64,000 nucleotides of DNA, taken from assembly GCA_021797825.1 (NCBI GenBank), contig JAJZZA010000001.1, positions 1 through 64,000 of the forward strand. The letters run 5' to 3'. Source of the stretch: Bacillota bacterium. GTDB lineage: Bacteria > Bacillota > Sulfobacillia > Sulfobacillales > Sulfobacillaceae. A program made the position numbers and the translations under genes. Below, one piece after another: positions 1 to 64,000 of the stretch (its first letter is position 1; each line of letters starts with the position of its first letter). The notes beneath the pieces are model-generated. The model ran no database searches and was not told the origin of the DNA. It saw nothing but the letters and a program-made list of their open reading frames with translations.

Positions 1-1
1 A

Positions 2-76
2 CGGGGGCTCCCCGTGTGGGAGTATCTCCAGAAGGCCTATGCGGGGACGCCCTACCTGGTAAGTCAGTCCGCGTAA
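2..76 (+). CDS. C-terminal end of a gene entering from the left edge
   Basis: An open frame runs in from the left edge of the window and stops at a TAA ending at base 76, giving 24 residues ending LVSQSA. Residue composition is ordinary for a soluble protein tail. Nothing identifies the family. The start lies outside the window, so this could also be a chance open frame. Confidence 0.3.
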   Translation, partial: RGLPVWEYLQKAYAGTPYLVSQSA

Positions 77-203
77 ACGGTCGATGACCCAGATGACAAA
101 TCCGGACGCTTCTTACGCGTCCGCGGTTTGTCCTGGGCGCGGTGCTGAGTAGTTACATATTATCGACCTTCTGCGGTGGTCACTGGAACGATCCACCGAC
201 CCT

Positions 204-758
204 ATGGATCCCGAGTTGGCCAAGGCGGTTGCAAAGGCACGCCAAGAGGGGCGGGACGATGCCGTATGCTCATTGTGCAGTCCCCGTGAAATTGCTTCCG
301 GCATGCCCGAATTCATGGAACGGTTTATGATCCGCCACGTTGTGGCCGGTCCGTCCTTGATGCGGTTGGCGAACACCGTCACGCGCAAATTGACCCAGTG
401 GCTCGCGGAACACCACTATCTGGAGGCCAGTGATCAGGAGGCATTGGCCGACAGCGTCCAGCGCGCCGGACCGCTACTTCCTAAAGTCGTCGCAATGTGC
501 GACCGCCTCGCGAATTGGGTCGACCAGCTAACCCCGGTCCGCGCGGCCGACATTGTGGCGACGGAAGGACATTTCAGGGTGGATGGGGTGACCGCCGAGG
601 GCTGGAAGATTTCCCACATGGCAAGCGACTTCCATGGGGTAATTGCGGTGCCTCCCCAATGGCTTGATCCCGAGCAGGTAGGCTGGAAAGTCAGCGGAGT
701 TGTCGCCAGGCAAGGCGATCAGCTGCAGTGGGTCGAAATATGGAATATCTACCCTTAA
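204..758 (+). CDS. Hypothetical protein, 184 aa
   Basis: I do not recognise this protein. The frame has codon use like the rest of the window and is uninterrupted. It begins MDPELAKAVAKARQEG and carries a charged, mostly helical N-terminal half of about 100 residues. The C-terminal half looks beta-rich (DIVATEGHFRVDGVTAEGW, then WKVSGVVARQGDQLQWVEIW). There is no signal peptide or membrane segment. No clear Shine-Dalgarno sequence precedes the ATG, so the start is uncertain. The gene stands alone between edge sequence and a decayed region, and a strong hairpin follows its stop codon directly. Confidence 0.55.
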   Translation: MDPELAKAVAKARQEGRDDAVCSLCSPREIASGMPEFMERFMIRHVVAGPSLMRLANTVTRKLTQWLAEHHYLEASDQEALADSVQRAGPLLPKVVAMCDRLANWVDQLTPVRAADIVATEGHFRVDGVTAEGWKISHMASDFHGVIAVPPQWLDPEQVGWKVSGVVARQGDQLQWVEIWNIYP

Positions 759-759
759 C

Positions 760-789
760 CCGCCACGCCTGTCTGGGCAGGTGTGGCGG
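760..789 (+). terminator. Hairpin after the 184-aa gene
   Basis: CCGCCACGCCTG and CAGGTGTGGCGG form a 12-pair stem with one wobble and a 6-base loop, directly after the stop codon. No run of T follows, so intrinsic termination is uncertain. It may simply stabilise the 3' end. Confidence 0.35.
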
Positions 790-1105
790 CGATTTCCATC
801 TTGAGTCGGGTAGGTCGGGAGCTTTGCGGCCAGTGTTGTCGGGTTATGGACAAGTGACCCGAAATATCCCGTCTTGGCCCTCGACCACACGCTGCGCATT
901 CCGGGGACTGGACAGACCCCACCCGGTTTACGGCGGTGCTGTGGGTAAGGTCATGGGACAAAACGCAAGGCTCCTCCAGGCAAACGGAGCAAACCGGCTG
1001 AAATGTCGCTTGCGTGGGAGGATCGATGACCGGGGGGGGCTGGCGATGGTTACCCCGCTGGCCTGGTTGGCGTTGGCAGCCGCCGTGATCTTTCTCTAGG
1101 CGGGT

Positions 1106-1477
1106 TTGCATCTGACGATGCTCTCCGTTCCCGCGGGTCGGGTGCGGCCGGACCCCGTAGACCGCGGTGACTCCAAGGTTCGGGCCTGGTCCATCATTCG
1201 CGCAGATGCCCGTCTTTGGGCGCCGCTAATCGTATTTTGGATGGGCAATCTCGGGGCGGGAGATGTCACTATGGTTGAACCGGTGGTGGTCCACCACTGG
1301 CATGTGCGGGCGTTTTGGTACGGTCTGCTCGCGGTGGGGGCGTTCATGGGCACGGCTGGAGCTTGGTTCTGGCCTAGTCGCCGATCATCGCGTCCAAAAC
1401 TGCCGCGTCTTTGGTTCATGGGAATCGGGGCCGGCGTGGCCGGTGGCACATCCGTCTTGGCGGTTGACACTATCTGA
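1106..1477 (+). pseudogene. Possible remnant of a multi-pass transporter (MFS-like)
   Basis: The region from 790 to about 1820 holds no intact gene. Within it, this frame encodes hydrophobic stretches with the spacing of transporter helices (LWAPLIVFWMGNLGAGD, then WYGLLAVGAFMGTAGAWFW, then LWFMGIGAGVAGGTSVLAV). The layout resembles the second half of a major facilitator superfamily transporter. It has no start signal, and the flanking frames break quickly. I read it as a decayed fragment, with MFS as the best guess by eye. A small real membrane protein cannot be excluded. Confidence 0.3.
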
Positions 1478-1823
1478 AGACATCAAGGGCGGTGGTCTTG
1501 ACCTATATGCGAACCCGCTGCGCGGTTCGGACGAACCCAAGGAGGGGCTCAGCGGAGGTGATGGCTACGCAATCGGTCAGGGCGCAGGGGCTCCGGCCGA
1601 TGCAGCACGGATTTGTCACAGGGATCAAGGCTGGGGGCGGCGTGAGCGGCCCGCTCCCGAAGATATGCGAGGGTCCGAAGATGGATGACGTTCGAGAGGC
1701 ACGGGAGGAGTCGCGGAGGGGGGTGTCCGCGCTGGTGGGCAACAACATCGGCAATCACAACGGACGGCAGAAGCGAAGCCCGCCGCGGCCTCTCGCGGAT
1801 TTTCGACATGGCGCGCCGAATGG

Positions 1824-1851
1824 TTTATTTTTTTGGTAAACGTGCTATAAT
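1824..1851 (+). promoter_or_regulatory. Promoter of the ctsR operon
   Basis: A perfect -10 (TATAAT, 1846-1851) is preceded by the extended -10 TGC. A weak -35 (TTTATT, 1824-1829) lies at a 16-base spacing. The predicted transcription start is near 1858, directly upstream of the CtsR-box-like repeat, as expected for an autoregulated ctsR operon. Confidence 0.7.
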
Positions 1852-1870
1852 CGGCATTAACAGCAAAAAA

Positions 1871-1883
1871 AGTCAAAGTCAAA
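1871..1883 (+). promoter_or_regulatory. CtsR-box-like tandem repeat
   Basis: AGTCAAAGTCAAA contains two GTCAAA half-sites in direct tandem. The published CtsR operator is two (A/G)GTCAAA heptamers separated by three bases; here the spacer is missing and the repeat period is 6-7 rather than 10. The position, just downstream of the -10 and ahead of ctsR, is right for autorepression. Whether the compact form binds CtsR is inference. Confidence 0.5.
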
Positions 1884-1894
1884 CGGTGAGAACA

Positions 1895-2359
1895 GTGGCA
1901 AGTATTAGTGATGAGATCGAATCCTATATACGGGAACTGGTGGGCAGGGCGGCCGGCGGGACCATTCTGATTCAGCGGACCGACTTGGCCGAGCGATTCG
2001 ATTGCGTGCCCTCGCAGATTACGTATGTCCTGATGACCCGTTTTACACCGGACCGGGGATATTTGGTTGAAGGCCGCCGGGGCGGGGGAGGCGGGATCCG
2101 CGTTATGCGTTTGGCGGTGGGCCACGAAGATTTGGCGCACTTGCTGGACGGGGTCGAAGCGATTGATCAAACGCGGGCGCTGGACGTGGTGGTCCGGGCG
2201 CTGGAGGCGGGCTATCTTTCGGATCGCGAAGCGGCGGTCATGCAAGCCGCTCTGAAACGCGATGTGCTGCAAGTGGACTTGCCGGAACGGGATCGAATTC
2301 GGGCGCGATTGTTAAGAGCCATGCTGACTACCATCTTGCGGCCGGAAGGCGCGTATTAA
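1895..2359 (+). CDS. ctsR: Transcriptional repressor CtsR
   Basis: CtsR is the repressor of the class III heat-shock genes (clp genes and its own operon). It is inactivated by heat and cleared with the help of McsA, McsB and ClpC, all encoded next. The 154-aa product has the family DNA-binding N-terminus, including FDCVPSQITYVLMTRF and the glycine-rich wing YLVEGRRGGGGGIRV. The C-terminal dimerisation and ClpC-interaction part follows. I chose GTG 1895 because it aligns with family N-termini (ISDEIESYI) and has GGTGAG five bases upstream; GTG 1886 is the alternative. A promoter and a CtsR-like repeat lie directly upstream. Confidence 0.93.
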   Translation: MASISDEIESYIRELVGRAAGGTILIQRTDLAERFDCVPSQITYVLMTRFTPDRGYLVEGRRGGGGGIRVMRLAVGHEDLAHLLDGVEAIDQTRALDVVVRALEAGYLSDREAAVMQAALKRDVLQVDLPERDRIRARLLRAMLTTILRPEGAY

Positions 2360-2374
2360 AGGGAGGATGCGAAA

Positions 2375-2968
2375 ATGGGACAGGAATTCGACTCTTCGGA
2401 TCGGGTCTGTCAGCGATGTCAAACCCATCCGGCCTCAGTCCATTTTACGCGGGTCGTCAATGGCGAGAAGTCGGACCGCTATCTCTGCGAGGCTTGCGCA
2501 CGCGATGAAGGCGCCTATCATTTTATGCTCGGCCCCCAATTTACCGTGCAGCATGTGCTGGGCGGACTGATCGGCGAGGCGCCGGGCGCGCGCGGACGCA
2601 AAGAGACCCGCACCAAGCGTTGTCCCCATTGCGGGGCCACCTATCAACGGTTCGCGGAGACGGGGCGGCTGGGTTGCGACCGCTGCTACGAGACGTTCGC
2701 CAGCGAGTTGGAACCGTTGATCAAACGTCTTCACGGCAGTCTGGAACACCACGGCAAGATTCCCAGCCGGGGAGGCCAGCACCTTATTCACCAGCAAAGG
2801 TTGGACGCGCTGCGGGCCGAGATGCAGCAAGCCGTCGCGCAGGAATTATTTGAGGAGGCCGCACGCATCCGCGACGAAATCCGCATCGTCGAGAAACAGG
2901 CGGCGGCGGGTGGGGGCCGCGCGGATGCGGCAGGGGAATGGGGGGATGGAGATGCCTCTCAAATTTAG
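2375..2968 (+). CDS. mcsA: McsA, zinc-binding activator of the McsB arginine kinase
   Basis: McsA activates McsB and takes part in heat control of CtsR. The 197-aa protein has four CxxC pairs (CQRC, CEAC, CPHC, CDRC), the two zinc-ribbon pairs of the family. Toward the C-terminus it has a UVR motif (around residues 145-175, with ELFEEAARIRDEI), the segment used for protein contacts in McsA, UvrB and ClpC. The last roughly 20 residues are Gly/Asp-rich and look unstructured. The ATG is preceded by GGGAGG at good spacing, 15 bases after the ctsR stop. It overlaps mcsB by 17 bases, implying coupled translation. Confidence 0.93.
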   Translation: MGQEFDSSDRVCQRCQTHPASVHFTRVVNGEKSDRYLCEACARDEGAYHFMLGPQFTVQHVLGGLIGEAPGARGRKETRTKRCPHCGATYQRFAETGRLGCDRCYETFASELEPLIKRLHGSLEHHGKIPSRGGQHLIHQQRLDALRAEMQQAVAQELFEEAARIRDEIRIVEKQAAAGGGRADAAGEWGDGDASQI

Positions 2969-3995
2969 CCAGTGGATGGATGGGGTGGGACCAGATGCTG
3001 ATATTGTGCTGTCAAGCCGTATCCGGCTTGCCCGCAACCTGGCGGGGCTCCCTTTCCCGCACCGGATGGATGAGGCACAGTCGGCCATTTTACTGGAACA
3101 GATCACGGAGGCAGTGCGGGCACTCGAGCCGCAATGGGCGGTGCGAATTCAGCGCCTGGCCGATTTGACCGCCGTCGAGCGCATGGGACTGGTGGAAAGG
3201 CATCTGGTAAGCCCGCAGTTGGTGCAAGAACCCATACGGTTTCAAAGCGTGGCCATTAATGAGCGCGAAAGTGTCAGTCTGATGGTGGGCGAAGAGGATC
3301 ACGTGCGCATTCAGATGTTGTGGCCCGCATTGCAACTCGAGGAAGCCTGGCGCGCGGCCAATCATGTCGACGATGCCTTGGAAAGCCGTTTGAGCTATGC
3401 CTTCGATGGGAAAATCGGATATCTGACGGCGTGCCCCACCAACGTGGGCACGGCGATGCGCGCATCGGTCATGCTGCACCTGCCGGCGCTGGTGATGACG
3501 CGCCAGGCGCCCCAGGTTTTTACCACCCTGGCGCAGATCGGGATGGTGGTGCGCGGGCTTTATGGCGAAGGTTCCGAGGCGTTGGGCAACATCTTCCAGG
3601 TATCCAATCAGGTGTCGTTAGGCCTGGCCGAGGACGAGTTCATCCACAACTTGACCGTTGTTGCCCAGCAGATTATCGGCCGCGAACGCCACGCCCGCAT
3701 GCATCTCTTGCAAAACGCCGAAGTGGCTTTGGCGGACCGAGTGGGAAGGGCTTGGGGTCTTTTGACGAACGCCCGGATCATGACGTCGGAGGAAGCGCTG
3801 CGGCTGTTATCGGAGGTCAAATTAGGACAGGAACTGGGTCTTTTGACTGAGACGGTGTCAGCCACCTTTGCCCAGTTGACCACCATGACCCGTTCCGCTT
3901 CGCTGCAAATGATGGCGGGCCGCGATTTGGGCCCGGATGAACGCGACGAGTTTCGCGCGACAACGCTCCGAACCCATTTATTGGGGAAAGATTAA
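2952..3995 (+). CDS. mcsB: McsB, protein arginine kinase
   Basis: McsB phosphorylates arginine residues on proteins, marking them for ClpC-ClpP degradation and inactivating CtsR. The 347-aa product belongs to the phosphagen (guanidino) kinase family. It has the signature [13 protein letters not shown] near the N-terminus and the nucleotide-binding segment ending with [20 protein letters not shown], in which Cys and Asn are the conserved catalytic-loop residues. ATG 2952 has GGGGGG six bases upstream; ATG 2946, two codons earlier, is possible but too close to that site. A run of open sequence upstream is read-through inside mcsA. The clpC gene follows. Confidence 0.94.
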
Positions 3996-4039
3996 GGAGT
4001 ATGGTAGGGGCAGGTTACGGGAGAAGGGGGACGAGGACC

Positions 4040-6499
4040 ATGTACGGACAATTTACGGAGAAAGCCCGCCGAGTGGTGATTCATGCTCAAGACGAAGCGC
4101 GTCGGATGGGCCACAATTTTGTGGGAACCGAGCACCTCTTGCTGGGATTGATCCGGGAGAGCAATTCGCTGCCCGCAAAAATCTTGCAGTCGATCGGTTT
4201 GGACTTGGATACCGTCCGCGCAGAGGTTCTCAAGGCAACCGGACGGGGACCGGCGATTGGTCCCAACGAAGAGGTTACCTTTACCCCGCGCGCCAAGAAA
4301 GTCGTGCTGGAACTGGCTGGTGAGGAAGCGCGGGCGCTGAGCCAAAATTACATTGGGCCCGAACACCTTTTGCTGGGCTTGATCCGGGAAGGGGAAGGCG
4401 TGGCGGCGCAAGTGCTGCTGGCGGCGGGGGCCGATTTGAACAAGGTGCGGCATCAGTTGATCCATGCCAACGCCAATTCCGGTCAAGCCCATGCCACGGA
4501 GCCTGCCGCCCAGGTCAACACCCCCACGCTGGATCTTTATGGCCGCGACCTCACCCAGATGGCGCGCGACAACAAGCTCGATCCCGTGATTGGCCGGGAC
4601 AAGGAAATTGAACGGGTCATTCAAATCCTTAGCCGGCGCACCAAGAACAATCCGGTTTTGATTGGCGAGCCCGGGGTGGGGAAAACCGCTGTGGTGGAAG
4701 GCCTGGCCGAACGGGTGGTGGAAAACAAGGTGCCGGAAACCTTAAAAGACCGGCGGGTGGTGGCCCTTGATCTCGGGGCCATGCTGGCCGGGTCGAAGTA
4801 TCGGGGAGAATTCGAAGACCGGCTCAAACGGGCCATGAACGAAATTCGCGAAGCCAAGAATGTGATTTTGTTCATCGACGAAATGCACACCATCGTGGGA
4901 GCCGGGGCGGCAGAAGGCGCCATTGATGCCGCCAATATTCTTAAACCGGCGCTGGCCCGGGGAGAACTGCAGGCCATCGGGGCGACCACGCTCGACGAAT
5001 ACCGCAAATATGTGGAACGCGACCCCGCTCTCGAACGGCGTTTTCAGCCGATTATGGTGGAAGAGCCTTCGCCCGAAGAAACCGTGCAAATTTTGGTGGG
5101 CTTGCGGGACCGCTACGAGGCGCATCACCGGGTGAACATTACCCAGGAGGCGATCGAGGCATCCGTCCGGCTTTCCGATCGCTACGTGTCGGATCGGTTC
5201 TTGCCGGACAAGGCCATCGACCTAATCGACGAGGCGGCTTCGCGGGTGCGCTTGAAGAGCTATGTCGCCCCCCCGGACTTAAAGGAATTGTCGGATAAGC
5301 TGGAAGAGATTCGCAAGGAAAAAGAGGCGGCCGTGCAGGCGCAAGAATTCGAAAAGGCCGCGCAAATGCGTGACGAAGAACAAAAGCTGCGGGAAGAACT
5401 CGACCGCCAAACCCAGGCCTGGCACAGTCGGCAAGGCAAAGAGGCGATTAATGTCACGCCCGAGGATATCGCCCACATTGTCTCGTCTTGGACGGGAATT
5501 CCCGTGGAACGCCTCGCGGGCGAGGAGTCCGAACGGCTGTTGCATCTCGAACAAGAACTTCACGGGCGGGTGATTGGTCAGGACGAGGCGGTACAAGCGG
5601 TCAGCCGGGCGATTCGCCGGGCGCGGGCGGGCCTGAAAAATCCCCGTCGGCCCATCGGCAGCTTCTTGTTCCTGGGTCCCACCGGGGTGGGAAAATCGGA
5701 ATTGGCCAAAGCGCTCGCCGGTTCGCTGTTCGGTGATGAAGAGGCGATGATTACCATCGACATGTCGGAGTACATGGAGCGGCATGCCGTCTCGCGGCTG
5801 ATGGGCGCGCCTCCCGGATATGTGGGCTACGAAGAGGGCGGTCAACTGACCGAAGCGGTGCGTCGCCACCCGTACTCGGTGGTCTTGCTGGACGAGATAG
5901 AAAAGGCCCACCCCGAGGTGTTCAACATCCTACTGCAAGTTCTGGAAGAGGGGCGGCTGACGGAATCCAAAGGACGCACCGTGGACTTTCGGAATACGGT
6001 GATCATCATGACTTCCAACGTGGGGGCGGATGTGATTAAGCGGCAAGGGACCATCGGGTTTCGGCGCGATGACGACGAAAAAAACCAGTACCGCGACATG
6101 AAGGACCGCCTGATGGACGAAGTCAAGCGCACCTTCCGTCCCGAGTTCCTCAACCGGGTTGATGAGATTATTGTCTTCCATGAGCTGTCTGAACTTCAGT
6201 TGGCGGACATCGTCGGCATAATGCTCAAAGAGGTCGAAGTGCGGATTAGTCAAAATGGGTATCACCTGAACGTCACGGATGATGCCAAGGCGGTCATTGT
6301 CAAAGAAGGCTACGATCCCGTGTTTGGGGCCCGTCCGTTGCGCCGAGCCATCCAACATCTGGTTGAAGACGAGTTGGCCGAACAGATTTTAGCCGGAAAT
6401 TTTCAGGAAGGCGCGTCCATTTTGGTTGACGCAGAAGGCGGGGCGCTGACATTTACCCGTTTGACCGAAGCGGGGGAAGTGTTGCATACCGACCGCTGA
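4040..6499 (+). CDS. clpC: ClpC, AAA+ unfoldase of the ClpCP protease
   Basis: ClpC unfolds phospho-arginine-tagged and adaptor-delivered proteins and feeds them to ClpP. The 819-aa length is typical. In order it has two Clp N-domain repeats ([15 protein letters not shown] and [15 protein letters not shown]), AAA-1 with Walker A GEPGVGKT and Walker B VILFIDE, a UVR-containing coiled-coil middle region ([14 protein letters not shown]), and AAA-2 with GPTGVGKS and [11 protein letters not shown]. The D2-small C-terminal domain follows ([10 protein letters not shown]). ATG 4040 is preceded by GAGGA. It is the last gene of the ctsR-mcsA-mcsB-clpC operon, so the compact CtsR repeat upstream of ctsR should control it. 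No second CtsR repeat is seen directly before it. Confidence 0.96.
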
Positions 6500-6599
6500 A
6501 GGCGGCGCGGGCGGCTTTGGGGAGCAGGACCGCCGCTGGCGGGCGGTGGTGGTCCTTCCCGGGCGAGTCCTGGCGCCCAGTCAAAAGGAGGTGGGGGGT

Positions 6600-7265
6600 A
6601 TCAGGGAGCAGCGGCGATACACCTGTCAAGTGTGTGCGACGACGAGTGCGCGGTGGCTGGGGCGTTGTCCAGGGTGCGGGGGATTTAGCACCATGGTGGA
6701 GGAAGTGGTGTCGTCGGCTTCGGACCGTCCGGGCCGGCCAAAAACCGACACGTCCCAGCCCACCCCGATCGGGGATGTGGCGGAGGAATCCATCCTGCGC
6801 ATCCCGACCGGTCTGCCGGAGGTCGACCGGGTTCTGGGCGGGGGAGTGGTGCCGGGAGGCTTTATCTTATTGGGGGGCGATCCGGGAATCGGCAAATCGA
6901 CCCTTCTGTTGCAGATTGCCGCGCGGGTTGCGCTGTCGGGACCGGTCCTCTACATTACCGCCGAAGAATCTTTGGCGCAGACCAGGCTTCGCGCCGAACG
7001 GCTGGGATCCCTGCCGGAGGGGCTGTTTCTACTCGCGGAAGGCGACATCCACCAGATCGAACGGGTCATCGCGCGCCAGACCTGGAAAATGGTGGTTGTC
7101 GACTCGTTGCAGACGGTTTTTAATCCCGAGCTGGAATCGGCCCCGGGCAGCGTGGGCCAAGTCCGGGATATTGCCGCGCGTTTAATGCGGGTGGCCAAGC
7201 GCGGCTGCCCCATATTTCTGGTCGGGCACGTTAACAAAGAGGGGTCGATGCGGCCCGTGGCCTGA
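6600..7265 (+). CDS. radA: RadA/Sms, N-terminal half (zinc finger and ATPase), interrupted
   Basis: RadA is a RecA-like branch-migration helicase of recombinational repair. This 221-aa half has the C4 zinc finger (CQVC then CPGC, residues 9-26), Walker A GGDPGIGKST (about 92-101), the Walker B-like VVVDSLQT and the motif GHVNKEGS. At GHVNKEGS homology stops, and a short foreign tail (MRPVA) ends in TGA. The rest of RadA resumes at 8026. The start is unusual. A perfect AAAAGGAGG ends at 6591 with ATC at 6600 giving eight-base spacing and family-like length. The in-frame GTG at 6591 sits inside that ribosome site. GTG 6546 has no ribosome site. Confidence 0.8.
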   Translation: MREQRRYTCQVCATTSARWLGRCPGCGGFSTMVEEVVSSASDRPGRPKTDTSQPTPIGDVAEESILRIPTGLPEVDRVLGGGVVPGGFILLGGDPGIGKSTLLLQIAARVALSGPVLYITAEESLAQTRLRAERLGSLPEGLFLLAEGDIHQIERVIARQTWKMVVVDSLQTVFNPELESAPGSVGQVRDIAARLMRVAKRGCPIFLVGHVNKEGSMRPVA

Positions 7266-8025
7266 GGCAACTCAGACCAAGGCACCGGGCTATATGCATG
7301 GACAGCCGGATGGTTGGCGCGCGAGAGCCCGCCGACGCGACTGAATGTGCAGGAAACGGAGGCCATGCCTTTGGATCCTCAGAGACAATACGCCCGGCTC
7401 CTGACGCTTTGGGCAGAATCTGCGAAATCGGCACGCCGGATGGATCACCTGGCGCCTGGCCGCTGGCCACGGGAGTGGGATCCCTGGTGGCGGCTGGGAA
7501 GGCGGCTGGTGGAGCGCGGCATGGATGTGTTGCCGGTCCCCGGAGTTTTCCCGGTGCTGCTGGTGGCTTGGGATCAAACCGCCCCCGGTCGATCGTGGGC
7601 CGCTCTGGTTGATGCGGGCGACGCGCAGGGGCGCTTGGTTTACCGGCACGCGATTCGGATTGCGCTCGCGCCGGATGCGCCGGCGCTGGAGGGAGACCGG
7701 TTGGGATGGTTGGTTTCCCGGGATTTGGCGCTATTGCTTGGGGCACGCCTTTGGCGGACCCTGATCGAATGGCCGGATCATCCATGCGGACGGTGGCCGG
7801 AAAACGACCAGGCGCTAGCAATCCTAGGCGCTTTGGCCGCGCGGCCGGCAGCCTTTCGGCAAGCGCCGACGGACGACTGGAGCGTTTTGGCGCGATTATG
7901 GCGCCATCGCGGAATCCCGCAACGGATCCCGTCATGGCATCAGGACCCGCCCTACCGGTGGGTTCACCGAGTTGCCGACCGTTATGTCTGGCCTAGTCAG
8001 GATGAAGACAGTGTCCATTAATGCG
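7248..8025 (+). other. 778-bp segment interrupting radA
   Basis: RadA homologues read KEGS followed at once by a hydrophobic residue and AGPR. Here KEGS ends at 7247 and LAGPR begins at 8026, so 778 bases lie between. Removing exactly those bases restores an in-frame, family-like sequence. Both ends of the segment carry ATGCG (7248-7252 and 8021-8025). The segment holds one intact 218-aa frame and about 115 bases ahead of it. I see no transposase, integrase or homing-endonuclease motif. No intein end motif, group II 5' GTGYG or domain V is visible. Base composition matches the surroundings. Confidence 0.75.
7365..8021 (+). CDS. Unknown Trp-rich protein inside radA, 218 aa
   Basis: I do not recognise this protein. 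It starts at ATG 7365 with AGGAAACGGAGG just upstream. It has many Trp residues (for example PREWDPWWRLGRR, WRTLIEWPDH, PSWHQDPPYRWVHR), no signal peptide and no clear membrane segment. Codon use is like the host genes. It lies wholly within the segment that splits radA, in the same direction. Its last 20 bases overlap the ATG from which the second half of RadA could be translated, so the three frames look like a coupled series. No nuclease, integrase or splicing motif is visible. An earlier TTG start at 7314 is possible but lacks a ribosome site. Confidence 0.55.
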   Translation: MPLDPQRQYARLLTLWAESAKSARRMDHLAPGRWPREWDPWWRLGRRLVERGMDVLPVPGVFPVLLVAWDQTAPGRSWAALVDAGDAQGRLVYRHAIRIALAPDAPALEGDRLGWLVSRDLALLLGARLWRTLIEWPDHPCGRWPENDQALAILGALAARPAAFRQAPTDDWSVLARLWRHRGIPQRIPSWHQDPPYRWVHRVADRYVWPSQDEDSVH

Positions 8026-8754
8026 CTAGCGGGTCCGCGGGTGGTTGAACATCTGGTGGATGTCGTGTTGATGTTTGAGGGGGATCGCCAGCATGTGTTA
8101 AGGATGCTGCGCGGGATAAAAAACCGATTTGGTTCAACCAGTGAACTGGGCCTCTTTGCCATGGAAGGAGAAGGTCTGGTCGCGGTCGAGGATCCCAGTC
8201 GGGCATTGTTGGCCGAACGTCCGGTCGAAGCTCCGGGCTCGGCCGTGGTCTGTGCGGTGGAAGGCAGCCGTCCATTGCTGGTGGAAGTGCAGGCCCTTTT
8301 GGTTCGCAGTTTTGGCACGCCCCGGCGCGTGGTTTCGGGACTCGATCCCCATCGTGTCTCATTGGTGCTTGCCGTGCTGGAGCGGTACTTGGGGGCTCGG
8401 GTTTCCGAAATGGACGCCTATTTCAAACTGACCGGCGGCGTGTCACTGGATGACCCGGCGCTGGATCTGGGCGTGCTGGCGGCGGCTTGGTCGAATCTGA
8501 CCGGGCGGGCTATCGGACCGGATTGGGTGTTGGCCGGGGAGGTGGGCTTGACCGGCGAACTTCGCCGGGTTGCGCGGATGGCCGAGCGCTTGCGCGAGGC
8601 GGAACAAATGGGATTCAAAAAAGCGCTGGTGCCGGGGAGAATCTCCGAAATCCATCCCGGACTGGCTGTGGTCTCTTGTGAAGACGCGCGCGATGCCATG
8701 GTTAAACTGGGAGTCGGCCGGGTGCCGTCGCCCAATTTTGACGGCGGCCAGTAA
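8002..8754 (+). CDS. radA: RadA/Sms, C-terminal half (KNRFG motif and Lon-like domain)
   Basis: This 250-aa frame continues RadA from LAGPR onward (8026). It contains VEHLVDVVLMFEGD, the diagnostic KNRFGSTSELG motif that couples ATP and DNA binding, and the Lon-protease-like domain used for hexamer assembly (GGVSLDDPALDLGVLAAA). It is intact to the usual RadA end. It could be translated separately from ATG 8002, giving MKTVSINALAGPR, although the ribosome site there is poor. Alternatively it may be joined to the first half at RNA level. Both halves being free of further damage argues against long-standing decay. Usually disA follows radA; here it does not. Confidence 0.8.
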   Translation: MKTVSINALAGPRVVEHLVDVVLMFEGDRQHVLRMLRGIKNRFGSTSELGLFAMEGEGLVAVEDPSRALLAERPVEAPGSAVVCAVEGSRPLLVEVQALLVRSFGTPRRVVSGLDPHRVSLVLAVLERYLGARVSEMDAYFKLTGGVSLDDPALDLGVLAAAWSNLTGRAIGPDWVLAGEVGLTGELRRVARMAERLREAEQMGFKKALVPGRISEIHPGLAVVSCEDARDAMVKLGVGRVPSPNFDGGQ

Positions 8755-9331
8755 GCGGCGAGTCCCGGCCAGGGTGGGAAAACCCGCGGCGTGAGACGGG
8801 GGCTGGCCACGGGTCGTCGAATCTGGGCGCCGGGTTCGCATGGCAGGCCTGGGGGGAGCCGAGCGGCGCTCCCGCCCGGAGCCTGCGTGCGCGGGTTGCT
8901 GCCCAGGAGACTGCGTTCTCGCCGCCAATCATTCGACAACCGGCGGAGGAAGCGGGCGTCGATTAAAACGTCAAATCCGCGAAAGTGCCTGCTGGGAGTC
9001 AGGTATTGCCCAATCCCGCTGTCGCTGCAGGGAGCGAGATCGCCAGTAATGTAAGAAAGCGGACTCGGATTCCGTGTTTAATGTTAGGTGGCGCGGATGT
9101 GATGACGATGCGTGTCGGATAAGTTCCGGCGGCGAGGAGGGGCGAGCGCGTGTTGTCGGTAAGTTTTTTAGGTTCCTGTCATGTTTCCCTGGTATGATTA
9201 AATCTCGGGGGGCGCGAAGAAAGACCGTCGCACTAGTAATTTTAAAGTTATTTTATCGGCGCCTCCGGGAACACTAAAAAATGGGTGGACTGGAAGCGGT
9301 CTGCCCGAGCGAACTGGAGGAGGTGGTCGAG
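8755..9331 (+). other. Intergenic stretch in the usual disA position
   Basis: These 577 bases hold no convincing gene on either strand. The short open frames lack ribosome sites and break often. In related genomes disA (c-di-AMP synthase) sits here. A candidate promoter lies at its right end. No riboswitch pattern that I can recognise is present. Confidence 0.5.
9190..9198 (+). promoter_or_regulatory. Extended -10 promoter candidate for the PIN/TRAM gene
   Basis: TGGTATGAT is an extended -10 (TG-n-TATGAT, hexamer 9193-9198) about 135 bases before the PIN/TRAM start codon, in a locally AT-rich patch. No good -35 sits at normal spacing. Confidence 0.35.
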
Positions 9332-10435
9332 ATGGACCGGATCGTTAGACAAGTGCTGACCGTTGTGGGCGGACTTCTGGGCTTTGGGGTGGTGTTTCAA
9401 AACCTCGCGCTATTGAAGGGCTGGCCGGTTCTCCAGGCAGTGGGCGCCAATCGTGAACGCGTGTTGCTTCCGGTGGGTATTTTGCTGGGCGGACTTCTGG
9501 GCTTTTTTTTCGGGCCGTTGTTGGCTCGCTGGACGAGTCGAGCCATAACTTGGGGTGAAGGCCGCCTGCAGCGCACGCCCATCCAAGATTTGCTATCGGG
9601 ATCGATTGGACTCATAGCGGGTCTGGTGATAGCGTTCTTGCTGGGTGTGGACCTGGGCGGAATCGGGGTGACCGGGACCATTCTGCGGGTTGCGATCTCG
9701 ATCGTCCTCGGCTATGTGGGTCTTCGGGTCAGCGTGCGCCGCAAAGACGATATCTTGCGCCCGCAAAACTGGCTGCCTTCCCGTATGAAGCACCGGGTTC
9801 CGGCGGATGCCAGCAAGCCGAAGATTTTGGACACTTCGGTAATTATTGACGGTCGGATAGCGGACATCTGCGATACCGGATTTCTGGAGGGGCCGCTGGT
9901 CATCCCCGGGTTTGTACTGGAAGAGTTACGGCACATTGCGGATTCGGCGGATGTGTTGAAACGCAACCGGGGCCGTCGCGGACTCGACATCTTAAACCGG
10001 ATTCAGAAAGAATCATCAGTCCCCGTGCAGATTTACGAGCGCGAGGTTGATCCAAATTTGGAAGTAGACTCCAAGCTTTTGAAATTGGCGAAAATCCTCG
10101 ACGGCAAGGTTGTCACCAACGATTTCAATTTGAACAAGGTCGCGGAACTGCAAGGCGTGGCGGTCTTGAATATCAACGAGTTAGCCAATGCGGTCAAGCC
10201 GGTGGTGTTGCCCGGCGAAGAGATGGTGGTGCACATCATTAAGGATGGCAAAGAGTCCGGACAAGGCATCGGCTATTTGGATGACGGCACCATGATCGTG
10301 GTCGACGGCGGGAGAAAATTCATCGGACAGACGGTTGCGGTGATGGTGACCTCGGTTCTGCAGACCGCGGCGGGCCGCATGATTTTTGCCAAGTTGCGAT
10401 CGCATGCCCCGGGGGTGGAAGCGGAGGCCCGATGA
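9332..10435 (+). CDS. yacL: PIN/TRAM-domain membrane protein (YacL family)
   Basis: YacL-type proteins join a membrane anchor to a PIN ribonuclease-like domain and a TRAM RNA-binding domain; their exact role is unsettled. The 367-aa product has about four hydrophobic segments in the first 150 residues. Next comes a PIN domain beginning KILDTSVIIDGRIADI, whose Asp residues would bind metal, continuing with VLEELRHIAD and VVTNDFNLNK. A C-terminal TRAM domain follows (GEEMVVHIIKDGKESGQG). The start is ATG 9332, preceded by GGAGGAGG; the open frame extends to 9281 without a ribosome site. The place in the order (after radA, before ispD) is the usual one for this family. Confidence 0.9.
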   Translation: MDRIVRQVLTVVGGLLGFGVVFQNLALLKGWPVLQAVGANRERVLLPVGILLGGLLGFFFGPLLARWTSRAITWGEGRLQRTPIQDLLSGSIGLIAGLVIAFLLGVDLGGIGVTGTILRVAISIVLGYVGLRVSVRRKDDILRPQNWLPSRMKHRVPADASKPKILDTSVIIDGRIADICDTGFLEGPLVIPGFVLEELRHIADSADVLKRNRGRRGLDILNRIQKESSVPVQIYEREVDPNLEVDSKLLKLAKILDGKVVTNDFNLNKVAELQGVAVLNINELANAVKPVVLPGEEMVVHIIKDGKESGQGIGYLDDGTMIVVDGGRKFIGQTVAVMVTSVLQTAAGRMIFAKLRSHAPGVEAEAR

Positions 10436-10440
10436 CGAGC

Positions 10441-10457
10441 CCCCAACCGGGGTTTTT
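10441..10457 (+). terminator. Short intrinsic terminator after the PIN/TRAM gene
   Basis: CCCC-AACC-GGGG followed by five T lies just after the stop codon. The stem is short but GC-only. Confidence 0.4.
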
Positions 10458-10580
10458 GGCCGCCAGGGCGCAACGCCTGGCAGCTCCAGCGCAGGCCGGC
10501 TTATCCGACCCGGGACGGTTGAGCCGGGTGTCGCGTGGAGACTGTCCGCCATGACGCCGTGGCATAGAGCGGGCCGTCGG

Positions 10581-10601
10581 CGCCCCCCGCCTCGGGGGGC
10601 G
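10581..10601. terminator. Symmetric GC hairpin between convergent genes
   Basis: CGCCCCCC-GCCTC-GGGGGGCG is a near-perfect inverted repeat between the convergent PIN/TRAM and ABC permease genes. It has no T-run on either side, so its role in stopping transcription from both directions is only suggested by its position. Confidence 0.3.
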
Positions 10602-10646
10602 GGCTGGCCGGCAACCAAAGAGGGTGGCGCGTAGGCTTTATCCCGA

Positions 10647-11429
10647 TCAACCCGTCAGCCGCCGGGCCAGTGAGCGCGTGGGCCAAGCGGTTAACAGGGC
10701 CGTATAGGCCAATACCCAGACGACGTCGCCCGCAATGTGCGGGGGGAAGCTGCCTAATACCAACGCCCGTATAATGCGCACGACATGGACGAGCGGGGTC
10801 AAAAGAATGACTGTGCGGAGGACGGGAGGCAGGTGCTGCAGGGGAAAGAACACCCCGGAAAACAGGGACATGGGGGTGATCACCAGCGTGAAATAGTAAA
10901 ACAGCTGCTCGTGGGTGCGTGACCGGGTTGACACCCAAAGGGCGGGGGCCGCAAACATGACCCCGGCGAACACCAAGGGAACGGGGATCATAAGCGCCCA
11001 CCACGACCGCACGAGACCCATCAGGCAGAGCACCAAGAGGAAGACCATTCCGTACAACAAACTCCGGAACGCTTCCCAGAGAAACTCACCGGCCACGATA
11101 TCCGAGGCGGTGACGGGCGTGGTCAGCATGGCGGCATACACCCCGCTGACGTTCAAACGGTCGTAGGCATCAAACGTCATGTCGAAGGTGACGGCATTCA
11201 TGGCGGTGACGGCCAACAGCCCCGGGCCGATAAATACCGCGAACGGGACGCCATTCATCTTGGCAATGTACGCCCCCAGCCCAAATCCAAACGCCAGCAG
11301 CGACGTGACCGGCTCCCCAAAATTCAACAGCACGGACGACTTATAGTAGCGGGACCAGGCCAGAAAATTGCGGCGAAAAATGACGAGGGCGACCCGACTG
11401 ATGCGAGGCCACCGCGGGGGTCGGATCAT
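10647..11429 (-). CDS. ABC-2 type transporter permease
   Basis: The 260-aa membrane protein has six predicted hydrophobic segments and the ABC-2 export-permease layout seen in NodJ/DrrB-type systems (NFGEPVTSLLAFGFGLGAYI near the N-terminus; FSGVFFPLQHLPPVLR before the last helices). It would form the channel of an exporter with the ATPase encoded upstream, whose stop overlaps its ATG by four bases. The substrate cannot be told from sequence; lipid, polysaccharide or drug export are all seen in the family. The pair lies opposite in direction to the flanking housekeeping genes. Confidence 0.88.
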   Translation of the reverse strand: MIRPPRWPRISRVALVIFRRNFLAWSRYYKSSVLLNFGEPVTSLLAFGFGLGAYIAKMNGVPFAVFIGPGLLAVTAMNAVTFDMTFDAYDRLNVSGVYAAMLTTPVTASDIVAGEFLWEAFRSLLYGMVFLLVLCLMGLVRSWWALMIPVPLVFAGVMFAAPALWVSTRSRTHEQLFYYFTLVITPMSLFSGVFFPLQHLPPVLRTVILLTPLVHVVRIIRALVLGSFPPHIAGDVVWVLAYTALLTAWPTRSLARRLTG

Positions 11430-12385
11430 TCTCTCAGCTCCCTTCCGGTCAGTCGCAAGAAGACATCTTCAAGGCTCGTCCGGCGGCGGTAATATGATGC
11501 GGGACGGATTCCGGCACGGTCCCAGAGATCGAGCATGCCGTCCAAATCCGGCCCGAACGCCACCAATCCGTCATGACGCGATTCTATCCGAATTGATGGC
11601 AAGGGGGAGGCTGCTTCGATGAGCGGCGCCGTTTCGTCTTCCGTTGCCTGGCACTCCAGACATTCCCGTCCGGCCACCCGCTCGATCAGATCGTTGGGGG
11701 TGCCTTGCTCCAAGATTAGCCCATGATCTATCACCAGCAAACGATCCGCCAGTCGTTCCGCCTCCTCCATGTAATGGGTGGTCAACAAAATGGTGACGCC
11801 CCGAGTTTTTAGTTCGCGGATTTTGGCCCAAACCAGGTGTCGGGCCTGGGGATCGAGTCCGGTGGTGGGTTCGTCCAAGACGAGCAAGCGGGGACGGCTG
11901 ACCAGGGCGCGGGCGATGACCAGTCGCCGGCGCATGCCGCCCGACAGTGCGCGCACTTGTTCTGCGAGTTTGCTGTCGAGTTGCATCCATTGCAGCAACT
12001 CTTGGGTACGGGCGCGGGCGGTGGCGGAGGTCAATCCGTAAAACATGCCGTGCAACTCGAGGTTTTGCCGTACGGTGAGGTCTGGGTCGAGATTGTCGTC
12101 CTGGGAGACAACGCCAATGCGGCGTTTTAATTCCCGGTTGCCGGGATAGGCCGTGACACCGAAGACCTCAATGTGGCCGTCCGTGATCTCGGACAATCCG
12201 CAGATCAGGCGAATGGTGGTGGATTTGCCGGCCCCGTTGGGGCCCAACAGGCCAAAACACTCTCCTTCCGTCACGCGAAAACTGATTCCGCGCACGGCTT
12301 CAACGTCGCCGTACCGTTTGCGGAGATCTTTGACCGTGATGGCCATGGCTGTGGTAGACGTCTGCATGCCAAAATAATTCCCCAT
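11426..12385 (-). CDS. ABC transporter ATP-binding protein (ABC-2 exporter)
   Basis: This is the ATPase partner of the adjacent permease, 319 aa from ATG at 12385. It has Walker A GPNGAGKST, the signature LSGGMRRRL, Walker B RLLVLDEPTTGLDP and the switch His in LLTTHYMEEAERLAD. A C-terminal extension of about 90 residues after the nucleotide domain is common in NodI/DrrA-type exporters (RTSLEDVFLRLTGRELRE at the end). Starts at 12385, 12367 and 12346 are all in frame with weak ribosome sites. The frame stays open much further upstream, but that part is antisense to ispD and is not convincing. The gene is divergent from ispD. Confidence 0.9.
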   Translation of the reverse strand: MGNYFGMQTSTTAMAITVKDLRKRYGDVEAVRGISFRVTEGECFGLLGPNGAGKSTTIRLICGLSEITDGHIEVFGVTAYPGNRELKRRIGVVSQDDNLDPDLTVRQNLELHGMFYGLTSATARARTQELLQWMQLDSKLAEQVRALSGGMRRRLVIARALVSRPRLLVLDEPTTGLDPQARHLVWAKIRELKTRGVTILLTTHYMEEAERLADRLLVIDHGLILEQGTPNDLIERVAGRECLECQATEDETAPLIEAASPLPSIRIESRHDGLVAFGPDLDGMLDLWDRAGIRPASYYRRRTSLEDVFLRLTGRELRE

Positions 12386-12448
12386 CGATCGGCGCAATTC
12401 CTGCCGCGAGCGGTTTGGGCTAGAATAACCGGCAAGGAGATGACGGTA

Positions 12449-13162
12449 ATGAAGAAGTCGAATAGCGCGTATGGCATCTTGCTGGCTGCCGGCCAGAGCC
12501 GTCGGATGGCGTCGCTGGGCTCGAAAATGTGGCTGACGCTCCGTGGGCGGCCAGTCTTGGCGTGGGCCCTGGAGCGGTTTGCCCGGGTGGCGGGGCCGGG
12601 GGTGGTCGTGGCGCAGTCGGGCGAGCAGGACGCGGTGCAAACAGTTCTGGACGAGGCCGGATTGGGGCAGGACTGGATGGTGACCGAGGGCGGCGCCGAA
12701 CGGTATGAATCGGTGCGCCGCGGCCTGCTGGCATTGACCAAGAGACGGCCGGCCCCTAGCGGGCAGGATCTGGTTTTGATTCACGATGCTGCCCGCTGCT
12801 TGTTGCCGGCCGATGTCGGGGAACGGGTGGTGCGCGCTCTCGAACGGCATTCGGCGGTCATCCCGGCACTGCCGGTGACGGATACGGTCAAACGGCGCGC
12901 TGTGGGCGATGGGCTGCTGGCCGGGACGGTTCCGCGTGACGACCTCTTGCTGGCGCAGACACCCCAGGGGTTTCACTGGGAGGTGGTCGACCAGGCATAC
13001 CGCCGATGGCGGGTTGGTGTGCCAACCGATGACGCCGAGGTAGTGGCCGCCGCGGGCACTTGGGTGGCGTGGGTGGCCGGTGACCCCGGCAATCGCAAGC
13101 TTACCACCCCCGACGATGTCGCCTGGTTTGAATGGCAATTGGCACGGGAAGGCGGATCATGA
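12449..13162 (+). CDS. ispD: IspD, 2-C-methyl-D-erythritol 4-phosphate cytidylyltransferase
   Basis: IspD transfers CMP to methylerythritol phosphate in the non-mevalonate isoprenoid pathway. The 237-aa protein starts with the nucleotide-binding motif GILLAAGQSRRM and has VLIHDAARCLLPADV and LAQTPQGFHWEVV, all family motifs. The start is ATG 12449, nine bases after AAGGAG; ATG 12440 overlaps that site. Its stop overlaps the ispF start (ATGA), so the two are coupled. In related genomes the gene follows the PIN/TRAM gene directly; here the ABC exporter intervenes. Confidence 0.93.
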   Translation: MKKSNSAYGILLAAGQSRRMASLGSKMWLTLRGRPVLAWALERFARVAGPGVVVAQSGEQDAVQTVLDEAGLGQDWMVTEGGAERYESVRRGLLALTKRRPAPSGQDLVLIHDAARCLLPADVGERVVRALERHSAVIPALPVTDTVKRRAVGDGLLAGTVPRDDLLLAQTPQGFHWEVVDQAYRRWRVGVPTDDAEVVAAAGTWVAWVAGDPGNRKLTTPDDVAWFEWQLAREGGS

Positions 13163-13659
13163 TAATGCGGATCGGACAAGGGGTGGACGTGCACCCGCTG
13201 GTGCCGGGACGCCGGTTGGTGCTGGGCGGCGTGGAGGTGCCCTATTCGCTCGGGTTGGACGGCGACAGCGACGGCGACGTCTTGGCCCATGCGATGATGG
13301 ATGCCCTGTTGGGGGCGTTGGCGCTGGGTGATTTGGGCTCGTGGTTTGCGGCAGACGATCCCCAAGTGCGCGGCGGCTCGTCCGTGGAGCTCTTAACCGG
13401 CGTTGCCGCTATGGTGCGCGACCGGGGGTTTATGGTGATCAATGTGGATTCGACCGTGGTGGCCGAGCGTCCCCGGTTAAAGCCGTTTGTGCCGGATGTC
13501 CGCCAGAGCTTGGCGAACTCGCTTGGGGTGCCCGTGGAGGTGGTTTCGGTCAAGGCCACCACGACCGACCACTTGGGAGCGATGGGACGCGAGGAGGGCA
13601 TTATGGCCCTGGCCGTAGTGCTGCTGGCGAGGCAGGATGGACCGATAAATAATGGATAA
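13159..13659 (+). CDS. ispF: IspF, 2-C-methyl-D-erythritol 2,4-cyclodiphosphate synthase
   Basis: IspF cyclises the CDP-methylerythritol phosphate product made after IspD. The 166-aa length is normal. It has the metal-binding GQGVDVHPL (Asp and His), SDGDVLAHAMMDALLGA (second His) and VSVKATTTDHLGAMGREEG near the end. It overlaps ispD by four bases. Its last 59 bases overlap, in antisense, the end of the amidase gene on the other strand. The usual next genes, gltX and cysE, are absent. Confidence 0.94.
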   Translation: MIMRIGQGVDVHPLVPGRRLVLGGVEVPYSLGLDGDSDGDVLAHAMMDALLGALALGDLGSWFAADDPQVRGGSSVELLTGVAAMVRDRGFMVINVDSTVVAERPRLKPFVPDVRQSLANSLGVPVEVVSVKATTTDHLGAMGREEGIMALAVVLLARQDGPINNG

Positions 13660-14281
13660 TGCCGCGGCCGATGGCTTGGGCGAGCGTCTCTTGGTACCAT
13701 GGCTGTCGCAACAATGCGGCGTTTCGCTTATTTGACAAAAATCCCAGCTCAACATTGACGGACGGCACCCGGCTTTTTTCCAGGACGAGCTGTTCGACTG
13801 GGCGGGGGGCCCAGTGGGGCGGTCCTACGCGCCACAGGTAAGGGGCCATCTCCCGTGCCAAGGGATAGGAAGCGGGATTGTGGATGTCATAATACACGAT
13901 GGGGCCAAACATGGTGCCGGTTGGCTCCGAGTTGGAGTGAATGGAAACGAACAACTGCGCGTGCCGAATTTGAGGCAGGGCGGCTCGATAGCGAAGATCG
14001 GGCAATACCCGGAACGGTCCGGATGACCAAGCCGCGTGGTCGCCAGCCCGCGTATAGACGACAGAGACCCCGTGTGCTTTAAGGTATGTTCCACAATCCC
14101 TGGCCACGCTCAGATTGACGGATTTTTCGGTTAGGCCGGTCGCCGCCACGGCTCCCGGATCCTCGCCGCCGTGACCCGGGTCCAGCACCACCAGCGGAGG
14201 GGCGGTTGGCGCGGCCATGGCCACAGGGAGCGCTCCCCAGGCCAAAAACCCGATGGACAGCCAGATTGCCAGGGTCCGCAT
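13601..14281 (-). CDS. Secreted N-acetylmuramoyl-L-alanine amidase (Amidase_3)
   Basis: This enzyme cleaves the amide bond between muramic acid and the stem peptide of peptidoglycan, outside the membrane. The 226-aa precursor has a signal peptide ending near VAMAA. It has the zinc/catalytic residues of the AmiC/CwlD family: His in LDPGHGGEDPG, Glu in GLTEKSVNLSVARD, His in LFVSIHSNSEP and Glu in NVELGFLSNKRN. The start at 14281 (MRTLAIW) is preceded by GGGAGGGGG. The family includes the spore-cortex enzyme CwlD, a possible role here but not proven. The 3' end overlaps ispF in antisense. Confidence 0.88.
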   Translation of the reverse strand: MRTLAIWLSIGFLAWGALPVAMAAPTAPPLVVLDPGHGGEDPGAVAATGLTEKSVNLSVARDCGTYLKAHGVSVVYTRAGDHAAWSSGPFRVLPDLRYRAALPQIRHAQLFVSIHSNSEPTGTMFGPIVYYDIHNPASYPLAREMAPYLWRVGPPHWAPRPVEQLVLEKSRVPSVNVELGFLSNKRNAALLRQPWYQETLAQAIGRGIIHYLSVHPASPAALRPGP

Positions 14282-14576
14282 GGCCACCCCCTCCCGCCTT
14301 GCCGGCACGGCTTGGGATACTCGCTCTGGCGGCCCAGCGTTTGGAAGCGTTGGGGCGGTGTTGGCGCCAGTTGCGAGGGGGATGACCGCCCGGCGGAAGT
14401 TTTCGGCTAAAGGCTGACGCCATAGAGGCTTGCGTGGTGGGTGCGGGCTGCCGGGATGGCTTGGGTTGCAAAGGGTTTCGCGCGGGCCGCCCGCTTGGTG
14501 TGACCCGGCGCCGTGCATATGCTGGATGGCCACGAGCATTCCCTCCCCACGGGATTATTCCCGCCGGGACGGTGTT

Positions 14577-15740
14577 CTATCCGGACTCTTGAGTTCGTGG
14601 CTGCCGACGCCAGGTCAGCGAGGCTTGGCCGATCCAGGTGCCGTAACCCATATCGAGGGTGCCATTGGGACCCGAACTGATATGCGGGATGGGAGGCCAG
14701 TCGGGGGGCGTGTTGGCCCCGTTGGTCGGCCAGGTGCTGGCGGGGGCGGGGTAAGGATCCTTGGGCCACAGCCACGACTGCAAGCGACGACCGGGAACCC
14801 AGAGGGAGAGATGGCGCGGACTCACCACCCAAAGGCCGTTGTTCCCGGCGGTGACGGCTTCTAACGGGGACAAAGGCAGGGTGTTGCGCCACTCAATGCC
14901 GGCAGTGCCGACCACCCCGACCTGGCCGTTGGCATCGATGATCCAGAGAGACTGGCTCCAATGACCCAGCGAGACGAAGAAATCTCCCGAGGGCAAACTG
15001 GCTAGCAGGGTCCAGGTGCCGTTGCCGGCTAGGCGCCACAGGCCGGTTTCGGTCATCAACCATAAGGTTGGTTTGCCGGTGCCGCTAAAAGCCAGGGCCT
15101 GCACCGGTTGGCTGTCTGGCAATGGGTATACCAAGGAGAGCCGGGTGGTAAGGTTCATCAGGCGAACGTCGGACTGTCCCGAAAAAGTGGTATGGACGGC
15201 GGCGGTCCAGGTGCCGCGGTGAACGGTCGGACCCGGAATGGTGTAGTCGCCGGGCACAAAGCGGCCACTTGCGGACCAGCCGCCAACGTAACCCCAGTGA
15301 CGGTACCATACGTTGTGGGATCCGGCTATGATCAAATCGACGGCGTCCCAGTAAGCGGATTGGGTTAAATTTAAGCCGTGCTGAGAGGTCGCCGACGGAA
15401 ATGGGGGAACCACCGCAGGAACCGCCCGCCAGGCGTTTTGGCCGGTGGCCGGACTTAGCCATCCGATGATATTGGTGTCCGCCAACGGGTTGGACGTTCC
15501 GTAGTAGATCCGGCCGGCGGGACCCGCCAGCACCGAACTTATCTGTACGCCTTCGTTCAGCAGGACCTCGGGTCCCAAGGTCGCCGGATACCAACGGATC
15601 TTGGGAACCATCACGGTCTGGATTGAGGCGACCGGCGATGCCGCGGGCCGGGGCGGTGAGCCTACCGACATCGGGCCACACGCGCCGATCGCCGCTAGAC
15701 CGAAAAACACCAGCGTTGTTCTGACAATCCGTAGGATCAT
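14577..15740 (-). CDS. Lipoprotein of unknown function, possible beta-propeller
   Basis: The 387-aa product begins MILRIVRTTLVFFGLAAIGAC with a lipobox ending at Cys21, so it should be lipid-anchored outside the cell. The rest is rich in Trp, Gly and Thr. It has repeated short beta-type segments (KPTLWLMTETGLWRLAG, QSLWIIDANGQVGVVG, NGLWVVSPRHLSLW), as in WD- or Kelch-like propellers. I cannot name a family. The ATG overlaps the stop of a 43-aa membrane-protein frame (ATGA), and no separate ribosome site is visible. Translation is therefore probably coupled to that small gene. Confidence 0.7.
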   Translation of the reverse strand: MILRIVRTTLVFFGLAAIGACGPMSVGSPPRPAASPVASIQTVMVPKIRWYPATLGPEVLLNEGVQISSVLAGPAGRIYYGTSNPLADTNIIGWLSPATGQNAWRAVPAVVPPFPSATSQHGLNLTQSAYWDAVDLIIAGSHNVWYRHWGYVGGWSASGRFVPGDYTIPGPTVHRGTWTAAVHTTFSGQSDVRLMNLTTRLSLVYPLPDSQPVQALAFSGTGKPTLWLMTETGLWRLAGNGTWTLLASLPSGDFFVSLGHWSQSLWIIDANGQVGVVGTAGIEWRNTLPLSPLEAVTAGNNGLWVVSPRHLSLWVPGRRLQSWLWPKDPYPAPASTWPTNGANTPPDWPPIPHISSGPNGTLDMGYGTWIGQASLTWRRQPRTQESG

Positions 15741-15868
15741 AAGAGAACGAGGAGATGAAGGGCCGACGGGACGATGCCGAACAAAACACCGGCGAGACCT
15801 AAGCACGCAAGCAGGGTAGTGACAAATAGGCGAAGCGCGTCCTTGGGCTCCTTTGAGTCGTGTGCCAC
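15737..15868 (-). CDS. 43-aa single-pass membrane protein coupled to the lipoprotein gene
   Basis: The frame starts GTG at 15868 with AAGGAGGAG five bases upstream, the best ribosome site in this area. It encodes a charged N-terminus (MAHDSKEPKDALRL) and one long hydrophobic span (FVTTLLACLGLAGVLFGIV and following residues). It ends at a TGA that overlaps the lipoprotein ATG. The strong ribosome site and four-base overlap argue for a real small gene. It may act as a partner of the lipoprotein or as a translational leader. No family is recognised. Confidence 0.65.
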   Translation of the reverse strand: MAHDSKEPKDALRLFVTTLLACLGLAGVLFGIVPSALHLLVLL

Positions 15869-16231
15869 AAAAACTCCTCCTTCGTCTCCGGGGCGCTTGG
15901 CCTGCGGGCACCGCTACAGCGACCGCGGTCAAACAACGGGTGGACGGCTGTTCCCTGGCTCTTGCCAGCACCACCCTATCGCCCGGCAACACGCCGATTG
16001 GCTTGCCCGGGCGCCATCCGTCCGACAGCGCCGAGTGGCGCGACCAAGCATCATGTCAAAATTATACCTCCAATTCCCTGTTCCGTGCGGCGCGGTTTTT
16101 GCGTCGTTCGCAACCAATGGCGACAAATTGTCGCGTTGTTCCCGTGGCGGCCGCCGCGATCCGGCCATGGCCGGATACCCTGCGATAAACCCGCCAAGCC
16201 GAGGGGGCAGCGGACGCGGTACAGCCCTGAA

Positions 16232-16260
16232 TTGACGGCTAACGGGGATTCTGCTAAGAT
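16232..16260 (+). promoter_or_regulatory. Promoter of the cysS T-box leader
   Basis: TTGACG (16232-16237), a 17-base spacer and TAAGAT (16255-16260) with an extended TGC. The predicted start near 16267 gives a leader of about 230 bases. The stretch from 15870 to 16230 upstream holds nothing else I can support. Confidence 0.75.
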
Positions 16261-16266
16261 CAAGGC

Positions 16267-16492
16267 AATATTTCGCGCCGTCTCAACCGTGTCAAAGAAT
16301 GCGACCACGATGAATCCGGAAAGAATGCCGGGGGCCGTCTGCCAGAGAGGATTTGAGTGCTGAGAGAATCCGACGGTGCTTGGCAGGTGCGTCTGGACGA
16401 GTGTTCGGGGACGGCTCCCGTATCAGCCACCAAGAGTGACAAAACAGAGTGGAACCGCGGACAAAGGCCGCCTCTGATCGAGGGGCCTTTTT
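16267..16492 (+). promoter_or_regulatory. T-box leader controlling cysS
   Basis: The T-box sequence AGAGTGGAACCGCGG is at 16446-16460. A terminator stem (AAAGGCC...GGCCTTT with an inner CCTC/GAGG and a T-run) is at 16463-16492. Upstream lies a stem I region with a kink-turn-like GATGA at about 16312 and AGAGAG at about 16344. Uncharged tRNA-Cys is expected to pair with the specifier and with the antiterminator bulge, allowing read-through into cysS. UGC triplets suited to a Cys specifier lie near 16378 and 16389; which one is used needs folding. Confidence 0.9.
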
Positions 16493-16523
16493 GTATTGGA
16501 CGACGCGAAAGGAGATGGTGGAC

Positions 16524-17969
16524 ATGATCGCGGTGTATGACACGTTGACCCGGGGCAAACGGCCGTTGGCGCCGGCCGATCCCACGTTGGTGCGGATTTA
16601 CGTATGCGGCGTGACACCGTACGCCGAGGCGCACATTGGCCATGCCCGGCCCGCCGTGGTTTGGGATGTAGTACGTCGGCATTTGACCCGCCGGGGATAT
16701 CGCGTCGTCTATGTTCAAAATTACACAGATGTCGACGACAAATTGGTGGACCGATCCCGCGTGGTGCAGTGCGATATCGGGGAGCTGGCCCGCCAGCACA
16801 TTGCCGACTACGAACGTGAAATGGCACTGCTGGGGGTCGAACCGCCGGATTTAGCGCCACGGGTGACGGATCATTTGACGGACATCGTCCGGTTTGTGGC
16901 CGGCCTCGTGGAGCGCGACAGGGCTTACGAAGCGGACGACGGCGTATATTTCGAAGTTCGCCGCGATCCCCAGTATGGACAATTGTCGGGACAACATTTG
17001 GATGAAATGAGGCCGGGAGTGAGAGTGCAAGTGGCGGACGGGAAGCGCGATCCCGCGGATTTTGCCTTATGGAAACGAGCCCCGTCCGATGAACCGGGCT
17101 GGGAATCACCCTGGGGGAGGGGACGGCCCGGATGGCACATCGAATGCTCCGCCATGTCTGCCCGCTATTTGGGCGAAGCCTTTGATCTGCATGGCGGGGG
17201 GGTTGACTTGGTGTTTCCGCATCATGAAAATGAACGGGCCCAGTCGCGGGCTTATTTTGGTGTGGAACCGGCTGCCATTTGGATGCACAATGGTCTTATA
17301 ACCCAAGCGGCGGTCAAAATGTCCAAGTCGTTAGGGAACGGTGTCTCGTTGCAGGCGTTGCTGGATCGAGCGCATCCGATGGCGGTGCGCACCTATCTCC
17401 TTTCGGTTCAGTATCGGACTCCTTTGGACTTCAGCTGGCAAGGGTTGGACGATTGGAGCCGTGGGATGGAGCGCATATGGCGGTTGTGGGAGGATGTTCG
17501 CAACGAACCGGCTCCGTCGGCATTGCCGCACGCTCCCCAGCCGCAATGGCTGCAGAGCTTGCAAGCGTTTGAAGAAAATTTGCTGGCTGCGCTGGATGAC
17601 GATTTTAATTCCGCCCGCGCTTTGGCGCTGGTGTTTGACATGGTGCGCGACGCCCGGCGCGGGGAAGCCACGCCATATGGCCGCGCCGCGCGGGGATTGG
17701 CCCGCGCCAATTTGGCAAAAGCCGATGCGGTGTTGGGAATTCTCCCGATAGACGACAAGACGGCGGGCCGGCCGCAAAGTGACTCGGTTTTGAACGAGTT
17801 GGTGCAGTGGCGCCAAGCGGCCCGAGCCGGGCGCGACTGGGAGTTGGCCGACCAGATCCGGGACCTGTTGGATCGTGCCGGATATCGCTTGGAAGATACA
17901 CCTCGGGGAGCGAACCTGCGTCCCAAGGAAAAGTCGCGGCGGGCTGGGCAGCCGAGTCCGCCGGTCTAA
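16524..17969 (+). CDS. cysS: Cysteinyl-tRNA synthetase
   Basis: CysS charges tRNA-Cys. The 481-aa class Ia enzyme has the HIGH motif as HIGH in [13 protein letters not shown], zinc ligands Cys in YVCGVTPY, Cys in HIECSAM, and His/Glu in [19 protein letters not shown] is in KMSKSLGNG, and the helical DALR-type domain is C-terminal. A basic tail ends the protein ([11 protein letters not shown]). The start at ATG 16524 is nine bases after AAAGGAG. A T-box leader controls it. The usual neighbour genes upstream (gltX, cysE) and downstream (mrnC) are missing, and rlmB follows directly 12 bases later. Confidence 0.96.
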
Positions 17970-17981
17970 AGGAGGATTTTT

Positions 17982-18875
17982 ATGAAAGGCCCAGTTTCGC
18001 GGCCGGATCGCCGCCCCGGCGCGGATGGACGATCCCGCCGCAGGCCCGACCGCAAGGAGAATGGTCCGGTGCCCTCGGCGCGAAGGGAATCGACGGGGTT
18101 TCGGAGCGAGTCCCGCGGCGAGGGCGAGCCGATGGTAATGGGAAGGAATCCGGTCCGTGAATTGTTGCGGGCGGGACGCTCGGTATCACGCCTGTGGGTG
18201 CAGGAAGGGGCGGCAGAGGGCAGTTTGCGGGAGATTTTGGGGATAGCCCAGGAGCATCGTATTCCCGTCAGCATTGTGCCTCGGGCGCGTCTTGACATCA
18301 TGGCGGGTCCGGTTTCGCACCAAGGTGTGATGGCAGCGGTGAGTGTCAAGGCGACGCTAGCCATGGACGACCTCGAGTCCCTGATTCGGCGGGCCTCGAC
18401 CCCTCCGATTGTATTCTTGCTCGACGGGGTGAAGGATCCACAGAATTTGGGCGCCATTATCCGGGTGGCTAACGCCACGGGCGCTCTTGCCGTGATTATT
18501 CCGGAACGCGGGGCGGTGGGACTGACCCCGGTTGTCGCCAAAGCCTCGGCGGGCGCCATCGAATATGTGCCGGTGGTTAGAGTGGCCAATCTGTCGCAAG
18601 CTGTCCAAACCTTAAAGACGTGGGGCGTGTTCGTCTATGCGGCGCAGCCAGCCGCGGCGACGCGGTACACCGAGATTGATTGGCGAGGGCCGGTCGGACT
18701 GGTCATTGGCGGCGAAGGAGAAGGCGTTAGGCCATTAGTGCGCAAACGTTGTGATGGCACCGTCTTTTTGCCCATGGCGGGAGCGGTTGCCTCGCTGAAC
18801 GCGGCCACGGCCGCGGCTGTGCTGGGTTTTGAGGTGGTTCGCCAGCGCACGGGATCGGCAAGCCCGGAAGCTTGA
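17982..18875 (+). CDS. rlmB: RlmB-type 23S rRNA 2'-O-methyltransferase (SpoU family)
   Basis: This methyltransferase modifies a 23S rRNA guanosine (position 2251 in E. coli). It has the substrate-binding N-domain starting MGRNPVRELL. It then has the SPOUT-fold motifs VFLLDGVKDPQNLGAIIR (motif 1), GLVIGGEGEGVRPL (motif 2) and LPMAGAVASLNAATAAAV (motif 3). It has an extra N-terminal stretch of about 50 residues, very rich in Arg, Pro and Gly, ahead of the domain, probably disordered and RNA-binding. The start ATG has AAAGGAGG upstream. It is transcribed with cysS. Confidence 0.93.
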   Translation: MKGPVSRPDRRPGADGRSRRRPDRKENGPVPSARRESTGFRSESRGEGEPMVMGRNPVRELLRAGRSVSRLWVQEGAAEGSLREILGIAQEHRIPVSIVPRARLDIMAGPVSHQGVMAAVSVKATLAMDDLESLIRRASTPPIVFLLDGVKDPQNLGAIIRVANATGALAVIIPERGAVGLTPVVAKASAGAIEYVPVVRVANLSQAVQTLKTWGVFVYAAQPAAATRYTEIDWRGPVGLVIGGEGEGVRPLVRKRCDGTVFLPMAGAVASLNAATAAAVLGFEVVRQRTGSASPEA

Positions 18876-19014
18876 GGCGGGGAAATCCGGCCCGGCGCGC
18901 GCGACCGTTCGGTTTGTCGACACGTCCGCGGGAATTTTGCCGTCCAGTCCCCCCCAATGCTAAACCGTACAAGGTTTCAATCCCATTTCGAGCTGGGCCG
19001 GAGGAGTGCAGCAA

Positions 19015-19260
19015 ATGTTCGTGCGCCACAAGAATCGTCGCCCCCAACCCATCTCTCCGGTCCTCATCCTGTCGTCCTGGTTCGCGTCCGGGATGGTCTG
19101 GGTCATGCTGATTGGCCACCTGGTGATCCCGGGCGGTCGGCTTTCCGCCGAGCAATGGACCGGGGTTGGCCTCTTGCTGTCGGCGGTTTTGCTCTGGCTG
19201 GGATTGGCGTGTGCCATGCTTCTGCGCCGCCGCGCGATCTTTGTTAAAAGGCGGCCTTAA
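19015..19260 (+). CDS. Small two-helix membrane protein, 81 aa
   Basis: The frame starts ATG 19015, eight bases after GGAGGAG, and encodes a basic N-terminus (MFVRHKNRRPQP). Two hydrophobic helices follow (about residues 16-38 and 52-72), then a basic end (LLRRRAIFVKRRP). It is in the cysS-rlmB direction, 139 bases after rlmB. The strong ribosome site and helix layout support a real gene. I do not recognise the family. Confidence 0.65.
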   Translation: MFVRHKNRRPQPISPVLILSSWFASGMVWVMLIGHLVIPGGRLSAEQWTGVGLLLSAVLLWLGLACAMLLRRRAIFVKRRP

Positions 19261-20223
19261 CCCCTTGTCGTGGAACATCTCACGCGGCGTCCTGTCCTCG
19301 GGATGGCGGCCGGGCCTTGCATTTGAGCAGATTGTCCCGCGTCTGTGCGGGATTCCAGCGCCACACACGGTCGACGGCCGCCAACCAACCCACGCGGTCC
19401 GTGGCCGGGATGGGGGGAAGAGCTTGGGGCCGCCGCGCAGGCTGACCCCCGACGGAAACGGTCTGGGGTTTATGCCTGACTCGTTTGCGGTCCGATAAGC
19501 GCATTCCTGCGCAATATTCCGCTTCGTTCCATCTGCGTCTGCCATGTATTGCCATGCGGAGTCTCGGCCGCGACGGCATCCACCCGTCGCCATTGCGTGC
19601 CCGCCCAGCAATCGGGGCGTCGCCCGCAATCCGCCAAACACGGCCGAGTGCGCCCCCGAGCCTGCGGGCGGGTTTGACGATGGTCCGCCACCGCATCCGG
19701 CTCCACGGGCTGTTACCGGGCGAGCAGTTCCCACAACGTCGGCATGATGCTGGCGGTTTTGGTGTCGTCCTGTCGGAGCCGGCTGATGCGTCGCCGAGAT
19801 CGAGGGGATGTGACGGGAACGGATGGCCAACTACCTGGTGGTCTGCAGCGGCGGCGGATGCGGTCGGGCCAGTTTGACGGTCCTGCATCGCGACGCGCCA
19901 CGCGCTGGCGGGTCGGGGGATCAAGTCCGTGTCAAGGGTTGTCGTGGCTTGTGCACGCGGCTATACTCCTCGCGTCTCACAATTGATGATTCAGGGAGCT
20001 GACTTGCAGACTGGGAATTGAGACCTCCATGCCCCCTTGCGCGTCATCGAGCAGGAAACTTTCGTTCAGTCCTTGCGAGACTTCCGGATGCATTGGTGAA
20101 GACAACCATCACAACTTAGCCGCGAGGAGGATAGCGATCTCGAAAATGGCCCTGGCAATTCGACAAACCAGGAAATAGAGGGAAAAGTTTCACAAATATG
20201 TGCGGTATTTGGCGGTGCAATCA
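19261..20223 (+). other. Long intergenic stretch before sigH
   Basis: About 960 bases without a convincing gene. Frames on both strands are open by chance in GC-rich DNA but lack ribosome sites and family-like sequence. One well-formed promoter lies inside (19939-19967). The gene yacP, usual upstream of sigH, is not present. Confidence 0.5.
19939..19967 (+). promoter_or_regulatory. Promoter with no gene directly downstream
   Basis: TTGTCG (19939-19944), a 17-base spacer and TATACT (19962-19967). No frame of any length with a ribosome site follows closely. It could make a long sigH leader or a separate small RNA. A GAGGAGG at about 20123 is followed only by a ten-codon frame starting at ATG 20146. 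Confidence 0.5.
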
Positions 20224-20252
20224 TTGACCCTTTTGAGGGTGCTGACTATAAT
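20224..20252 (+). promoter_or_regulatory. Vegetative promoter 1 of sigH
   Basis: TTGACC (20224-20229), a 17-base spacer and TATAAT (20247-20252): close to the sigma-A consensus. Confidence 0.8.
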
Positions 20253-20299
20253 GGCGTTATGATTATGTAACGTAACTCTTCGCAATGATTTCCCTTTGT

Positions 20300-20305
20300 T
20301 ATAAT
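20300..20305 (+). promoter_or_regulatory. Promoter 2 of sigH (extended -10)
   Basis: TGTTATAAT forms an extended -10 with a perfect hexamer at 20300-20305, about 45 bases before the start codon. The -35 region is poor. Confidence 0.55.
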
Positions 20306-20349
20306 ATACTGATTGTTGTGACGTTTTTTCTGGGATGGAGGCGATGCGG

Positions 20350-21021
20350 GTGAACGTGATCCCCCGCCAGGAACTGGCGAATCGATTTGACATGATGGTG
20401 GACGAGGATATCGTGAATGACGCCCGTGACGGCAACATCGACGCTTTGGAGTATCTGATTCAAAAATACCGCAATTTTGTTCGCGCCAAGGCGCGGTCGT
20501 ACTTCCTTATCGGGGCTGACCGGGAAGACATCATTCAAGAAGGCATGATTGGCCTTTACAAGGCGGTCCGGGATTTTCGGAATGATAAGTTGGCCTCTTT
20601 TCGGGCATTTGCCGAGTTGTGCATTACCCGCCAGATAATTACGGCCATTAAAACCGCCACCCGTCAAAAACACATTCCCTTGAACTCGTATGTTTCCTTA
20701 AACAAACCGATTTATGAAGAAGAATCGGATCGCACGCTGATGGATGTCATTTCAACGGTTCGCGTCTCCGATCCGGAAGAATTGATTATTAATCGCGAAG
20801 AATTTGGCGACATCGAAGAGAAAATGGGAGAGATCCTCAGTGATCTCGAGTGGAAGGTTCTGATGTCCTACCTGGACGGGCGTTCCTATCAAGAGATCGC
20901 TTACGAGTTGAAACGCCACGTCAAGTCGATAGACAATGCCCTGCAGCGGGTTAAACGCAAACTGGAACGATATCTGGAAGGACGGATAGCGCTCTCCCTG
21001 GAGGGAGCAGAACTGAATTAG
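20350..21021 (+). CDS. sigH: RNA polymerase sigma factor SigH
   Basis: Sigma-H directs transition-phase and early sporulation genes in Firmicutes. The 223-aa protein matches the family closely: region 2 with DALEYLIQKYRNFVRAKARS, FLIGADREDIIQEGMIGLY and CITRQIITAIKTATRQKH; region 4 with YLDGRSYQEIAYELKRHVKS ahead of IDNALQRVKRKLE. GTG 20350 lies eight bases after GGAGG; ATG 20344 and ATG 20335 are too close to or before that site. Two vegetative-type promoters stand upstream. Confidence 0.95.
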   Translation: MNVIPRQELANRFDMMVDEDIVNDARDGNIDALEYLIQKYRNFVRAKARSYFLIGADREDIIQEGMIGLYKAVRDFRNDKLASFRAFAELCITRQIITAIKTATRQKHIPLNSYVSLNKPIYEEESDRTLMDVISTVRVSDPEELIINREEFGDIEEKMGEILSDLEWKVLMSYLDGRSYQEIAYELKRHVKSIDNALQRVKRKLERYLEGRIALSLEGAELN

Positions 21022-21452
21022 GGTAGCGACGACTTCCGGCAGCATGTTTTCCGGTCCGGGGGTTTTATGGTGCGATGCGGGGCAACCGCTCTAACTGCCG
21101 TAACCCCTATCGGCACCCGTTGCCGTCATGAGTTCGCGGCACCCCTTTCACGCCCGGACTTTTCGCCCGGCAAACAGCCACATGTCACTCCCGGTGTTTA
21201 CTGTTGCGAGCCGACGGCGGTGCAGATTGTTGAGTCGCCGATACCATGGCGGAATGCGATCCGTGGTCGTGACTACCCCCGGGCCGGTGTTCGGACGCAA
21301 TGCCGCGTTGGGGAATCTGGCCGTGTGCAGATTCCCGCCGTTTTGGGCCGAGACGCCCTGCCGGTCGCTGTGGTGTATCTGGCGCCCGCGAAGGGGTGCG
21401 TCTTGCGCACGGACAGGGGAATCGTTCTGGCCGAGGACAACCGCCCCGGGTT
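21022..21452 (+). other. Intergenic stretch after sigH
   Basis: About 430 bases between sigH and the convergent transglutaminase gene. I see no gene and no clear terminator with a T-run. Confidence 0.45.
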
Positions 21453-23549
21453 TTAGCGCGGGAATAGGTGTTTGGGCCGCATTTGGCCAGACTGCCGCCG
21501 CAAGGCATGAAAGGCTTGCCATGCGCCCGATCGTTCGGCGGGCAGGCGGAGACCGGGGCCGTAAAAGGCCGCCTCCAAAGAATGGACCAATGGCTGGATC
21601 GTGTCAGACTGAGCCAGGCCGCAGGCCAGAAGCTGCATCCCAATGTCTCGCGGCGTCATGCCGCGGACGCTTCGTCCCAGCCTGACGCGGGTCCACCAGC
21701 GAAACACCCGCCACAACCAGATCCAACTGCCGGGGCCGTTAACGAGTTTTCTCACGTGCCGCACGATAACCAGCATAACCCCCGCCGCGATGGTCAACCA
21801 AACGGATCCAACAAACCACGGAGATGATTGTGCCGAGGTCGGGTTCGAGCCGTGGCCGCCGGGCCGAGGGTCGGACGGCTTCGATTTGGCCGAGGCGGCG
21901 GGCAACCGGTTGGCTAACGGGTGGGCGGATGGCGCGACCGAGGGTCGGGTGGCGGGCGAGGTGACAGGCGGCGATACATTTTCCCTGAGCGTGCCGGGAG
22001 ACGCCGGCGAGGCGCCCGGAATATGCCAGCCGGGTGTGGGATCGACCGGAACCCAGCCATACGGGGGGATATAGATTTGCGCCCAGGAATGGGCGTCGAT
22101 GGCGCGTATCAGAAATCCTCCCCGTGACGGCTGGTAAGTACCCGGCCCATATCCGACGACCCAACGCGCCGGAATGCCCAGGGTGCGCATCATGACGATG
22201 AAGGTTGTGGAAAACTGATCGCAATAGCCGGTATGGTCATGGAAAAGAAAATGGGTCACCACGTCCGAACGGGCGGGCGTGAAATGAAAGGAGTAGCGGT
22301 AGTGCTGGTCCAGCCAGGACTTGACGGCCATGGCTTTGGCCCACCAAGACGAATCGCCCGCCGTGATGGTTTGGGCCAGCCGGGCGACTTTGCCAAGTCC
22401 GGCGGGCACAGCCAGGTCGCGCGCCAGTCCGCCGGCGGGAAGCGAAGTCAGCGGGTCTTGGGCCAAAAGCTGCCGACTAAAGAGGGGGACGATCAGGGCC
22501 ATGCGGTAAGAAGCCACCGGTGTCGCCGTGAACCGACTGGAGTCGGGATGAAAGATAACCGGGATGGAGAAATTGAGCGGCACTCCGCTGTAGACCAAGG
22601 TTGTCAAATTGCGGCCGTTTAAGGCTTCGACCTGGGCCGTGAAGCGGCTGGTGGCGACCGCATTGAACGACGGGGGAAAAAGCGGGAGGGAATTGAGTTG
22701 ACTTGGGACCGCGTAAGGAGCTGTGGTTGACGGATTGCGCCAGGCGGTCCCCGTGAAAGTGGTGTAGACTTCTGCCTGCCAGTAGGCGGGGTATGGCGAC
22801 CGGATAAACAATACCGGCGTGTTGGAAGGGGTGACGGAGCGATTAACCGAAACGGTGCCCGAGGCAATGCCCAGAGTTGCAGCGCCCAAGTTGCCCCCTG
22901 ACCAGCCGGTGAAGAGACCGAAAGGGTCGGCGGAGGGGTGGGCCGGAGTGGCCACACCGACCAACACCGGAGCCATCGCGACCGCCGCCAGCGCGGCTTG
23001 ACGGCCCCAACCGATCCGGGTGCGGGCGTCAGTTAAACCCTGCCCGTGCTCGATGGCCAGCAGACAGAGGCCTATCGCCAAAAAAGCGACGAGCGGTATT
23101 TGGGCGGGCAGATCCCAGAATACATGGTCGATGGGCAGCAGCATGGCACCGGTCGCCAGAAGCGCCCAGAGCCGGGTGCGGTCACGGGCGCTGCGAAAGA
23201 CCAGCCATCCTAGGGCTGCTCCGATGAGCAACAGCGGCGCGGCGATATGGGCGTTCAGTTGATTCCACGCCGCGATGGGAAGGTGGGTCAGCGAGGTGAC
23301 GGCCAAGACCAGAGAGGCCCACACCACGCGACTGGAGGGGATGGCCATCCACTGCCAAAGCCATTGCACGGCTAGTGCCAAGACCAGATACACGATTCGC
23401 CAGACCCATCGCGAAATCAGCTCCATCGCCGCAAATACAATGGGAGCGGCGGCCAGCGCACTGGCATGAGGGATTCCGCCAGCGTGGGCATACGGCCAAA
23501 AGAGCGCCGTCAGCCACATTGCCCGTAGCCACAACGTTATCCTATCCAT
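21453..23549 (-). CDS. Transglutaminase-like membrane protein (TgpA type)
   Basis: The 698-aa protein has an N-terminal half with several hydrophobic helices, then a large outside domain with a transglutaminase core. Its probable triad is Cys in TGYCDQFST, His in AIDAHSWAQI and Asp in VPVDPTPGWH. A Pro/Ser-rich linker, another membrane helix and a C-terminal DUF4129-like tail follow. The family sits with DUF58 and MoxR proteins and is thought to act at the cell surface, possibly as a protease or crosslinking enzyme; substrates are unknown. The start at 23549 overlaps the DUF58 gene by eight bases. It is the last gene of the minus-strand operon. Confidence 0.85.
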   Translation of the reverse strand: MDRITLWLRAMWLTALFWPYAHAGGIPHASALAAAPIVFAAMELISRWVWRIVYLVLALAVQWLWQWMAIPSSRVVWASLVLAVTSLTHLPIAAWNQLNAHIAAPLLLIGAALGWLVFRSARDRTRLWALLATGAMLLPIDHVFWDLPAQIPLVAFLAIGLCLLAIEHGQGLTDARTRIGWGRQAALAAVAMAPVLVGVATPAHPSADPFGLFTGWSGGNLGAATLGIASGTVSVNRSVTPSNTPVLFIRSPYPAYWQAEVYTTFTGTAWRNPSTTAPYAVPSQLNSLPLFPPSFNAVATSRFTAQVEALNGRNLTTLVYSGVPLNFSIPVIFHPDSSRFTATPVASYRMALIVPLFSRQLLAQDPLTSLPAGGLARDLAVPAGLGKVARLAQTITAGDSSWWAKAMAVKSWLDQHYRYSFHFTPARSDVVTHFLFHDHTGYCDQFSTTFIVMMRTLGIPARWVVGYGPGTYQPSRGGFLIRAIDAHSWAQIYIPPYGWVPVDPTPGWHIPGASPASPGTLRENVSPPVTSPATRPSVAPSAHPLANRLPAASAKSKPSDPRPGGHGSNPTSAQSSPWFVGSVWLTIAAGVMLVIVRHVRKLVNGPGSWIWLWRVFRWWTRVRLGRSVRGMTPRDIGMQLLACGLAQSDTIQPLVHSLEAAFYGPGLRLPAERSGAWQAFHALRRQSGQMRPKHLFPR

Positions 23550-24666
23550 GGCGATGGCGGCTGTTTTGACGGGGCTGTGGGGCCAACACAAAGGCGGGCA
23601 GTTGTTCCAGGCTCTGGACCGACTCGATTGCCGTCGAACGTCCGACGGGGATGATAAACGCCGCTTCGTCTCCGGGCCACGGGCCGGAGCCCGCCGCGAT
23701 GAATACCCATCCTGGCCGAACCCGGACCGGGCCCGGCGGGCGGGCACGGTGGCCGGCTTGCCCCACCGTGGCAAGCCAGTCGAGGCACCGATGCTCGTGC
23801 TGGCGTCCCGTGCCTGCAGCGATGGCGGTGGAGCCGTTGGGGAACAGGCTTAACCCGACGGGATGGCGCTGGGTTACCGACAGTTCCACCAGCGACGCGG
23901 CGACGGAGACGGCCAACTCCCAATCCTCGGGGAGGAAATACGCGGGGTCATCCAACACGATGAGCAAAGGCGCGCGCCCGCGCGCCTGAAATTCGCGAAC
24001 CTTAAGCTCTCCGGTGTGGGCCGACAGTTTCCAATGGATATGGTTCAACGGGTCGCCGGACACATATTCCCGCACTCCGTAAAAGGTCGGCTCGTCGGGT
24101 GATCGATGGTGTCGGGCTTGGCGCACGCCGCCAGCCGCTGCCGTCATCAGGCGCCATTTCGCCAAGGAAATGGTGCGTGGCCAAACCATCAGACTATCGC
24201 GTTGCGCGACCACGCGTTGGCGCCGAACGAGTCCAAACACGTCGCCCGTCTCCAGACCGATGGCCGTCAATGTCAACTCCCCGCGCTGGGTCAGCGGCAG
24301 TTCATAGGACAAATGATATTTGCGCCGCCACACTGCCAGGAGGGCGTGACGGGGGATTGGGGCCGCAGCGTGGCCGCTTGCATCTTCGACCACCAGCCAC
24401 GGCCAAAACCAGCCGCCGGGCAACGTCACTTCCAGGGTGACCCGGATGCGGTCGCCAACATGGTAGGGTCCGGGAGAGACTTGACGAGTGACATGAATTC
24501 TTCGCATTGGGCTGAAGAACCCGATGCCGACCAAGCCTAGAACGGCCAACACCGTTCCCCACAATTGCCAGGCCAGGTTTCCTCCCTGATAGACGGCATA
24601 CAGCGTGGCGGCGGCAAACACGCTGCCTGCCGTCACGGCAGCCTGAACGATTTGGCGCGTTGTCAT
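23542..24666 (-). CDS. DUF58 domain protein
   Basis: The 374-aa protein has two N-terminal hydrophobic segments (VTAGSVFAAATLYAVYQGG, then LWGTVLAVLGLVGIGFFSP). A beta-rich central part follows, then the DUF58 signature: REYVSGDPLNHIHWKLSAH and the VWA-like strand APLLIVLDDPAYF. DUF58 proteins accompany MoxR ATPases and transglutaminase-like proteins, and the same trio is seen here with four- and eight-base overlaps. The biochemical role is not established; a MoxR-dependent assembly or chaperone function is proposed for the family. Confidence 0.87.
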   Translation of the reverse strand: MTTRQIVQAAVTAGSVFAAATLYAVYQGGNLAWQLWGTVLAVLGLVGIGFFSPMRRIHVTRQVSPGPYHVGDRIRVTLEVTLPGGWFWPWLVVEDASGHAAAPIPRHALLAVWRRKYHLSYELPLTQRGELTLTAIGLETGDVFGLVRRQRVVAQRDSLMVWPRTISLAKWRLMTAAAGGVRQARHHRSPDEPTFYGVREYVSGDPLNHIHWKLSAHTGELKVREFQARGRAPLLIVLDDPAYFLPEDWELAVSVAASLVELSVTQRHPVGLSLFPNGSTAIAAGTGRQHEHRCLDWLATVGQAGHRARPPGPVRVRPGWVFIAAGSGPWPGDEAAFIIPVGRSTAIESVQSLEQLPAFVLAPQPRQNSRHRHG

Positions 24667-25619
24667 CGCAGGTCTCCCGTCGGGGGGGCGACCGAGCGCA
24701 CAATGTTGTCCAGGATTTCTGCGCCATCGGCATTGCTGGAGCGGGATAAAATGATGCGGTGCGCGACGACATCGGGAAACAAGACGCGCACGTCATCAGG
24801 GATCACATAGGAACGGGCATGCAGGAATGCCCAGGCGCGGGACGCGTTTTGCAGAGAAACCGTGGCTCGCGGACTCATCCCGAGCATCAGTTCCGGATGC
24901 TGCCGCGTGCGTGCGGCGAGGTCCGCCATATAATGGCGAATGGATTCTGCGACATGCACCTGCCGGACTTGGATTTGAAATTTTGCGAGACTGGCTTGGC
25001 TCAAGACCGGGGACGGCAAGTGATTGGGCTCAGCCTGGGACAACAGCGCCACTTCGTCCTGGTGCTGGGGATAGCCCATTCTCAAACGGAACAAGAAGCG
25101 ATCCAACTGGCTCTCCGGCAATGGGAAGGTTCCTTCGTATTCGATGGGATTCTCGGTGGCGATGACCGTAAACGGCTGGGGAACCGGGCGCGCCACGCCG
25201 TCAACGGTTACCTGCCCCTCCTCCATAACCTCCAGCAAGGCGCTTTGGGTGCGAGGGGAGGCCCGGTTAATCTCGTCCGCCAGCAAGAGTTGTGTAAATA
25301 CGGGACCCGGCTGGAATTCAAACTGCCGCGTGCCGGGATGAAAAACGCTGACCCCGGTCACGTCGCTCGGAAGTAGGTCCGGTGTGAATTGGATTCTTCG
25401 GTAGGAGAGACCGATGGCTGCGGCGGCGGTTTTGGCCAAGGTGGTCTTGCCCATTCCGGGAACGTCGTCGAGGAGAACGTGACCACGGGCGAGAACCGCA
25501 GTCAGCAGCCGTTTGACGACTTGGTGTTTTCCCACCACCCGTTCCTCAATGGCGGAGATAACCGACGAGAGCTCGGGGTGAATCATGTCCATTGGCGGCG
25601 TGTCCTTTTGAATTAGCAT
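24663..25619 (-). CDS. MoxR-family AAA+ ATPase
   Basis: MoxR ATPases are thought to help fold or insert cofactors into partner proteins, usually VWA or DUF58 proteins. The 318-aa protein has Walker A VPGMGKTTL, Walker B LLLADEINRASPRTQ, sensor 1 TVIATENPIEYEG and the arginine region in PESQLDRFLFR. The C-terminal lid follows. GAGGAGG stands four bases before the ATG at 25619. It heads the minus-strand operon moxR-DUF58-transglutaminase, and the stop overlaps the next start. Confidence 0.92.
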   Translation of the reverse strand: MLIQKDTPPMDMIHPELSSVISAIEERVVGKHQVVKRLLTAVLARGHVLLDDVPGMGKTTLAKTAAAAIGLSYRRIQFTPDLLPSDVTGVSVFHPGTRQFEFQPGPVFTQLLLADEINRASPRTQSALLEVMEEGQVTVDGVARPVPQPFTVIATENPIEYEGTFPLPESQLDRFLFRLRMGYPQHQDEVALLSQAEPNHLPSPVLSQASLAKFQIQVRQVHVAESIRHYMADLAARTRQHPELMLGMSPRATVSLQNASRAWAFLHARSYVIPDDVRVLFPDVVAHRIILSRSSNADGAEILDNIVRSVAPPTGDLR

Positions 25620-25916
25620 GCTGCCTCCTCGTGCGCATGGCGAAATGTCCGCGGCAGAGTCTCCTTATACTCATTCGAACAGGGGTACCCGAATCCCTTT
25701 CGGGCGGCCAAATTATCGCTGATAAAACGTTGAGCTGGGTGTCAAGGTTACCAAAATCGGGCGTAAATTCCAGAGGTCTGGATTTTGGGAACGGATCCCC
25801 CGGGGGCAACGGGGAGGTTTGCCGGGCGAGTCCGCGTCTTCAGCCCGAAGCGTTGCCATAGGGCGGCGCCCTCACTGGATTTAGGCGCCGATTGCGGAGC
25901 AAGCGCTTTGATTTGA

Positions 25917-27320
25917 CAAACAGTGCTGACGCATGAGTGAACCAGGCCTTAACCAGCTTGGAGTTTGACCCCGCCCCGACAAAATTTTGCCGCAAAAGGG
26001 GCTGAACGTGGCACATGGAGCTATGCGATGATATCTTCGCGACAATCCTCGAGGAGAGACGCCCATGACCACGCCTTGGGATCCGCCCTTTGGGGTCGGC
26101 GACCGGAGCGCGTGATTCCGGGCGCGTTGTTATTTGGCTCGGCGGCCAAAGCCAAAGCCGTGGCCGCCCGGGAGGCGTGGGTGGGATGGAGCGCGACCGA
26201 ACGGGCGCGTTTTCGCTGGCGGATCGTGAATAACAACCGGTTTTTGGTGGTGCCGGGGGTGCAGGTGCCGCATTTGGCCAGTCACGTCCTCGGCTTGGCG
26301 GCCCGGCGAGTGCCGGCCGATTGGCTGCACCGCTACGGCTATCGCCCGGTCCAGATGGAAACGTTTGTGGAAGCGCCGTGGGCCGGCACCTGTTATCGCG
26401 CGGCCAATTGGCAGCCGGTGGGGACCACGGCGGGGCGGGGACGGCAGGACCGGTATCATGAGGCGGGGGTCCCGATCAAGATACCATCTGGGTCTATCCC
26501 CGGGCGCGGAAGTGGCGGACCGCCTTGGTGGCGCCGCCAGCGTATCGGGCGGAGGAGGACGGGTCCGAATGAGGCATCCCGACCATCTGGTGCCGTCGAC
26601 TCGCCCCAACGCCAAGAGTCCCTATGCCACCTCGGCGGAGGAACAGGCGGCCCGCCAAACCGATGCCGAAGCCCTGGCGCGGGTGTTGTTGACCCGACTC
26701 CCGCGCCGCTTGGAACGGTTTGCCCGACTGCCCGATCCGCGCCGGGTGGCGAGTTGCCGCCACCCCGTTGACGGCCCGCACCGTCGTGCAACGGTGTAAT
26801 CGCCTGGCTTAGGCATCGGTGGGACGTGGAACATCTTTTCGTGGGAAAGCACCGGGGCTATCACTATGAGCATCTCTTCTCGAAAAAGTGGACCGCCATC
26901 AAGAACTGGCACACGGCGATGCGCTTCGCGCATCTGCTCAATGTCTTGATTCTCAGCCGCGTCGCCCTGTGGGCGACGTTCATCCGCCTCGGTCTGCCAG
27001 GCAGCATCCGGTGGCTCCATGACTGTGGGGCGGGTCGTTGGCTCGACCCCGCGCACCTCGCCCACCTCCGCCACAGCCGCCCTCAACTCCGCTTGATGGG
27101 GTGAGGGAGGCCCATCCGCCCACCGAATCCCATCCCCCCTGGGAGCGCGGCGTCCGCGCTGCGTCAGCCTGTCGCGCCCCCCGTTGCCGGCTCCGTGGGA
27201 ACCCTTCCTCTGCCTGCCGGACTCCCGTCCGTAGCGGTCCAGCTCCTCGCTATCCTGTGGACCACCCGTTTTTTCGCGTAACGGTTAACATCAACGGCCT
27301 TTATGCGTCAGCACTGTTTG
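25917..27320 (+). mobile_element. Decayed insertion sequence with inverted terminal repeats
   Basis: CAAACAGTGCTGACGCAT at 25917-25934 is repeated in inverted orientation at 27303-27320, 18 of 18 bases. The match extends outward to TTTGNCAAAC with one mismatch. Between them lies a frameshifted transposase with a DUF4338-like N-terminal part and a DDE-type C-terminal end. The span of about 1.4 kb is normal for an IS. No clear target duplication is visible. The right end lies next to the promoter of the tRNA group. Confidence 0.85.
26070..27104 (+). pseudogene. Broken transposase (DUF4338 N-part and IS4-like C-part)
   Basis: The first frame carries AREAWVGWSATERARFRWRI, NNRFLVVPGVQVPHLASHVL and GTCYRAANW, typical of the DUF4338 region found at the front of some DDE transposases. 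Near 26475 the match shifts frame (TIWVYPRARKWRTALVAPP). It shifts again before the C-terminal block at 26826-27104, which has EHLFVGKHRGYHYEHLFSKK and AMRFAHLLNVLILSRVALW, the helical end of the DDE domain. Several frameshifts and stops mean it cannot make an active enzyme. Confidence 0.8.
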
Positions 27321-27333
27321 ACAAAAAGAAGAC

Positions 27334-27363
27334 TTGAACATGGTCCGACCGATATGATAAGAT
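27334..27363 (+). promoter_or_regulatory. Promoter of the tRNA group
   Basis: TTGAAC (27334-27339), an 18-base spacer and TAAGAT (27358-27363), with the first tRNA beginning 24 bases later. It starts 13 bases outside the IS inverted repeat. Confidence 0.65.
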
Positions 27364-27387
27364 ATTTGCGCGACAAGGGCAGTTCCT

Positions 27388-27463
27388 GCTGGCGTAGCTC
27401 AATTGGCAGAGCAACTGATTTGTAATCAGTAGGTTGCGGGTTCGAGTCCCATCGCCAGCTCCA
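27388..27463 (+). tRNA. tRNA-Thr (anticodon TGT)
   Basis: A full cloverleaf: acceptor GCTGGCG/CGCCAGC, anticodon stem ACTGA/TCAGT with loop TTTGTAA, T-arm GCGGG-TTCGAGT-CCCAT with one imperfect pair, encoded CCA. The anticodon TGT reads ACA. Confidence 0.97.
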
Positions 27464-27478
27464 CAACTTTATAGCAAT

Positions 27479-27564
27479 GGATGGGTGCCCGAGTGGCTAA
27501 AGGGGGCGGTCTGTAAAACCGCTGGCTAGCGCCTACGTTGGTTCGAATCCAACCCCATCCACCA
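27479..27564 (+). tRNA. tRNA-Tyr (anticodon GTA)
   Basis: 86 bases with a long variable arm, as expected for bacterial tRNA-Tyr. Acceptor GGATGGG/CCCATCC, anticodon stem GCGGT/ACCGC with loop CTGTAAA, encoded CCA. Confidence 0.97.
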
Positions 27565-27565
27565 T

Positions 27566-27721
<156 letters not shown>

Positions 27722-28157
27722 TTTTTTTTTTGCGATGCCATAGCCGAAAACCGGCAACCTGTGCGAAAACGACGCAGCGCACGGCTCTACCCACCAGAGA
27801 CACGGCGATGGCGATCGCTGGCGGCGTCTTAAAGCCGGCCAGAGGTCGATGGCGCGCGCAATCTGCGTGCAAATATGGGCCGCAGCCGATCGCATAGAAA
27901 CACCCAGCAGGGCATGGGAATTTCGCGCAGCCACCCCTGCCCCGGATTTGCGTTCCTCCCGAGGTAACCAAACTGAAAAAGAGGCTCGGAACATGTCTCG
28001 CGAAAGGATGGGGGGGCGACACACAATGCGTCTTTCCTGTTGGGCGGGTTTCGGCGACAATGGAAGGGAAGGGCGATACACGGTTAGGCCAACCGTAGAA
28101 GCGGCCCAATCTGGACCAGACGAGAAGCTCTGGGCGCAAAGGTGACGGTGACGAACG
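27722..28157 (+). other. Intergenic stretch between tRNA-Thr and the methyltransferase
   Basis: About 430 bases. After the T-run nothing is supported. A long frame on the minus strand crosses both the tRNA and the methyltransferase and is not credible. No clear promoter for the methyltransferase is seen. Confidence 0.4.
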
Positions 28158-29228
28158 ATGCCAACAAGCCACATGGGGGAACACGACCGGGAATCCGACC
28201 AGCGCAATACTGCGACGGTGACCGCGGAAAATCCACTGACCGAAGATGCGGCCGCTGCCGGGGTGCCGGCACAGACCGTTAACAGGCCGTTGGGACCTGA
28301 CGATAGCGGTATCCATCCGTCCGATGTCCAAACAGTGTCGGTCGGCTACGCGCGGGTGGAAATCTACCAAGGCACCCTCGCAGAACAGACCGCATGGCTT
28401 CATCTCCACAATCGGCAGGGCACATTTCGCCTGGTGTACTGGGATCCCCCGTTTTTCTCCGGCAAACAGAAAGCGGCGGACCGGGGAAGTTTTTCCGATC
28501 GCTGGCCGGATTTGGAGACATACTTGGTCGAAATGGACGAAGATTTTGCCCGCTTGAAGACGCTGGTCCATCCGGAAGGATTTTTGGTGCTCCATTGCGA
28601 CTGGCACGCCTCGCATTACCTTAAAGTCATAGGGGACAGGCATTTCGGTTACCAAAACTTTCGCAATGAAATTGTTTGGCATTACAAGGGGAGGCGGCAA
28701 CCAGCCCGGCTCGTTATCAATTCCAAACATGACAACCTGTTGGTTTGGGCGGCCTCTTCCCGAGCAGTCATGCAGCCGGTCTATGACCCTTGGGATCGGG
28801 AGCAATATGTTTCGATGAAAAGGCAGCAGGTCCATTCCGACGAAGACGGGCGGGAATGGATCTGGGGCCATAACGGGCGTGGGCGAGCGCGCAGTTACCG
28901 CATTTACTTGGACGAGGTGGTGGCTCGCGGACGGGCAATCGATTCCGTGTGGGATATGCCCATCGTCAATACCACGGCGAAAGAACGCACGGGATATCCC
29001 ACCCAGAAACCGGTGGCCCTGCTCAAACGGATCGTGGCGCTGCTGACTCTGGAGGGCGATAGCGTGGCCGATTTGATGGCGGGCTCTGGGACCACCGGGG
29101 AAGCGGCCGCGCTATCCGGGCGCGATGTCTGGCTGGGCGATCGCAATCCCGAAGCGACGGCCTTAATTCAAGAGCGAATGGCGCGGATTGCCCAACAAGC
29201 GCCCACGCACCGGGGAAGGATAAGGTGA
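28158..29228 (+). CDS. Solitary site-specific DNA methyltransferase (beta-class N6-Ade/N4-Cyt)
   Basis: The 356-aa protein methylates an adenine N6 or cytosine N4 in DNA. The catalytic motif IV DPPF (in FRLVYWDPPFFSG) comes first. The SAM-binding motif I (ADLMAGSGTTGEAA) comes near the C-terminus after TGYPTQKPVALLKRIV, the order of beta-class enzymes. The first roughly 60 residues are polar and look unstructured. No restriction endonuclease or specificity subunit lies nearby, so it is an orphan enzyme. The nudix gene begins four bases after its stop, implying co-transcription. Its target sequence cannot be told from the protein. Confidence 0.87.
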   Translation: MPTSHMGEHDRESDQRNTATVTAENPLTEDAAAAGVPAQTVNRPLGPDDSGIHPSDVQTVSVGYARVEIYQGTLAEQTAWLHLHNRQGTFRLVYWDPPFFSGKQKAADRGSFSDRWPDLETYLVEMDEDFARLKTLVHPEGFLVLHCDWHASHYLKVIGDRHFGYQNFRNEIVWHYKGRRQPARLVINSKHDNLLVWAASSRAVMQPVYDPWDREQYVSMKRQQVHSDEDGREWIWGHNGRGRARSYRIYLDEVVARGRAIDSVWDMPIVNTTAKERTGYPTQKPVALLKRIVALLTLEGDSVADLMAGSGTTGEAAALSGRDVWLGDRNPEATALIQERMARIAQQAPTHRGRIR

Positions 29229-29231
29229 TGG

Positions 29232-29864
29232 ATGCCCGAACACGAACTTTTGCGAGTGTATGACGCGAACCTGGAGTGTTTGGGGGAAAAACCGCGATCG
29301 GCCGTTCATCGCGACGGTGACTGGCATCTGACGTTTCACGGATGGGTGGTGGACCCGAACCAGGGCGGTGCCTTGATCTTGCAACGGCGCGGACGGACTC
29401 ATCGCAATTATCCGGGTCTGTTTGACGTGAGTGCGGCGGGGCACTATCTGGCCGGAGAAAATGGGCTGGATGGAATGCGCGAACTGGAAGAGGAACTTGG
29501 CGTCCGGGCCAGTGCGGGTCAGGTCTATCATTTGGGCGTTCGGACCAGCGTGTGCATTACGGATCAGCTCCGAGATTTCGAATTTCAGGATGTCTATGCC
29601 ATTGTTGATGGTCGTCGCCTGAGCGAATACCGGCCCGATCCCGACGAGGTGGACGGCGTGGCTTGGGTTAGGCTGGCAGATGGCATGGCATTGGCAGAGG
29701 GACGGGTGGCCAGTATCCGGGTGCCTTTTCTGCGGGCGTTCGATCGGCAACTGACCGAGGAGAGCCTGGCCTTGACCGATATCATGCCCTCGAAGGACAA
29801 ATATTTTCTAAAGATGTTGATTATGGCGAGCCGGATTCGGGACGGTCAGTCGGCCGCGGTGTAA
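29232..29864 (+). CDS. NUDIX hydrolase (isopentenyl-diphosphate isomerase-like)
   Basis: The 210-aa protein has a NUDIX box in the order G-x5-E-x7-REL-EE-LG (around GHYLAGENGLDGMRELEEEL), which binds Mg and cleaves a diphosphate linkage. The N-terminal segment (ELLRVYDANLECLGEKPRSAVHRDGDWH) resembles the YfcD/Idi-like group. The substrate cannot be told; nucleotide or other diphosphates are possible, and isomerase activity would need extra residues that I cannot confirm. It starts four bases after the methyltransferase. Confidence 0.85.
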   Translation: MPEHELLRVYDANLECLGEKPRSAVHRDGDWHLTFHGWVVDPNQGGALILQRRGRTHRNYPGLFDVSAAGHYLAGENGLDGMRELEEELGVRASAGQVYHLGVRTSVCITDQLRDFEFQDVYAIVDGRRLSEYRPDPDEVDGVAWVRLADGMALAEGRVASIRVPFLRAFDRQLTEESLALTDIMPSKDKYFLKMLIMASRIRDGQSAAV

Positions 29865-29916
29865 ACGCAGGCGGATAGGCCGGGTGGTCAAGGCGAAAGA
29901 GGCCAGGAGGGGTAGA

Positions 29917-30375
29917 ATGATTGCGGTGGAACGACCCGGGGCGCCTCCGTTGGAGTTGACCCACGCGGTGTTTGATTTGAACGGAACCCTGGCGGCCGGC
30001 GGGGAGCTGTTACCCGGGGTGCCGGAAGGCCTGACGGATCTCGGGCGCTGCTTGGAAGTGGAAGTGCTGACCGCAGCCACCTATGGGGGATTGGACGCGT
30101 TGCGCAAGCGGCTTCCGTGCCGCATTACGCGGATTGATACGGGAGTCGACAAGCTAAGACGTGTACAGCAACTGGGCACGGGAGTGGTGTCTGTGGGAAA
30201 CGGGGCCAACGACGCCCCCATGCTGGCGGCGGCGGCGCTGGGCATCGTGGTCATTGGGCCGGAAGGCGCCGCGGGTACGGCCCTGGCGGCGGCCAACCTG
30301 GTCGTCCACGATATCGCCCAGGTTTTTCATCTTCTGGCGAATCCCAAACGCATTACCGCGACGCTGCGGCTCTAA
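29917..30375 (+). CDS. Soluble P-type-ATPase-like HAD protein
   Basis: The 152-aa protein has the HAD motifs of the soluble P-type ATPase group. Motif I is AVFDLNGTLA, with the nucleophile Asp kept but Asn in place of the usual second Asp/Lys position. Motif IV is VGNGANDAPML. There is no cap domain and no membrane part, so it is not a transporter. The family is expected to be a phosphatase; its substrate is unknown. ATG 29917 has AGGAGGGG upstream; an earlier in-frame GTG at 29884 lacks such a site. Confidence 0.82.
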   Translation: MIAVERPGAPPLELTHAVFDLNGTLAAGGELLPGVPEGLTDLGRCLEVEVLTAATYGGLDALRKRLPCRITRIDTGVDKLRRVQQLGTGVVSVGNGANDAPMLAAAALGIVVIGPEGAAGTALAAANLVVHDIAQVFHLLANPKRITATLRL

Positions 30376-30526
30376 TGGCGCACTGGCGTCAACCTCCAGA
30401 CCCTGATGGCCAGGCCGCACGATGCCGTGGTGCGGTGCCCCGGCCGGATCGCGTCTTGCAGACGGGCAGAGAATGCGGCGGGGGCATCGCGCGCCATGCA
30501 ATAAGAACCCGGAAGGAGGATCGCCG

Positions 30527-30613
30527 ATGATCATTGATGAACGTAGCCGCGCATATATCAACGCCCAGGGCATCGTAAACCTGGTGGTTCGCGTGCGGGC
30601 CATTCCGGGCTGA
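30527..30613 (+). CDS. Possible 28-aa protein
   Basis: An ATG with a strong GGAAGGAGG seven bases upstream opens a 28-codon frame (MIIDERSRAYINAQG...VRAIPG). It stands 150 bases after the HAD gene. The ribosome site is convincing, but length and lack of a family make it uncertain. It may be the remaining front of a lost gene. Confidence 0.35.
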   Translation: MIIDERSRAYINAQGIVNLVVRVRAIPG

Positions 30614-30930
30614 GGGATACGTTACAAACCATTCGTGCAATGGGGAGCGACGGATTTAACGGGTTTGACCAGCCGCAGCATGCCAGGCTTGAGCATCTTT
30701 GGGCCGTCTTGGATGGCGGACGACGATTGGCGGCAAATCAAAATCGTATGGAATGCGAGGACTTGCCAGCCTGTCGTGCGGGGATGGCGGCCGGTCCGTT
30801 GGGAGTGAGGCCAGGGCTTCGTTTGCCGCCATCACCCGTGGTGCCGACGGGGGCCATCGCGCCCTCAAATATTCACCATACGAAGACAAGGGTTCTACCA
30901 TGCCGGAGCCTGGTGATGGTCAACGCTTCG

Positions 30931-30959
30931 TTGACAGGGTAGGGCTCCCATGCTAGAAT
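30931..30959 (+). promoter_or_regulatory. Promoter of rpmG-secE-nusG-rplK-rplA
   Basis: A perfect TTGACA (30931-30936), a 17-base spacer and TAGAAT (30954-30959) with an extended TGC. The predicted start is about 20 bases before the rpmG ribosome site. Confidence 0.88.
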
Positions 30960-30987
30960 GCTTGCGCATGAGTGGGAGGTTAACGAC

Positions 30988-31137
30988 ATGCGGACGATTA
31001 TTACCTTGGCGTGTGGCGAGTGTAAGCGGCGCAATTACACCACCACCAAGAACAAGAAGAACGACCCGAACCGGATCGAGCACCGCAAATATTGTCGGTG
31101 GTGCCGGGTCCATACTGTTCATCGGGAGACGCGTTAG
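30988..31137 (+). CDS. rpmG: 50S ribosomal protein L33
   Basis: The 49-aa protein ([20 protein letters not shown]...) matches L33 throughout. It keeps both CxxC pairs (CGEC, CRWC), the zinc-binding form. GGGAGG lies upstream of the ATG. It heads the transcript with secE and nusG, the usual Firmicute order. Confidence 0.95.
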
Positions 31138-31164
31138 CCCCGCGATGGACGGAAATGGGGAACA

Positions 31165-31383
31165 ATGATGGAAGCGAAGGGAAACGCGGTGAAAGCCGGT
31201 GACCGTTCCTTAGGGAAATACTTCCGCGATGTCTGGGGAGAATTGCGCAAGGTTATATGGCCTACGCCAAAACAAACCCTGTCATTTACGGGGTTTACGG
31301 TGTTTTTCACCATTTTTGTCGCAGCGGTCATCGTTCTCCTCGATGCGGTTTTCAACTTGGGACTAAACCATTTCGTCCGTTAA
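31165..31383 (+). CDS. secE: Protein translocase subunit SecE
   Basis: SecE clamps SecY in the Sec translocon. The 72-aa form has the amphipathic segment YFRDVWGELRKVIWPTPKQ and one membrane helix (residues about 42-62), the short Gram-positive type. Start ATG 31165, or 31168 next to it. It lies between rpmG and nusG. Confidence 0.94.
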   Translation: MMEAKGNAVKAGDRSLGKYFRDVWGELRKVIWPTPKQTLSFTGFTVFFTIFVAAVIVLLDAVFNLGLNHFVR

Positions 31384-31492
31384 GGTGGAGCGCTTGCAAG
31401 CCGTGCCCTGACGCCGGGTTGGGCGCCATTTTTTGTGGGACGCGATGGGTTCAACCAGCATGACCGACAGGTGGGGATGAGAAGGCGGGATA

Positions 31493-32062
31493 ATGATGGA
31501 CACGGGGGAATTGCGGACGGCGGAAGATGGCGTGCAAAAGGATTGGTACGTGATTCACACTTACTCGGGATACGAGAATAAGGTGAAGGCCAATTTGGAG
31601 CGGCGTGTGGAATCCATGAACATGGAGGACAAGATCTTTCGCATTATGGTGCCCATGGAAGAAGAGATTGAGATTAAGGACGGCAAAAAGAAGCTGGTCA
31701 AGAAAAAGGTGTTTCCTGGCTATGTGCTGGTGGAGATGGTGATGACAGACGACTCCTGGTACGTGGTGCGCAACACCCCGGGCGTGACCGGGTTCGTCGG
31801 GTCGGGGGCCAAGCCGATTCCTTTGCTTGATCACGAAGTCCACACCATCTTGGGACGCGATCTGTCCGGTGTCCCGGAACTGCCCCGCGTCAACCTGTCG
31901 ATTGGTCAGGAAGTGCTGGTGACGGAAGGTCCCTTTGAAGGATTTTCGGGTCGCATTGACGAGATTTATCCGGATCGGGGCAAAGTGCGTGTGTCTGTCT
32001 CTATGTTTGGACGGGATACCCCCTTGGAGGTTGATTTCACCCAAGTGGCGGAGATGGAGTAA
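31493..32062 (+). CDS. nusG: Transcription termination/antitermination protein NusG
   Basis: NusG binds RNA polymerase and modulates pausing and termination, and links it to the ribosome. The 189-aa protein has the NGN domain (DWYVIHTYSGYENKVKANLE, KVFPGYVLVEM) and a C-terminal KOW domain (GQEVLVTEGPFEGFSGRI). The first 14 residues extend beyond the usual start. A gap of 110 bases separates it from secE. Confidence 0.96.
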   Translation: MMDTGELRTAEDGVQKDWYVIHTYSGYENKVKANLERRVESMNMEDKIFRIMVPMEEEIEIKDGKKKLVKKKVFPGYVLVEMVMTDDSWYVVRNTPGVTGFVGSGAKPIPLLDHEVHTILGRDLSGVPELPRVNLSIGQEVLVTEGPFEGFSGRIDEIYPDRGKVRVSVSMFGRDTPLEVDFTQVAEME

Positions 32063-32092
32063 TAGCGCAGCAACAAGAAATGAGGGAGCAAC

Positions 32093-32518
32093 GTGCCGAA
32101 GAAAGTCACCGGGGTTATTAAGCTGCAGATTCCCGCTGGGAAGGCGACGCCGGCTCCGCCGGTGGGTCCGGCCCTAGGCCAGCACGGGGTGAATATCATG
32201 GCCTTCGTGAAGGAGTACAACGAGCGCACCGCCGGGCAAGTCGGGCTTATCATTCCGGTCGAAATTACCGTGTACGAGGATCGGTCGTTTTCGTTTGTGA
32301 CCAAGACCCCTCCCGCCGCAGTGCTCATCAAGAAGGCGCTCGGGATCGAGGCGGCGTCATCCAATCCCAACACCAAGAAGGTGGGCGCATTGCCCAAAGC
32401 CAAGGTGCTGGAGATTGCCGAATTAAAAATGCCGGACCTGAACGCCACCACACTGGAGGCGGCTGTCCGCATGATTGAGGGCACAGCCCGCAGCATGGGC
32501 GTCGACATCGTCGACTAA
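32093..32518 (+). CDS. rplK: 50S ribosomal protein L11
   Basis: The 141-aa protein has the family segments [20 protein letters not shown] and the C-terminal RNA-binding part ending [14 protein letters not shown]. It starts at GTG 32093 with GGGAG upstream. It lies 30 bases after nusG. Confidence 0.97.
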
Positions 32519-32565
32519 GTTTGGTGGGAGGCAGGCTGCCGTAAACACCACAAGGAGGATTTTTC

Positions 32566-33273
32566 ATGGCAGCAGGAAAGCGGTACCAGGAAGCCCTGGC
32601 CCGTGTGGAAAAAGGCCGTGTGTACGAACCGGCTGAGGCCATCGCCCTGGCCCAGGAGATTTCGCACACGAAATTTCCCGAGACGGTGGAAGTGGCAATT
32701 CGTTTAGGTGTGGATCCCCGGCACTCCGATCAGGTGGTGCGCGGGGCGGTGGTGTTGCCCCACGGCACGGGAAAGACCCGCAAAGTCGCGGTGTTTGCCA
32801 AAGGCGACAAAGCCAAAGAAGCGGAAGAGGCCGGAGCGGATTTTGTTGGTGCCGACGACTTGGCGGAACGCGTTCAGGCCGGGTGGACCGATTTTGACAC
32901 GGCAGTGGCTACCCCGGATTTGATGGCCTTGGTTGGGCGGCTCGGGAAGATTTTGGGCCCCAAAGGGCTCATGCCCAATCCCAAGACCGGAACCGTCACA
33001 TTTGATGTCGCCAACGCGGTTCGGGAAATTAAGGCCGGAAAGATCGAATTCCGGACGGATAAAGCCGGCATCATTCACGCTCCCTTGGGCAAGGTGAGTT
33101 TCCCGACGGACGCGCTGGTGGAAAACCTGGCAACCCTGGTGGATGCCTTGGTGAAAGTCAAGCCGGCTGCAGCCAAAGGCACTTATCTCAAGAGCATCTC
33201 CATTTCTACGACGATGGGACCCGGCCTTCGCGTTAATCCGTCCTCCACGCAAAGGACGGCCGCTCCCGCTTAG
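32566..33273 (+). CDS. rplA: 50S ribosomal protein L1
   Basis: The 235-aa protein has the L1 signature region [20 protein letters not shown] and the usual two-domain length. AAGGAGG precedes the ATG. In most bacteria rplJ follows directly. Here a strong terminator ends the transcript about 95 bases later, and rplJ is about 22 kb away. Confidence 0.97.
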
Positions 33274-33368
33274 GGGCGCTCCCCGACACGACGAGGTACG
33301 GCTGCAGGGCGCCGTGGATGGTCCTAGTTGGCGCGCCCGGTCGGTGGTGGCGCAAATCGGCGTGTGGC

Positions 33369-33403
33369 AATCCAGGTGACGGTGCGGTCACCTGGATTTT
33401 TTT
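33369..33403 (+). terminator. Strong intrinsic terminator after rplA
   Basis: AATCCAGGTGAC and GTCACCTGGATT form a perfect 12-pair stem with a six-base loop followed by seven T in total. It separates the ribosomal operon from the B12 genes. Confidence 0.93.
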
Positions 33404-34007
33404 CGCGCCGACGGATTCCTGTCTGGGGTTGATGAGGATGGTGATGCCGCCAGGGGTAAATCGCAGGCGCGTGATCGTCACCCTGCGTGCGAAGCGCTTC
33501 CGCGATAAGAGGTCTGGGCGTTTATGGCAACATCTTGTTTGCCCGTAATCGGCCATGCCGGGAAGCGCAGGCGGTGCAGGTTTGGCATGGTGCGACGGCG
33601 GAGAACCCGCGAGCCGCGGGTAGCGGTGGACACCCCCCGCCAGGTCCGGTTCGACGGGCACACTAGGGGGACGAGATGGCTCGGCGTTATTTCAAGAGGA
33701 GGCCGACATCATTCGCGTTCCGGAAATGCCTGGAACGGACGCGATCCCGGGGGCTGGCTAAGTCGGGACGCGCCTCGGCGCCACCCGGCAGGGATGAAGC
33801 GCCGAGTGGTGTGGGCAAGCGGCGGGCAATCCGGGCGTTGTTCCAAGAATCACCGCGCTTGGAGGAGTTTCGGATGATTGTCCGGCAACGGCCGGTTCTG
33901 CGCGCCGACGATTTCTCTCATAATGGGTGCCGGCTCCGGGGACAAGGAATTTGTTATCGGTGCGGCGAATGGAAAGCACAGGAGCGGACCAAAAAGGAGG
34001 ACTCGCC
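33404..34007 (+). other. Intergenic stretch before cbiC
   Basis: About 600 bases without a supported gene. No cobalamin riboswitch pattern is found here, unlike before the second B12 block, and no convincing promoter. An AAAAAGGAGG at its end serves cbiC. Confidence 0.45.
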
Positions 34008-34646
34008 ATCCAGTACGTGACCGACCCGGCAGCCATTTACCGGGACAGCTTCCGGCAGATTGGGGAGCGCGCCGATTTGACGGCTTTTTCTCCGCAAGAA
34101 TCGCAGATTGCGGCACGGGTTATCCATGCCTCGGCCGATTTTACCTTGGGAGAGAGTCTGGTGTTTCACCCGGCTGCCGTTCCGATGGCGTTAAAGGTCT
34201 TAAACCACTCGGGCCATCTGGTCGTCGATGCCCGCATGGTGGAGGCGGGTTTAAACCGGGACCGGCTTTCCAGACTGGGTATCCGCGTCTGGTGCGGCAT
34301 TGACCAGCCGGAGGTGGGTGTTTTGGCCCAGCGGCAGGGCATTACGCGATCGATGGCCGCTATGGACTGGGCGATGGCGCAGGCGCCACCGGGGTGCTTG
34401 GTGGTGATTGGCAATGCCCCCACCGCCTTATTCCGCTTGCTGCAAGGGATCGAAGCCGGCTGGTGGCAACCTGCGGTGGTCGTCGGGTTGCCGGTGGGAT
34501 TGGTGGGGGCGGCGGAATCGAAGGCGCAGTTGATGGCTCAAACTCGAGTCCCGGCGATGTCGAACCGGGGCAGCCGGGGAGGCTCCGCAGCCGCCGCAGC
34601 CGCAGTCAATGCGCTAATCCGGATGGTTCTCGGTGAACCGCAATGA
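34008..34646 (+). CDS. cbiC: CbiC, cobalt-precorrin-8 methylmutase
   Basis: CbiC moves a methyl group from C-11 to C-12 to make cobyrinic acid. The 212-aa protein has YVTDPAAIYRDSFRQI at the front, the conserved QGITRSMAAMDWA (substrate contact) and VIGNAPTALFRLLQ. The start is unusual: AAGGAGG ends at 34000 and ATC stands seven bases later, at exactly the family N-terminus. GTG 34017 is 16 bases from the ribosome site, and ATG 33969 and 33927 have none. It opens block 1 of the B12 cluster; its stop overlaps the next start. Confidence 0.9.
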   Translation: MQYVTDPAAIYRDSFRQIGERADLTAFSPQESQIAARVIHASADFTLGESLVFHPAAVPMALKVLNHSGHLVVDARMVEAGLNRDRLSRLGIRVWCGIDQPEVGVLAQRQGITRSMAAMDWAMAQAPPGCLVVIGNAPTALFRLLQGIEAGWWQPAVVVGLPVGLVGAAESKAQLMAQTRVPAMSNRGSRGGSAAAAAAVNALIRMVLGEPQ

Positions 34647-35872
34647 GCCTGGTGGCGGTGGTCGGCATGGGGCCCGAGGGTTGGGAGGGATTGGATGCCG
34701 CGGCCCGGCAGCGTGTCGGACAGGCGGACCGGATATATGGCAGCGAACGCCTGTTGAATCTTTGTCCCGAGATGCGCGGCCAGCGGGTGGTGTTTCGCAC
34801 CGATTTGGCCAGGGTTGGTGACGAACTGCGCGCACACCTCGATCGGCGGCAAGTGGTGTTGGCCACCGGGGACCCCAACTTTTTTGGGATCGCCGAGTTT
34901 CTATACCGCACAGTCGGACGAGAACAGGTGGAAGTGCTGCCAGCGGTCAGTTCGGTGCAACTGGCGTTCGCCCGCGTCCGTCTGTCCTGGCATGATGCCG
35001 TGTTCCGCAGTGTCCATGGCCGACCGGTCGAACCAGTCGTCGAGTGGGCGCGCCAATTCCCCAAGTTGGCGATTCTTACCGATCCCGTGCACCATGCCGG
35101 AGTGGTCGCGGAGCGTCTGGCGTCGTCCGGACTGGAGTCCTTGACAATGCATGTGGGCGAGCGCTTGGGAACCGCCGCTGAGCGGGTGGTGTCGGGCACG
35201 CCCGGCAGCCTGCGGGGGCGCGCATTCGACGGTTTCAGCGTGGTTGTGCTGTGCCATCCGGACACGATGGCGCCGGCCCGGACCCTGGGTTTCGGAATAG
35301 ACGACGCCTGGTTCGAGCGTGCTGGCGGCGGGGAATTGCTGACCAAGAAGGAAGTGCGGGCGGTGAGCTTGGCGGCTTTGGACCTGCGGCCCGGTCAGGT
35401 GGTCTGGGATATCGGGGCGGGCACCGGATCCGTGGCAATTGAGGCGGCGTTTTTGGTGGGCCCAGCGGGCCGGGTGTTTGCGATCGAGCGACAGCTGGCC
35501 CGGGTTGCGGCGATAGAGAACAACGTGCGGCGTAGCGGTCGCCAGGTCACCGTCATTGCGGCGCAGGCACCTGCGGGGGTAGAGAGCCTGCCGAGCCCGG
35601 ATCGAGTCTTTGTGGGGGGGTCTGGAGGGAATCTTGTGAAAATCCTGGAGTACGTCTGCGCACATGTGACGGCATTCGGCAGGGTGGTCTTGAATTTGGT
35701 GGGATTGGAGCAGGTGGCCCAAGTGGTGGCAATGGGTCGCACGTGCGGTTGGCAAACGGAGGTGGCGCAGGTCAGTGTCTCCCGGAGTGTGAAAACCGGA
35801 GAAGTCATCCGGTTGGCAGCGCTCAATCCGGTTTTTGTGGTGACGTTGTTGCGCGGGGAGGACGGGTCGTGA
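34643..35872 (+). CDS. cbiET: CbiET fusion, precorrin-6Y/7 C5,15-methyltransferase and decarboxylase
   Basis: One 409-aa chain joins CbiE and CbiT. The CbiE part (residues about 1-200) methylates C-5 and has VAVVGMGPEGWEGL and ATGDPNFFGIAEF. The CbiT part methylates C-15 and removes the acetate carboxyl at C-12; it has LLTKKEVRAVSLAALDL and the SAM site VVWDIGAGTGSVAIEAA. Such a fusion equals CobL of aerobic pathways and occurs in some Firmicutes as CbiET. It overlaps cbiC and cbiL by four bases each. Confidence 0.93.
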   Translation: MSLVAVVGMGPEGWEGLDAAARQRVGQADRIYGSERLLNLCPEMRGQRVVFRTDLARVGDELRAHLDRRQVVLATGDPNFFGIAEFLYRTVGREQVEVLPAVSSVQLAFARVRLSWHDAVFRSVHGRPVEPVVEWARQFPKLAILTDPVHHAGVVAERLASSGLESLTMHVGERLGTAAERVVSGTPGSLRGRAFDGFSVVVLCHPDTMAPARTLGFGIDDAWFERAGGGELLTKKEVRAVSLAALDLRPGQVVWDIGAGTGSVAIEAAFLVGPAGRVFAIERQLARVAAIENNVRRSGRQVTVIAAQAPAGVESLPSPDRVFVGGSGGNLVKILEYVCAHVTAFGRVVLNLVGLEQVAQVVAMGRTCGWQTEVAQVSVSRSVKTGEVIRLAALNPVFVVTLLRGEDGS

Positions 35873-36603
35873 GCCCGGGACGTCTGTACGGCGTGGGGGT
35901 CGGGCCGGGCAACCCCGAGTGGTTGACGCTGCGGGCGGTGGCGGTGTTGCAAGCGGTGGACGTGGTGGCGCACCCGGGCAAGCATGACGGTTACGCGTTG
36001 CGCATTGTGGCTCCCCTGATCGATTCCGTCCGACAAGAGATCCTGCCTTTGAATTTTCCGATGGAAGGGGACCCGTTGACGTGGGAATCCGCTTGGCAAC
36101 GCGGCGCCGAGACCATCTGCGACCGACTGCGGCGGGGGGCGGAAGTGGCGTTTATTACCGAGGGCGATCCTTTGCTGTACAGCACCTTTGGGTACGTATT
36201 GGGCAAGGTGCGAACGGTCTGTCCGCGGGCAGGGATTGAAGTGGTGCCGGGCATTTCCGCGGTGTCGGGCAGTGCTGCCCGTTTGCAGCTGCCATTGGTG
36301 TCCGGCAGGCAATCCCTGGCGGTGGTGCCGGCTGGCGATCCCTCCGTGATGCGCAGCGCGTTGGCCAACCATGATACGGTGGTGTTCTTGAAGGTGGGCG
36401 CGGCGTTGGAAACGCTGATCGCGGTATTGGAGGAAGCGGGATGTTTGCAACGCGCGGTGGCCATATCGCACGCATCGTCTGGACACGAACTGATTACGCA
36501 CGACTTGCGGACCTGGCAAGCAGCTGTTGGGTCGCCCGCGCCACCGATTCCCTACATGACGCTGGTGGTGGTGGCGTGCGGACAGGAAGGGGATCCCAAA
36601 TGA
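35869..36603 (+). CDS. cbiL: CbiL, cobalt-precorrin-2 C20-methyltransferase
   Basis: CbiL adds the C-20 methyl, the first step after cobalt insertion. The 244-aa tetrapyrrole methylase has the N-terminal loop LYGVGVGPGNPEWLTLRAV, the second motif FITEGDPLLYSTF and VVPGISAVSGSAARL. GTG 35869 overlaps the cbiET stop; upstream open frame is inside cbiET. Confidence 0.92.
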   Translation: MSPGRLYGVGVGPGNPEWLTLRAVAVLQAVDVVAHPGKHDGYALRIVAPLIDSVRQEILPLNFPMEGDPLTWESAWQRGAETICDRLRRGAEVAFITEGDPLLYSTFGYVLGKVRTVCPRAGIEVVPGISAVSGSAARLQLPLVSGRQSLAVVPAGDPSVMRSALANHDTVVFLKVGAALETLIAVLEEAGCLQRAVAISHASSGHELITHDLRTWQAAVGSPAPPIPYMTLVVVACGQEGDPK

Positions 36604-37382
36604 TTCCAGGCGGCAAGGTGTTTATCATCGGGGCGGGTCCCGGGGCCCCGGACCTTATTACCGTACGCGGCATCGAGATTCTGCGGTCCGCCGATCTGGT
36701 GATTTATGCCGGGTCCTTGGTCAGCGCCGAGCTTATCGCGCAGTCGCCGGGCGAGGCCGAAAAAATTGACAGTTCCGGGCTTCATTTGGAGGAAATCGTC
36801 ACCAGGATGGTGGCTGGCGTTCGCCGCGGCTGGCGGGTGGCGCGTTTGCATTCCGGCGATCCCTCCGTCTATGGGGCCATTCAGGAGCAGATCGAGCGGC
36901 TCCGGGCGCACCAGGTTCCCTTTGAAATTGTGCCGGGGGTGAGTTCGGTATTTGCGGCGGCCGCTTGCCTTAACACGGAACTCACCGTGCCGGGGGTCAG
37001 CCAGACGGTGATTCTGACGCGGACCGAGGGACGCTCCTCGCCGCTGCCGGAAGGGGCCGCGCTGCGCGAGTTGGCTCGCATCCCAGCCACCCTGGCCATT
37101 TTTCTCAGCGCGGCGCTGGCTGGGCGCGTGGTTGACGAGTTGCGGTCCGGCGGCCTGGGCGATGAAACCCCGGTAGCCGTGGTGGCCCGCGTGTCGTGGC
37201 CGGATGAGATAACGCTGTGGTCCACCCTGGGCCGGCTGCGAGCCGACTTGCGGGCGGCCGGCATTCAACGGCAGGCCCTTTTTCTCATTGGACCGGCGTT
37301 GAACGCGCAAGCAGTGGCAGCGACCTCGCGCCTGTATGCCCGGGATTACACCCACATGTTTCGCCGGAGCGACCTCTCATGA
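36600..37382 (+). CDS. cbiF: CbiF, cobalt-precorrin-4 C11-methyltransferase
   Basis: CbiF adds the C-11 methyl. The 260-aa protein has FIIGAGPGAPDLITVRG, RLHSGDPSVYGAIQEQ, the motif PFEIVPGVSSVFAAA and ELTVPGVSQTVILTR that set CbiF/CobM apart from other tetrapyrrole methylases. ATG 36600 overlaps the cbiL stop, and its own stop overlaps cbiG. Confidence 0.93.
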   Translation: MIPGGKVFIIGAGPGAPDLITVRGIEILRSADLVIYAGSLVSAELIAQSPGEAEKIDSSGLHLEEIVTRMVAGVRRGWRVARLHSGDPSVYGAIQEQIERLRAHQVPFEIVPGVSSVFAAAACLNTELTVPGVSQTVILTRTEGRSSPLPEGAALRELARIPATLAIFLSAALAGRVVDELRSGGLGDETPVAVVARVSWPDEITLWSTLGRLRADLRAAGIQRQALFLIGPALNAQAVAATSRLYARDYTHMFRRSDLS

Positions 37383-38449
37383 CCGGCGAGGGGGTGGCGC
37401 TCTTGGCGGTGACCCGCCGGGGAGCGGCTCAAATGGTCCGCCTGCGCGCGGCTTGGCCCCAGGCGGAGCTGTGGCTGCCCGCCCCCCGCGCGCGAGAAGT
37501 GCCGGGCGCGATGGCCCTGGACGGGACGGTGCAGAATCTGTTGCCGCAGCTCTGGACGAGCCGCCGCGGGCTGGTGATGGGTTTGGCGGTGGGAGCGGCG
37601 GTGCGTTTGATCGCCCCTTATCTGCAGGACAAGACCCGGGATCCGGCGGTGGTCACGGTTGACGAAACGGGTCGCTACGCGGTTGCGCTGGTTTCTGCGC
37701 ATCTCGGCGGGGCAAACGCTTTGGCGCGCCTGGTGGCAGAGATCTTGGGAGCCGACGCGGTGATTACCACCGCCTCGGAGGGGGTCGGATTGGAGCCGCT
37801 CGACAGCCGATTGGCCGAGCTGGGCTACCGGATCGACAATCCGCAGGCAATGGCTGCGCTGATGACGGCCCGCTTGGATGGACAATGGGTGAGAACCACG
37901 TGCGATCCGGAACTGGTCAAGTGGGCGATTTGGGACGGAACCGGTTTTGCCGCGCAGAATGCCCCGGTTCCGCCGTGGGCCTACACCATCCGGCTTTCTG
38001 TCCGACAGCGGCCAAGCCCTGGGGCGCGGGAGGTGCTTGTTCGTCCCCCGGCGCTGGTGGTGGGGATTGGGTGTGTTCGCGGAGTGCGCGCGGAGGAGAT
38101 CGCGAGCGCAGTGCAGGAGGCGTTTCAGTTCGCGGGCCTCTCTGTCGAAGCGGTGGGAACCGTGGCGACTATCGATATCAAACGCGAGGAGGCGGGACTG
38201 TTGCAATGGGCACGAAGCAACGGGCTCGGGCTGCGCTTTTTCGGGGCGGAGGCGCTCAATCGGGTGGCGGTACCCGACCCGTCCGACACGGTCCATCAGG
38301 CCACCGGAGCCTGGGCTGTCAGCCGTCCCGCCGCCATGCTCGCGGCGGCGGGCGGACCGCTGCTGTTGGATAAGTGGAAAACCGCCAAAGTTACCGTTTC
38401 GGTGGCGGTGAAATTGCGCCCGGACGATTTGCCGGCAACAGGAACCTGA
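37379..38449 (+). CDS. cbiG: CbiG, cobalt-precorrin-5A hydrolase
   Basis: CbiG opens the delta-lactone and releases the C-20 unit as acetaldehyde in the anaerobic route. The 356-aa protein has the N-terminal segment VALLAVTRRGAAQMVRLR, the central GRYAVALVSAHLGGANALAR and the C-terminal domain VVGIGCVRGVRAEEIASAV with GTVATIDIKREEAGL. This enzyme is diagnostic of the early-cobalt (anaerobic) pathway. Confidence 0.93.
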   Translation: MTGEGVALLAVTRRGAAQMVRLRAAWPQAELWLPAPRAREVPGAMALDGTVQNLLPQLWTSRRGLVMGLAVGAAVRLIAPYLQDKTRDPAVVTVDETGRYAVALVSAHLGGANALARLVAEILGADAVITTASEGVGLEPLDSRLAELGYRIDNPQAMAALMTARLDGQWVRTTCDPELVKWAIWDGTGFAAQNAPVPPWAYTIRLSVRQRPSPGAREVLVRPPALVVGIGCVRGVRAEEIASAVQEAFQFAGLSVEAVGTVATIDIKREEAGLLQWARSNGLGLRFFGAEALNRVAVPDPSDTVHQATGAWAVSRPAAMLAAAGGPLLLDKWKTAKVTVSVAVKLRPDDLPATGT

Positions 38450-38486
38450 GCAACTGCCCAGGGGGACAATGCGAGGGAGCAACGAT

Positions 38487-39449
38487 ATGGAATTTATCCC
38501 GGAAACAATTTTCTTGATCGGACACGGAAGTCGCGACCCGGAGGGATCGGCCGAATTTGAGGAGATGGTTCGGCGGATGGCCGCCCGGCATGCGGAACGC
38601 TCCGTCGTCCACGGTTTTTTGGAGTTTGCCCGGCCGAACATTCCTGCCGCAGTGGATCAAGCGGTGTCCCGCGGCGTACGTTCTTTGCTGGCCGTCCCGG
38701 TTATGCTGCTTGACGCGGGACATGCCATGCGGGATATTCCGGGCGCCCTGGCCGCCGCGCGGCGAAGACACCCCGACCTTGTCATCCGCTATGGCGATCA
38801 TCTGGGGTTTCACCCCAATATGATGGCGGGCCTGATAAAGGTGTTGAGGGACGCGGGGGAGGATCCGATGGCAGAGCGCCCCGGCCGGGGCCTGCTGTTG
38901 GTGGGCCGCGGAAGCAGCGACCCCGTGGCCAATAGCAACTTTTACAAGTTTTCGCGGCTGGTCTGGGAACGCACCCGCTTTGAAACGGTGGAGAACGCGT
39001 TTATCGGGATTACCCGGCCCACCTTGCGCGAGGGGCTGGAGCGGTGCCGCCAAATCGGCTTGAGTCATGTGGTGGTGGCCCCGTATTTCTTGTTCACCGG
39101 GGCCCTTTATAAAAAGATTGCCGCGATCACCAAAGACTTTTTCGAACAATATCCCGGCCAGTCGTGGAGCCTAACCCGGTATTTTGGATTGGAGAGCCTG
39201 GTGCTGGACGCAGTCGCGGATCGCATAGCCGACGGCCTGGCGGGACGCCACCGGGCGTATCGCGACGAATGGATGCGAAATCCGGAGGGAATACGCTATG
39301 CGCGGCATGGGCATGACCATCATCACCAGGCCGGCCACGACCATGACCATCATCCGCATCACGACCACGATCACAACCATCCCCGGATTGAGTCTGGACA
39401 ACACCGCGAGCAACCCGCCGCGGCAGATGGGAAGACGGGGGGGGCGTGA
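38487..39449 (+). CDS. cbiX: CbiX, sirohydrochlorin cobaltochelatase, long form with His-rich tail
   Basis: CbiX inserts cobalt into sirohydrochlorin at the start of the anaerobic route. The 320-aa long form has two related halves: FLIGHGSRDPEGSAEFEEM with the metal-binding His in the first, and LLLVGRGSSDPVANSNFYKF in the second. The C-terminal tail around residues 275-305 is crowded with His and Asp (HGHDHHHQAGHDHDHHPHHD), likely a metal store, as in other CbiX proteins. I chose ATG 38487, eight bases after GGGAG; ATG 38469 is also possible. Confidence 0.92.
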   Translation: MEFIPETIFLIGHGSRDPEGSAEFEEMVRRMAARHAERSVVHGFLEFARPNIPAAVDQAVSRGVRSLLAVPVMLLDAGHAMRDIPGALAAARRRHPDLVIRYGDHLGFHPNMMAGLIKVLRDAGEDPMAERPGRGLLLVGRGSSDPVANSNFYKFSRLVWERTRFETVENAFIGITRPTLREGLERCRQIGLSHVVVAPYFLFTGALYKKIAAITKDFFEQYPGQSWSLTRYFGLESLVLDAVADRIADGLAGRHRAYRDEWMRNPEGIRYARHGHDHHHQAGHDHDHHPHHDHDHNHPRIESGQHREQPAAADGKTGGA

Positions 39450-40210
39450 TGGCAGCCGGCGAACTGTGGGTGGTCGGACTCGGCCCCGGGGAGGCCGGGC
39501 TGATGACCGGGCAGGCGCGCGAGGCGTTGTTCCGGGTGGAGGTGGTGGTTGGCTACCAAGGCTACCTGGGGCATATTGCCCATCTTTTAAAGCCGGACCA
39601 GATCGTGCACTCCTATCCGCTGACGCGCGAGGTGGATAGGGCGCAACACGCGGTCGATTTGGCCGAGCAAGGACGCCGGGTAGCCCTGGTCTCGAGCGGA
39701 GATGCAGGGGTTTATGGCATGGCTGGCTTGGTCTGGCAGATCTTGTCATCGCGCCGGTGGGATCCGGAAAGCGGGCCAATGGTCGAGGTTGTGCCCGGCG
39801 TCAGCGCGATGCTGGCGGCCGCCGCCCGCCTCGGAGCTCCGCTGATGCACGATTTCGTCGCGATTAGCCTGAGTGACCGGCTGACACCCCCGGAATTGAT
39901 TGCCCAGCGGGTGCGCTTGGCCGCTTTGGGTGATTTCGTGGTGGTGTTTTACAATCCGCGGAGCCAAAGCCGCGTCCGGCCATTGGCCTCGGCCTGCCAA
40001 ATTTTGCTGGAAGAGCGGGCGGGAACGACGCCGGTGGCGCTGGTTCGGCAGGCCTACCGGTCGGAAGAGACGCTTAACCTGACGACCTTGGACAATTTGG
40101 CGGCGATGCCCGTGGACATGTTGACCACGATCATCGTCGGCAACAGCCAGACGTTTGTTTATGCGGGAAAGATGATCACGCCGCGCGGATACCCGCTGGG
40201 CAGCGATTAG
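39446..40210 (+). CDS. cbiH: CbiH, cobalt-precorrin-3 C17-methyltransferase
   Basis: CbiH methylates C-17 and contracts the ring in the anaerobic pathway. The 254-aa methylase has LWVVGLGPGEAGLMTGQA, VALVSSGDAGVYGMAGLVW, VVPGVSAMLAAAARLGAPL and VVFYNPRSQSR, the CbiH/CobJ pattern. There is no C-terminal ferredoxin-like extension. Start GTG 39446 overlaps the cbiX stop; ATG 39449 is one codon later. Confidence 0.93.
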   Translation: MMAAGELWVVGLGPGEAGLMTGQAREALFRVEVVVGYQGYLGHIAHLLKPDQIVHSYPLTREVDRAQHAVDLAEQGRRVALVSSGDAGVYGMAGLVWQILSSRRWDPESGPMVEVVPGVSAMLAAAARLGAPLMHDFVAISLSDRLTPPELIAQRVRLAALGDFVVVFYNPRSQSRVRPLASACQILLEERAGTTPVALVRQAYRSEETLNLTTLDNLAAMPVDMLTTIIVGNSQTFVYAGKMITPRGYPLGSD

Positions 40211-40245
40211 GCACGGCGGTATCCATCCGGAAAGGGGGGACGGGG

Positions 40246-41004
40246 GTGGTCTTTGTCATGGCGGGTACCGGCGAGGGACTGGGCTTGGCCCAAGCTCTGG
40301 TTCGTCACGGTCTGAACCCCACGGTGTCGGTCGTCACCGCGGACGGGGCTAGGCCGTTTCAGCAGAACGGCATCCCGGTGCGCGTGGGAGCGCTCGAGCG
40401 ACCTGCGCTGGTGGGTGTCTTGCGCGCTTGCGGCGCGCGGGTGCTGGTGGATGCGACGCATCCCTACGCGACGGGAGCTCACGAAACGGCACGGCAGGCG
40501 GCTATGGCGGCGGGTATTGGGCTGATTCGCTTGCAGCGGCCAGGGATTGACGGAGAGGCCTATCCGGTGCATTGGGTGGACGGTCACGAGCAAGCCGCCC
40601 GCCTGGCGCGATCACGAGGAGGCGTCGTGTTTTTGGCGACGGGAGGGCAGACGTTGCTCCGCTACGGCCTGGCGTTTGCGGTCGCGCCGCCCGTGTCCTT
40701 TGTGGTGCGCCTGCTGCCCACACGGGACAATCTTCTCCGATGCGAGCAACTGGGGTTGCCGCCAGACCGGATCTACGCGATGAAAGGACCGTTTCCGCCC
40801 AGTCTCAACCTGGCGCTCTATCAGCATGCGCACGCCCGGGTGTTGGTGACCAAAGACGGACACGCTCAGGACGGACCCGATAAAATCGCGCCGGCGCTGG
40901 CGCTGGGTATGGAGGTTATTGTGGTGAGACGACCGGCCGGAGCCGGATTGGCCACCGTGTCCGATGTGGTGGCGGCTTGCCTTAAAGCCGCGGAAACTTG
41001 GTAA
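40246..41004 (+). CDS. cbiJ: CbiJ/CobK, cobalt-precorrin-6A reductase
   Basis: This NADH-dependent enzyme reduces cobalt-precorrin-6A. The 252-aa protein starts with the glycine-rich VFVMAGTGEGLGLAQAL (GTG start), then has VLVDATHPYATGAHETARQA and the active-site-like YAMKGPFPPSLNLALYQ, ending with VVRRPAGAG, all typical of the family. It lies 35 bases after cbiH with GGGGGGA upstream. Confidence 0.92.
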   Translation: MVFVMAGTGEGLGLAQALVRHGLNPTVSVVTADGARPFQQNGIPVRVGALERPALVGVLRACGARVLVDATHPYATGAHETARQAAMAAGIGLIRLQRPGIDGEAYPVHWVDGHEQAARLARSRGGVVFLATGGQTLLRYGLAFAVAPPVSFVVRLLPTRDNLLRCEQLGLPPDRIYAMKGPFPPSLNLALYQHAHARVLVTKDGHAQDGPDKIAPALALGMEVIVVRRPAGAGLATVSDVVAACLKAAETW

Positions 41005-41014
41005 GGAGATGCCG

Positions 41015-42157
41015 ATGCCCGTACTCCGATTGGACTCGATGGTGGAGGACGTCGTGGTGCAAGGGGTGCGCCGGCGTCTCCGGCAAGGATTCAGCACCGG
41101 GACCACCGCGTCCGCTGCCGCCAAAGCCGCACTGTGGGCGCTGCGGACCGATGCGGTCCCGGCGGAAGTTGAAGTGCCGCTCCCGGCCGGGCGGCGGGCC
41201 GTCTTGGCGGTGGTGCGGGTGGAACAGGTTTCCGGCGGGGTCAGAGCCATCGTGACAAAAAACGGCGGCGATGACCCCGACGCCACCCATGGGGCGGAGA
41301 TCATCGCCACGGTACGGCCTAAGCCCGACGGCCTCCTGATTCTCGGCGGCGAGGGGGTTGGTCGCGTGACTCGGCCGGGGCTGGCACTGGCCGTGGGCGA
41401 GGCGGCGATTAATCCCGTCCCGCGCCGGATGCTGCGGGCGGCGGTGGCGGAGGCCTTGCTGGGAGCGGGACGCCAGATGCTTGGCGCGGTGGTTGAAATT
41501 TCGGTGACAGACGGAGAACACATCGCCCAAAGCACCTGGAACCCGCGGGTAGGAATCGAGGGGGGCATCTCGATTTTAGGATCGACCGGGATTGTGCGGC
41601 CCTATTCGCTGGCGGCCTGGCGCGCCTCCGTCATTCAAGCCCTCCGGGTGGCGGCCGCCGGGGATGCCGACATGGTGGTGCTGTGTCCGGGTGCGATGTC
41701 GCACCAAGCCGCGCAGGCGATCTTTAGCGATCTGCCGGGCTGGGCCTTTGTGGAGATTGGAGGGTTTCTGGGGGAGGCGCTCCAAACGGTGGCGCGCGAT
41801 GGCAGGATTCGCCGGGTTGCGGTGGTGGGGATGATGGGGAAACTGTCCAAGCTCGCCGCGGGGCAGATGGGCCTAAGCGCCCGCGATTCGTCTGTCGATT
41901 TGGACGCCTTGGCCTCCCTGGCTGCCGAGGCGGGGTTGCCGGCACCGACGGTGGCCGCGATTCGGCAAGCGCCAACCGCGCGCGCGGCCGCAGACCTGGC
42001 GCTGGCGGTCGGAGCCGACCGGTTTTTTCACGCTTTGCTCCGCCGGGCGGATGCGGTGGTTGCCAGCCAGATCGGTCGGCCGGTGCGGGTGCAGACCGTG
42101 CTGTTGTCGCCCGAGGGCGCGGTGTGGGCCCGGTCCGGCACCGGTCCTGGCGCCTAG
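41015..42157 (+). CDS. cbiD: CbiD, cobalt-precorrin-5B C1-methyltransferase
   Basis: CbiD methylates C-1 in the anaerobic pathway. The 380-aa protein has LRQGFSTGTTASAAAKAAL, IVTKNGGDDPDATHGAEI, GGEGVGRVTRPGL and GIEGGISILGSTGIVRPYS, all strong CbiD motifs. ATG 41015 lies six bases after TAAGGAG. It ends block 1. No intrinsic terminator with a T-run is obvious after it. Confidence 0.94.
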   Translation: MPVLRLDSMVEDVVVQGVRRRLRQGFSTGTTASAAAKAALWALRTDAVPAEVEVPLPAGRRAVLAVVRVEQVSGGVRAIVTKNGGDDPDATHGAEIIATVRPKPDGLLILGGEGVGRVTRPGLALAVGEAAINPVPRRMLRAAVAEALLGAGRQMLGAVVEISVTDGEHIAQSTWNPRVGIEGGISILGSTGIVRPYSLAAWRASVIQALRVAAAGDADMVVLCPGAMSHQAAQAIFSDLPGWAFVEIGGFLGEALQTVARDGRIRRVAVVGMMGKLSKLAAGQMGLSARDSSVDLDALASLAAEAGLPAPTVAAIRQAPTARAAADLALAVGADRFFHALLRRADAVVASQIGRPVRVQTVLLSPEGAVWARSGTGPGA

Positions 42158-42287
42158 GAGCCCCGGTCGCGGGCTGCAGGCCCACATCAAGCGGTGAAGA
42201 TCACCCGAAACTGGTGATCGCTAGCCAACCAGGTGACCGGTTGAAAAAAGGCCCTTGACCGAGGATCTTCCTGCCGGCAGCGGACCA

Positions 42288-42316
42288 TTGTGGGTCAGAC
42301 GGCAATAGGCTATACT
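42288..42316 (+). promoter_or_regulatory. Promoter of the riboswitch-controlled B12 block
   Basis: TTGTGG (42288-42293), a 17-base spacer and TATACT (42311-42316). The aptamer begins 15 bases after the -10. Confidence 0.7.
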
Positions 42317-42330
42317 GATGGCACATTCAG

Positions 42331-42477
42331 GGAATTTCGGGTCAGGGAAAGCCGGCACCTCGATGGGGGTGAAACGGTGCGGACGCGCCACTGTACCTGG
42401 GGAGTTTCGTCGAAGAGCCACTTTCGGGGAAGGCCGACGGAACGTTGAACCAGAGCCAGGAGACCTGCCGAAATTCC
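42331..42477 (+). promoter_or_regulatory. Cobalamin riboswitch aptamer
   Basis: The closing stem P1 is GGAATTTCGG (42331-42340) with CCGAAATTCC (42468-42477), ten perfect pairs. Inside are the class features CGCCACTGTACC, AGCCACTT and the strongly conserved CCAGGAGACCTGCC near the 3' side. Binding of adenosyl- or another cobalamin should shut off the genes downstream through the terminator at 42531-42570. It controls block 2, not block 1. Confidence 0.9.
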
Positions 42478-42530
42478 GTGTCAACCCTTCGCGGGGAGGG
42501 GCGGCACCAAGAGCGGGAACCGGTGAGCCG

Positions 42531-42570
42531 GCGTTCGCGCAAGGTGGTGCTTGCGGGCGCCAGTTTTTTT
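42531..42570 (+). terminator. Riboswitch expression-platform terminator
   Basis: CGCGCAAG-GTGGTG-CTTGCGGGCG forms an imperfect GC-rich stem followed shortly by seven T. Its place between aptamer and start codon fits a ligand-dependent terminator. Confidence 0.7.
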
Positions 42571-42599
42571 GTCTCGGGAGAGCACACAAGGAGGCGCGC

Positions 42600-43244
42600 A
42601 TGGCACGGTTGCCGTTGATGGTGGAGATGGCGGACCGCCTGGCGGTGATCGCGGGCGGAGGACGGGCTGGCGGGATCAAGGCGGCGGGACTGCTCGAGGC
42701 CGGTGCCCGGGTGCGGGTGGTGAGTCCGACGCTGAACGATGCGTCGCTCCGCACCGGGGTCGCCCACGATCGGGTCGAGTGGATCCCGCGCGCCTTCACG
42801 CCCGCCGATCTGGACGGCGTGTTTTTGGCGGTGGCCGCGACCTCCGAGCGAGCAGTGAACCGGGCCGTGCATGCGGCCGCCCGAGCACGGGGGGTGCTGT
42901 GTCTGGACGCCCGCGACCCGGAGGCGGGCGACATTGTGTTTGCCAGCACTTTGTGCCGGCCGCCATTCGTCGTGGCCGTTTCGACGGGGGGGCGTGCGCC
43001 GGCGGTGGCACGGGCGCTGGCCCGGCACTTGGACCAGCAAATGGGGCCGGAGTGGCAGATTTATGCGGAACTGATGGCGCGCGCCCGGGATGAAGTGAAG
43101 GACAAGGTGCCAGCGCCCGCTCGCGGCTCCATACTGCGCACCCTGGCGGATTTGCCGCTGCTCGATGTCATTCGCCAGCGCGGCGAGCCCGAGGCACGCG
43201 CCGAAGCCGCCGCGGTCATCCGCCGGGCGGTGGATGACCGATGA
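42600..43244 (+). CDS. Precorrin-2 dehydrogenase (siroheme synthase N-part type)
   Basis: This enzyme oxidises precorrin-2 to sirohydrochlorin, the substrate of CbiX. The 214-aa protein has the NAD-binding front LAVIAGGGRAGGIKAAGLLEAG and then VVSPTL. It also has DGVFLAVAATSERAVNRAV, then PPFVVAVSTGGRAPAVARAL with the Ser/Gly loop of the Met8/CysG family. The start ATG has AAGGAGG upstream. It is the first gene under the riboswitch. Confidence 0.9.
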   Translation: MARLPLMVEMADRLAVIAGGGRAGGIKAAGLLEAGARVRVVSPTLNDASLRTGVAHDRVEWIPRAFTPADLDGVFLAVAATSERAVNRAVHAAARARGVLCLDARDPEAGDIVFASTLCRPPFVVAVSTGGRAPAVARALARHLDQQMGPEWQIYAELMARARDEVKDKVPAPARGSILRTLADLPLLDVIRQRGEPEARAEAAAVIRRAVDDR

Positions 43245-44716
43245 CGGATGGGCGCGGAGTTGTCTATTTGGTCGGGGCCGGACCGGGGGATCCGCGGCTA
43301 TTGACCCTGCGCGCGCTGGAACTGCTGCGGAGCGCCGAGGTGGTGGTGTATGACCGTCTGGTGCACCCGGGCGTGCTGGCGGAGGCGCCGGATTCGGCGG
43401 AATTGATATTTGCGGGCAAGGAAGGGGGGGTGGCGAGCCCCTCGCAGGAGTGGATTCATCGGCTCCTCATCGATCGCGCGGAAGCGGGCTATCGCGTGGT
43501 GCGGCTGAAAGGCGGCGATCCGCTGGTCTTTGGCCGGGGGGGCGAAGAGGCTTTGGCTTTGGCCGTGCGGGGGATCCGGTTTGAATGGGTTCCCGGCATT
43601 TCGTCCGCGTTGGCGGTGCCGGCGTATGCCGGCGTGCCGGCGACCCACCGTGGGTTAAGCCAACGCCTGACGGTTGTTTCCGGCCATGATTTGACTCGAC
43701 GCTTGATCTACGATGTGGCAGATATGGGAACGCTGGTCATATTGATGGGCTCGCGCGACCTGTCCGGGTTGACCGATCGCCTGCTGCATTTGGGACTCGC
43801 CCCGGAGACGCCGGCAGCCATTGTAAAATGGGGAACCTGGGGGGTTCAGCGCAGCCTGCGCGCGCCGCTGGGATCGCTGGCCGAGGCGGCGGCGAAAAAC
43901 CCGCTCGGCTCCCCGGCGGCGGTGGTGGTGGGCGAGGCCGCGGGCATCGATCCGCGGCTCAACTGGTGGGAAACGCTGCCACTGAGCGGATGCAAGATCT
44001 GTGTGGTGGCAACCGGCGAGCGGTCGACAACAGAGTTTGCGGCATTGCGCGCGGAAGGCGCCGAGGTGATTATCGTGCGCCTCGGTGCCTGGCGCGTCGA
44101 GGGGGCGGATGAGCCCGGGCCGGACGTCTTTCAATTTGGAACCTGCCTGGTGTTCGGACGCGCCGGCGCCGAGGCGCTGGGGGGGAGGCTGCGCCGGCAG
44201 CGAGTCGATTTGCGGCGAGTGCAATCCAGGCTGGTGGCGATGGACGACGAGGCCTGGGCGGGGTTGACGGATTGCGGATTTTGGGATGCGGAGCGACTGG
44301 TAACGGGGAGTTTTCCTGACTGGCAGGGTCCTTGCTATGCGATCGGGGCGACGCCGGAACAGATCGCAGGGTTGCCGCGCCAGTCGGGACCGGTCAAAGT
44401 GCTGGGGGGGTTGCGGATGGTTTCGCGCCCGTTGGACGCGGTCAGTCGGCACTGGCTGTTTGCGGAGGAGAGCCACTACGCGGTTTTCACCTCTCCGACG
44501 GCGGTTCACCGCTTGCGTTCCGAACATGGTTCCGAGCCGTGGGAACTGTTTGGCGCGGTGCGTTGCTTCGGCGCAGACGGCGAGACGGCGCGGGCGCTGC
44601 GCGACGAGGGACTGTTGACCGCGGAGGCCCCTTGGGAACGGCTGCCGGCTTTGATTCGCCAGCATTGGCTGGCATCGCGTCCCCGTGTGCCAAACCGCCA
44701 GATGGGGGGAATATGA
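43241..44716 (+). CDS. cobA-hemD: CobA-HemD fusion (uroporphyrinogen-III methyltransferase and synthase)
   Basis: The 491-aa chain joins two steps. The first about 245 residues are SUMT: VYLVGAGPGDPRLLTLRAL, VRLKGGDPLVFGRGGEEAL and WVPGISSALAVPAYAGVP. This part methylates uroporphyrinogen III at C-2 and C-7. The rest (from about residue 250) looks like HemD: KICVVATGERSTTEF at its start and HYAVFTSPTAVHRLRSEHG near its end. HemD closes the ring from hydroxymethylbilane. It overlaps both neighbours by four bases. Confidence 0.9.
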   Translation: MTDGRGVVYLVGAGPGDPRLLTLRALELLRSAEVVVYDRLVHPGVLAEAPDSAELIFAGKEGGVASPSQEWIHRLLIDRAEAGYRVVRLKGGDPLVFGRGGEEALALAVRGIRFEWVPGISSALAVPAYAGVPATHRGLSQRLTVVSGHDLTRRLIYDVADMGTLVILMGSRDLSGLTDRLLHLGLAPETPAAIVKWGTWGVQRSLRAPLGSLAEAAAKNPLGSPAAVVVGEAAGIDPRLNWWETLPLSGCKICVVATGERSTTEFAALRAEGAEVIIVRLGAWRVEGADEPGPDVFQFGTCLVFGRAGAEALGGRLRRQRVDLRRVQSRLVAMDDEAWAGLTDCGFWDAERLVTGSFPDWQGPCYAIGATPEQIAGLPRQSGPVKVLGGLRMVSRPLDAVSRHWLFAEESHYAVFTSPTAVHRLRSEHGSEPWELFGAVRCFGADGETARALRDEGLLTAEAPWERLPALIRQHWLASRPRVPNRQMGGI

Positions 44717-47700
44717 TGGACCGCATTCTCTATCTCACCACCGCCGATACCGATCTCCTCAGCCTGGCCGCGGCATTGCAAGAGGACACCGCCGGGGAGT
44801 TGCCGCGGGTGGCAGGCCGGAACTTGACCGGGTGGGATGACGAACGAGGGCTGCGCGAACTCGACAGCCTGCTGCCGACCGCCAGCGTGGTGGTGCTGCG
44901 TTTGTTAGGGGGGCGCAAGGCGGCACCCGCCCTCTTTGATCGGGTGGTGGCCCACTGCGCCGCGACCAACACGCCCTTGTTGGCCTGGTCGGCGGATGGC
45001 GAACCGCACGCCGAACTGTACCAGGCCACGACGGTCGACAGCGCCCTTTCCGAGGTGGGGGCGGAATATGCGGCGTTGGGCGGGTCAAGGAATTTCGGGG
45101 CGCTGGTGCGATGGCTGGCGCATACCTTCCTGGGCTATCGGGTGTCATTGGCTGTCCCCGTCTCCGAGCCCTGGACGGGAATTTATTGGCCCGGACGGGA
45201 GACGGCATGGGGTTTGGCCGAGTGGCGCCAAGCCACCCGGCCGTTGGCGGATGGGCCAACCGTCGTGCTGCTTTTCTACCGGGCTCACTGGATGTCCCGC
45301 AACCTCGCCTTTGTCGATTCCTTGATCGCAGCGGTGATGGCGGCAGGAGGGAATCCTCTGCCCATCTTTACCCAGACCCTTAAGGATCCGGAGCTTCGGA
45401 ACCTGCTCCGGGACAGCACGCGACCGCAGGTGGACATCGCCATCGTGACCTTAAGTTTCTCGGTCGCCCGGCCGAGCGCGCGCTATTGGGGTGAGGAGGG
45501 GACGACAGACGCCGAGGGGCTGTTGGCGGACCTCGGGATCCCGGTGCTGCAAGCCATGGTCTCCTTATCGGCGGAGGAGGCGTGGCAAGCCAGCGCAATG
45601 GGTCTCGGTCCGGTGGAAACCGCCATGAATGTGGCACTGCCGGAGTTCGACGGTCGGATTATTACGGTTCCGGTGTCATTTCGCGGGCCCGTCGAGCCGG
45701 CGGCGGGACGCCATGATGTCGCCAGTCGGCGGTATCAGCCGGTCCCCGACCGGATCGAGGCGGTGGCGCGGCTGGCACTGGCCTGGGCACGGCTCGCTAC
45801 GCTCCCGGCCCGGGATCGGCGCATCGCGCTGATCCTTACCAACTATCCGTCGCGCAACTCACGGATTGGCAATGCGGTGGGACTCGACACGCCGCAGTCC
45901 GTCGTGCGGATCCTGCAGGCTTTGGCCGCGGCCGGGTACGATTTGGGTGCGGACGGCTGGCCGGATGACGGGGATGAATTGATGCGCCGCCTGATTGAGG
46001 CGGGAACGCACGATCAGAACTATTTGACGCTACCCCAGATGCGGGCGCTGCCCGGTGTCTCCGGGGAGAGCTATGCCGCGCGGTTTTCCACGCTGGGAGA
46101 CGCTCCGCGGCACGCGATGACGGAGCGGTGGGGGGACCCGCCGGGCCAGGCTTACCGCGATGGCGATCGGGTAGTGGTGGCGGGATTGCGGTTTGGCAAG
46201 ATCTTTGTGGGCATTCAACCCCCCCGGCAGAGTGATGAGGACGAAATCGCGACGTATCACAGTCCCGACCTGCCGCCTACCCATCACTATCTGGCCTACT
46301 ACCATTGGCTTCGCCATGAATTTGGAGCGGATGCGGTAGTGCACGTCGGCAAGCACGGCACGCTGGAATGGCTCCCCGGAAAAGGCATCGGCCTCTCCCG
46401 CGATTGCTATCCCGAAGTGGTGCTGGAGGATCTCCCCAATTTTTATCCGTTCATCGTGGACGACCCGGGTGAAGGTACCCAGGCCAAACGGCGGAGCCAC
46501 GCGGTGGTGGTGGATCATATGGTGCCCCCGGTGATGGCTGCGGGGCTCTATGACCATCTGGTCCGTTTGCAGCAGTTGCTGGACCAGTACTATCAGGTGC
46601 AGACCTTGGACCCCGCCAAATTGCCCTATGTAAAGCGCCAGATCTGGGATCTGGCCGAAGAGATTCGGCTCAACGAAGACTTGCAGCAGCTTGACTTTCC
46701 CGGCGACTTTGACCGGTTCACGCAAAAAATTGACGGGTATCTGTGTGAATTGGAGTCCGCCCAGATCCGTGACGGGTTGCATGTGCTGGGCAACCCTCCT
46801 TTAGACCAAGATGCCTGGGGCGAGATCCTTTTTGCCCTGCTGCGGATTCCCGCGGAGGGACGCCGCGCCTTTGCGGAGGCGCTGGCCCAGGACCTGGGAC
46901 TCTCCTGGGATGGGTTGCAAGAGGATCTGGGGCGTCCTTGGGATCGCGCTTGGCCGGTCGGTCTGGGACCGAGTCCGGACGGACCGGCCGTGCATGGCGA
47001 CATTCGCCGGGCACTCGAGGTGCTGGGCAAACGCCTGTTGGGGGCGGCGGCTTTAGAACAACCGGTGACGGCGCCGGGTTCCGGCTCGCAGGAGTTGTTA
47101 AGGTGGGCCCAACAGGTGCTGGTGCCGCTATTAAAACGGGCGCCGGAGGAAATTGAGAACTTGCTGCGGGGCTTGGCGGGAGCATTTGTTCCGCCGGGGC
47201 CCAGCGGCGCCCCTACCCGTGGCATGGTGGACGTGTTGCCGACCGGCCGCAATTTTTATTCGGTTGACCCCCGAAGCCTGCCCTCGTGGCCGGCCTGGCA
47301 GGTCGGCCAAGCCCTCGCCGCGCAGCTCATCGCCAACTTTAGGGAGAAAGAGGATCGCTACCCGGAAGCCGTGGGGATTGTGGTGTGGGGAACCGCCGCG
47401 ATGCGCACCGGGGGCGATGACATTGCGGAAGTGTTGGCCTTGTTGGGGGTGCGGCCGCTATGGCAAGCGGAAAGCAACCGGATTACGGGTCTGGAAGCGA
47501 TTTCGCTGGAGGAACTGGGACGGCCCCGAGTCGACGTCACGGTGCGAATCAGCGGATTCTTTCGCGATGCTTTTGCCAACCTCATCGATTTGGTGGACGA
47601 GGCGGTGCAGTTGGTGGCGCGCCGTGACGAACCGCTCGATGCCAATCCGATCCGCCGGCATTGGCTGGAGGCCCGGCTGCTGGCCACCGCCCGCGGACAG

Positions 47701-48459
47701 GATGCGGGTGAGGCCGAGGCGCGGGCGTTATATCGGGTGTTTGGAGCTCAGCCGGGCAGTTACGGCTCCGGCATCCTGCCGGTGTTGCACGCCGGCGATT
47801 GGGAGCGTCAAGCCGATTTGGCGGAAGTGTACATGGCGTGGTCGGGGTTCGCCTACGGCCGGTCCGCTCACGGCGTGCCGGCCCGCGCTGAATTTGAAGA
47901 CCGCATGCGGGAGGTGGAGGTGGCCACCAAAAACCAGGACAACCGGGAACACGATATCTTTGACAGTGACGATTACCTGCAAGATCATGGCGGGATGGCG
48001 GCGACGATACGGGCGCTTACCGGCTCCCAACCGATGATGTTGTTCGGGGACTCCTCCGATCCCGCGCGCGCCAAGGTGCGGTCGTTTCGGCAAGAAGCCC
48101 GGCGGGTCTTTCGCTCGCGGGTGATTAACCCGCGCTGGATTGCGGCGGTCATGCGGCATGGCTACAAAGGAGCGCTCGAAATGGCCAACACCATGGATTT
48201 CCTGTTCGGTTACGACGCGACCGCCGACCTGCTGGACGATTGGATGTATGAGGGGGTGGCCAAAGCCTATGCCCTCGATCCGGCCGTTGCGCAATTCTTC
48301 CGGCAGTCCAACCCGTGGGCGCTGAAGGATATTGCCGAGCGGTTGCTGGAGGCGGCCAGCCGGGAACTCTGGGAAAACCCCGACGCCGCCACGTTAAAAG
48401 CGCTGGAGGACGTGCTGCTGGATGTGGAAGCCAGTATCGAAGGATGGGGGGACGCCTAA
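44713..48459 (+). CDS. cobN: CobN-type cobaltochelatase large subunit
   Basis: CobN carries the tetrapyrrole and metal in ATP-dependent cobalt chelation, mostly known for the late insertion of aerobic pathways. The 1248-aa protein has the family signature around HVGKHGTLEWLPGKGIGLSR, VVDHMVPPVMAAGLYDH, and the C-terminal EMANTMDFLFGYDATADLL. ATG 44713 overlaps the cobA-hemD stop; the much longer open frame upstream is a shadow of that gene. A ChlID-type ATPase follows directly. Its place next to early-cobalt genes is unusual. Another metal or a repair role cannot be excluded. Confidence 0.92.
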   Translation: MMDRILYLTTADTDLLSLAAALQEDTAGELPRVAGRNLTGWDDERGLRELDSLLPTASVVVLRLLGGRKAAPALFDRVVAHCAATNTPLLAWSADGEPHAELYQATTVDSALSEVGAEYAALGGSRNFGALVRWLAHTFLGYRVSLAVPVSEPWTGIYWPGRETAWGLAEWRQATRPLADGPTVVLLFYRAHWMSRNLAFVDSLIAAVMAAGGNPLPIFTQTLKDPELRNLLRDSTRPQVDIAIVTLSFSVARPSARYWGEEGTTDAEGLLADLGIPVLQAMVSLSAEEAWQASAMGLGPVETAMNVALPEFDGRIITVPVSFRGPVEPAAGRHDVASRRYQPVPDRIEAVARLALAWARLATLPARDRRIALILTNYPSRNSRIGNAVGLDTPQSVVRILQALAAAGYDLGADGWPDDGDELMRRLIEAGTHDQNYLTLPQMRALPGVSGESYAARFSTLGDAPRHAMTERWGDPPGQAYRDGDRVVVAGLRFGKIFVGIQPPRQSDEDEIATYHSPDLPPTHHYLAYYHWLRHEFGADAVVHVGKHGTLEWLPGKGIGLSRDCYPEVVLEDLPNFYPFIVDDPGEGTQAKRRSHAVVVDHMVPPVMAAGLYDHLVRLQQLLDQYYQVQTLDPAKLPYVKRQIWDLAEEIRLNEDLQQLDFPGDFDRFTQKIDGYLCELESAQIRDGLHVLGNPPLDQDAWGEILFALLRIPAEGRRAFAEALAQDLGLSWDGLQEDLGRPWDRAWPVGLGPSPDGPAVHGDIRRALEVLGKRLLGAAALEQPVTAPGSGSQELLRWAQQVLVPLLKRAPEEIENLLRGLAGAFVPPGPSGAPTRGMVDVLPTGRNFYSVDPRSLPSWPAWQVGQALAAQLIANFREKEDRYPEAVGIVVWGTAAMRTGGDDIAEVLALLGVRPLWQAESNRITGLEAISLEELGRPRVDVTVRISGFFRDAFANLIDLVDEAVQLVARRDEPLDANPIRRHWLEARLLATARGQDAGEAEARALYRVFGAQPGSYGSGILPVLHAGDWERQADLAEVYMAWSGFAYGRSAHGVPARAEFEDRMREVEVATKNQDNREHDIFDSDDYLQDHGGMAATIRALTGSQPMMLFGDSSDPARAKVRSFRQEARRVFRSRVINPRWIAAVMRHGYKGALEMANTMDFLFGYDATADLLDDWMYEGVAKAYALDPAVAQFFRQSNPWALKDIAERLLEAASRELWENPDAATLKALEDVLLDVEASIEGWGDA

Positions 48460-50328
48460 GTGAACGGGACGCGTCGGGAATTTCCCTTTGTGGCCGTGGT
48501 GGGGCAAGAAGATTTGAAGCTGGCCCTGCGCTTGAATGCCATTTCGGCGGCGGTGGGCGGGGTGCTGGCCGAGGGTGAACGGGGCAACGCCAAAACCACT
48601 ACCGCCCGGGCCTTTGCGGAATTGTTGGCACCGGTGCCGGTTCGCGCCGGATGCCGGCACGGTTGCGATCCCGAGCAGCCGTATCCCTATTGCCGGTCCT
48701 GTGCGGAAGACCCTGGGGAGATTGTGTGGCGGCCCGCGCCGATGGTGGAACTGCCGTTGGGCGCCGCGGAGGATCGGGTGTCGGGCCACTTGCGGCTGGA
48801 AACCGTGCTGGCCGAAGGCCGCCGCGAATTTCAGCCCGGGTTGCTGGCCGAAGCCCATCGCGGCGTCCTGTATGTCGATGAGGTCAATCTGCTGGAAGAC
48901 CATTTGGTGGACGTTCTGCTCGACGCCGCAGCGTCGGGTTGGGCCCGGGTGGAGCGAGACGGGTTTTCCTTCCAATATCCGTCAAGATTTGTGCTGGTGG
49001 GGAGCATGAATCCGGAAGAAGGCGAATTGCGGCCGCAACTGCTCGACCGGTTTGGGCTGATGGTGCGCGTGGCGACTCCGCTGGACCCCACGGTGCGGGC
49101 CGAAATTGTTACCCGGCGCCTGGCTTTTCATCGCGATCCCGACGGATTTTTGCTGGGCTGGGCGGAGCAGGAGGAACGGGAGCGCCGGCGTCTGGCCGAA
49201 GCCCGGGAGCGGCTCGCCGAGGTCGAGTTGTCCGCGGACTTGCTGGCGTATATCGTGGAGTTGACCCTACGGGCGGGGGCGGAAGGTCTGCGGGCGGACA
49301 TTGTGATGGCCGAAGCCGCGCGAGCCTATGCGGCTTGGCAAGGGGCGGCGGCCGTAACCTACGACCATGTGCTGGCGGTGGCGCCAATGGTCCTGGCCCA
49401 CCGGGCAAAAAAGTCTTATGACCCTCCCCCCCCTCCTTCGCCAGGGCCGGCGGGAGACCGGGGGACAACCCCTGGCCAGTCGGGGGACACTGACCTTAAC
49501 CTTAAGCCGGGATTGGAGGTGGAATCCTCCGGTCCCGAGGATCGCGTGACGGCGGTGGACACCGGCATTCCGCCGATTTGTTTAAGAACCGGGAATGCGG
49601 CCCATCCCGCCGCGTTGCCCCGGACGGACAGGGGTCAGCGGGGACGTGCCGCGGCGGCCGCTATCCGGCGGGGCCGGACCGTGGGCACGGTGCCCTGGGA
49701 AAAATCACCTGCGCCCCGGCCGTTGCGGTGGCCGATTGATTGGCCGGCGACGCTGGCGCGAACCCCGCGTCGCTTGCTGCCGATCGCGCTGGACGCCGTG
49801 ATGGTGTCGAGACGGGTCTTGCCGCAGCGGCCGCTCCGCGTCTTTCTGCTGGACGCTTCGGCCTCCATGGCGGGCCATCGGCGGATGAGCCGGACCAAAG
49901 GACTGGTGCTGGCCATGGCCCGCGAAGGGTACCGAAAACGCGCCCACACCGCCGTGCTGGCATTTCGCCGGGACCAGGGGTCGGTGGTGCTGTCTCCCAC
50001 CGGCAAGACCGATTTGGTGGCGCGGGCGTTGGAGGCATTGCCGGCCGGGGGGAATACCCCGCTATGGGAGGGGCTGGAGCTGGCGGGCCGAGCCATCCGG
50101 CGCTGGACCAGGCAGGCCGGGTACCGGCCGCATCTCTTGATCGTGACCGACGGGCGGGTGCGTCTGACCGCCGAGGTTGCCGCCGCAACGGCGGACTGGG
50201 GGCGCCGCATGCGCCTCAGCGGCACCGCGATAACCGTGGTCGATGCGGAATGGGGGCTGGTTCGGGTAGCGGGAGCCCGGCGATTGGCCGATATCCTCGG
50301 AGCCGACTGGATTTCACATGACGCCTAG
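48460..50328 (+). CDS. ChlI/ChlD fusion ATPase of the CobN chelatase
   Basis: This 622-aa protein supplies ATP-driven action to CobN. The ChlI part has FPFVAVVGQEDLKLALRLNA, Walker A GERGNAKTT, the Cys cluster CRHGCDPEQPYPYCRSC, Walker B GVLYVDEVNLLEDHLVDVLL and PQLLDRFGLMV. A Pro/acidic linker (about 325-400) leads to a VWA domain with MIDAS motif DASASMAG. CobN plus a single ChlID chain replaces CobS/CobT in several lineages. It starts at GTG directly after the cobN stop with no gap. Confidence 0.88.
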   Translation: MNGTRREFPFVAVVGQEDLKLALRLNAISAAVGGVLAEGERGNAKTTTARAFAELLAPVPVRAGCRHGCDPEQPYPYCRSCAEDPGEIVWRPAPMVELPLGAAEDRVSGHLRLETVLAEGRREFQPGLLAEAHRGVLYVDEVNLLEDHLVDVLLDAAASGWARVERDGFSFQYPSRFVLVGSMNPEEGELRPQLLDRFGLMVRVATPLDPTVRAEIVTRRLAFHRDPDGFLLGWAEQEERERRRLAEARERLAEVELSADLLAYIVELTLRAGAEGLRADIVMAEAARAYAAWQGAAAVTYDHVLAVAPMVLAHRAKKSYDPPPPPSPGPAGDRGTTPGQSGDTDLNLKPGLEVESSGPEDRVTAVDTGIPPICLRTGNAAHPAALPRTDRGQRGRAAAAAIRRGRTVGTVPWEKSPAPRPLRWPIDWPATLARTPRRLLPIALDAVMVSRRVLPQRPLRVFLLDASASMAGHRRMSRTKGLVLAMAREGYRKRAHTAVLAFRRDQGSVVLSPTGKTDLVARALEALPAGGNTPLWEGLELAGRAIRRWTRQAGYRPHLLIVTDGRVRLTAEVAAATADWGRRMRLSGTAITVVDAEWGLVRVAGARRLADILGADWISHDA

Positions 50329-50359
50329 CGGGTCCTATTAGCTGAACAAGGAGGTTGAC

Positions 50360-50941
50360 ATGCCCAAGATCTATACGCGGACGGGGGACAAAGGACTGAC
50401 CTCGGTCACCCGCGGTGAACGCGCGCCCAAAGACGATATCCGGGTGGAGGCGTACGGCACCTTGGATGAAGCCAATGCCACCATGGGTCTGTTGGCGGCT
50501 CGGCTCCGGCAACTGCCCGGGCCGTTCTTCGCCGAAGCGGCGGACCGCGTGCAAGAGGCCCAAAACGACCTCTTCAACGTCGGGTTCGACTGGGTGAGGA
50601 ATCAGGATCCTCCGTCGATCGCGGCGCAGCAGGTGGAGAAGCTCGAACAGTGGATTGACCAATGGTATGCCGCAGTCGTCCTGGTTGACGATTTTGTGCT
50701 GCCGGGCGGCAGTGAGCCAGCCGCCTGGGCGCAGGTGGCGCGCACCTTGGTGCGCCGCGCGGAGCGGCGGGCCATCCGCCTTCACCGCGACCGCCCGCTC
50801 AACCCGGAAAGCCTTCGCTATATCAATCGCCTGTCCGACATGCTCTTTGCCTTGGCTCGGCGGATTAATGCCGAACTGGGTGCGCGCGAGGCAACCATTA
50901 CCCGTTATGGCCGGCAGAAACCCCCTAACCGGCGCTTTTAG
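50360..50941 (+). CDS. PduO-type corrinoid adenosyltransferase
   Basis: The enzyme transfers adenosyl from ATP to Co(I) corrinoid. The 193-aa protein has the PduO ATP-binding front KIYTRTGDKGLTSV, VEAYGTLDEANATMG and near the end RRAERRAIRLHRD and YINRLSDMLFALAR. AAGGAGG precedes the ATG. It lies between chlID and cbiA, so cobyrinate diamide made by CbiA can be adenosylated at once. Confidence 0.94.
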   Translation: MPKIYTRTGDKGLTSVTRGERAPKDDIRVEAYGTLDEANATMGLLAARLRQLPGPFFAEAADRVQEAQNDLFNVGFDWVRNQDPPSIAAQQVEKLEQWIDQWYAAVVLVDDFVLPGGSEPAAWAQVARTLVRRAERRAIRLHRDRPLNPESLRYINRLSDMLFALARRINAELGAREATITRYGRQKPPNRRF

Positions 50942-50951
50942 GGAGGGGCCG

Positions 50952-52337
50952 ATGGACCGTCCAATCCCCCGCTTGGTGATTGCCGGAACGCATAGCGGGG
51001 TGGGTAAAACCACCATCGCCGCCGGTTTGATGGCGGCGTTTCACCTGCGTGGGCTCAGCGTGCAGGGATTTAAGGTGGGGCCGGATTATATCGATCCGAC
51101 CTTTCTTACCCTGGCCACTGGCCGCCCCGCCAGAAATCTTGACAGTTGGATGGCAGGGAGGCACATGCCGGGCCTCTTTCAACGCGCGGCCGAGTGGGCC
51201 GACCTGGCCATCATCGAGGGGGTGATGGGCCTTTATGATGGCCGCGGACCGCTTGACGACACGGCCAGCACGGCGGATGTCGCCCGCCGGTTAAAGGCCC
51301 CGGTGATCTTAGTGGTCGACGGCGGCGGCGCCGCCCGCAGCGTGGCCGCGACCGTGCTGGGATTTCAAACCCTGGATCCGCGGGTCGCGCTGCGCGGGGT
51401 GATTGTCAACCGGGTTTCCAGCGACCGGCATGGCCAACTTATCCAGTCCGCCGTCGAATCCGTAACCGGCCTCCCGGTCTGGGGATGGCTCTTGGCCAGC
51501 GAGCCGGTTAGACGTCCTCGCCGCCACCTGGGGTTGATTCCGGCCGGAGAAACGCAGGACGCGCCAACCTGGGTAGCCGGTTTGGCCGCTGTTTTGAGCC
51601 GGGCGTTGGACCTCGACCGGCTATGGCAACTGGCGCAATCCGCCCCTGCGGTTTTCACTGCGGCAGGGGCAGGATTTCCCGGCGATCCTGAGCCGGCGCG
51701 CATGCGCTTGGCGGTGGCCAGGGATGCCGCGTTCAACTTTTACTATCCCGAAAATCTTGAACTGCTGGTTCATATGGGCGCCGAGATCGCCGAGTTTAGC
51801 CCGTTGGCGGGGGAGCCTCTGCCCGTTGGCAGCGACGCGCTCTATTTGGGGGGAGGGTTTCCCGAGGAGTTTTTGCCGGATTTGGGGGATGCGCGCTATC
51901 TGGCTGCGATCCGGTATCCGCTGCAGCAAGGTCTGCCGGTTTTGGCCGAGTGCGGCGGCTATCTCTATCTGGCGCGCTCGATTACGACCGATCGCCATAC
52001 GATGCCCGGGGTGGGGATGGTACCCGCCGCGGCGGTGCTGACGGACCGTTTGGCCGGGTTGGGCTATCGGGAGATCACCGCGGCGGCGCCGTCTTGGCTT
52101 TTGCCGGCGGGCGAGCGCATCCGCGGCCACGAATTCCATTATGCCGACATGCGCTTTCCGGGTGACGGGCCGACCGCTCCCGCCTGGCAGTGGACACGGT
52201 CAGGCCGGGCGATTCGCGACGGACACCTGACTCCTACGCTGGCTGCGGGATTTCCCCATCTGTATCTGCTGTCCGCTCCCTGGGTGGCCAAACGGTTGAT
52301 TGCCGCGGGGCAACGCTATCGGCGCCTCCTCCGTTAG
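50952..52337 (+). CDS. cbiA: CbiA, cobyrinic acid a,c-diamide synthase
   Basis: CbiA amidates the a and c carboxylates using glutamine and ATP. The 461-aa protein has the P-loop VIAGTHSGVGKTTIAAGL, the metal-site segment GFKVGPDYIDPTFL and EGVMGLYDG. The C-terminal class I glutaminase-like domain has the nucleophile Cys in LAECGGYLYL and His in RGHEFHYADM. The start has GGGAGGGG upstream. It ends block 2. Later genes (cbiP, cbiB, cobU, cobS) are not in the window. Confidence 0.94.
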   Translation: MDRPIPRLVIAGTHSGVGKTTIAAGLMAAFHLRGLSVQGFKVGPDYIDPTFLTLATGRPARNLDSWMAGRHMPGLFQRAAEWADLAIIEGVMGLYDGRGPLDDTASTADVARRLKAPVILVVDGGGAARSVAATVLGFQTLDPRVALRGVIVNRVSSDRHGQLIQSAVESVTGLPVWGWLLASEPVRRPRRHLGLIPAGETQDAPTWVAGLAAVLSRALDLDRLWQLAQSAPAVFTAAGAGFPGDPEPARMRLAVARDAAFNFYYPENLELLVHMGAEIAEFSPLAGEPLPVGSDALYLGGGFPEEFLPDLGDARYLAAIRYPLQQGLPVLAECGGYLYLARSITTDRHTMPGVGMVPAAAVLTDRLAGLGYREITAAAPSWLLPAGERIRGHEFHYADMRFPGDGPTAPAWQWTRSGRAIRDGHLTPTLAAGFPHLYLLSAPWVAKRLIAAGQRYRRLLR

Positions 52338-52820
52338 CGCAATGCGGCTTGCGCCGCCGGCTCGCCAGCCGCCGCGAGGTGTGGCGCGGTTTCGCCCAAA
52401 AAGCGTGACTAGCCCTTTTCGACCGGGTGGAACGGGCGGGGCCGGATGACCGGCTGCAGGCGTGCGGACTGATCGCCGTACCTAGCCGAACAACAAATTC
52501 AGCGAACAATATAATAAATATTCTCAAATCTCGGCATCCATGCTATAATTGTTTTGGACCCGTTGAATAATCTGCCGATAGCTCCAACGAACCATCATGG
52601 CGTGCGTGAGTGCTGCATAGCATAGGGTGTGGCAAAGCGCCTTCGTATACCTCTGGCGATATTTTCGGTGCAGGCGACGTGCTTATCCGGATTGTTCCGA
52701 TAAGGCTGTGGGACGACGTGTTCCTAAGGAGGGGTTGTGGGTGTATGTGATACCGTGTGGCCGAATTTTCGCGTTGTCGTGCCGTCAGGCAGGATGGTGT
52801 TGGACAGAGGAGGGGCCGCC
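52338..52820 (+). other. Intergenic stretch with promoter and long leader
   Basis: About 480 bases between cbiA and a small membrane-protein gene. It has a good promoter at 52521-52549, then a leader of about 265 bases. I do not recognise a known riboswitch in it. Confidence 0.5.
52521..52549 (+). promoter_or_regulatory. Promoter of the small membrane-protein unit
   Basis: TTCTCA (52521-52526), a 17-base spacer and a perfect TATAAT (52544-52549) with an extended TGC, in an AT-rich patch. Confidence 0.75.
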
Positions 52821-53012
52821 ATGCAGTGGATGACACGCAGTCTTTTGGCCATCGCGGCGCTGTTGGTCACCGTGAACGGGGGGTACTGGGAATGGCACCA
52901 CCGCTTGCTGGCGGGTGCGTTAATGGTGGTGACGGGAATTGTCGGGCTGTTGATTGCGGCCGGCGCAACGGCTGCGCACGGTGACGACGACCCGGCCGAA
53001 GTGAAATCTTAA
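52821..53012 (+). CDS. Small two-helix membrane protein, 63 aa
   Basis: The frame encodes two hydrophobic segments (SLLAIAALLVTVNGGYW and LLAGALMVVTGIVGLLIAAG) with an acidic end (HGDDDPAEVKS). ATG 52821 has GAGGAGGGG upstream. An in-frame GTG at 52737 also has AAGGAGGGG but would add 28 polar residues. It has its own promoter and terminator, so it is a single-gene unit. The family is unknown. Confidence 0.7.
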   Translation: MQWMTRSLLAIAALLVTVNGGYWEWHHRLLAGALMVVTGIVGLLIAAGATAAHGDDDPAEVKS

Positions 53013-53018
53013 GACATC

Positions 53019-53057
53019 GATGGGCGCCAGCGGGAACCGGGCTGGCGCCCATCTTTT
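53019..53057 (+). terminator. Strong intrinsic terminator
   Basis: GATGGGCGCCAGC and GCTGGCGCCCATC form a perfect 13-pair stem with a nine-base loop and four T. It ends the small membrane-protein unit. The following 330 bases up to ddl hold no supported gene. Confidence 0.9.
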
Positions 53058-53391
53058 CATGAACTCTCCCGCCAACGAGCCTTGACGGGTTGCGGCGGGG
53101 GTTTCTGGGGCCGCCCTCGGAAGTTCCTGATCGTACGACCGTTGCGCCGCGCCATGCGGCCTCGTGCGTCCGATACCAGACTCCCCAGGCGTCGATTCGG
53201 ACCGCTCCGGCCCTATGGCCTGATGATCGAACAAAAGTTTCGGCATGTCGAGCCCTGCGGGCCTCGCCCGCGTGCCGCCCGCTTGTTTTCGCGGCCAAGC
53301 AGGGGAATGCGCGGGTGGTGTGTTCAACGGAAAGTTCTCTCGTCGACTGCGCTACAATAGGATTTAAAAAGATGGCGGGAGATGGGAACGG

Positions 53392-54450
53392 ATGGCGTTG
53401 GTTCGGGTACTGGTCATGATGGGCGGGCCCTCAAACGAACATGACGTGTCGCTGGCCAGCGGGGAGATGGTGTTTAAGGCCTTGGCGGCCAGACCGGAGA
53501 TGGAGGTCAAGGCTCTGACCATCGGCCGCGACGGGCAATGGCGATTGGCGGATGCGCCGGACCATGCCTGGCCCAAACCGGGCGCGGCGGGCGGGCAGGT
53601 GGTACCGCGTGCGTACGCCATCGACGGGGTTCGGCTGTTGGCCGAGGCGGATGTCGCGTTTTTGGCGTTTCACGGATCATTTGGCGAAGACGGGACGCTG
53701 CAAGGTCTCATGGAAGCGATGGGATTGGCCTATACCGGGAGCGGGCCCTTGGCGTCGGCGCTGGCCATGAACAAGGCTAAGGCCAAAGAGATGCTGGGAT
53801 TGTATGGACTCGCGGTGCCGCGTGCCATGCAACTCTCGCGGAGGGTGCTCAGCCAGGCGATGGAGAATTCAGTGGCGGCGGTCGAGGCTAATTTGCCCTA
53901 TCCGCTGGTGGTCAAACCCAATGCGGGCGGTTCCTCGGTAGGGGTTCGCCTGGCGCCGGACCGGGAGCAGCTGCGGGCGGCTTTAGAGGACGCGGCGCAA
54001 TACGATCTCGATGTGCTGGTCGAGGAGAAACTGGTCGGACGCGAAATGACGTGTGCGGTTTTGGAGGAATTCGACGGCAGCGTCCGCGCCTTGCCGGTTA
54101 TTGAGATTGTACCCAAGAAAGGGGCTTTCTTCGATTTTGCCTCGAAATACGAGGATGCCGGAGCTGATGAAATCTGCCCCGCGCAGATTACCGACGAGGA
54201 GGCCGCCGCGATTCAGCAGGCAGCGGTTCGCGCTCATCAGGCCCTGGGTTGTCAGGGCTTCTCCCGCACCGATATGTTTTTGACCGCTCGCGGCCCGGTT
54301 GTGCTAGAGGTCAACACCATCCCGGGCATGACGCCCAACTCGCTGTTGCCCAAGGCGGCCCGCGCCGCCGGGATCGCGTTCGATGCGCTCATGGCCCATC
54401 TGATTGAGCTGGCGCGTTTGCGTCAAACCCGCCGGCTGGGGAAGGACTGA
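53392..54450 (+). CDS. ddl: D-alanine--D-alanine ligase
   Basis: Ddl joins two D-Ala for peptidoglycan. The 352-aa ATP-grasp enzyme has VLVMMGGPSNEHDVSLASG, FLAFHGSFGEDGTLQGLME, the ATP loop VVKPNAGGSSVGV and the metal site LEVNTIPGMTPNSLLPKAA. A candidate -10 (TACAAT, 53353-53358) stands just upstream, with a weak -35. It is placed between B12 and ribosomal genes, an unusual location. Confidence 0.95.
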   Translation: MALVRVLVMMGGPSNEHDVSLASGEMVFKALAARPEMEVKALTIGRDGQWRLADAPDHAWPKPGAAGGQVVPRAYAIDGVRLLAEADVAFLAFHGSFGEDGTLQGLMEAMGLAYTGSGPLASALAMNKAKAKEMLGLYGLAVPRAMQLSRRVLSQAMENSVAAVEANLPYPLVVKPNAGGSSVGVRLAPDREQLRAALEDAAQYDLDVLVEEKLVGREMTCAVLEEFDGSVRALPVIEIVPKKGAFFDFASKYEDAGADEICPAQITDEEAAAIQQAAVRAHQALGCQGFSRTDMFLTARGPVVLEVNTIPGMTPNSLLPKAARAAGIAFDALMAHLIELARLRQTRRLGKD

Positions 54451-54460
54451 GTCGGCGGGG

Positions 54461-55057
54461 ATGGAGACGGACCATGGAGAACGCCTGCCGCGATGCGGGT
54501 GGGTCAACGCCGACCCGCTCTATGTGGCCTATCATGATGACGAGTGGGGCGTGCCCGTGCACGACGAGCGCGCTCTATTCGAAATGTTGATTCTGGAAGG
54601 AGCTCAGGCGGGTCTGGCTTGGTACACGGTCCTCAAGAAACGGCCGGCTTACCGGGAGGCGTTTGCCCAATTTGACCCTCGCCAGGTGGCCAGCTATGAC
54701 GAGACGCAGGTGGTTCGGCTGATGAATCAGACCGGGATTATCCGCAACCGGGCGAAAATCCGCGCGGCCATCGGCAACGCCCAGGCGTTTGTTCGCGTGC
54801 AAGAAGAATTTCACAGCTTTTCGGACTATCTGGCAAGTTTGGCCGGGCCCACCCCAATTATCGGGCATTGGCCCCGACAACAGGACGTTCCCGCACGGAC
54901 CGCCTTATCCGAGCGGATAAGCCGCGATTTGCGGCAGCGCGGCTTTGTCTTTGTGGGACCGACGATTTGTTACAGTTACCTGCAGGCGGTCGGGGTGGTG
55001 ATGGATCACGTGACATCATGCTATCGCTACCGGGAATTATCCCCGAACCGGGGGTAA
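54461..55057 (+). CDS. tag: DNA-3-methyladenine glycosylase I
   Basis: Tag removes 3-methyladenine from alkylated DNA. The 198-aa protein has RCGWVNADPLYVAYHDDEWG at the front (zinc Cys and His). It also has LEGAQAGLAWYTVLKKR, TGIIRNRAKIRAAIGNAQAF, then FVFVGPTICYSYLQAVGVV and a later DHVTSCYRY with further zinc ligands. The start ATG 54461 follows GGCGGGG ten bases after the ddl stop; co-transcribed with ddl. Confidence 0.94.
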   Translation: METDHGERLPRCGWVNADPLYVAYHDDEWGVPVHDERALFEMLILEGAQAGLAWYTVLKKRPAYREAFAQFDPRQVASYDETQVVRLMNQTGIIRNRAKIRAAIGNAQAFVRVQEEFHSFSDYLASLAGPTPIIGHWPRQQDVPARTALSERISRDLRQRGFVFVGPTICYSYLQAVGVVMDHVTSCYRYRELSPNRG

Positions 55058-55166
55058 AAGCGGTCGGTCGGCGCCACTTAGGGGTCAACCACCCGCGCCC
55101 GTGGGCTATGGCTATCCCGTGATGAAAATAGCGGGGCCGAGGAACGGACAGGCGGTTGATGTGACT

Positions 55167-55195
55167 TGACAAGACTGGGTTCGATGCGTATTGTC
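55167..55195 (+). promoter_or_regulatory. Promoter of rplJ-rplL
   Basis: A perfect TTGACA (55167-55172), a 17-base spacer and TATTGT (55190-55195), directly ahead of the L10 leader. Confidence 0.8.
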
Positions 55196-55201
55196 AGCAA
55201 C

Positions 55202-55280
55202 GAAACCCAAGACGACGGGCGCTGCCGTCCAGCTTAATATCCCGTCCAGGTGATAGCGCGATGCGAATTTTTCGTGTCCC
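55202..55280 (+). promoter_or_regulatory. L10 leader (ribosomal protein autoregulation)
   Basis: The stretch contains AACCCAAGACGACGGGCGC and GCTTAATATCCCGTCCAGG followed by TGATAGCGCG, the conserved parts of the Firmicute L10 leader. The L10-L12 complex binds this RNA to limit rplJL expression. It shows that the L10 control element moved with rplJ when it was separated from rplKA. Confidence 0.88.
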
Positions 55281-55329
55281 TCTCCCTTTGTCTGGGTGGA
55301 GGTCATTTTTTTGGGGGAGGTGAATCGTT

Positions 55330-55854
55330 GTGCCAACAGCACAAAAGGCGCAGGTCATCGAGGAGACGCGACAAGCCTTGGCATCCGCTCAAGGCGCCGT
55401 GCTCGCCGACTACCGAGGATTAACCGTCCGCCAGTTGGGCCAGTTGCGGGGCAATCTGCGCCAGGGGGGCGTCTACCTGCGGGTCATCAAGAACACGCTC
55501 ATCAAACGCGCGGCGGACGAAGCGGGCATCGAAGGGCTAGAGCCCTATCTCCAGGGACCGACCGCGGTGGCGTTTTCGCCCAGTGACCCGGTGGCGGCGG
55601 CCAAACTGATGTCGCAGTCCCTGCGCGAGTTCCGCAAGATGGAAATCAAGGCGGGCATTTTGGGCAAGACGGTGATTGACCAGAGCGGGGTTAAAGAGCT
55701 GGCAGAGCTGCCGTCGCGGGAAGTGCTCTTGAGCAAACTGGTGGGAACGTTCAATGCACCGATTCAGCAATTGGTCTGGGTGCTGAACGCACCCCTCGGC
55801 AATCTGGCGCGGGCGCTCGATCAGATTCGCCAGCAACGTGAGGCGTCAGGCTAA
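55330..55854 (+). CDS. rplJ: 50S ribosomal protein L10
   Basis: L10 holds the L7/L12 stalk. The 174-aa protein has AQGAVLADYRGLTVRQLGQL, VIKNTLIKRAADE and the C-terminal L12-binding helix. GTG start with GGGAGG upstream. It follows its own promoter and leader. Confidence 0.96.
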   Translation: MPTAQKAQVIEETRQALASAQGAVLADYRGLTVRQLGQLRGNLRQGGVYLRVIKNTLIKRAADEAGIEGLEPYLQGPTAVAFSPSDPVAAAKLMSQSLREFRKMEIKAGILGKTVIDQSGVKELAELPSREVLLSKLVGTFNAPIQQLVWVLNAPLGNLARALDQIRQQREASG

Positions 55855-55903
55855 AACCGCAAGAAAAAATTTGGTGTGGCAAGGACGATGAGGAGGGAAA
55901 TCG

Positions 55904-56290
55904 ATGGCAAAGGTCGAAGAGATTATTGGCATGGTGAAAGAGATGAACGTGTTGGAATTGTCACAGTTGGTCAAAGCCCTCGAGGAGGAATTTGGCGTAA
56001 CGGCGGCGGCGCCGGTCGCGGTGGCAGCGGGCCCGGTGGGCGGCGGTGCGGCGGCGGTGCCGGCGGAAGAGGTTGAGCAGACCGAATTTGATGTCATTCT
56101 GACCGCGGTGGGCGACAAGAAAGTCCAAGTCATTAAGACGGTGCGCGAACTGACCGGACTTTCCCTGACGGAAGCCAAAGCCATCGTGGATGCCGCTCCC
56201 AAGGCGGTTAAGGAAAAGATTTCGAGAGCCGACGCGGAAGCGGCCAAGGCGAAGCTTGACGAGGCCGGAGCATCAGTGCAGATTAAGTAG
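55904..56290 (+). CDS. rplL: 50S ribosomal protein L7/L12
   Basis: The 128-aa stalk protein has the N-terminal dimerisation part ([17 protein letters not shown]), an Ala/Gly-rich hinge and the C-domain [20 protein letters not shown] with [22 protein letters not shown] precedes the ATG. A hairpin follows. Confidence 0.97.
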
Positions 56291-56308
56291 TTTGGAAAAC
56301 AAGAAAAG

Positions 56309-56354
56309 CATAAGCCCTCCCCCAGGTGTCTCTTGACCTGGCGGTGGGCTTATG
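56309..56354 (+). terminator. Attenuator-like hairpin between rplL and rpoB
   Basis: CATAAGCCC and GGGCTTATG with an inner CCAGGT/ACCTGG pairing form a long stem. The following T-content is moderate (TACTGTTTTATC). It may let only part of the transcripts run into rpoB, as known for this junction. Confidence 0.6.
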
Positions 56355-56476
56355 ATACTGTTTTATCTTGCCATATTTTATAGACCAATTCATGCTCGTG
56401 AGCCTCTAGTCAGACCTCTCTTTCAGTACGCGACGGACGACGGTAATCGTCTAAAGTTCAAAGGAGCTGAAGCTGA

Positions 56477-60109
<3,633 letters not shown>

Positions 60110-60126
60110 GTCGGGAGGAGCCGCCG

Positions 60127-63600
<3,474 letters not shown>

Positions 63601-63629
63601 CGGGGGCACGGGTTGGAGTTTCGAGTCAA

Positions 63630-63658
63630 TTGACACGACCTGACACGGGTGGTAAAAT
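63630..63658 (+). promoter_or_regulatory. Promoter of the L7Ae-rpsL unit
   Basis: A perfect TTGACA (63630-63635), a 17-base spacer and TAAAAT (63653-63658). The predicted start near 63665 lies 39 bases before the L7Ae ATG. Confidence 0.82.
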
Positions 63659-63703
63659 GTCCGAGTGTGTCTAAGCCTGGATCGCCGGGGGGCCATCAAC
63701 CAA

Positions 63704-63961
63704 ATGGATGCGAACGCATTGCGAGATCCGCGGCAACGGGTTGTCGGGCGGCGTGAAACGCTGAAACACGTTGCACGCGGAAATGCGTCCCGCGTCTATA
63801 TTGCCCGGGACGCCGAGGCGCGAATTGCGGCGGAACTTGCTCAACAATGCGCGGACCGGAAGATTCCGGTCGAATATGTAGACACCATGACCCAATTGGG
63901 GCAGATGTGCGGAATCGACGTGGGCGCAGCGTGCGCCGCGGCCGTTCCGCGGCGGATTTGA
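63704..63961 (+). CDS. L7Ae-family ribosomal protein (YbxF type)
   Basis: The 85-aa protein is of the kink-turn-binding L7Ae/L30e family: VVGRRETLKHVARGNASRVY, then AAELAQQCADRKIPVEYV and QMCGIDVGAACAAAV. It lies between rpoC and rpsL, the usual place for ybxF. ATG 63704 matches family N-termini; an in-frame GTG at 63665 falls at the predicted transcription start. Confidence 0.9.
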   Translation: MDANALRDPRQRVVGRRETLKHVARGNASRVYIARDAEARIAAELAQQCADRKIPVEYVDTMTQLGQMCGIDVGAACAAAVPRRI

Positions 63962-63982
63962 GTAGACAAAGGGGGCGATGCC

Positions 63983-64000
63983 GTGCCGACCATTAATCAA
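63983..64000 (+). CDS. rpsL: Start of 30S ribosomal protein S12 (cut by the window edge)
   Basis: A GTG with GGGGG upstream opens MPTINQ, the universal S12 start, 21 bases after the L7Ae gene. The rest lies outside the window. Confidence 0.85.

Follow-up and report, generated by a model that had tools for sequence, protein, structure and literature searches.

The analysis of the window (the whole 64,000-nucleotide stretch of contig JAJZZA010000001.1) revealed a radA gene split by a 778-bp insert, which is present as a single copy in the 3.59-Mb genome. The two RadA halves matched adjoining stretches of the TIGR00416 profile (positions 4–227 and 227–434 of 454), and the protein runs to GHVNKEGS and restarts at LAGPR with nothing lost, as the original prediction of two intact halves had stated. 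Judged from its sequence, the insert is almost certainly a group I intron, and the features of the region are as follows:

6546–7245, + strand: 5′ exon of radA, ending in GGGT, start codon unsettled (TIGR00416 match, profile 4–227; translation)
7246–8023, + strand: putative group I intron of 778 nt, whose last base is the G at 8023 (found at one and the same site in 31 genomes; structure and covariation; match to the covariance model R1)
7242–7256, + strand: P1, exon GGGT (7242–7245) with guide GCCC (7253–7256), U·G pair at the 5′ splice site (invariant P1)
7250–7252 with 8024–8026, + strand: P10, guide GCG with 3′ exon CGC (GCG/CGC in f1, UCG/CGA in f82)
7258–7279, + strand: P2 hairpin with a GNRA-type loop (GCAA; changes on both sides in 7 of 9 pairs)
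7263–7265, + strand: in-frame stop TGA that ends the upstream radA frame, inside P2 (same place in 27 of 31 genomes)
7285–7397, + strand: P3 (7285–7290 with 7392–7397), enclosing P4, P5, P6, P6a, and the 5′ strand of P7
7295–7300 with 7346–7351, + strand: P4, within the P3 span
7352–7354 with 7376–7378, + strand: P6, within the P3 span
7384–7389, + strand: 5′ strand of P7, within the P3 span
7365–8021, + strand: intron-encoded ORF, from ATG at 7365 (or TTG at 7371) to TAA (open in 35 of 35 introns examined; dN/dS)
7399–7414, + strand: 5′ arm of P8, pairing across the ORF with 7987–8002
7987–8002, + strand: 3′ arm of P8, pairing with 7399–7414
8010–8015, + strand: 3′ strand of P7 (P7 pairs 1–4 formed in 33 of 33)
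8024–8754, + strand: 3′ exon of radA, starting CGCTAGCG, (..S)LAGPR (TIGR00416 match, profile 227–434; translation)

The survey comprised 61 genomes, from which the loci carrying the insert ORF or the radA halves were extracted and compared. In most genomes of the family and the order, the ORF adjoined the C-terminal half of radA, and 31 genomes, mostly relatives of Sulfobacillus, carried the insert at exactly one codon of radA, with lengths ranging from 678 to 817 bp and in all three phases. Because the same site recurs in these 31 genomes, some of which are assembled in only one to three contigs, an assembly error as the source of the split was ruled out. As for the borders, the predicted length of 778 bp held, while the best-supported position is 7246–8023 (GGGT/C...G/CGCT), two bases to the left of the one originally given. 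The borders are slidable by two bases because CG is found at both edges, and comparison with relatives favored the junctions 7245/7246 and 8023/8024. The second exon of two f82 genomes opens with CGAT, matched by AUCG in the guide, and in one of the two a T follows GGGT, yet the restored codon would still encode serine; together, these features favor GGGT and CG as the exon edges. The ATGCG noticed at both ends of the segment is indeed present, with the GCG of the 5′ copy forming part of the internal guide and the CG of the 3′ copy belonging to the 3′ exon. Its reading as a target-site duplication was rejected, since deleting one copy does not restore the frame.

The order of P3, P4–P6, P7, and P8 that typifies the group I core was found in the insert through an explicit structure, RNAalifold, and covariation, with RNAalifold arriving at these main helices on its own. 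The guide GCGGCCC pairs with both exons, namely with GGGU in P1, bearing the U·G at the cut, and with CGC in P10. This U·G was conserved in 30 of 30 distinct rows and was accompanied by the terminal intron G; the P10 pairing was weak in G057. In the explicit P1–P6a structure, 94.9% of the cells were paired against 83.5% in shuffled alignments, and 25 pairs changed on both sides against 18.1, a value that none of 500 shuffles reached, although these shuffles ignore kinship. When taken from the same genome, the two P8 arms matched each other more closely than in each of 5000 permutations, which equally ignore kinship. Compensatory changes back P2, P3, P5, P6, and P8 and are few for P4 and P7; pairs 1–4 of P7 were formed in 33 of 33, with supporting changes coming from only three genomes. 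A complementarity between a 5′ GCACTG and a 3′ CAGTGTC was considered as P7 and dropped; the GACAAY that follows P6 agrees with the group I arrangement and covaries with the 3′ strand.

The stop codon that closes the upstream radA frame is reached after 15 nt of the insert in 27 of the 31 genomes and after 30 nt in the other four, and all three stop codons are used at this position. Ribosome stalling at such stops has been proposed as an aid to intron folding (PMC3984707). In 21 of the 31 genomes, the stretch from the closest preceding in-frame stop to LAGPR contains no ATG, GTG, or TTG. Since the in-frame stop is present in all 31 and a start for the second piece is missing in 21, splicing seems the likeliest route to RadA. 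The removal of the segment at the RNA level, one of the possibilities raised originally, is strongly supported by the intron core, the guide, and the conserved stop.

Another of these possibilities was a functional two-piece RadA, in which the halves would be translated separately with an unrelated gene between them. G000 does offer in-frame starts for the second piece (GTG 15 nt and ATG 24 nt before LAGPR), but the 21 genomes without any such start in the open frame contradict this explanation, as does the conservation of the intron core and guide, and we regard it as very improbable. The precise insertion in a conserved motif, a position typical of inteins and introns, would also suit an intein, a group II intron, or a transposon. 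Nevertheless, an intein is excluded by the in-frame stops (31 of 31) and the free phase of the insert, a group II intron found no Rfam match, and a transposon or IStron is at odds with the single copy and with the lack of any transposase match in Pfam or NCBIfam, so that the probability of this set of explanations is close to nil. There is likewise only a very slim chance that the intron was once spliced and is now dead in this genome, with radA broken. In its favor, radA is perhaps dispensable, since no full match with either half was obtained, at the thresholds used, in eight genomes of the order (G008, G017, G015, G031, G030, G024, G027, and G041), several of them 95–98% complete; gene loss or assembly gaps are possible causes of this absence. 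Against it, this genome retains the core pairs, the guide, the terminal G, and both exons undamaged, and neither RadA nor the ORF exhibits decay.

For the group I intron, splicing would then proceed as follows. The guide at the intron 5′ end would pair with the last four bases of the first exon, GGGU, and with the first three of the second, CGC. The presumed cofactor, a guanosine bound in P7, would cut after the U of GGGU. The freed 5′ exon would attack after the terminal intron G, ligating GGGU to CGCU, and the protein would again read Gly-Ser-Leu-Ala where KEGS meets LAGPR. The stop near the intron start would halt ribosomes before the catalytic core, and the intron protein would be translated from a start site in P6.

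The Rfam search of the window produced no RF00028 match at the radA insert, whether at the gathering score or with E allowed up to 5, and the original prediction had also stated that no known intron signature was visible. This statement was mistaken, the insert being, with near certainty, a group I intron, one left unreported by the Rfam model. The miss is a limit of one model and no defining feature of group I introns, because R1, a covariance model built from the 5′ cores of the radA introns, finds introns that RF00028 does call, and the same shortfall of the Rfam model has been reported for archaeal group I introns (PMC6125680). The exact core pattern GCAGGAAAC N8–38 GGATCCTCAGAG was detected in at least 118 stretches from many bacterial phyla, and the core-pattern loci L126–L205 harbor related introns of the group I type, many of them within 23S rRNA genes, with two or three in some loci. 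Among the 19 core-pattern loci checked, many of which hold 23S rRNA, RF00028 was found in seven, each time overlapping an R1 match, and R1 matched 23S rRNA introns with E values down to 5e-19. Given that R1 finds 23S introns and that RF00028 and R1 matches overlap, the radA intron belongs with the group I introns of bacterial 23S genes, with which it shares the core blocks and the structure, whereas it differs in having a protein gene as host and in being missed by RF00028. The sampled 23S loci contained no relatives of the radA-intron ORF, and the seven matches obtained were further copies of the radA ORF.

Group I introns are described as scarcer in the protein genes of bacteria than in genes for RNA. 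Protein-coding hosts include recA, nrdE, nrdF, and flagellin (PMC3984707). The introns of these genes resemble the radA intron in their self-splicing type, in the conserved protein gene that hosts them, and in the in-frame stop soon after the 5′ exon, whereas the radA intron is common to an order and radA is absent from the hosts listed in that 2014 review (PMC3984707). No report of a radA group I intron was found in the literature searched for radA and group I introns. The radA intron represents a familiar type of element at an uncommon location; gene finders would read radA as two fragments in the carrier genomes, and the general Rfam model can miss introns of this kind.

With R1, 33 of the 42 genomes of the order yielded one copy each, as did G057, and three copies came from another class, these being inside radA at the identical site. 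Sulfobacillus thermotolerans, S. benefaciens, and S. acidophilus are among the named records that contain the core pattern. The uninterrupted allele sought among relatives was found in two members of the order, G036 and G037, in which radA is continuous, and a continuous radA devoid of the insert was also observed in G049 and G060 of the class. The RadA and ORF trees have their main clades in common, and the pairwise identities of the two proteins correlate (rho 0.65). Because G036 and G037 nest within the order (support 97/98), their intron-free radA points to a precise loss, for which separate gains may be an alternative. In G057 and f82, long branches leave both inheritance and transfer as possible sources of the intron. 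The very recent event suggested in the original prediction is contradicted by an insert common to most of the order and by a protein at about 30% median identity; these comparisons indicate an ancient intron, kept at one spot across a whole bacterial order. Such a site, together with an uninterrupted allele in one genus, leaves the cost, retention, and loss of the intron open to study. In G041, a weaker R1 copy (54.5 bits) was located outside radA (L124:1715–1845, − strand), surrounded by phage-like genes such as a head maturation protease and a possible tail fibre.

The intron-encoded protein comprises about 216 amino acids, and its frame starts in P6 and crosses P7, P3, and P8. Across 35 introns, the start is usually TTG, GTG, or ATG before DPQR, with a purine-rich, Shine–Dalgarno-like stretch in P6 (here, GGAGG at 7358–7362). 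The dN/dS values were 0.09–0.21 in five close pairs and 0.42 in one f2 pair, the distant pairs being saturated and uninformative, and they indicate purifying selection on the protein. Sequence searches against Pfam, NCBIfam, PHROGs, plasmid, and PDB collections returned nothing convincing, and one ORF member gave a weak rve match (E 0.04). Two AlphaFold models (pLDDT 90.4 and 87.3) aligned best with TIP26, HindIII, Hjc, VRR-Nuc, McrC, and other PD-(D/E)XK proteins; Foldseek reached a best E of 0.011, with no significant match for the first model against the PDB and viral models. As the Z scores are at most 7.4 and the Foldseek E is at best 0.011, the PD-(D/E)XK fold of the modeled protein is likely rather than proven. 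The catalytic D...(D/E)xK, with positions inferred from a predicted model, is not conserved in the 35-row alignment, in which the only invariant acid, D2, falls outside the predicted core. Additionally, K19, R22/R23, and R178 are conserved, which would suit nucleic-acid binding.

The PD-like predicted fold, the unconserved catalytic residues, and the conserved Lys and Arg residues tentatively suggest a former PD-(D/E)XK homing endonuclease that lost its active site and was kept as an aid to the folding or splicing of its own intron, a helper role that homing enzymes may adopt (PMC3984707). The PD-(D/E)XK-type homing endonucleases I-Ssp6803I and I-Bth0305I resemble it in the predicted core (VIA-align Z 5.5 over 88 residues and 5.3 over 83 residues, respectively), whereas the radA-intron protein has no PDB sequence match and its catalytic residues are not conserved. 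This same structural resemblance, along with the purifying selection on the ORF, would also fit an active but diverged homing endonuclease with no helper role; however, none of the nuclease-core acids is nearly invariant among the 35 members and the history of the intron looks mainly vertical, which makes an active enzyme rather unlikely. As for the putative splicing helper, an aid to its own intron has similarly been proposed for the LAGLIDADG maturase of the Thermotoga neapolitana 23S intron (cited in PMC3984707), from which the radA-intron protein differs in its predicted fold and in a role that is so far inferred. A bolder and decidedly speculative extension would be a new family of group I maturases made of dead PD-(D/E)XK enzymes, each with its gene overlapping the core of its own intron, so that translation and radA splicing would compete and act as a switch on a recombination helicase. 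The conserved intron protein offers a test case for the way in which a homing enzyme might turn into a splicing aid.

Elsewhere in the window, Rfam detected a cluster of four tRNA genes (27388–27718) and a cobalamin riboswitch (42321–42486).
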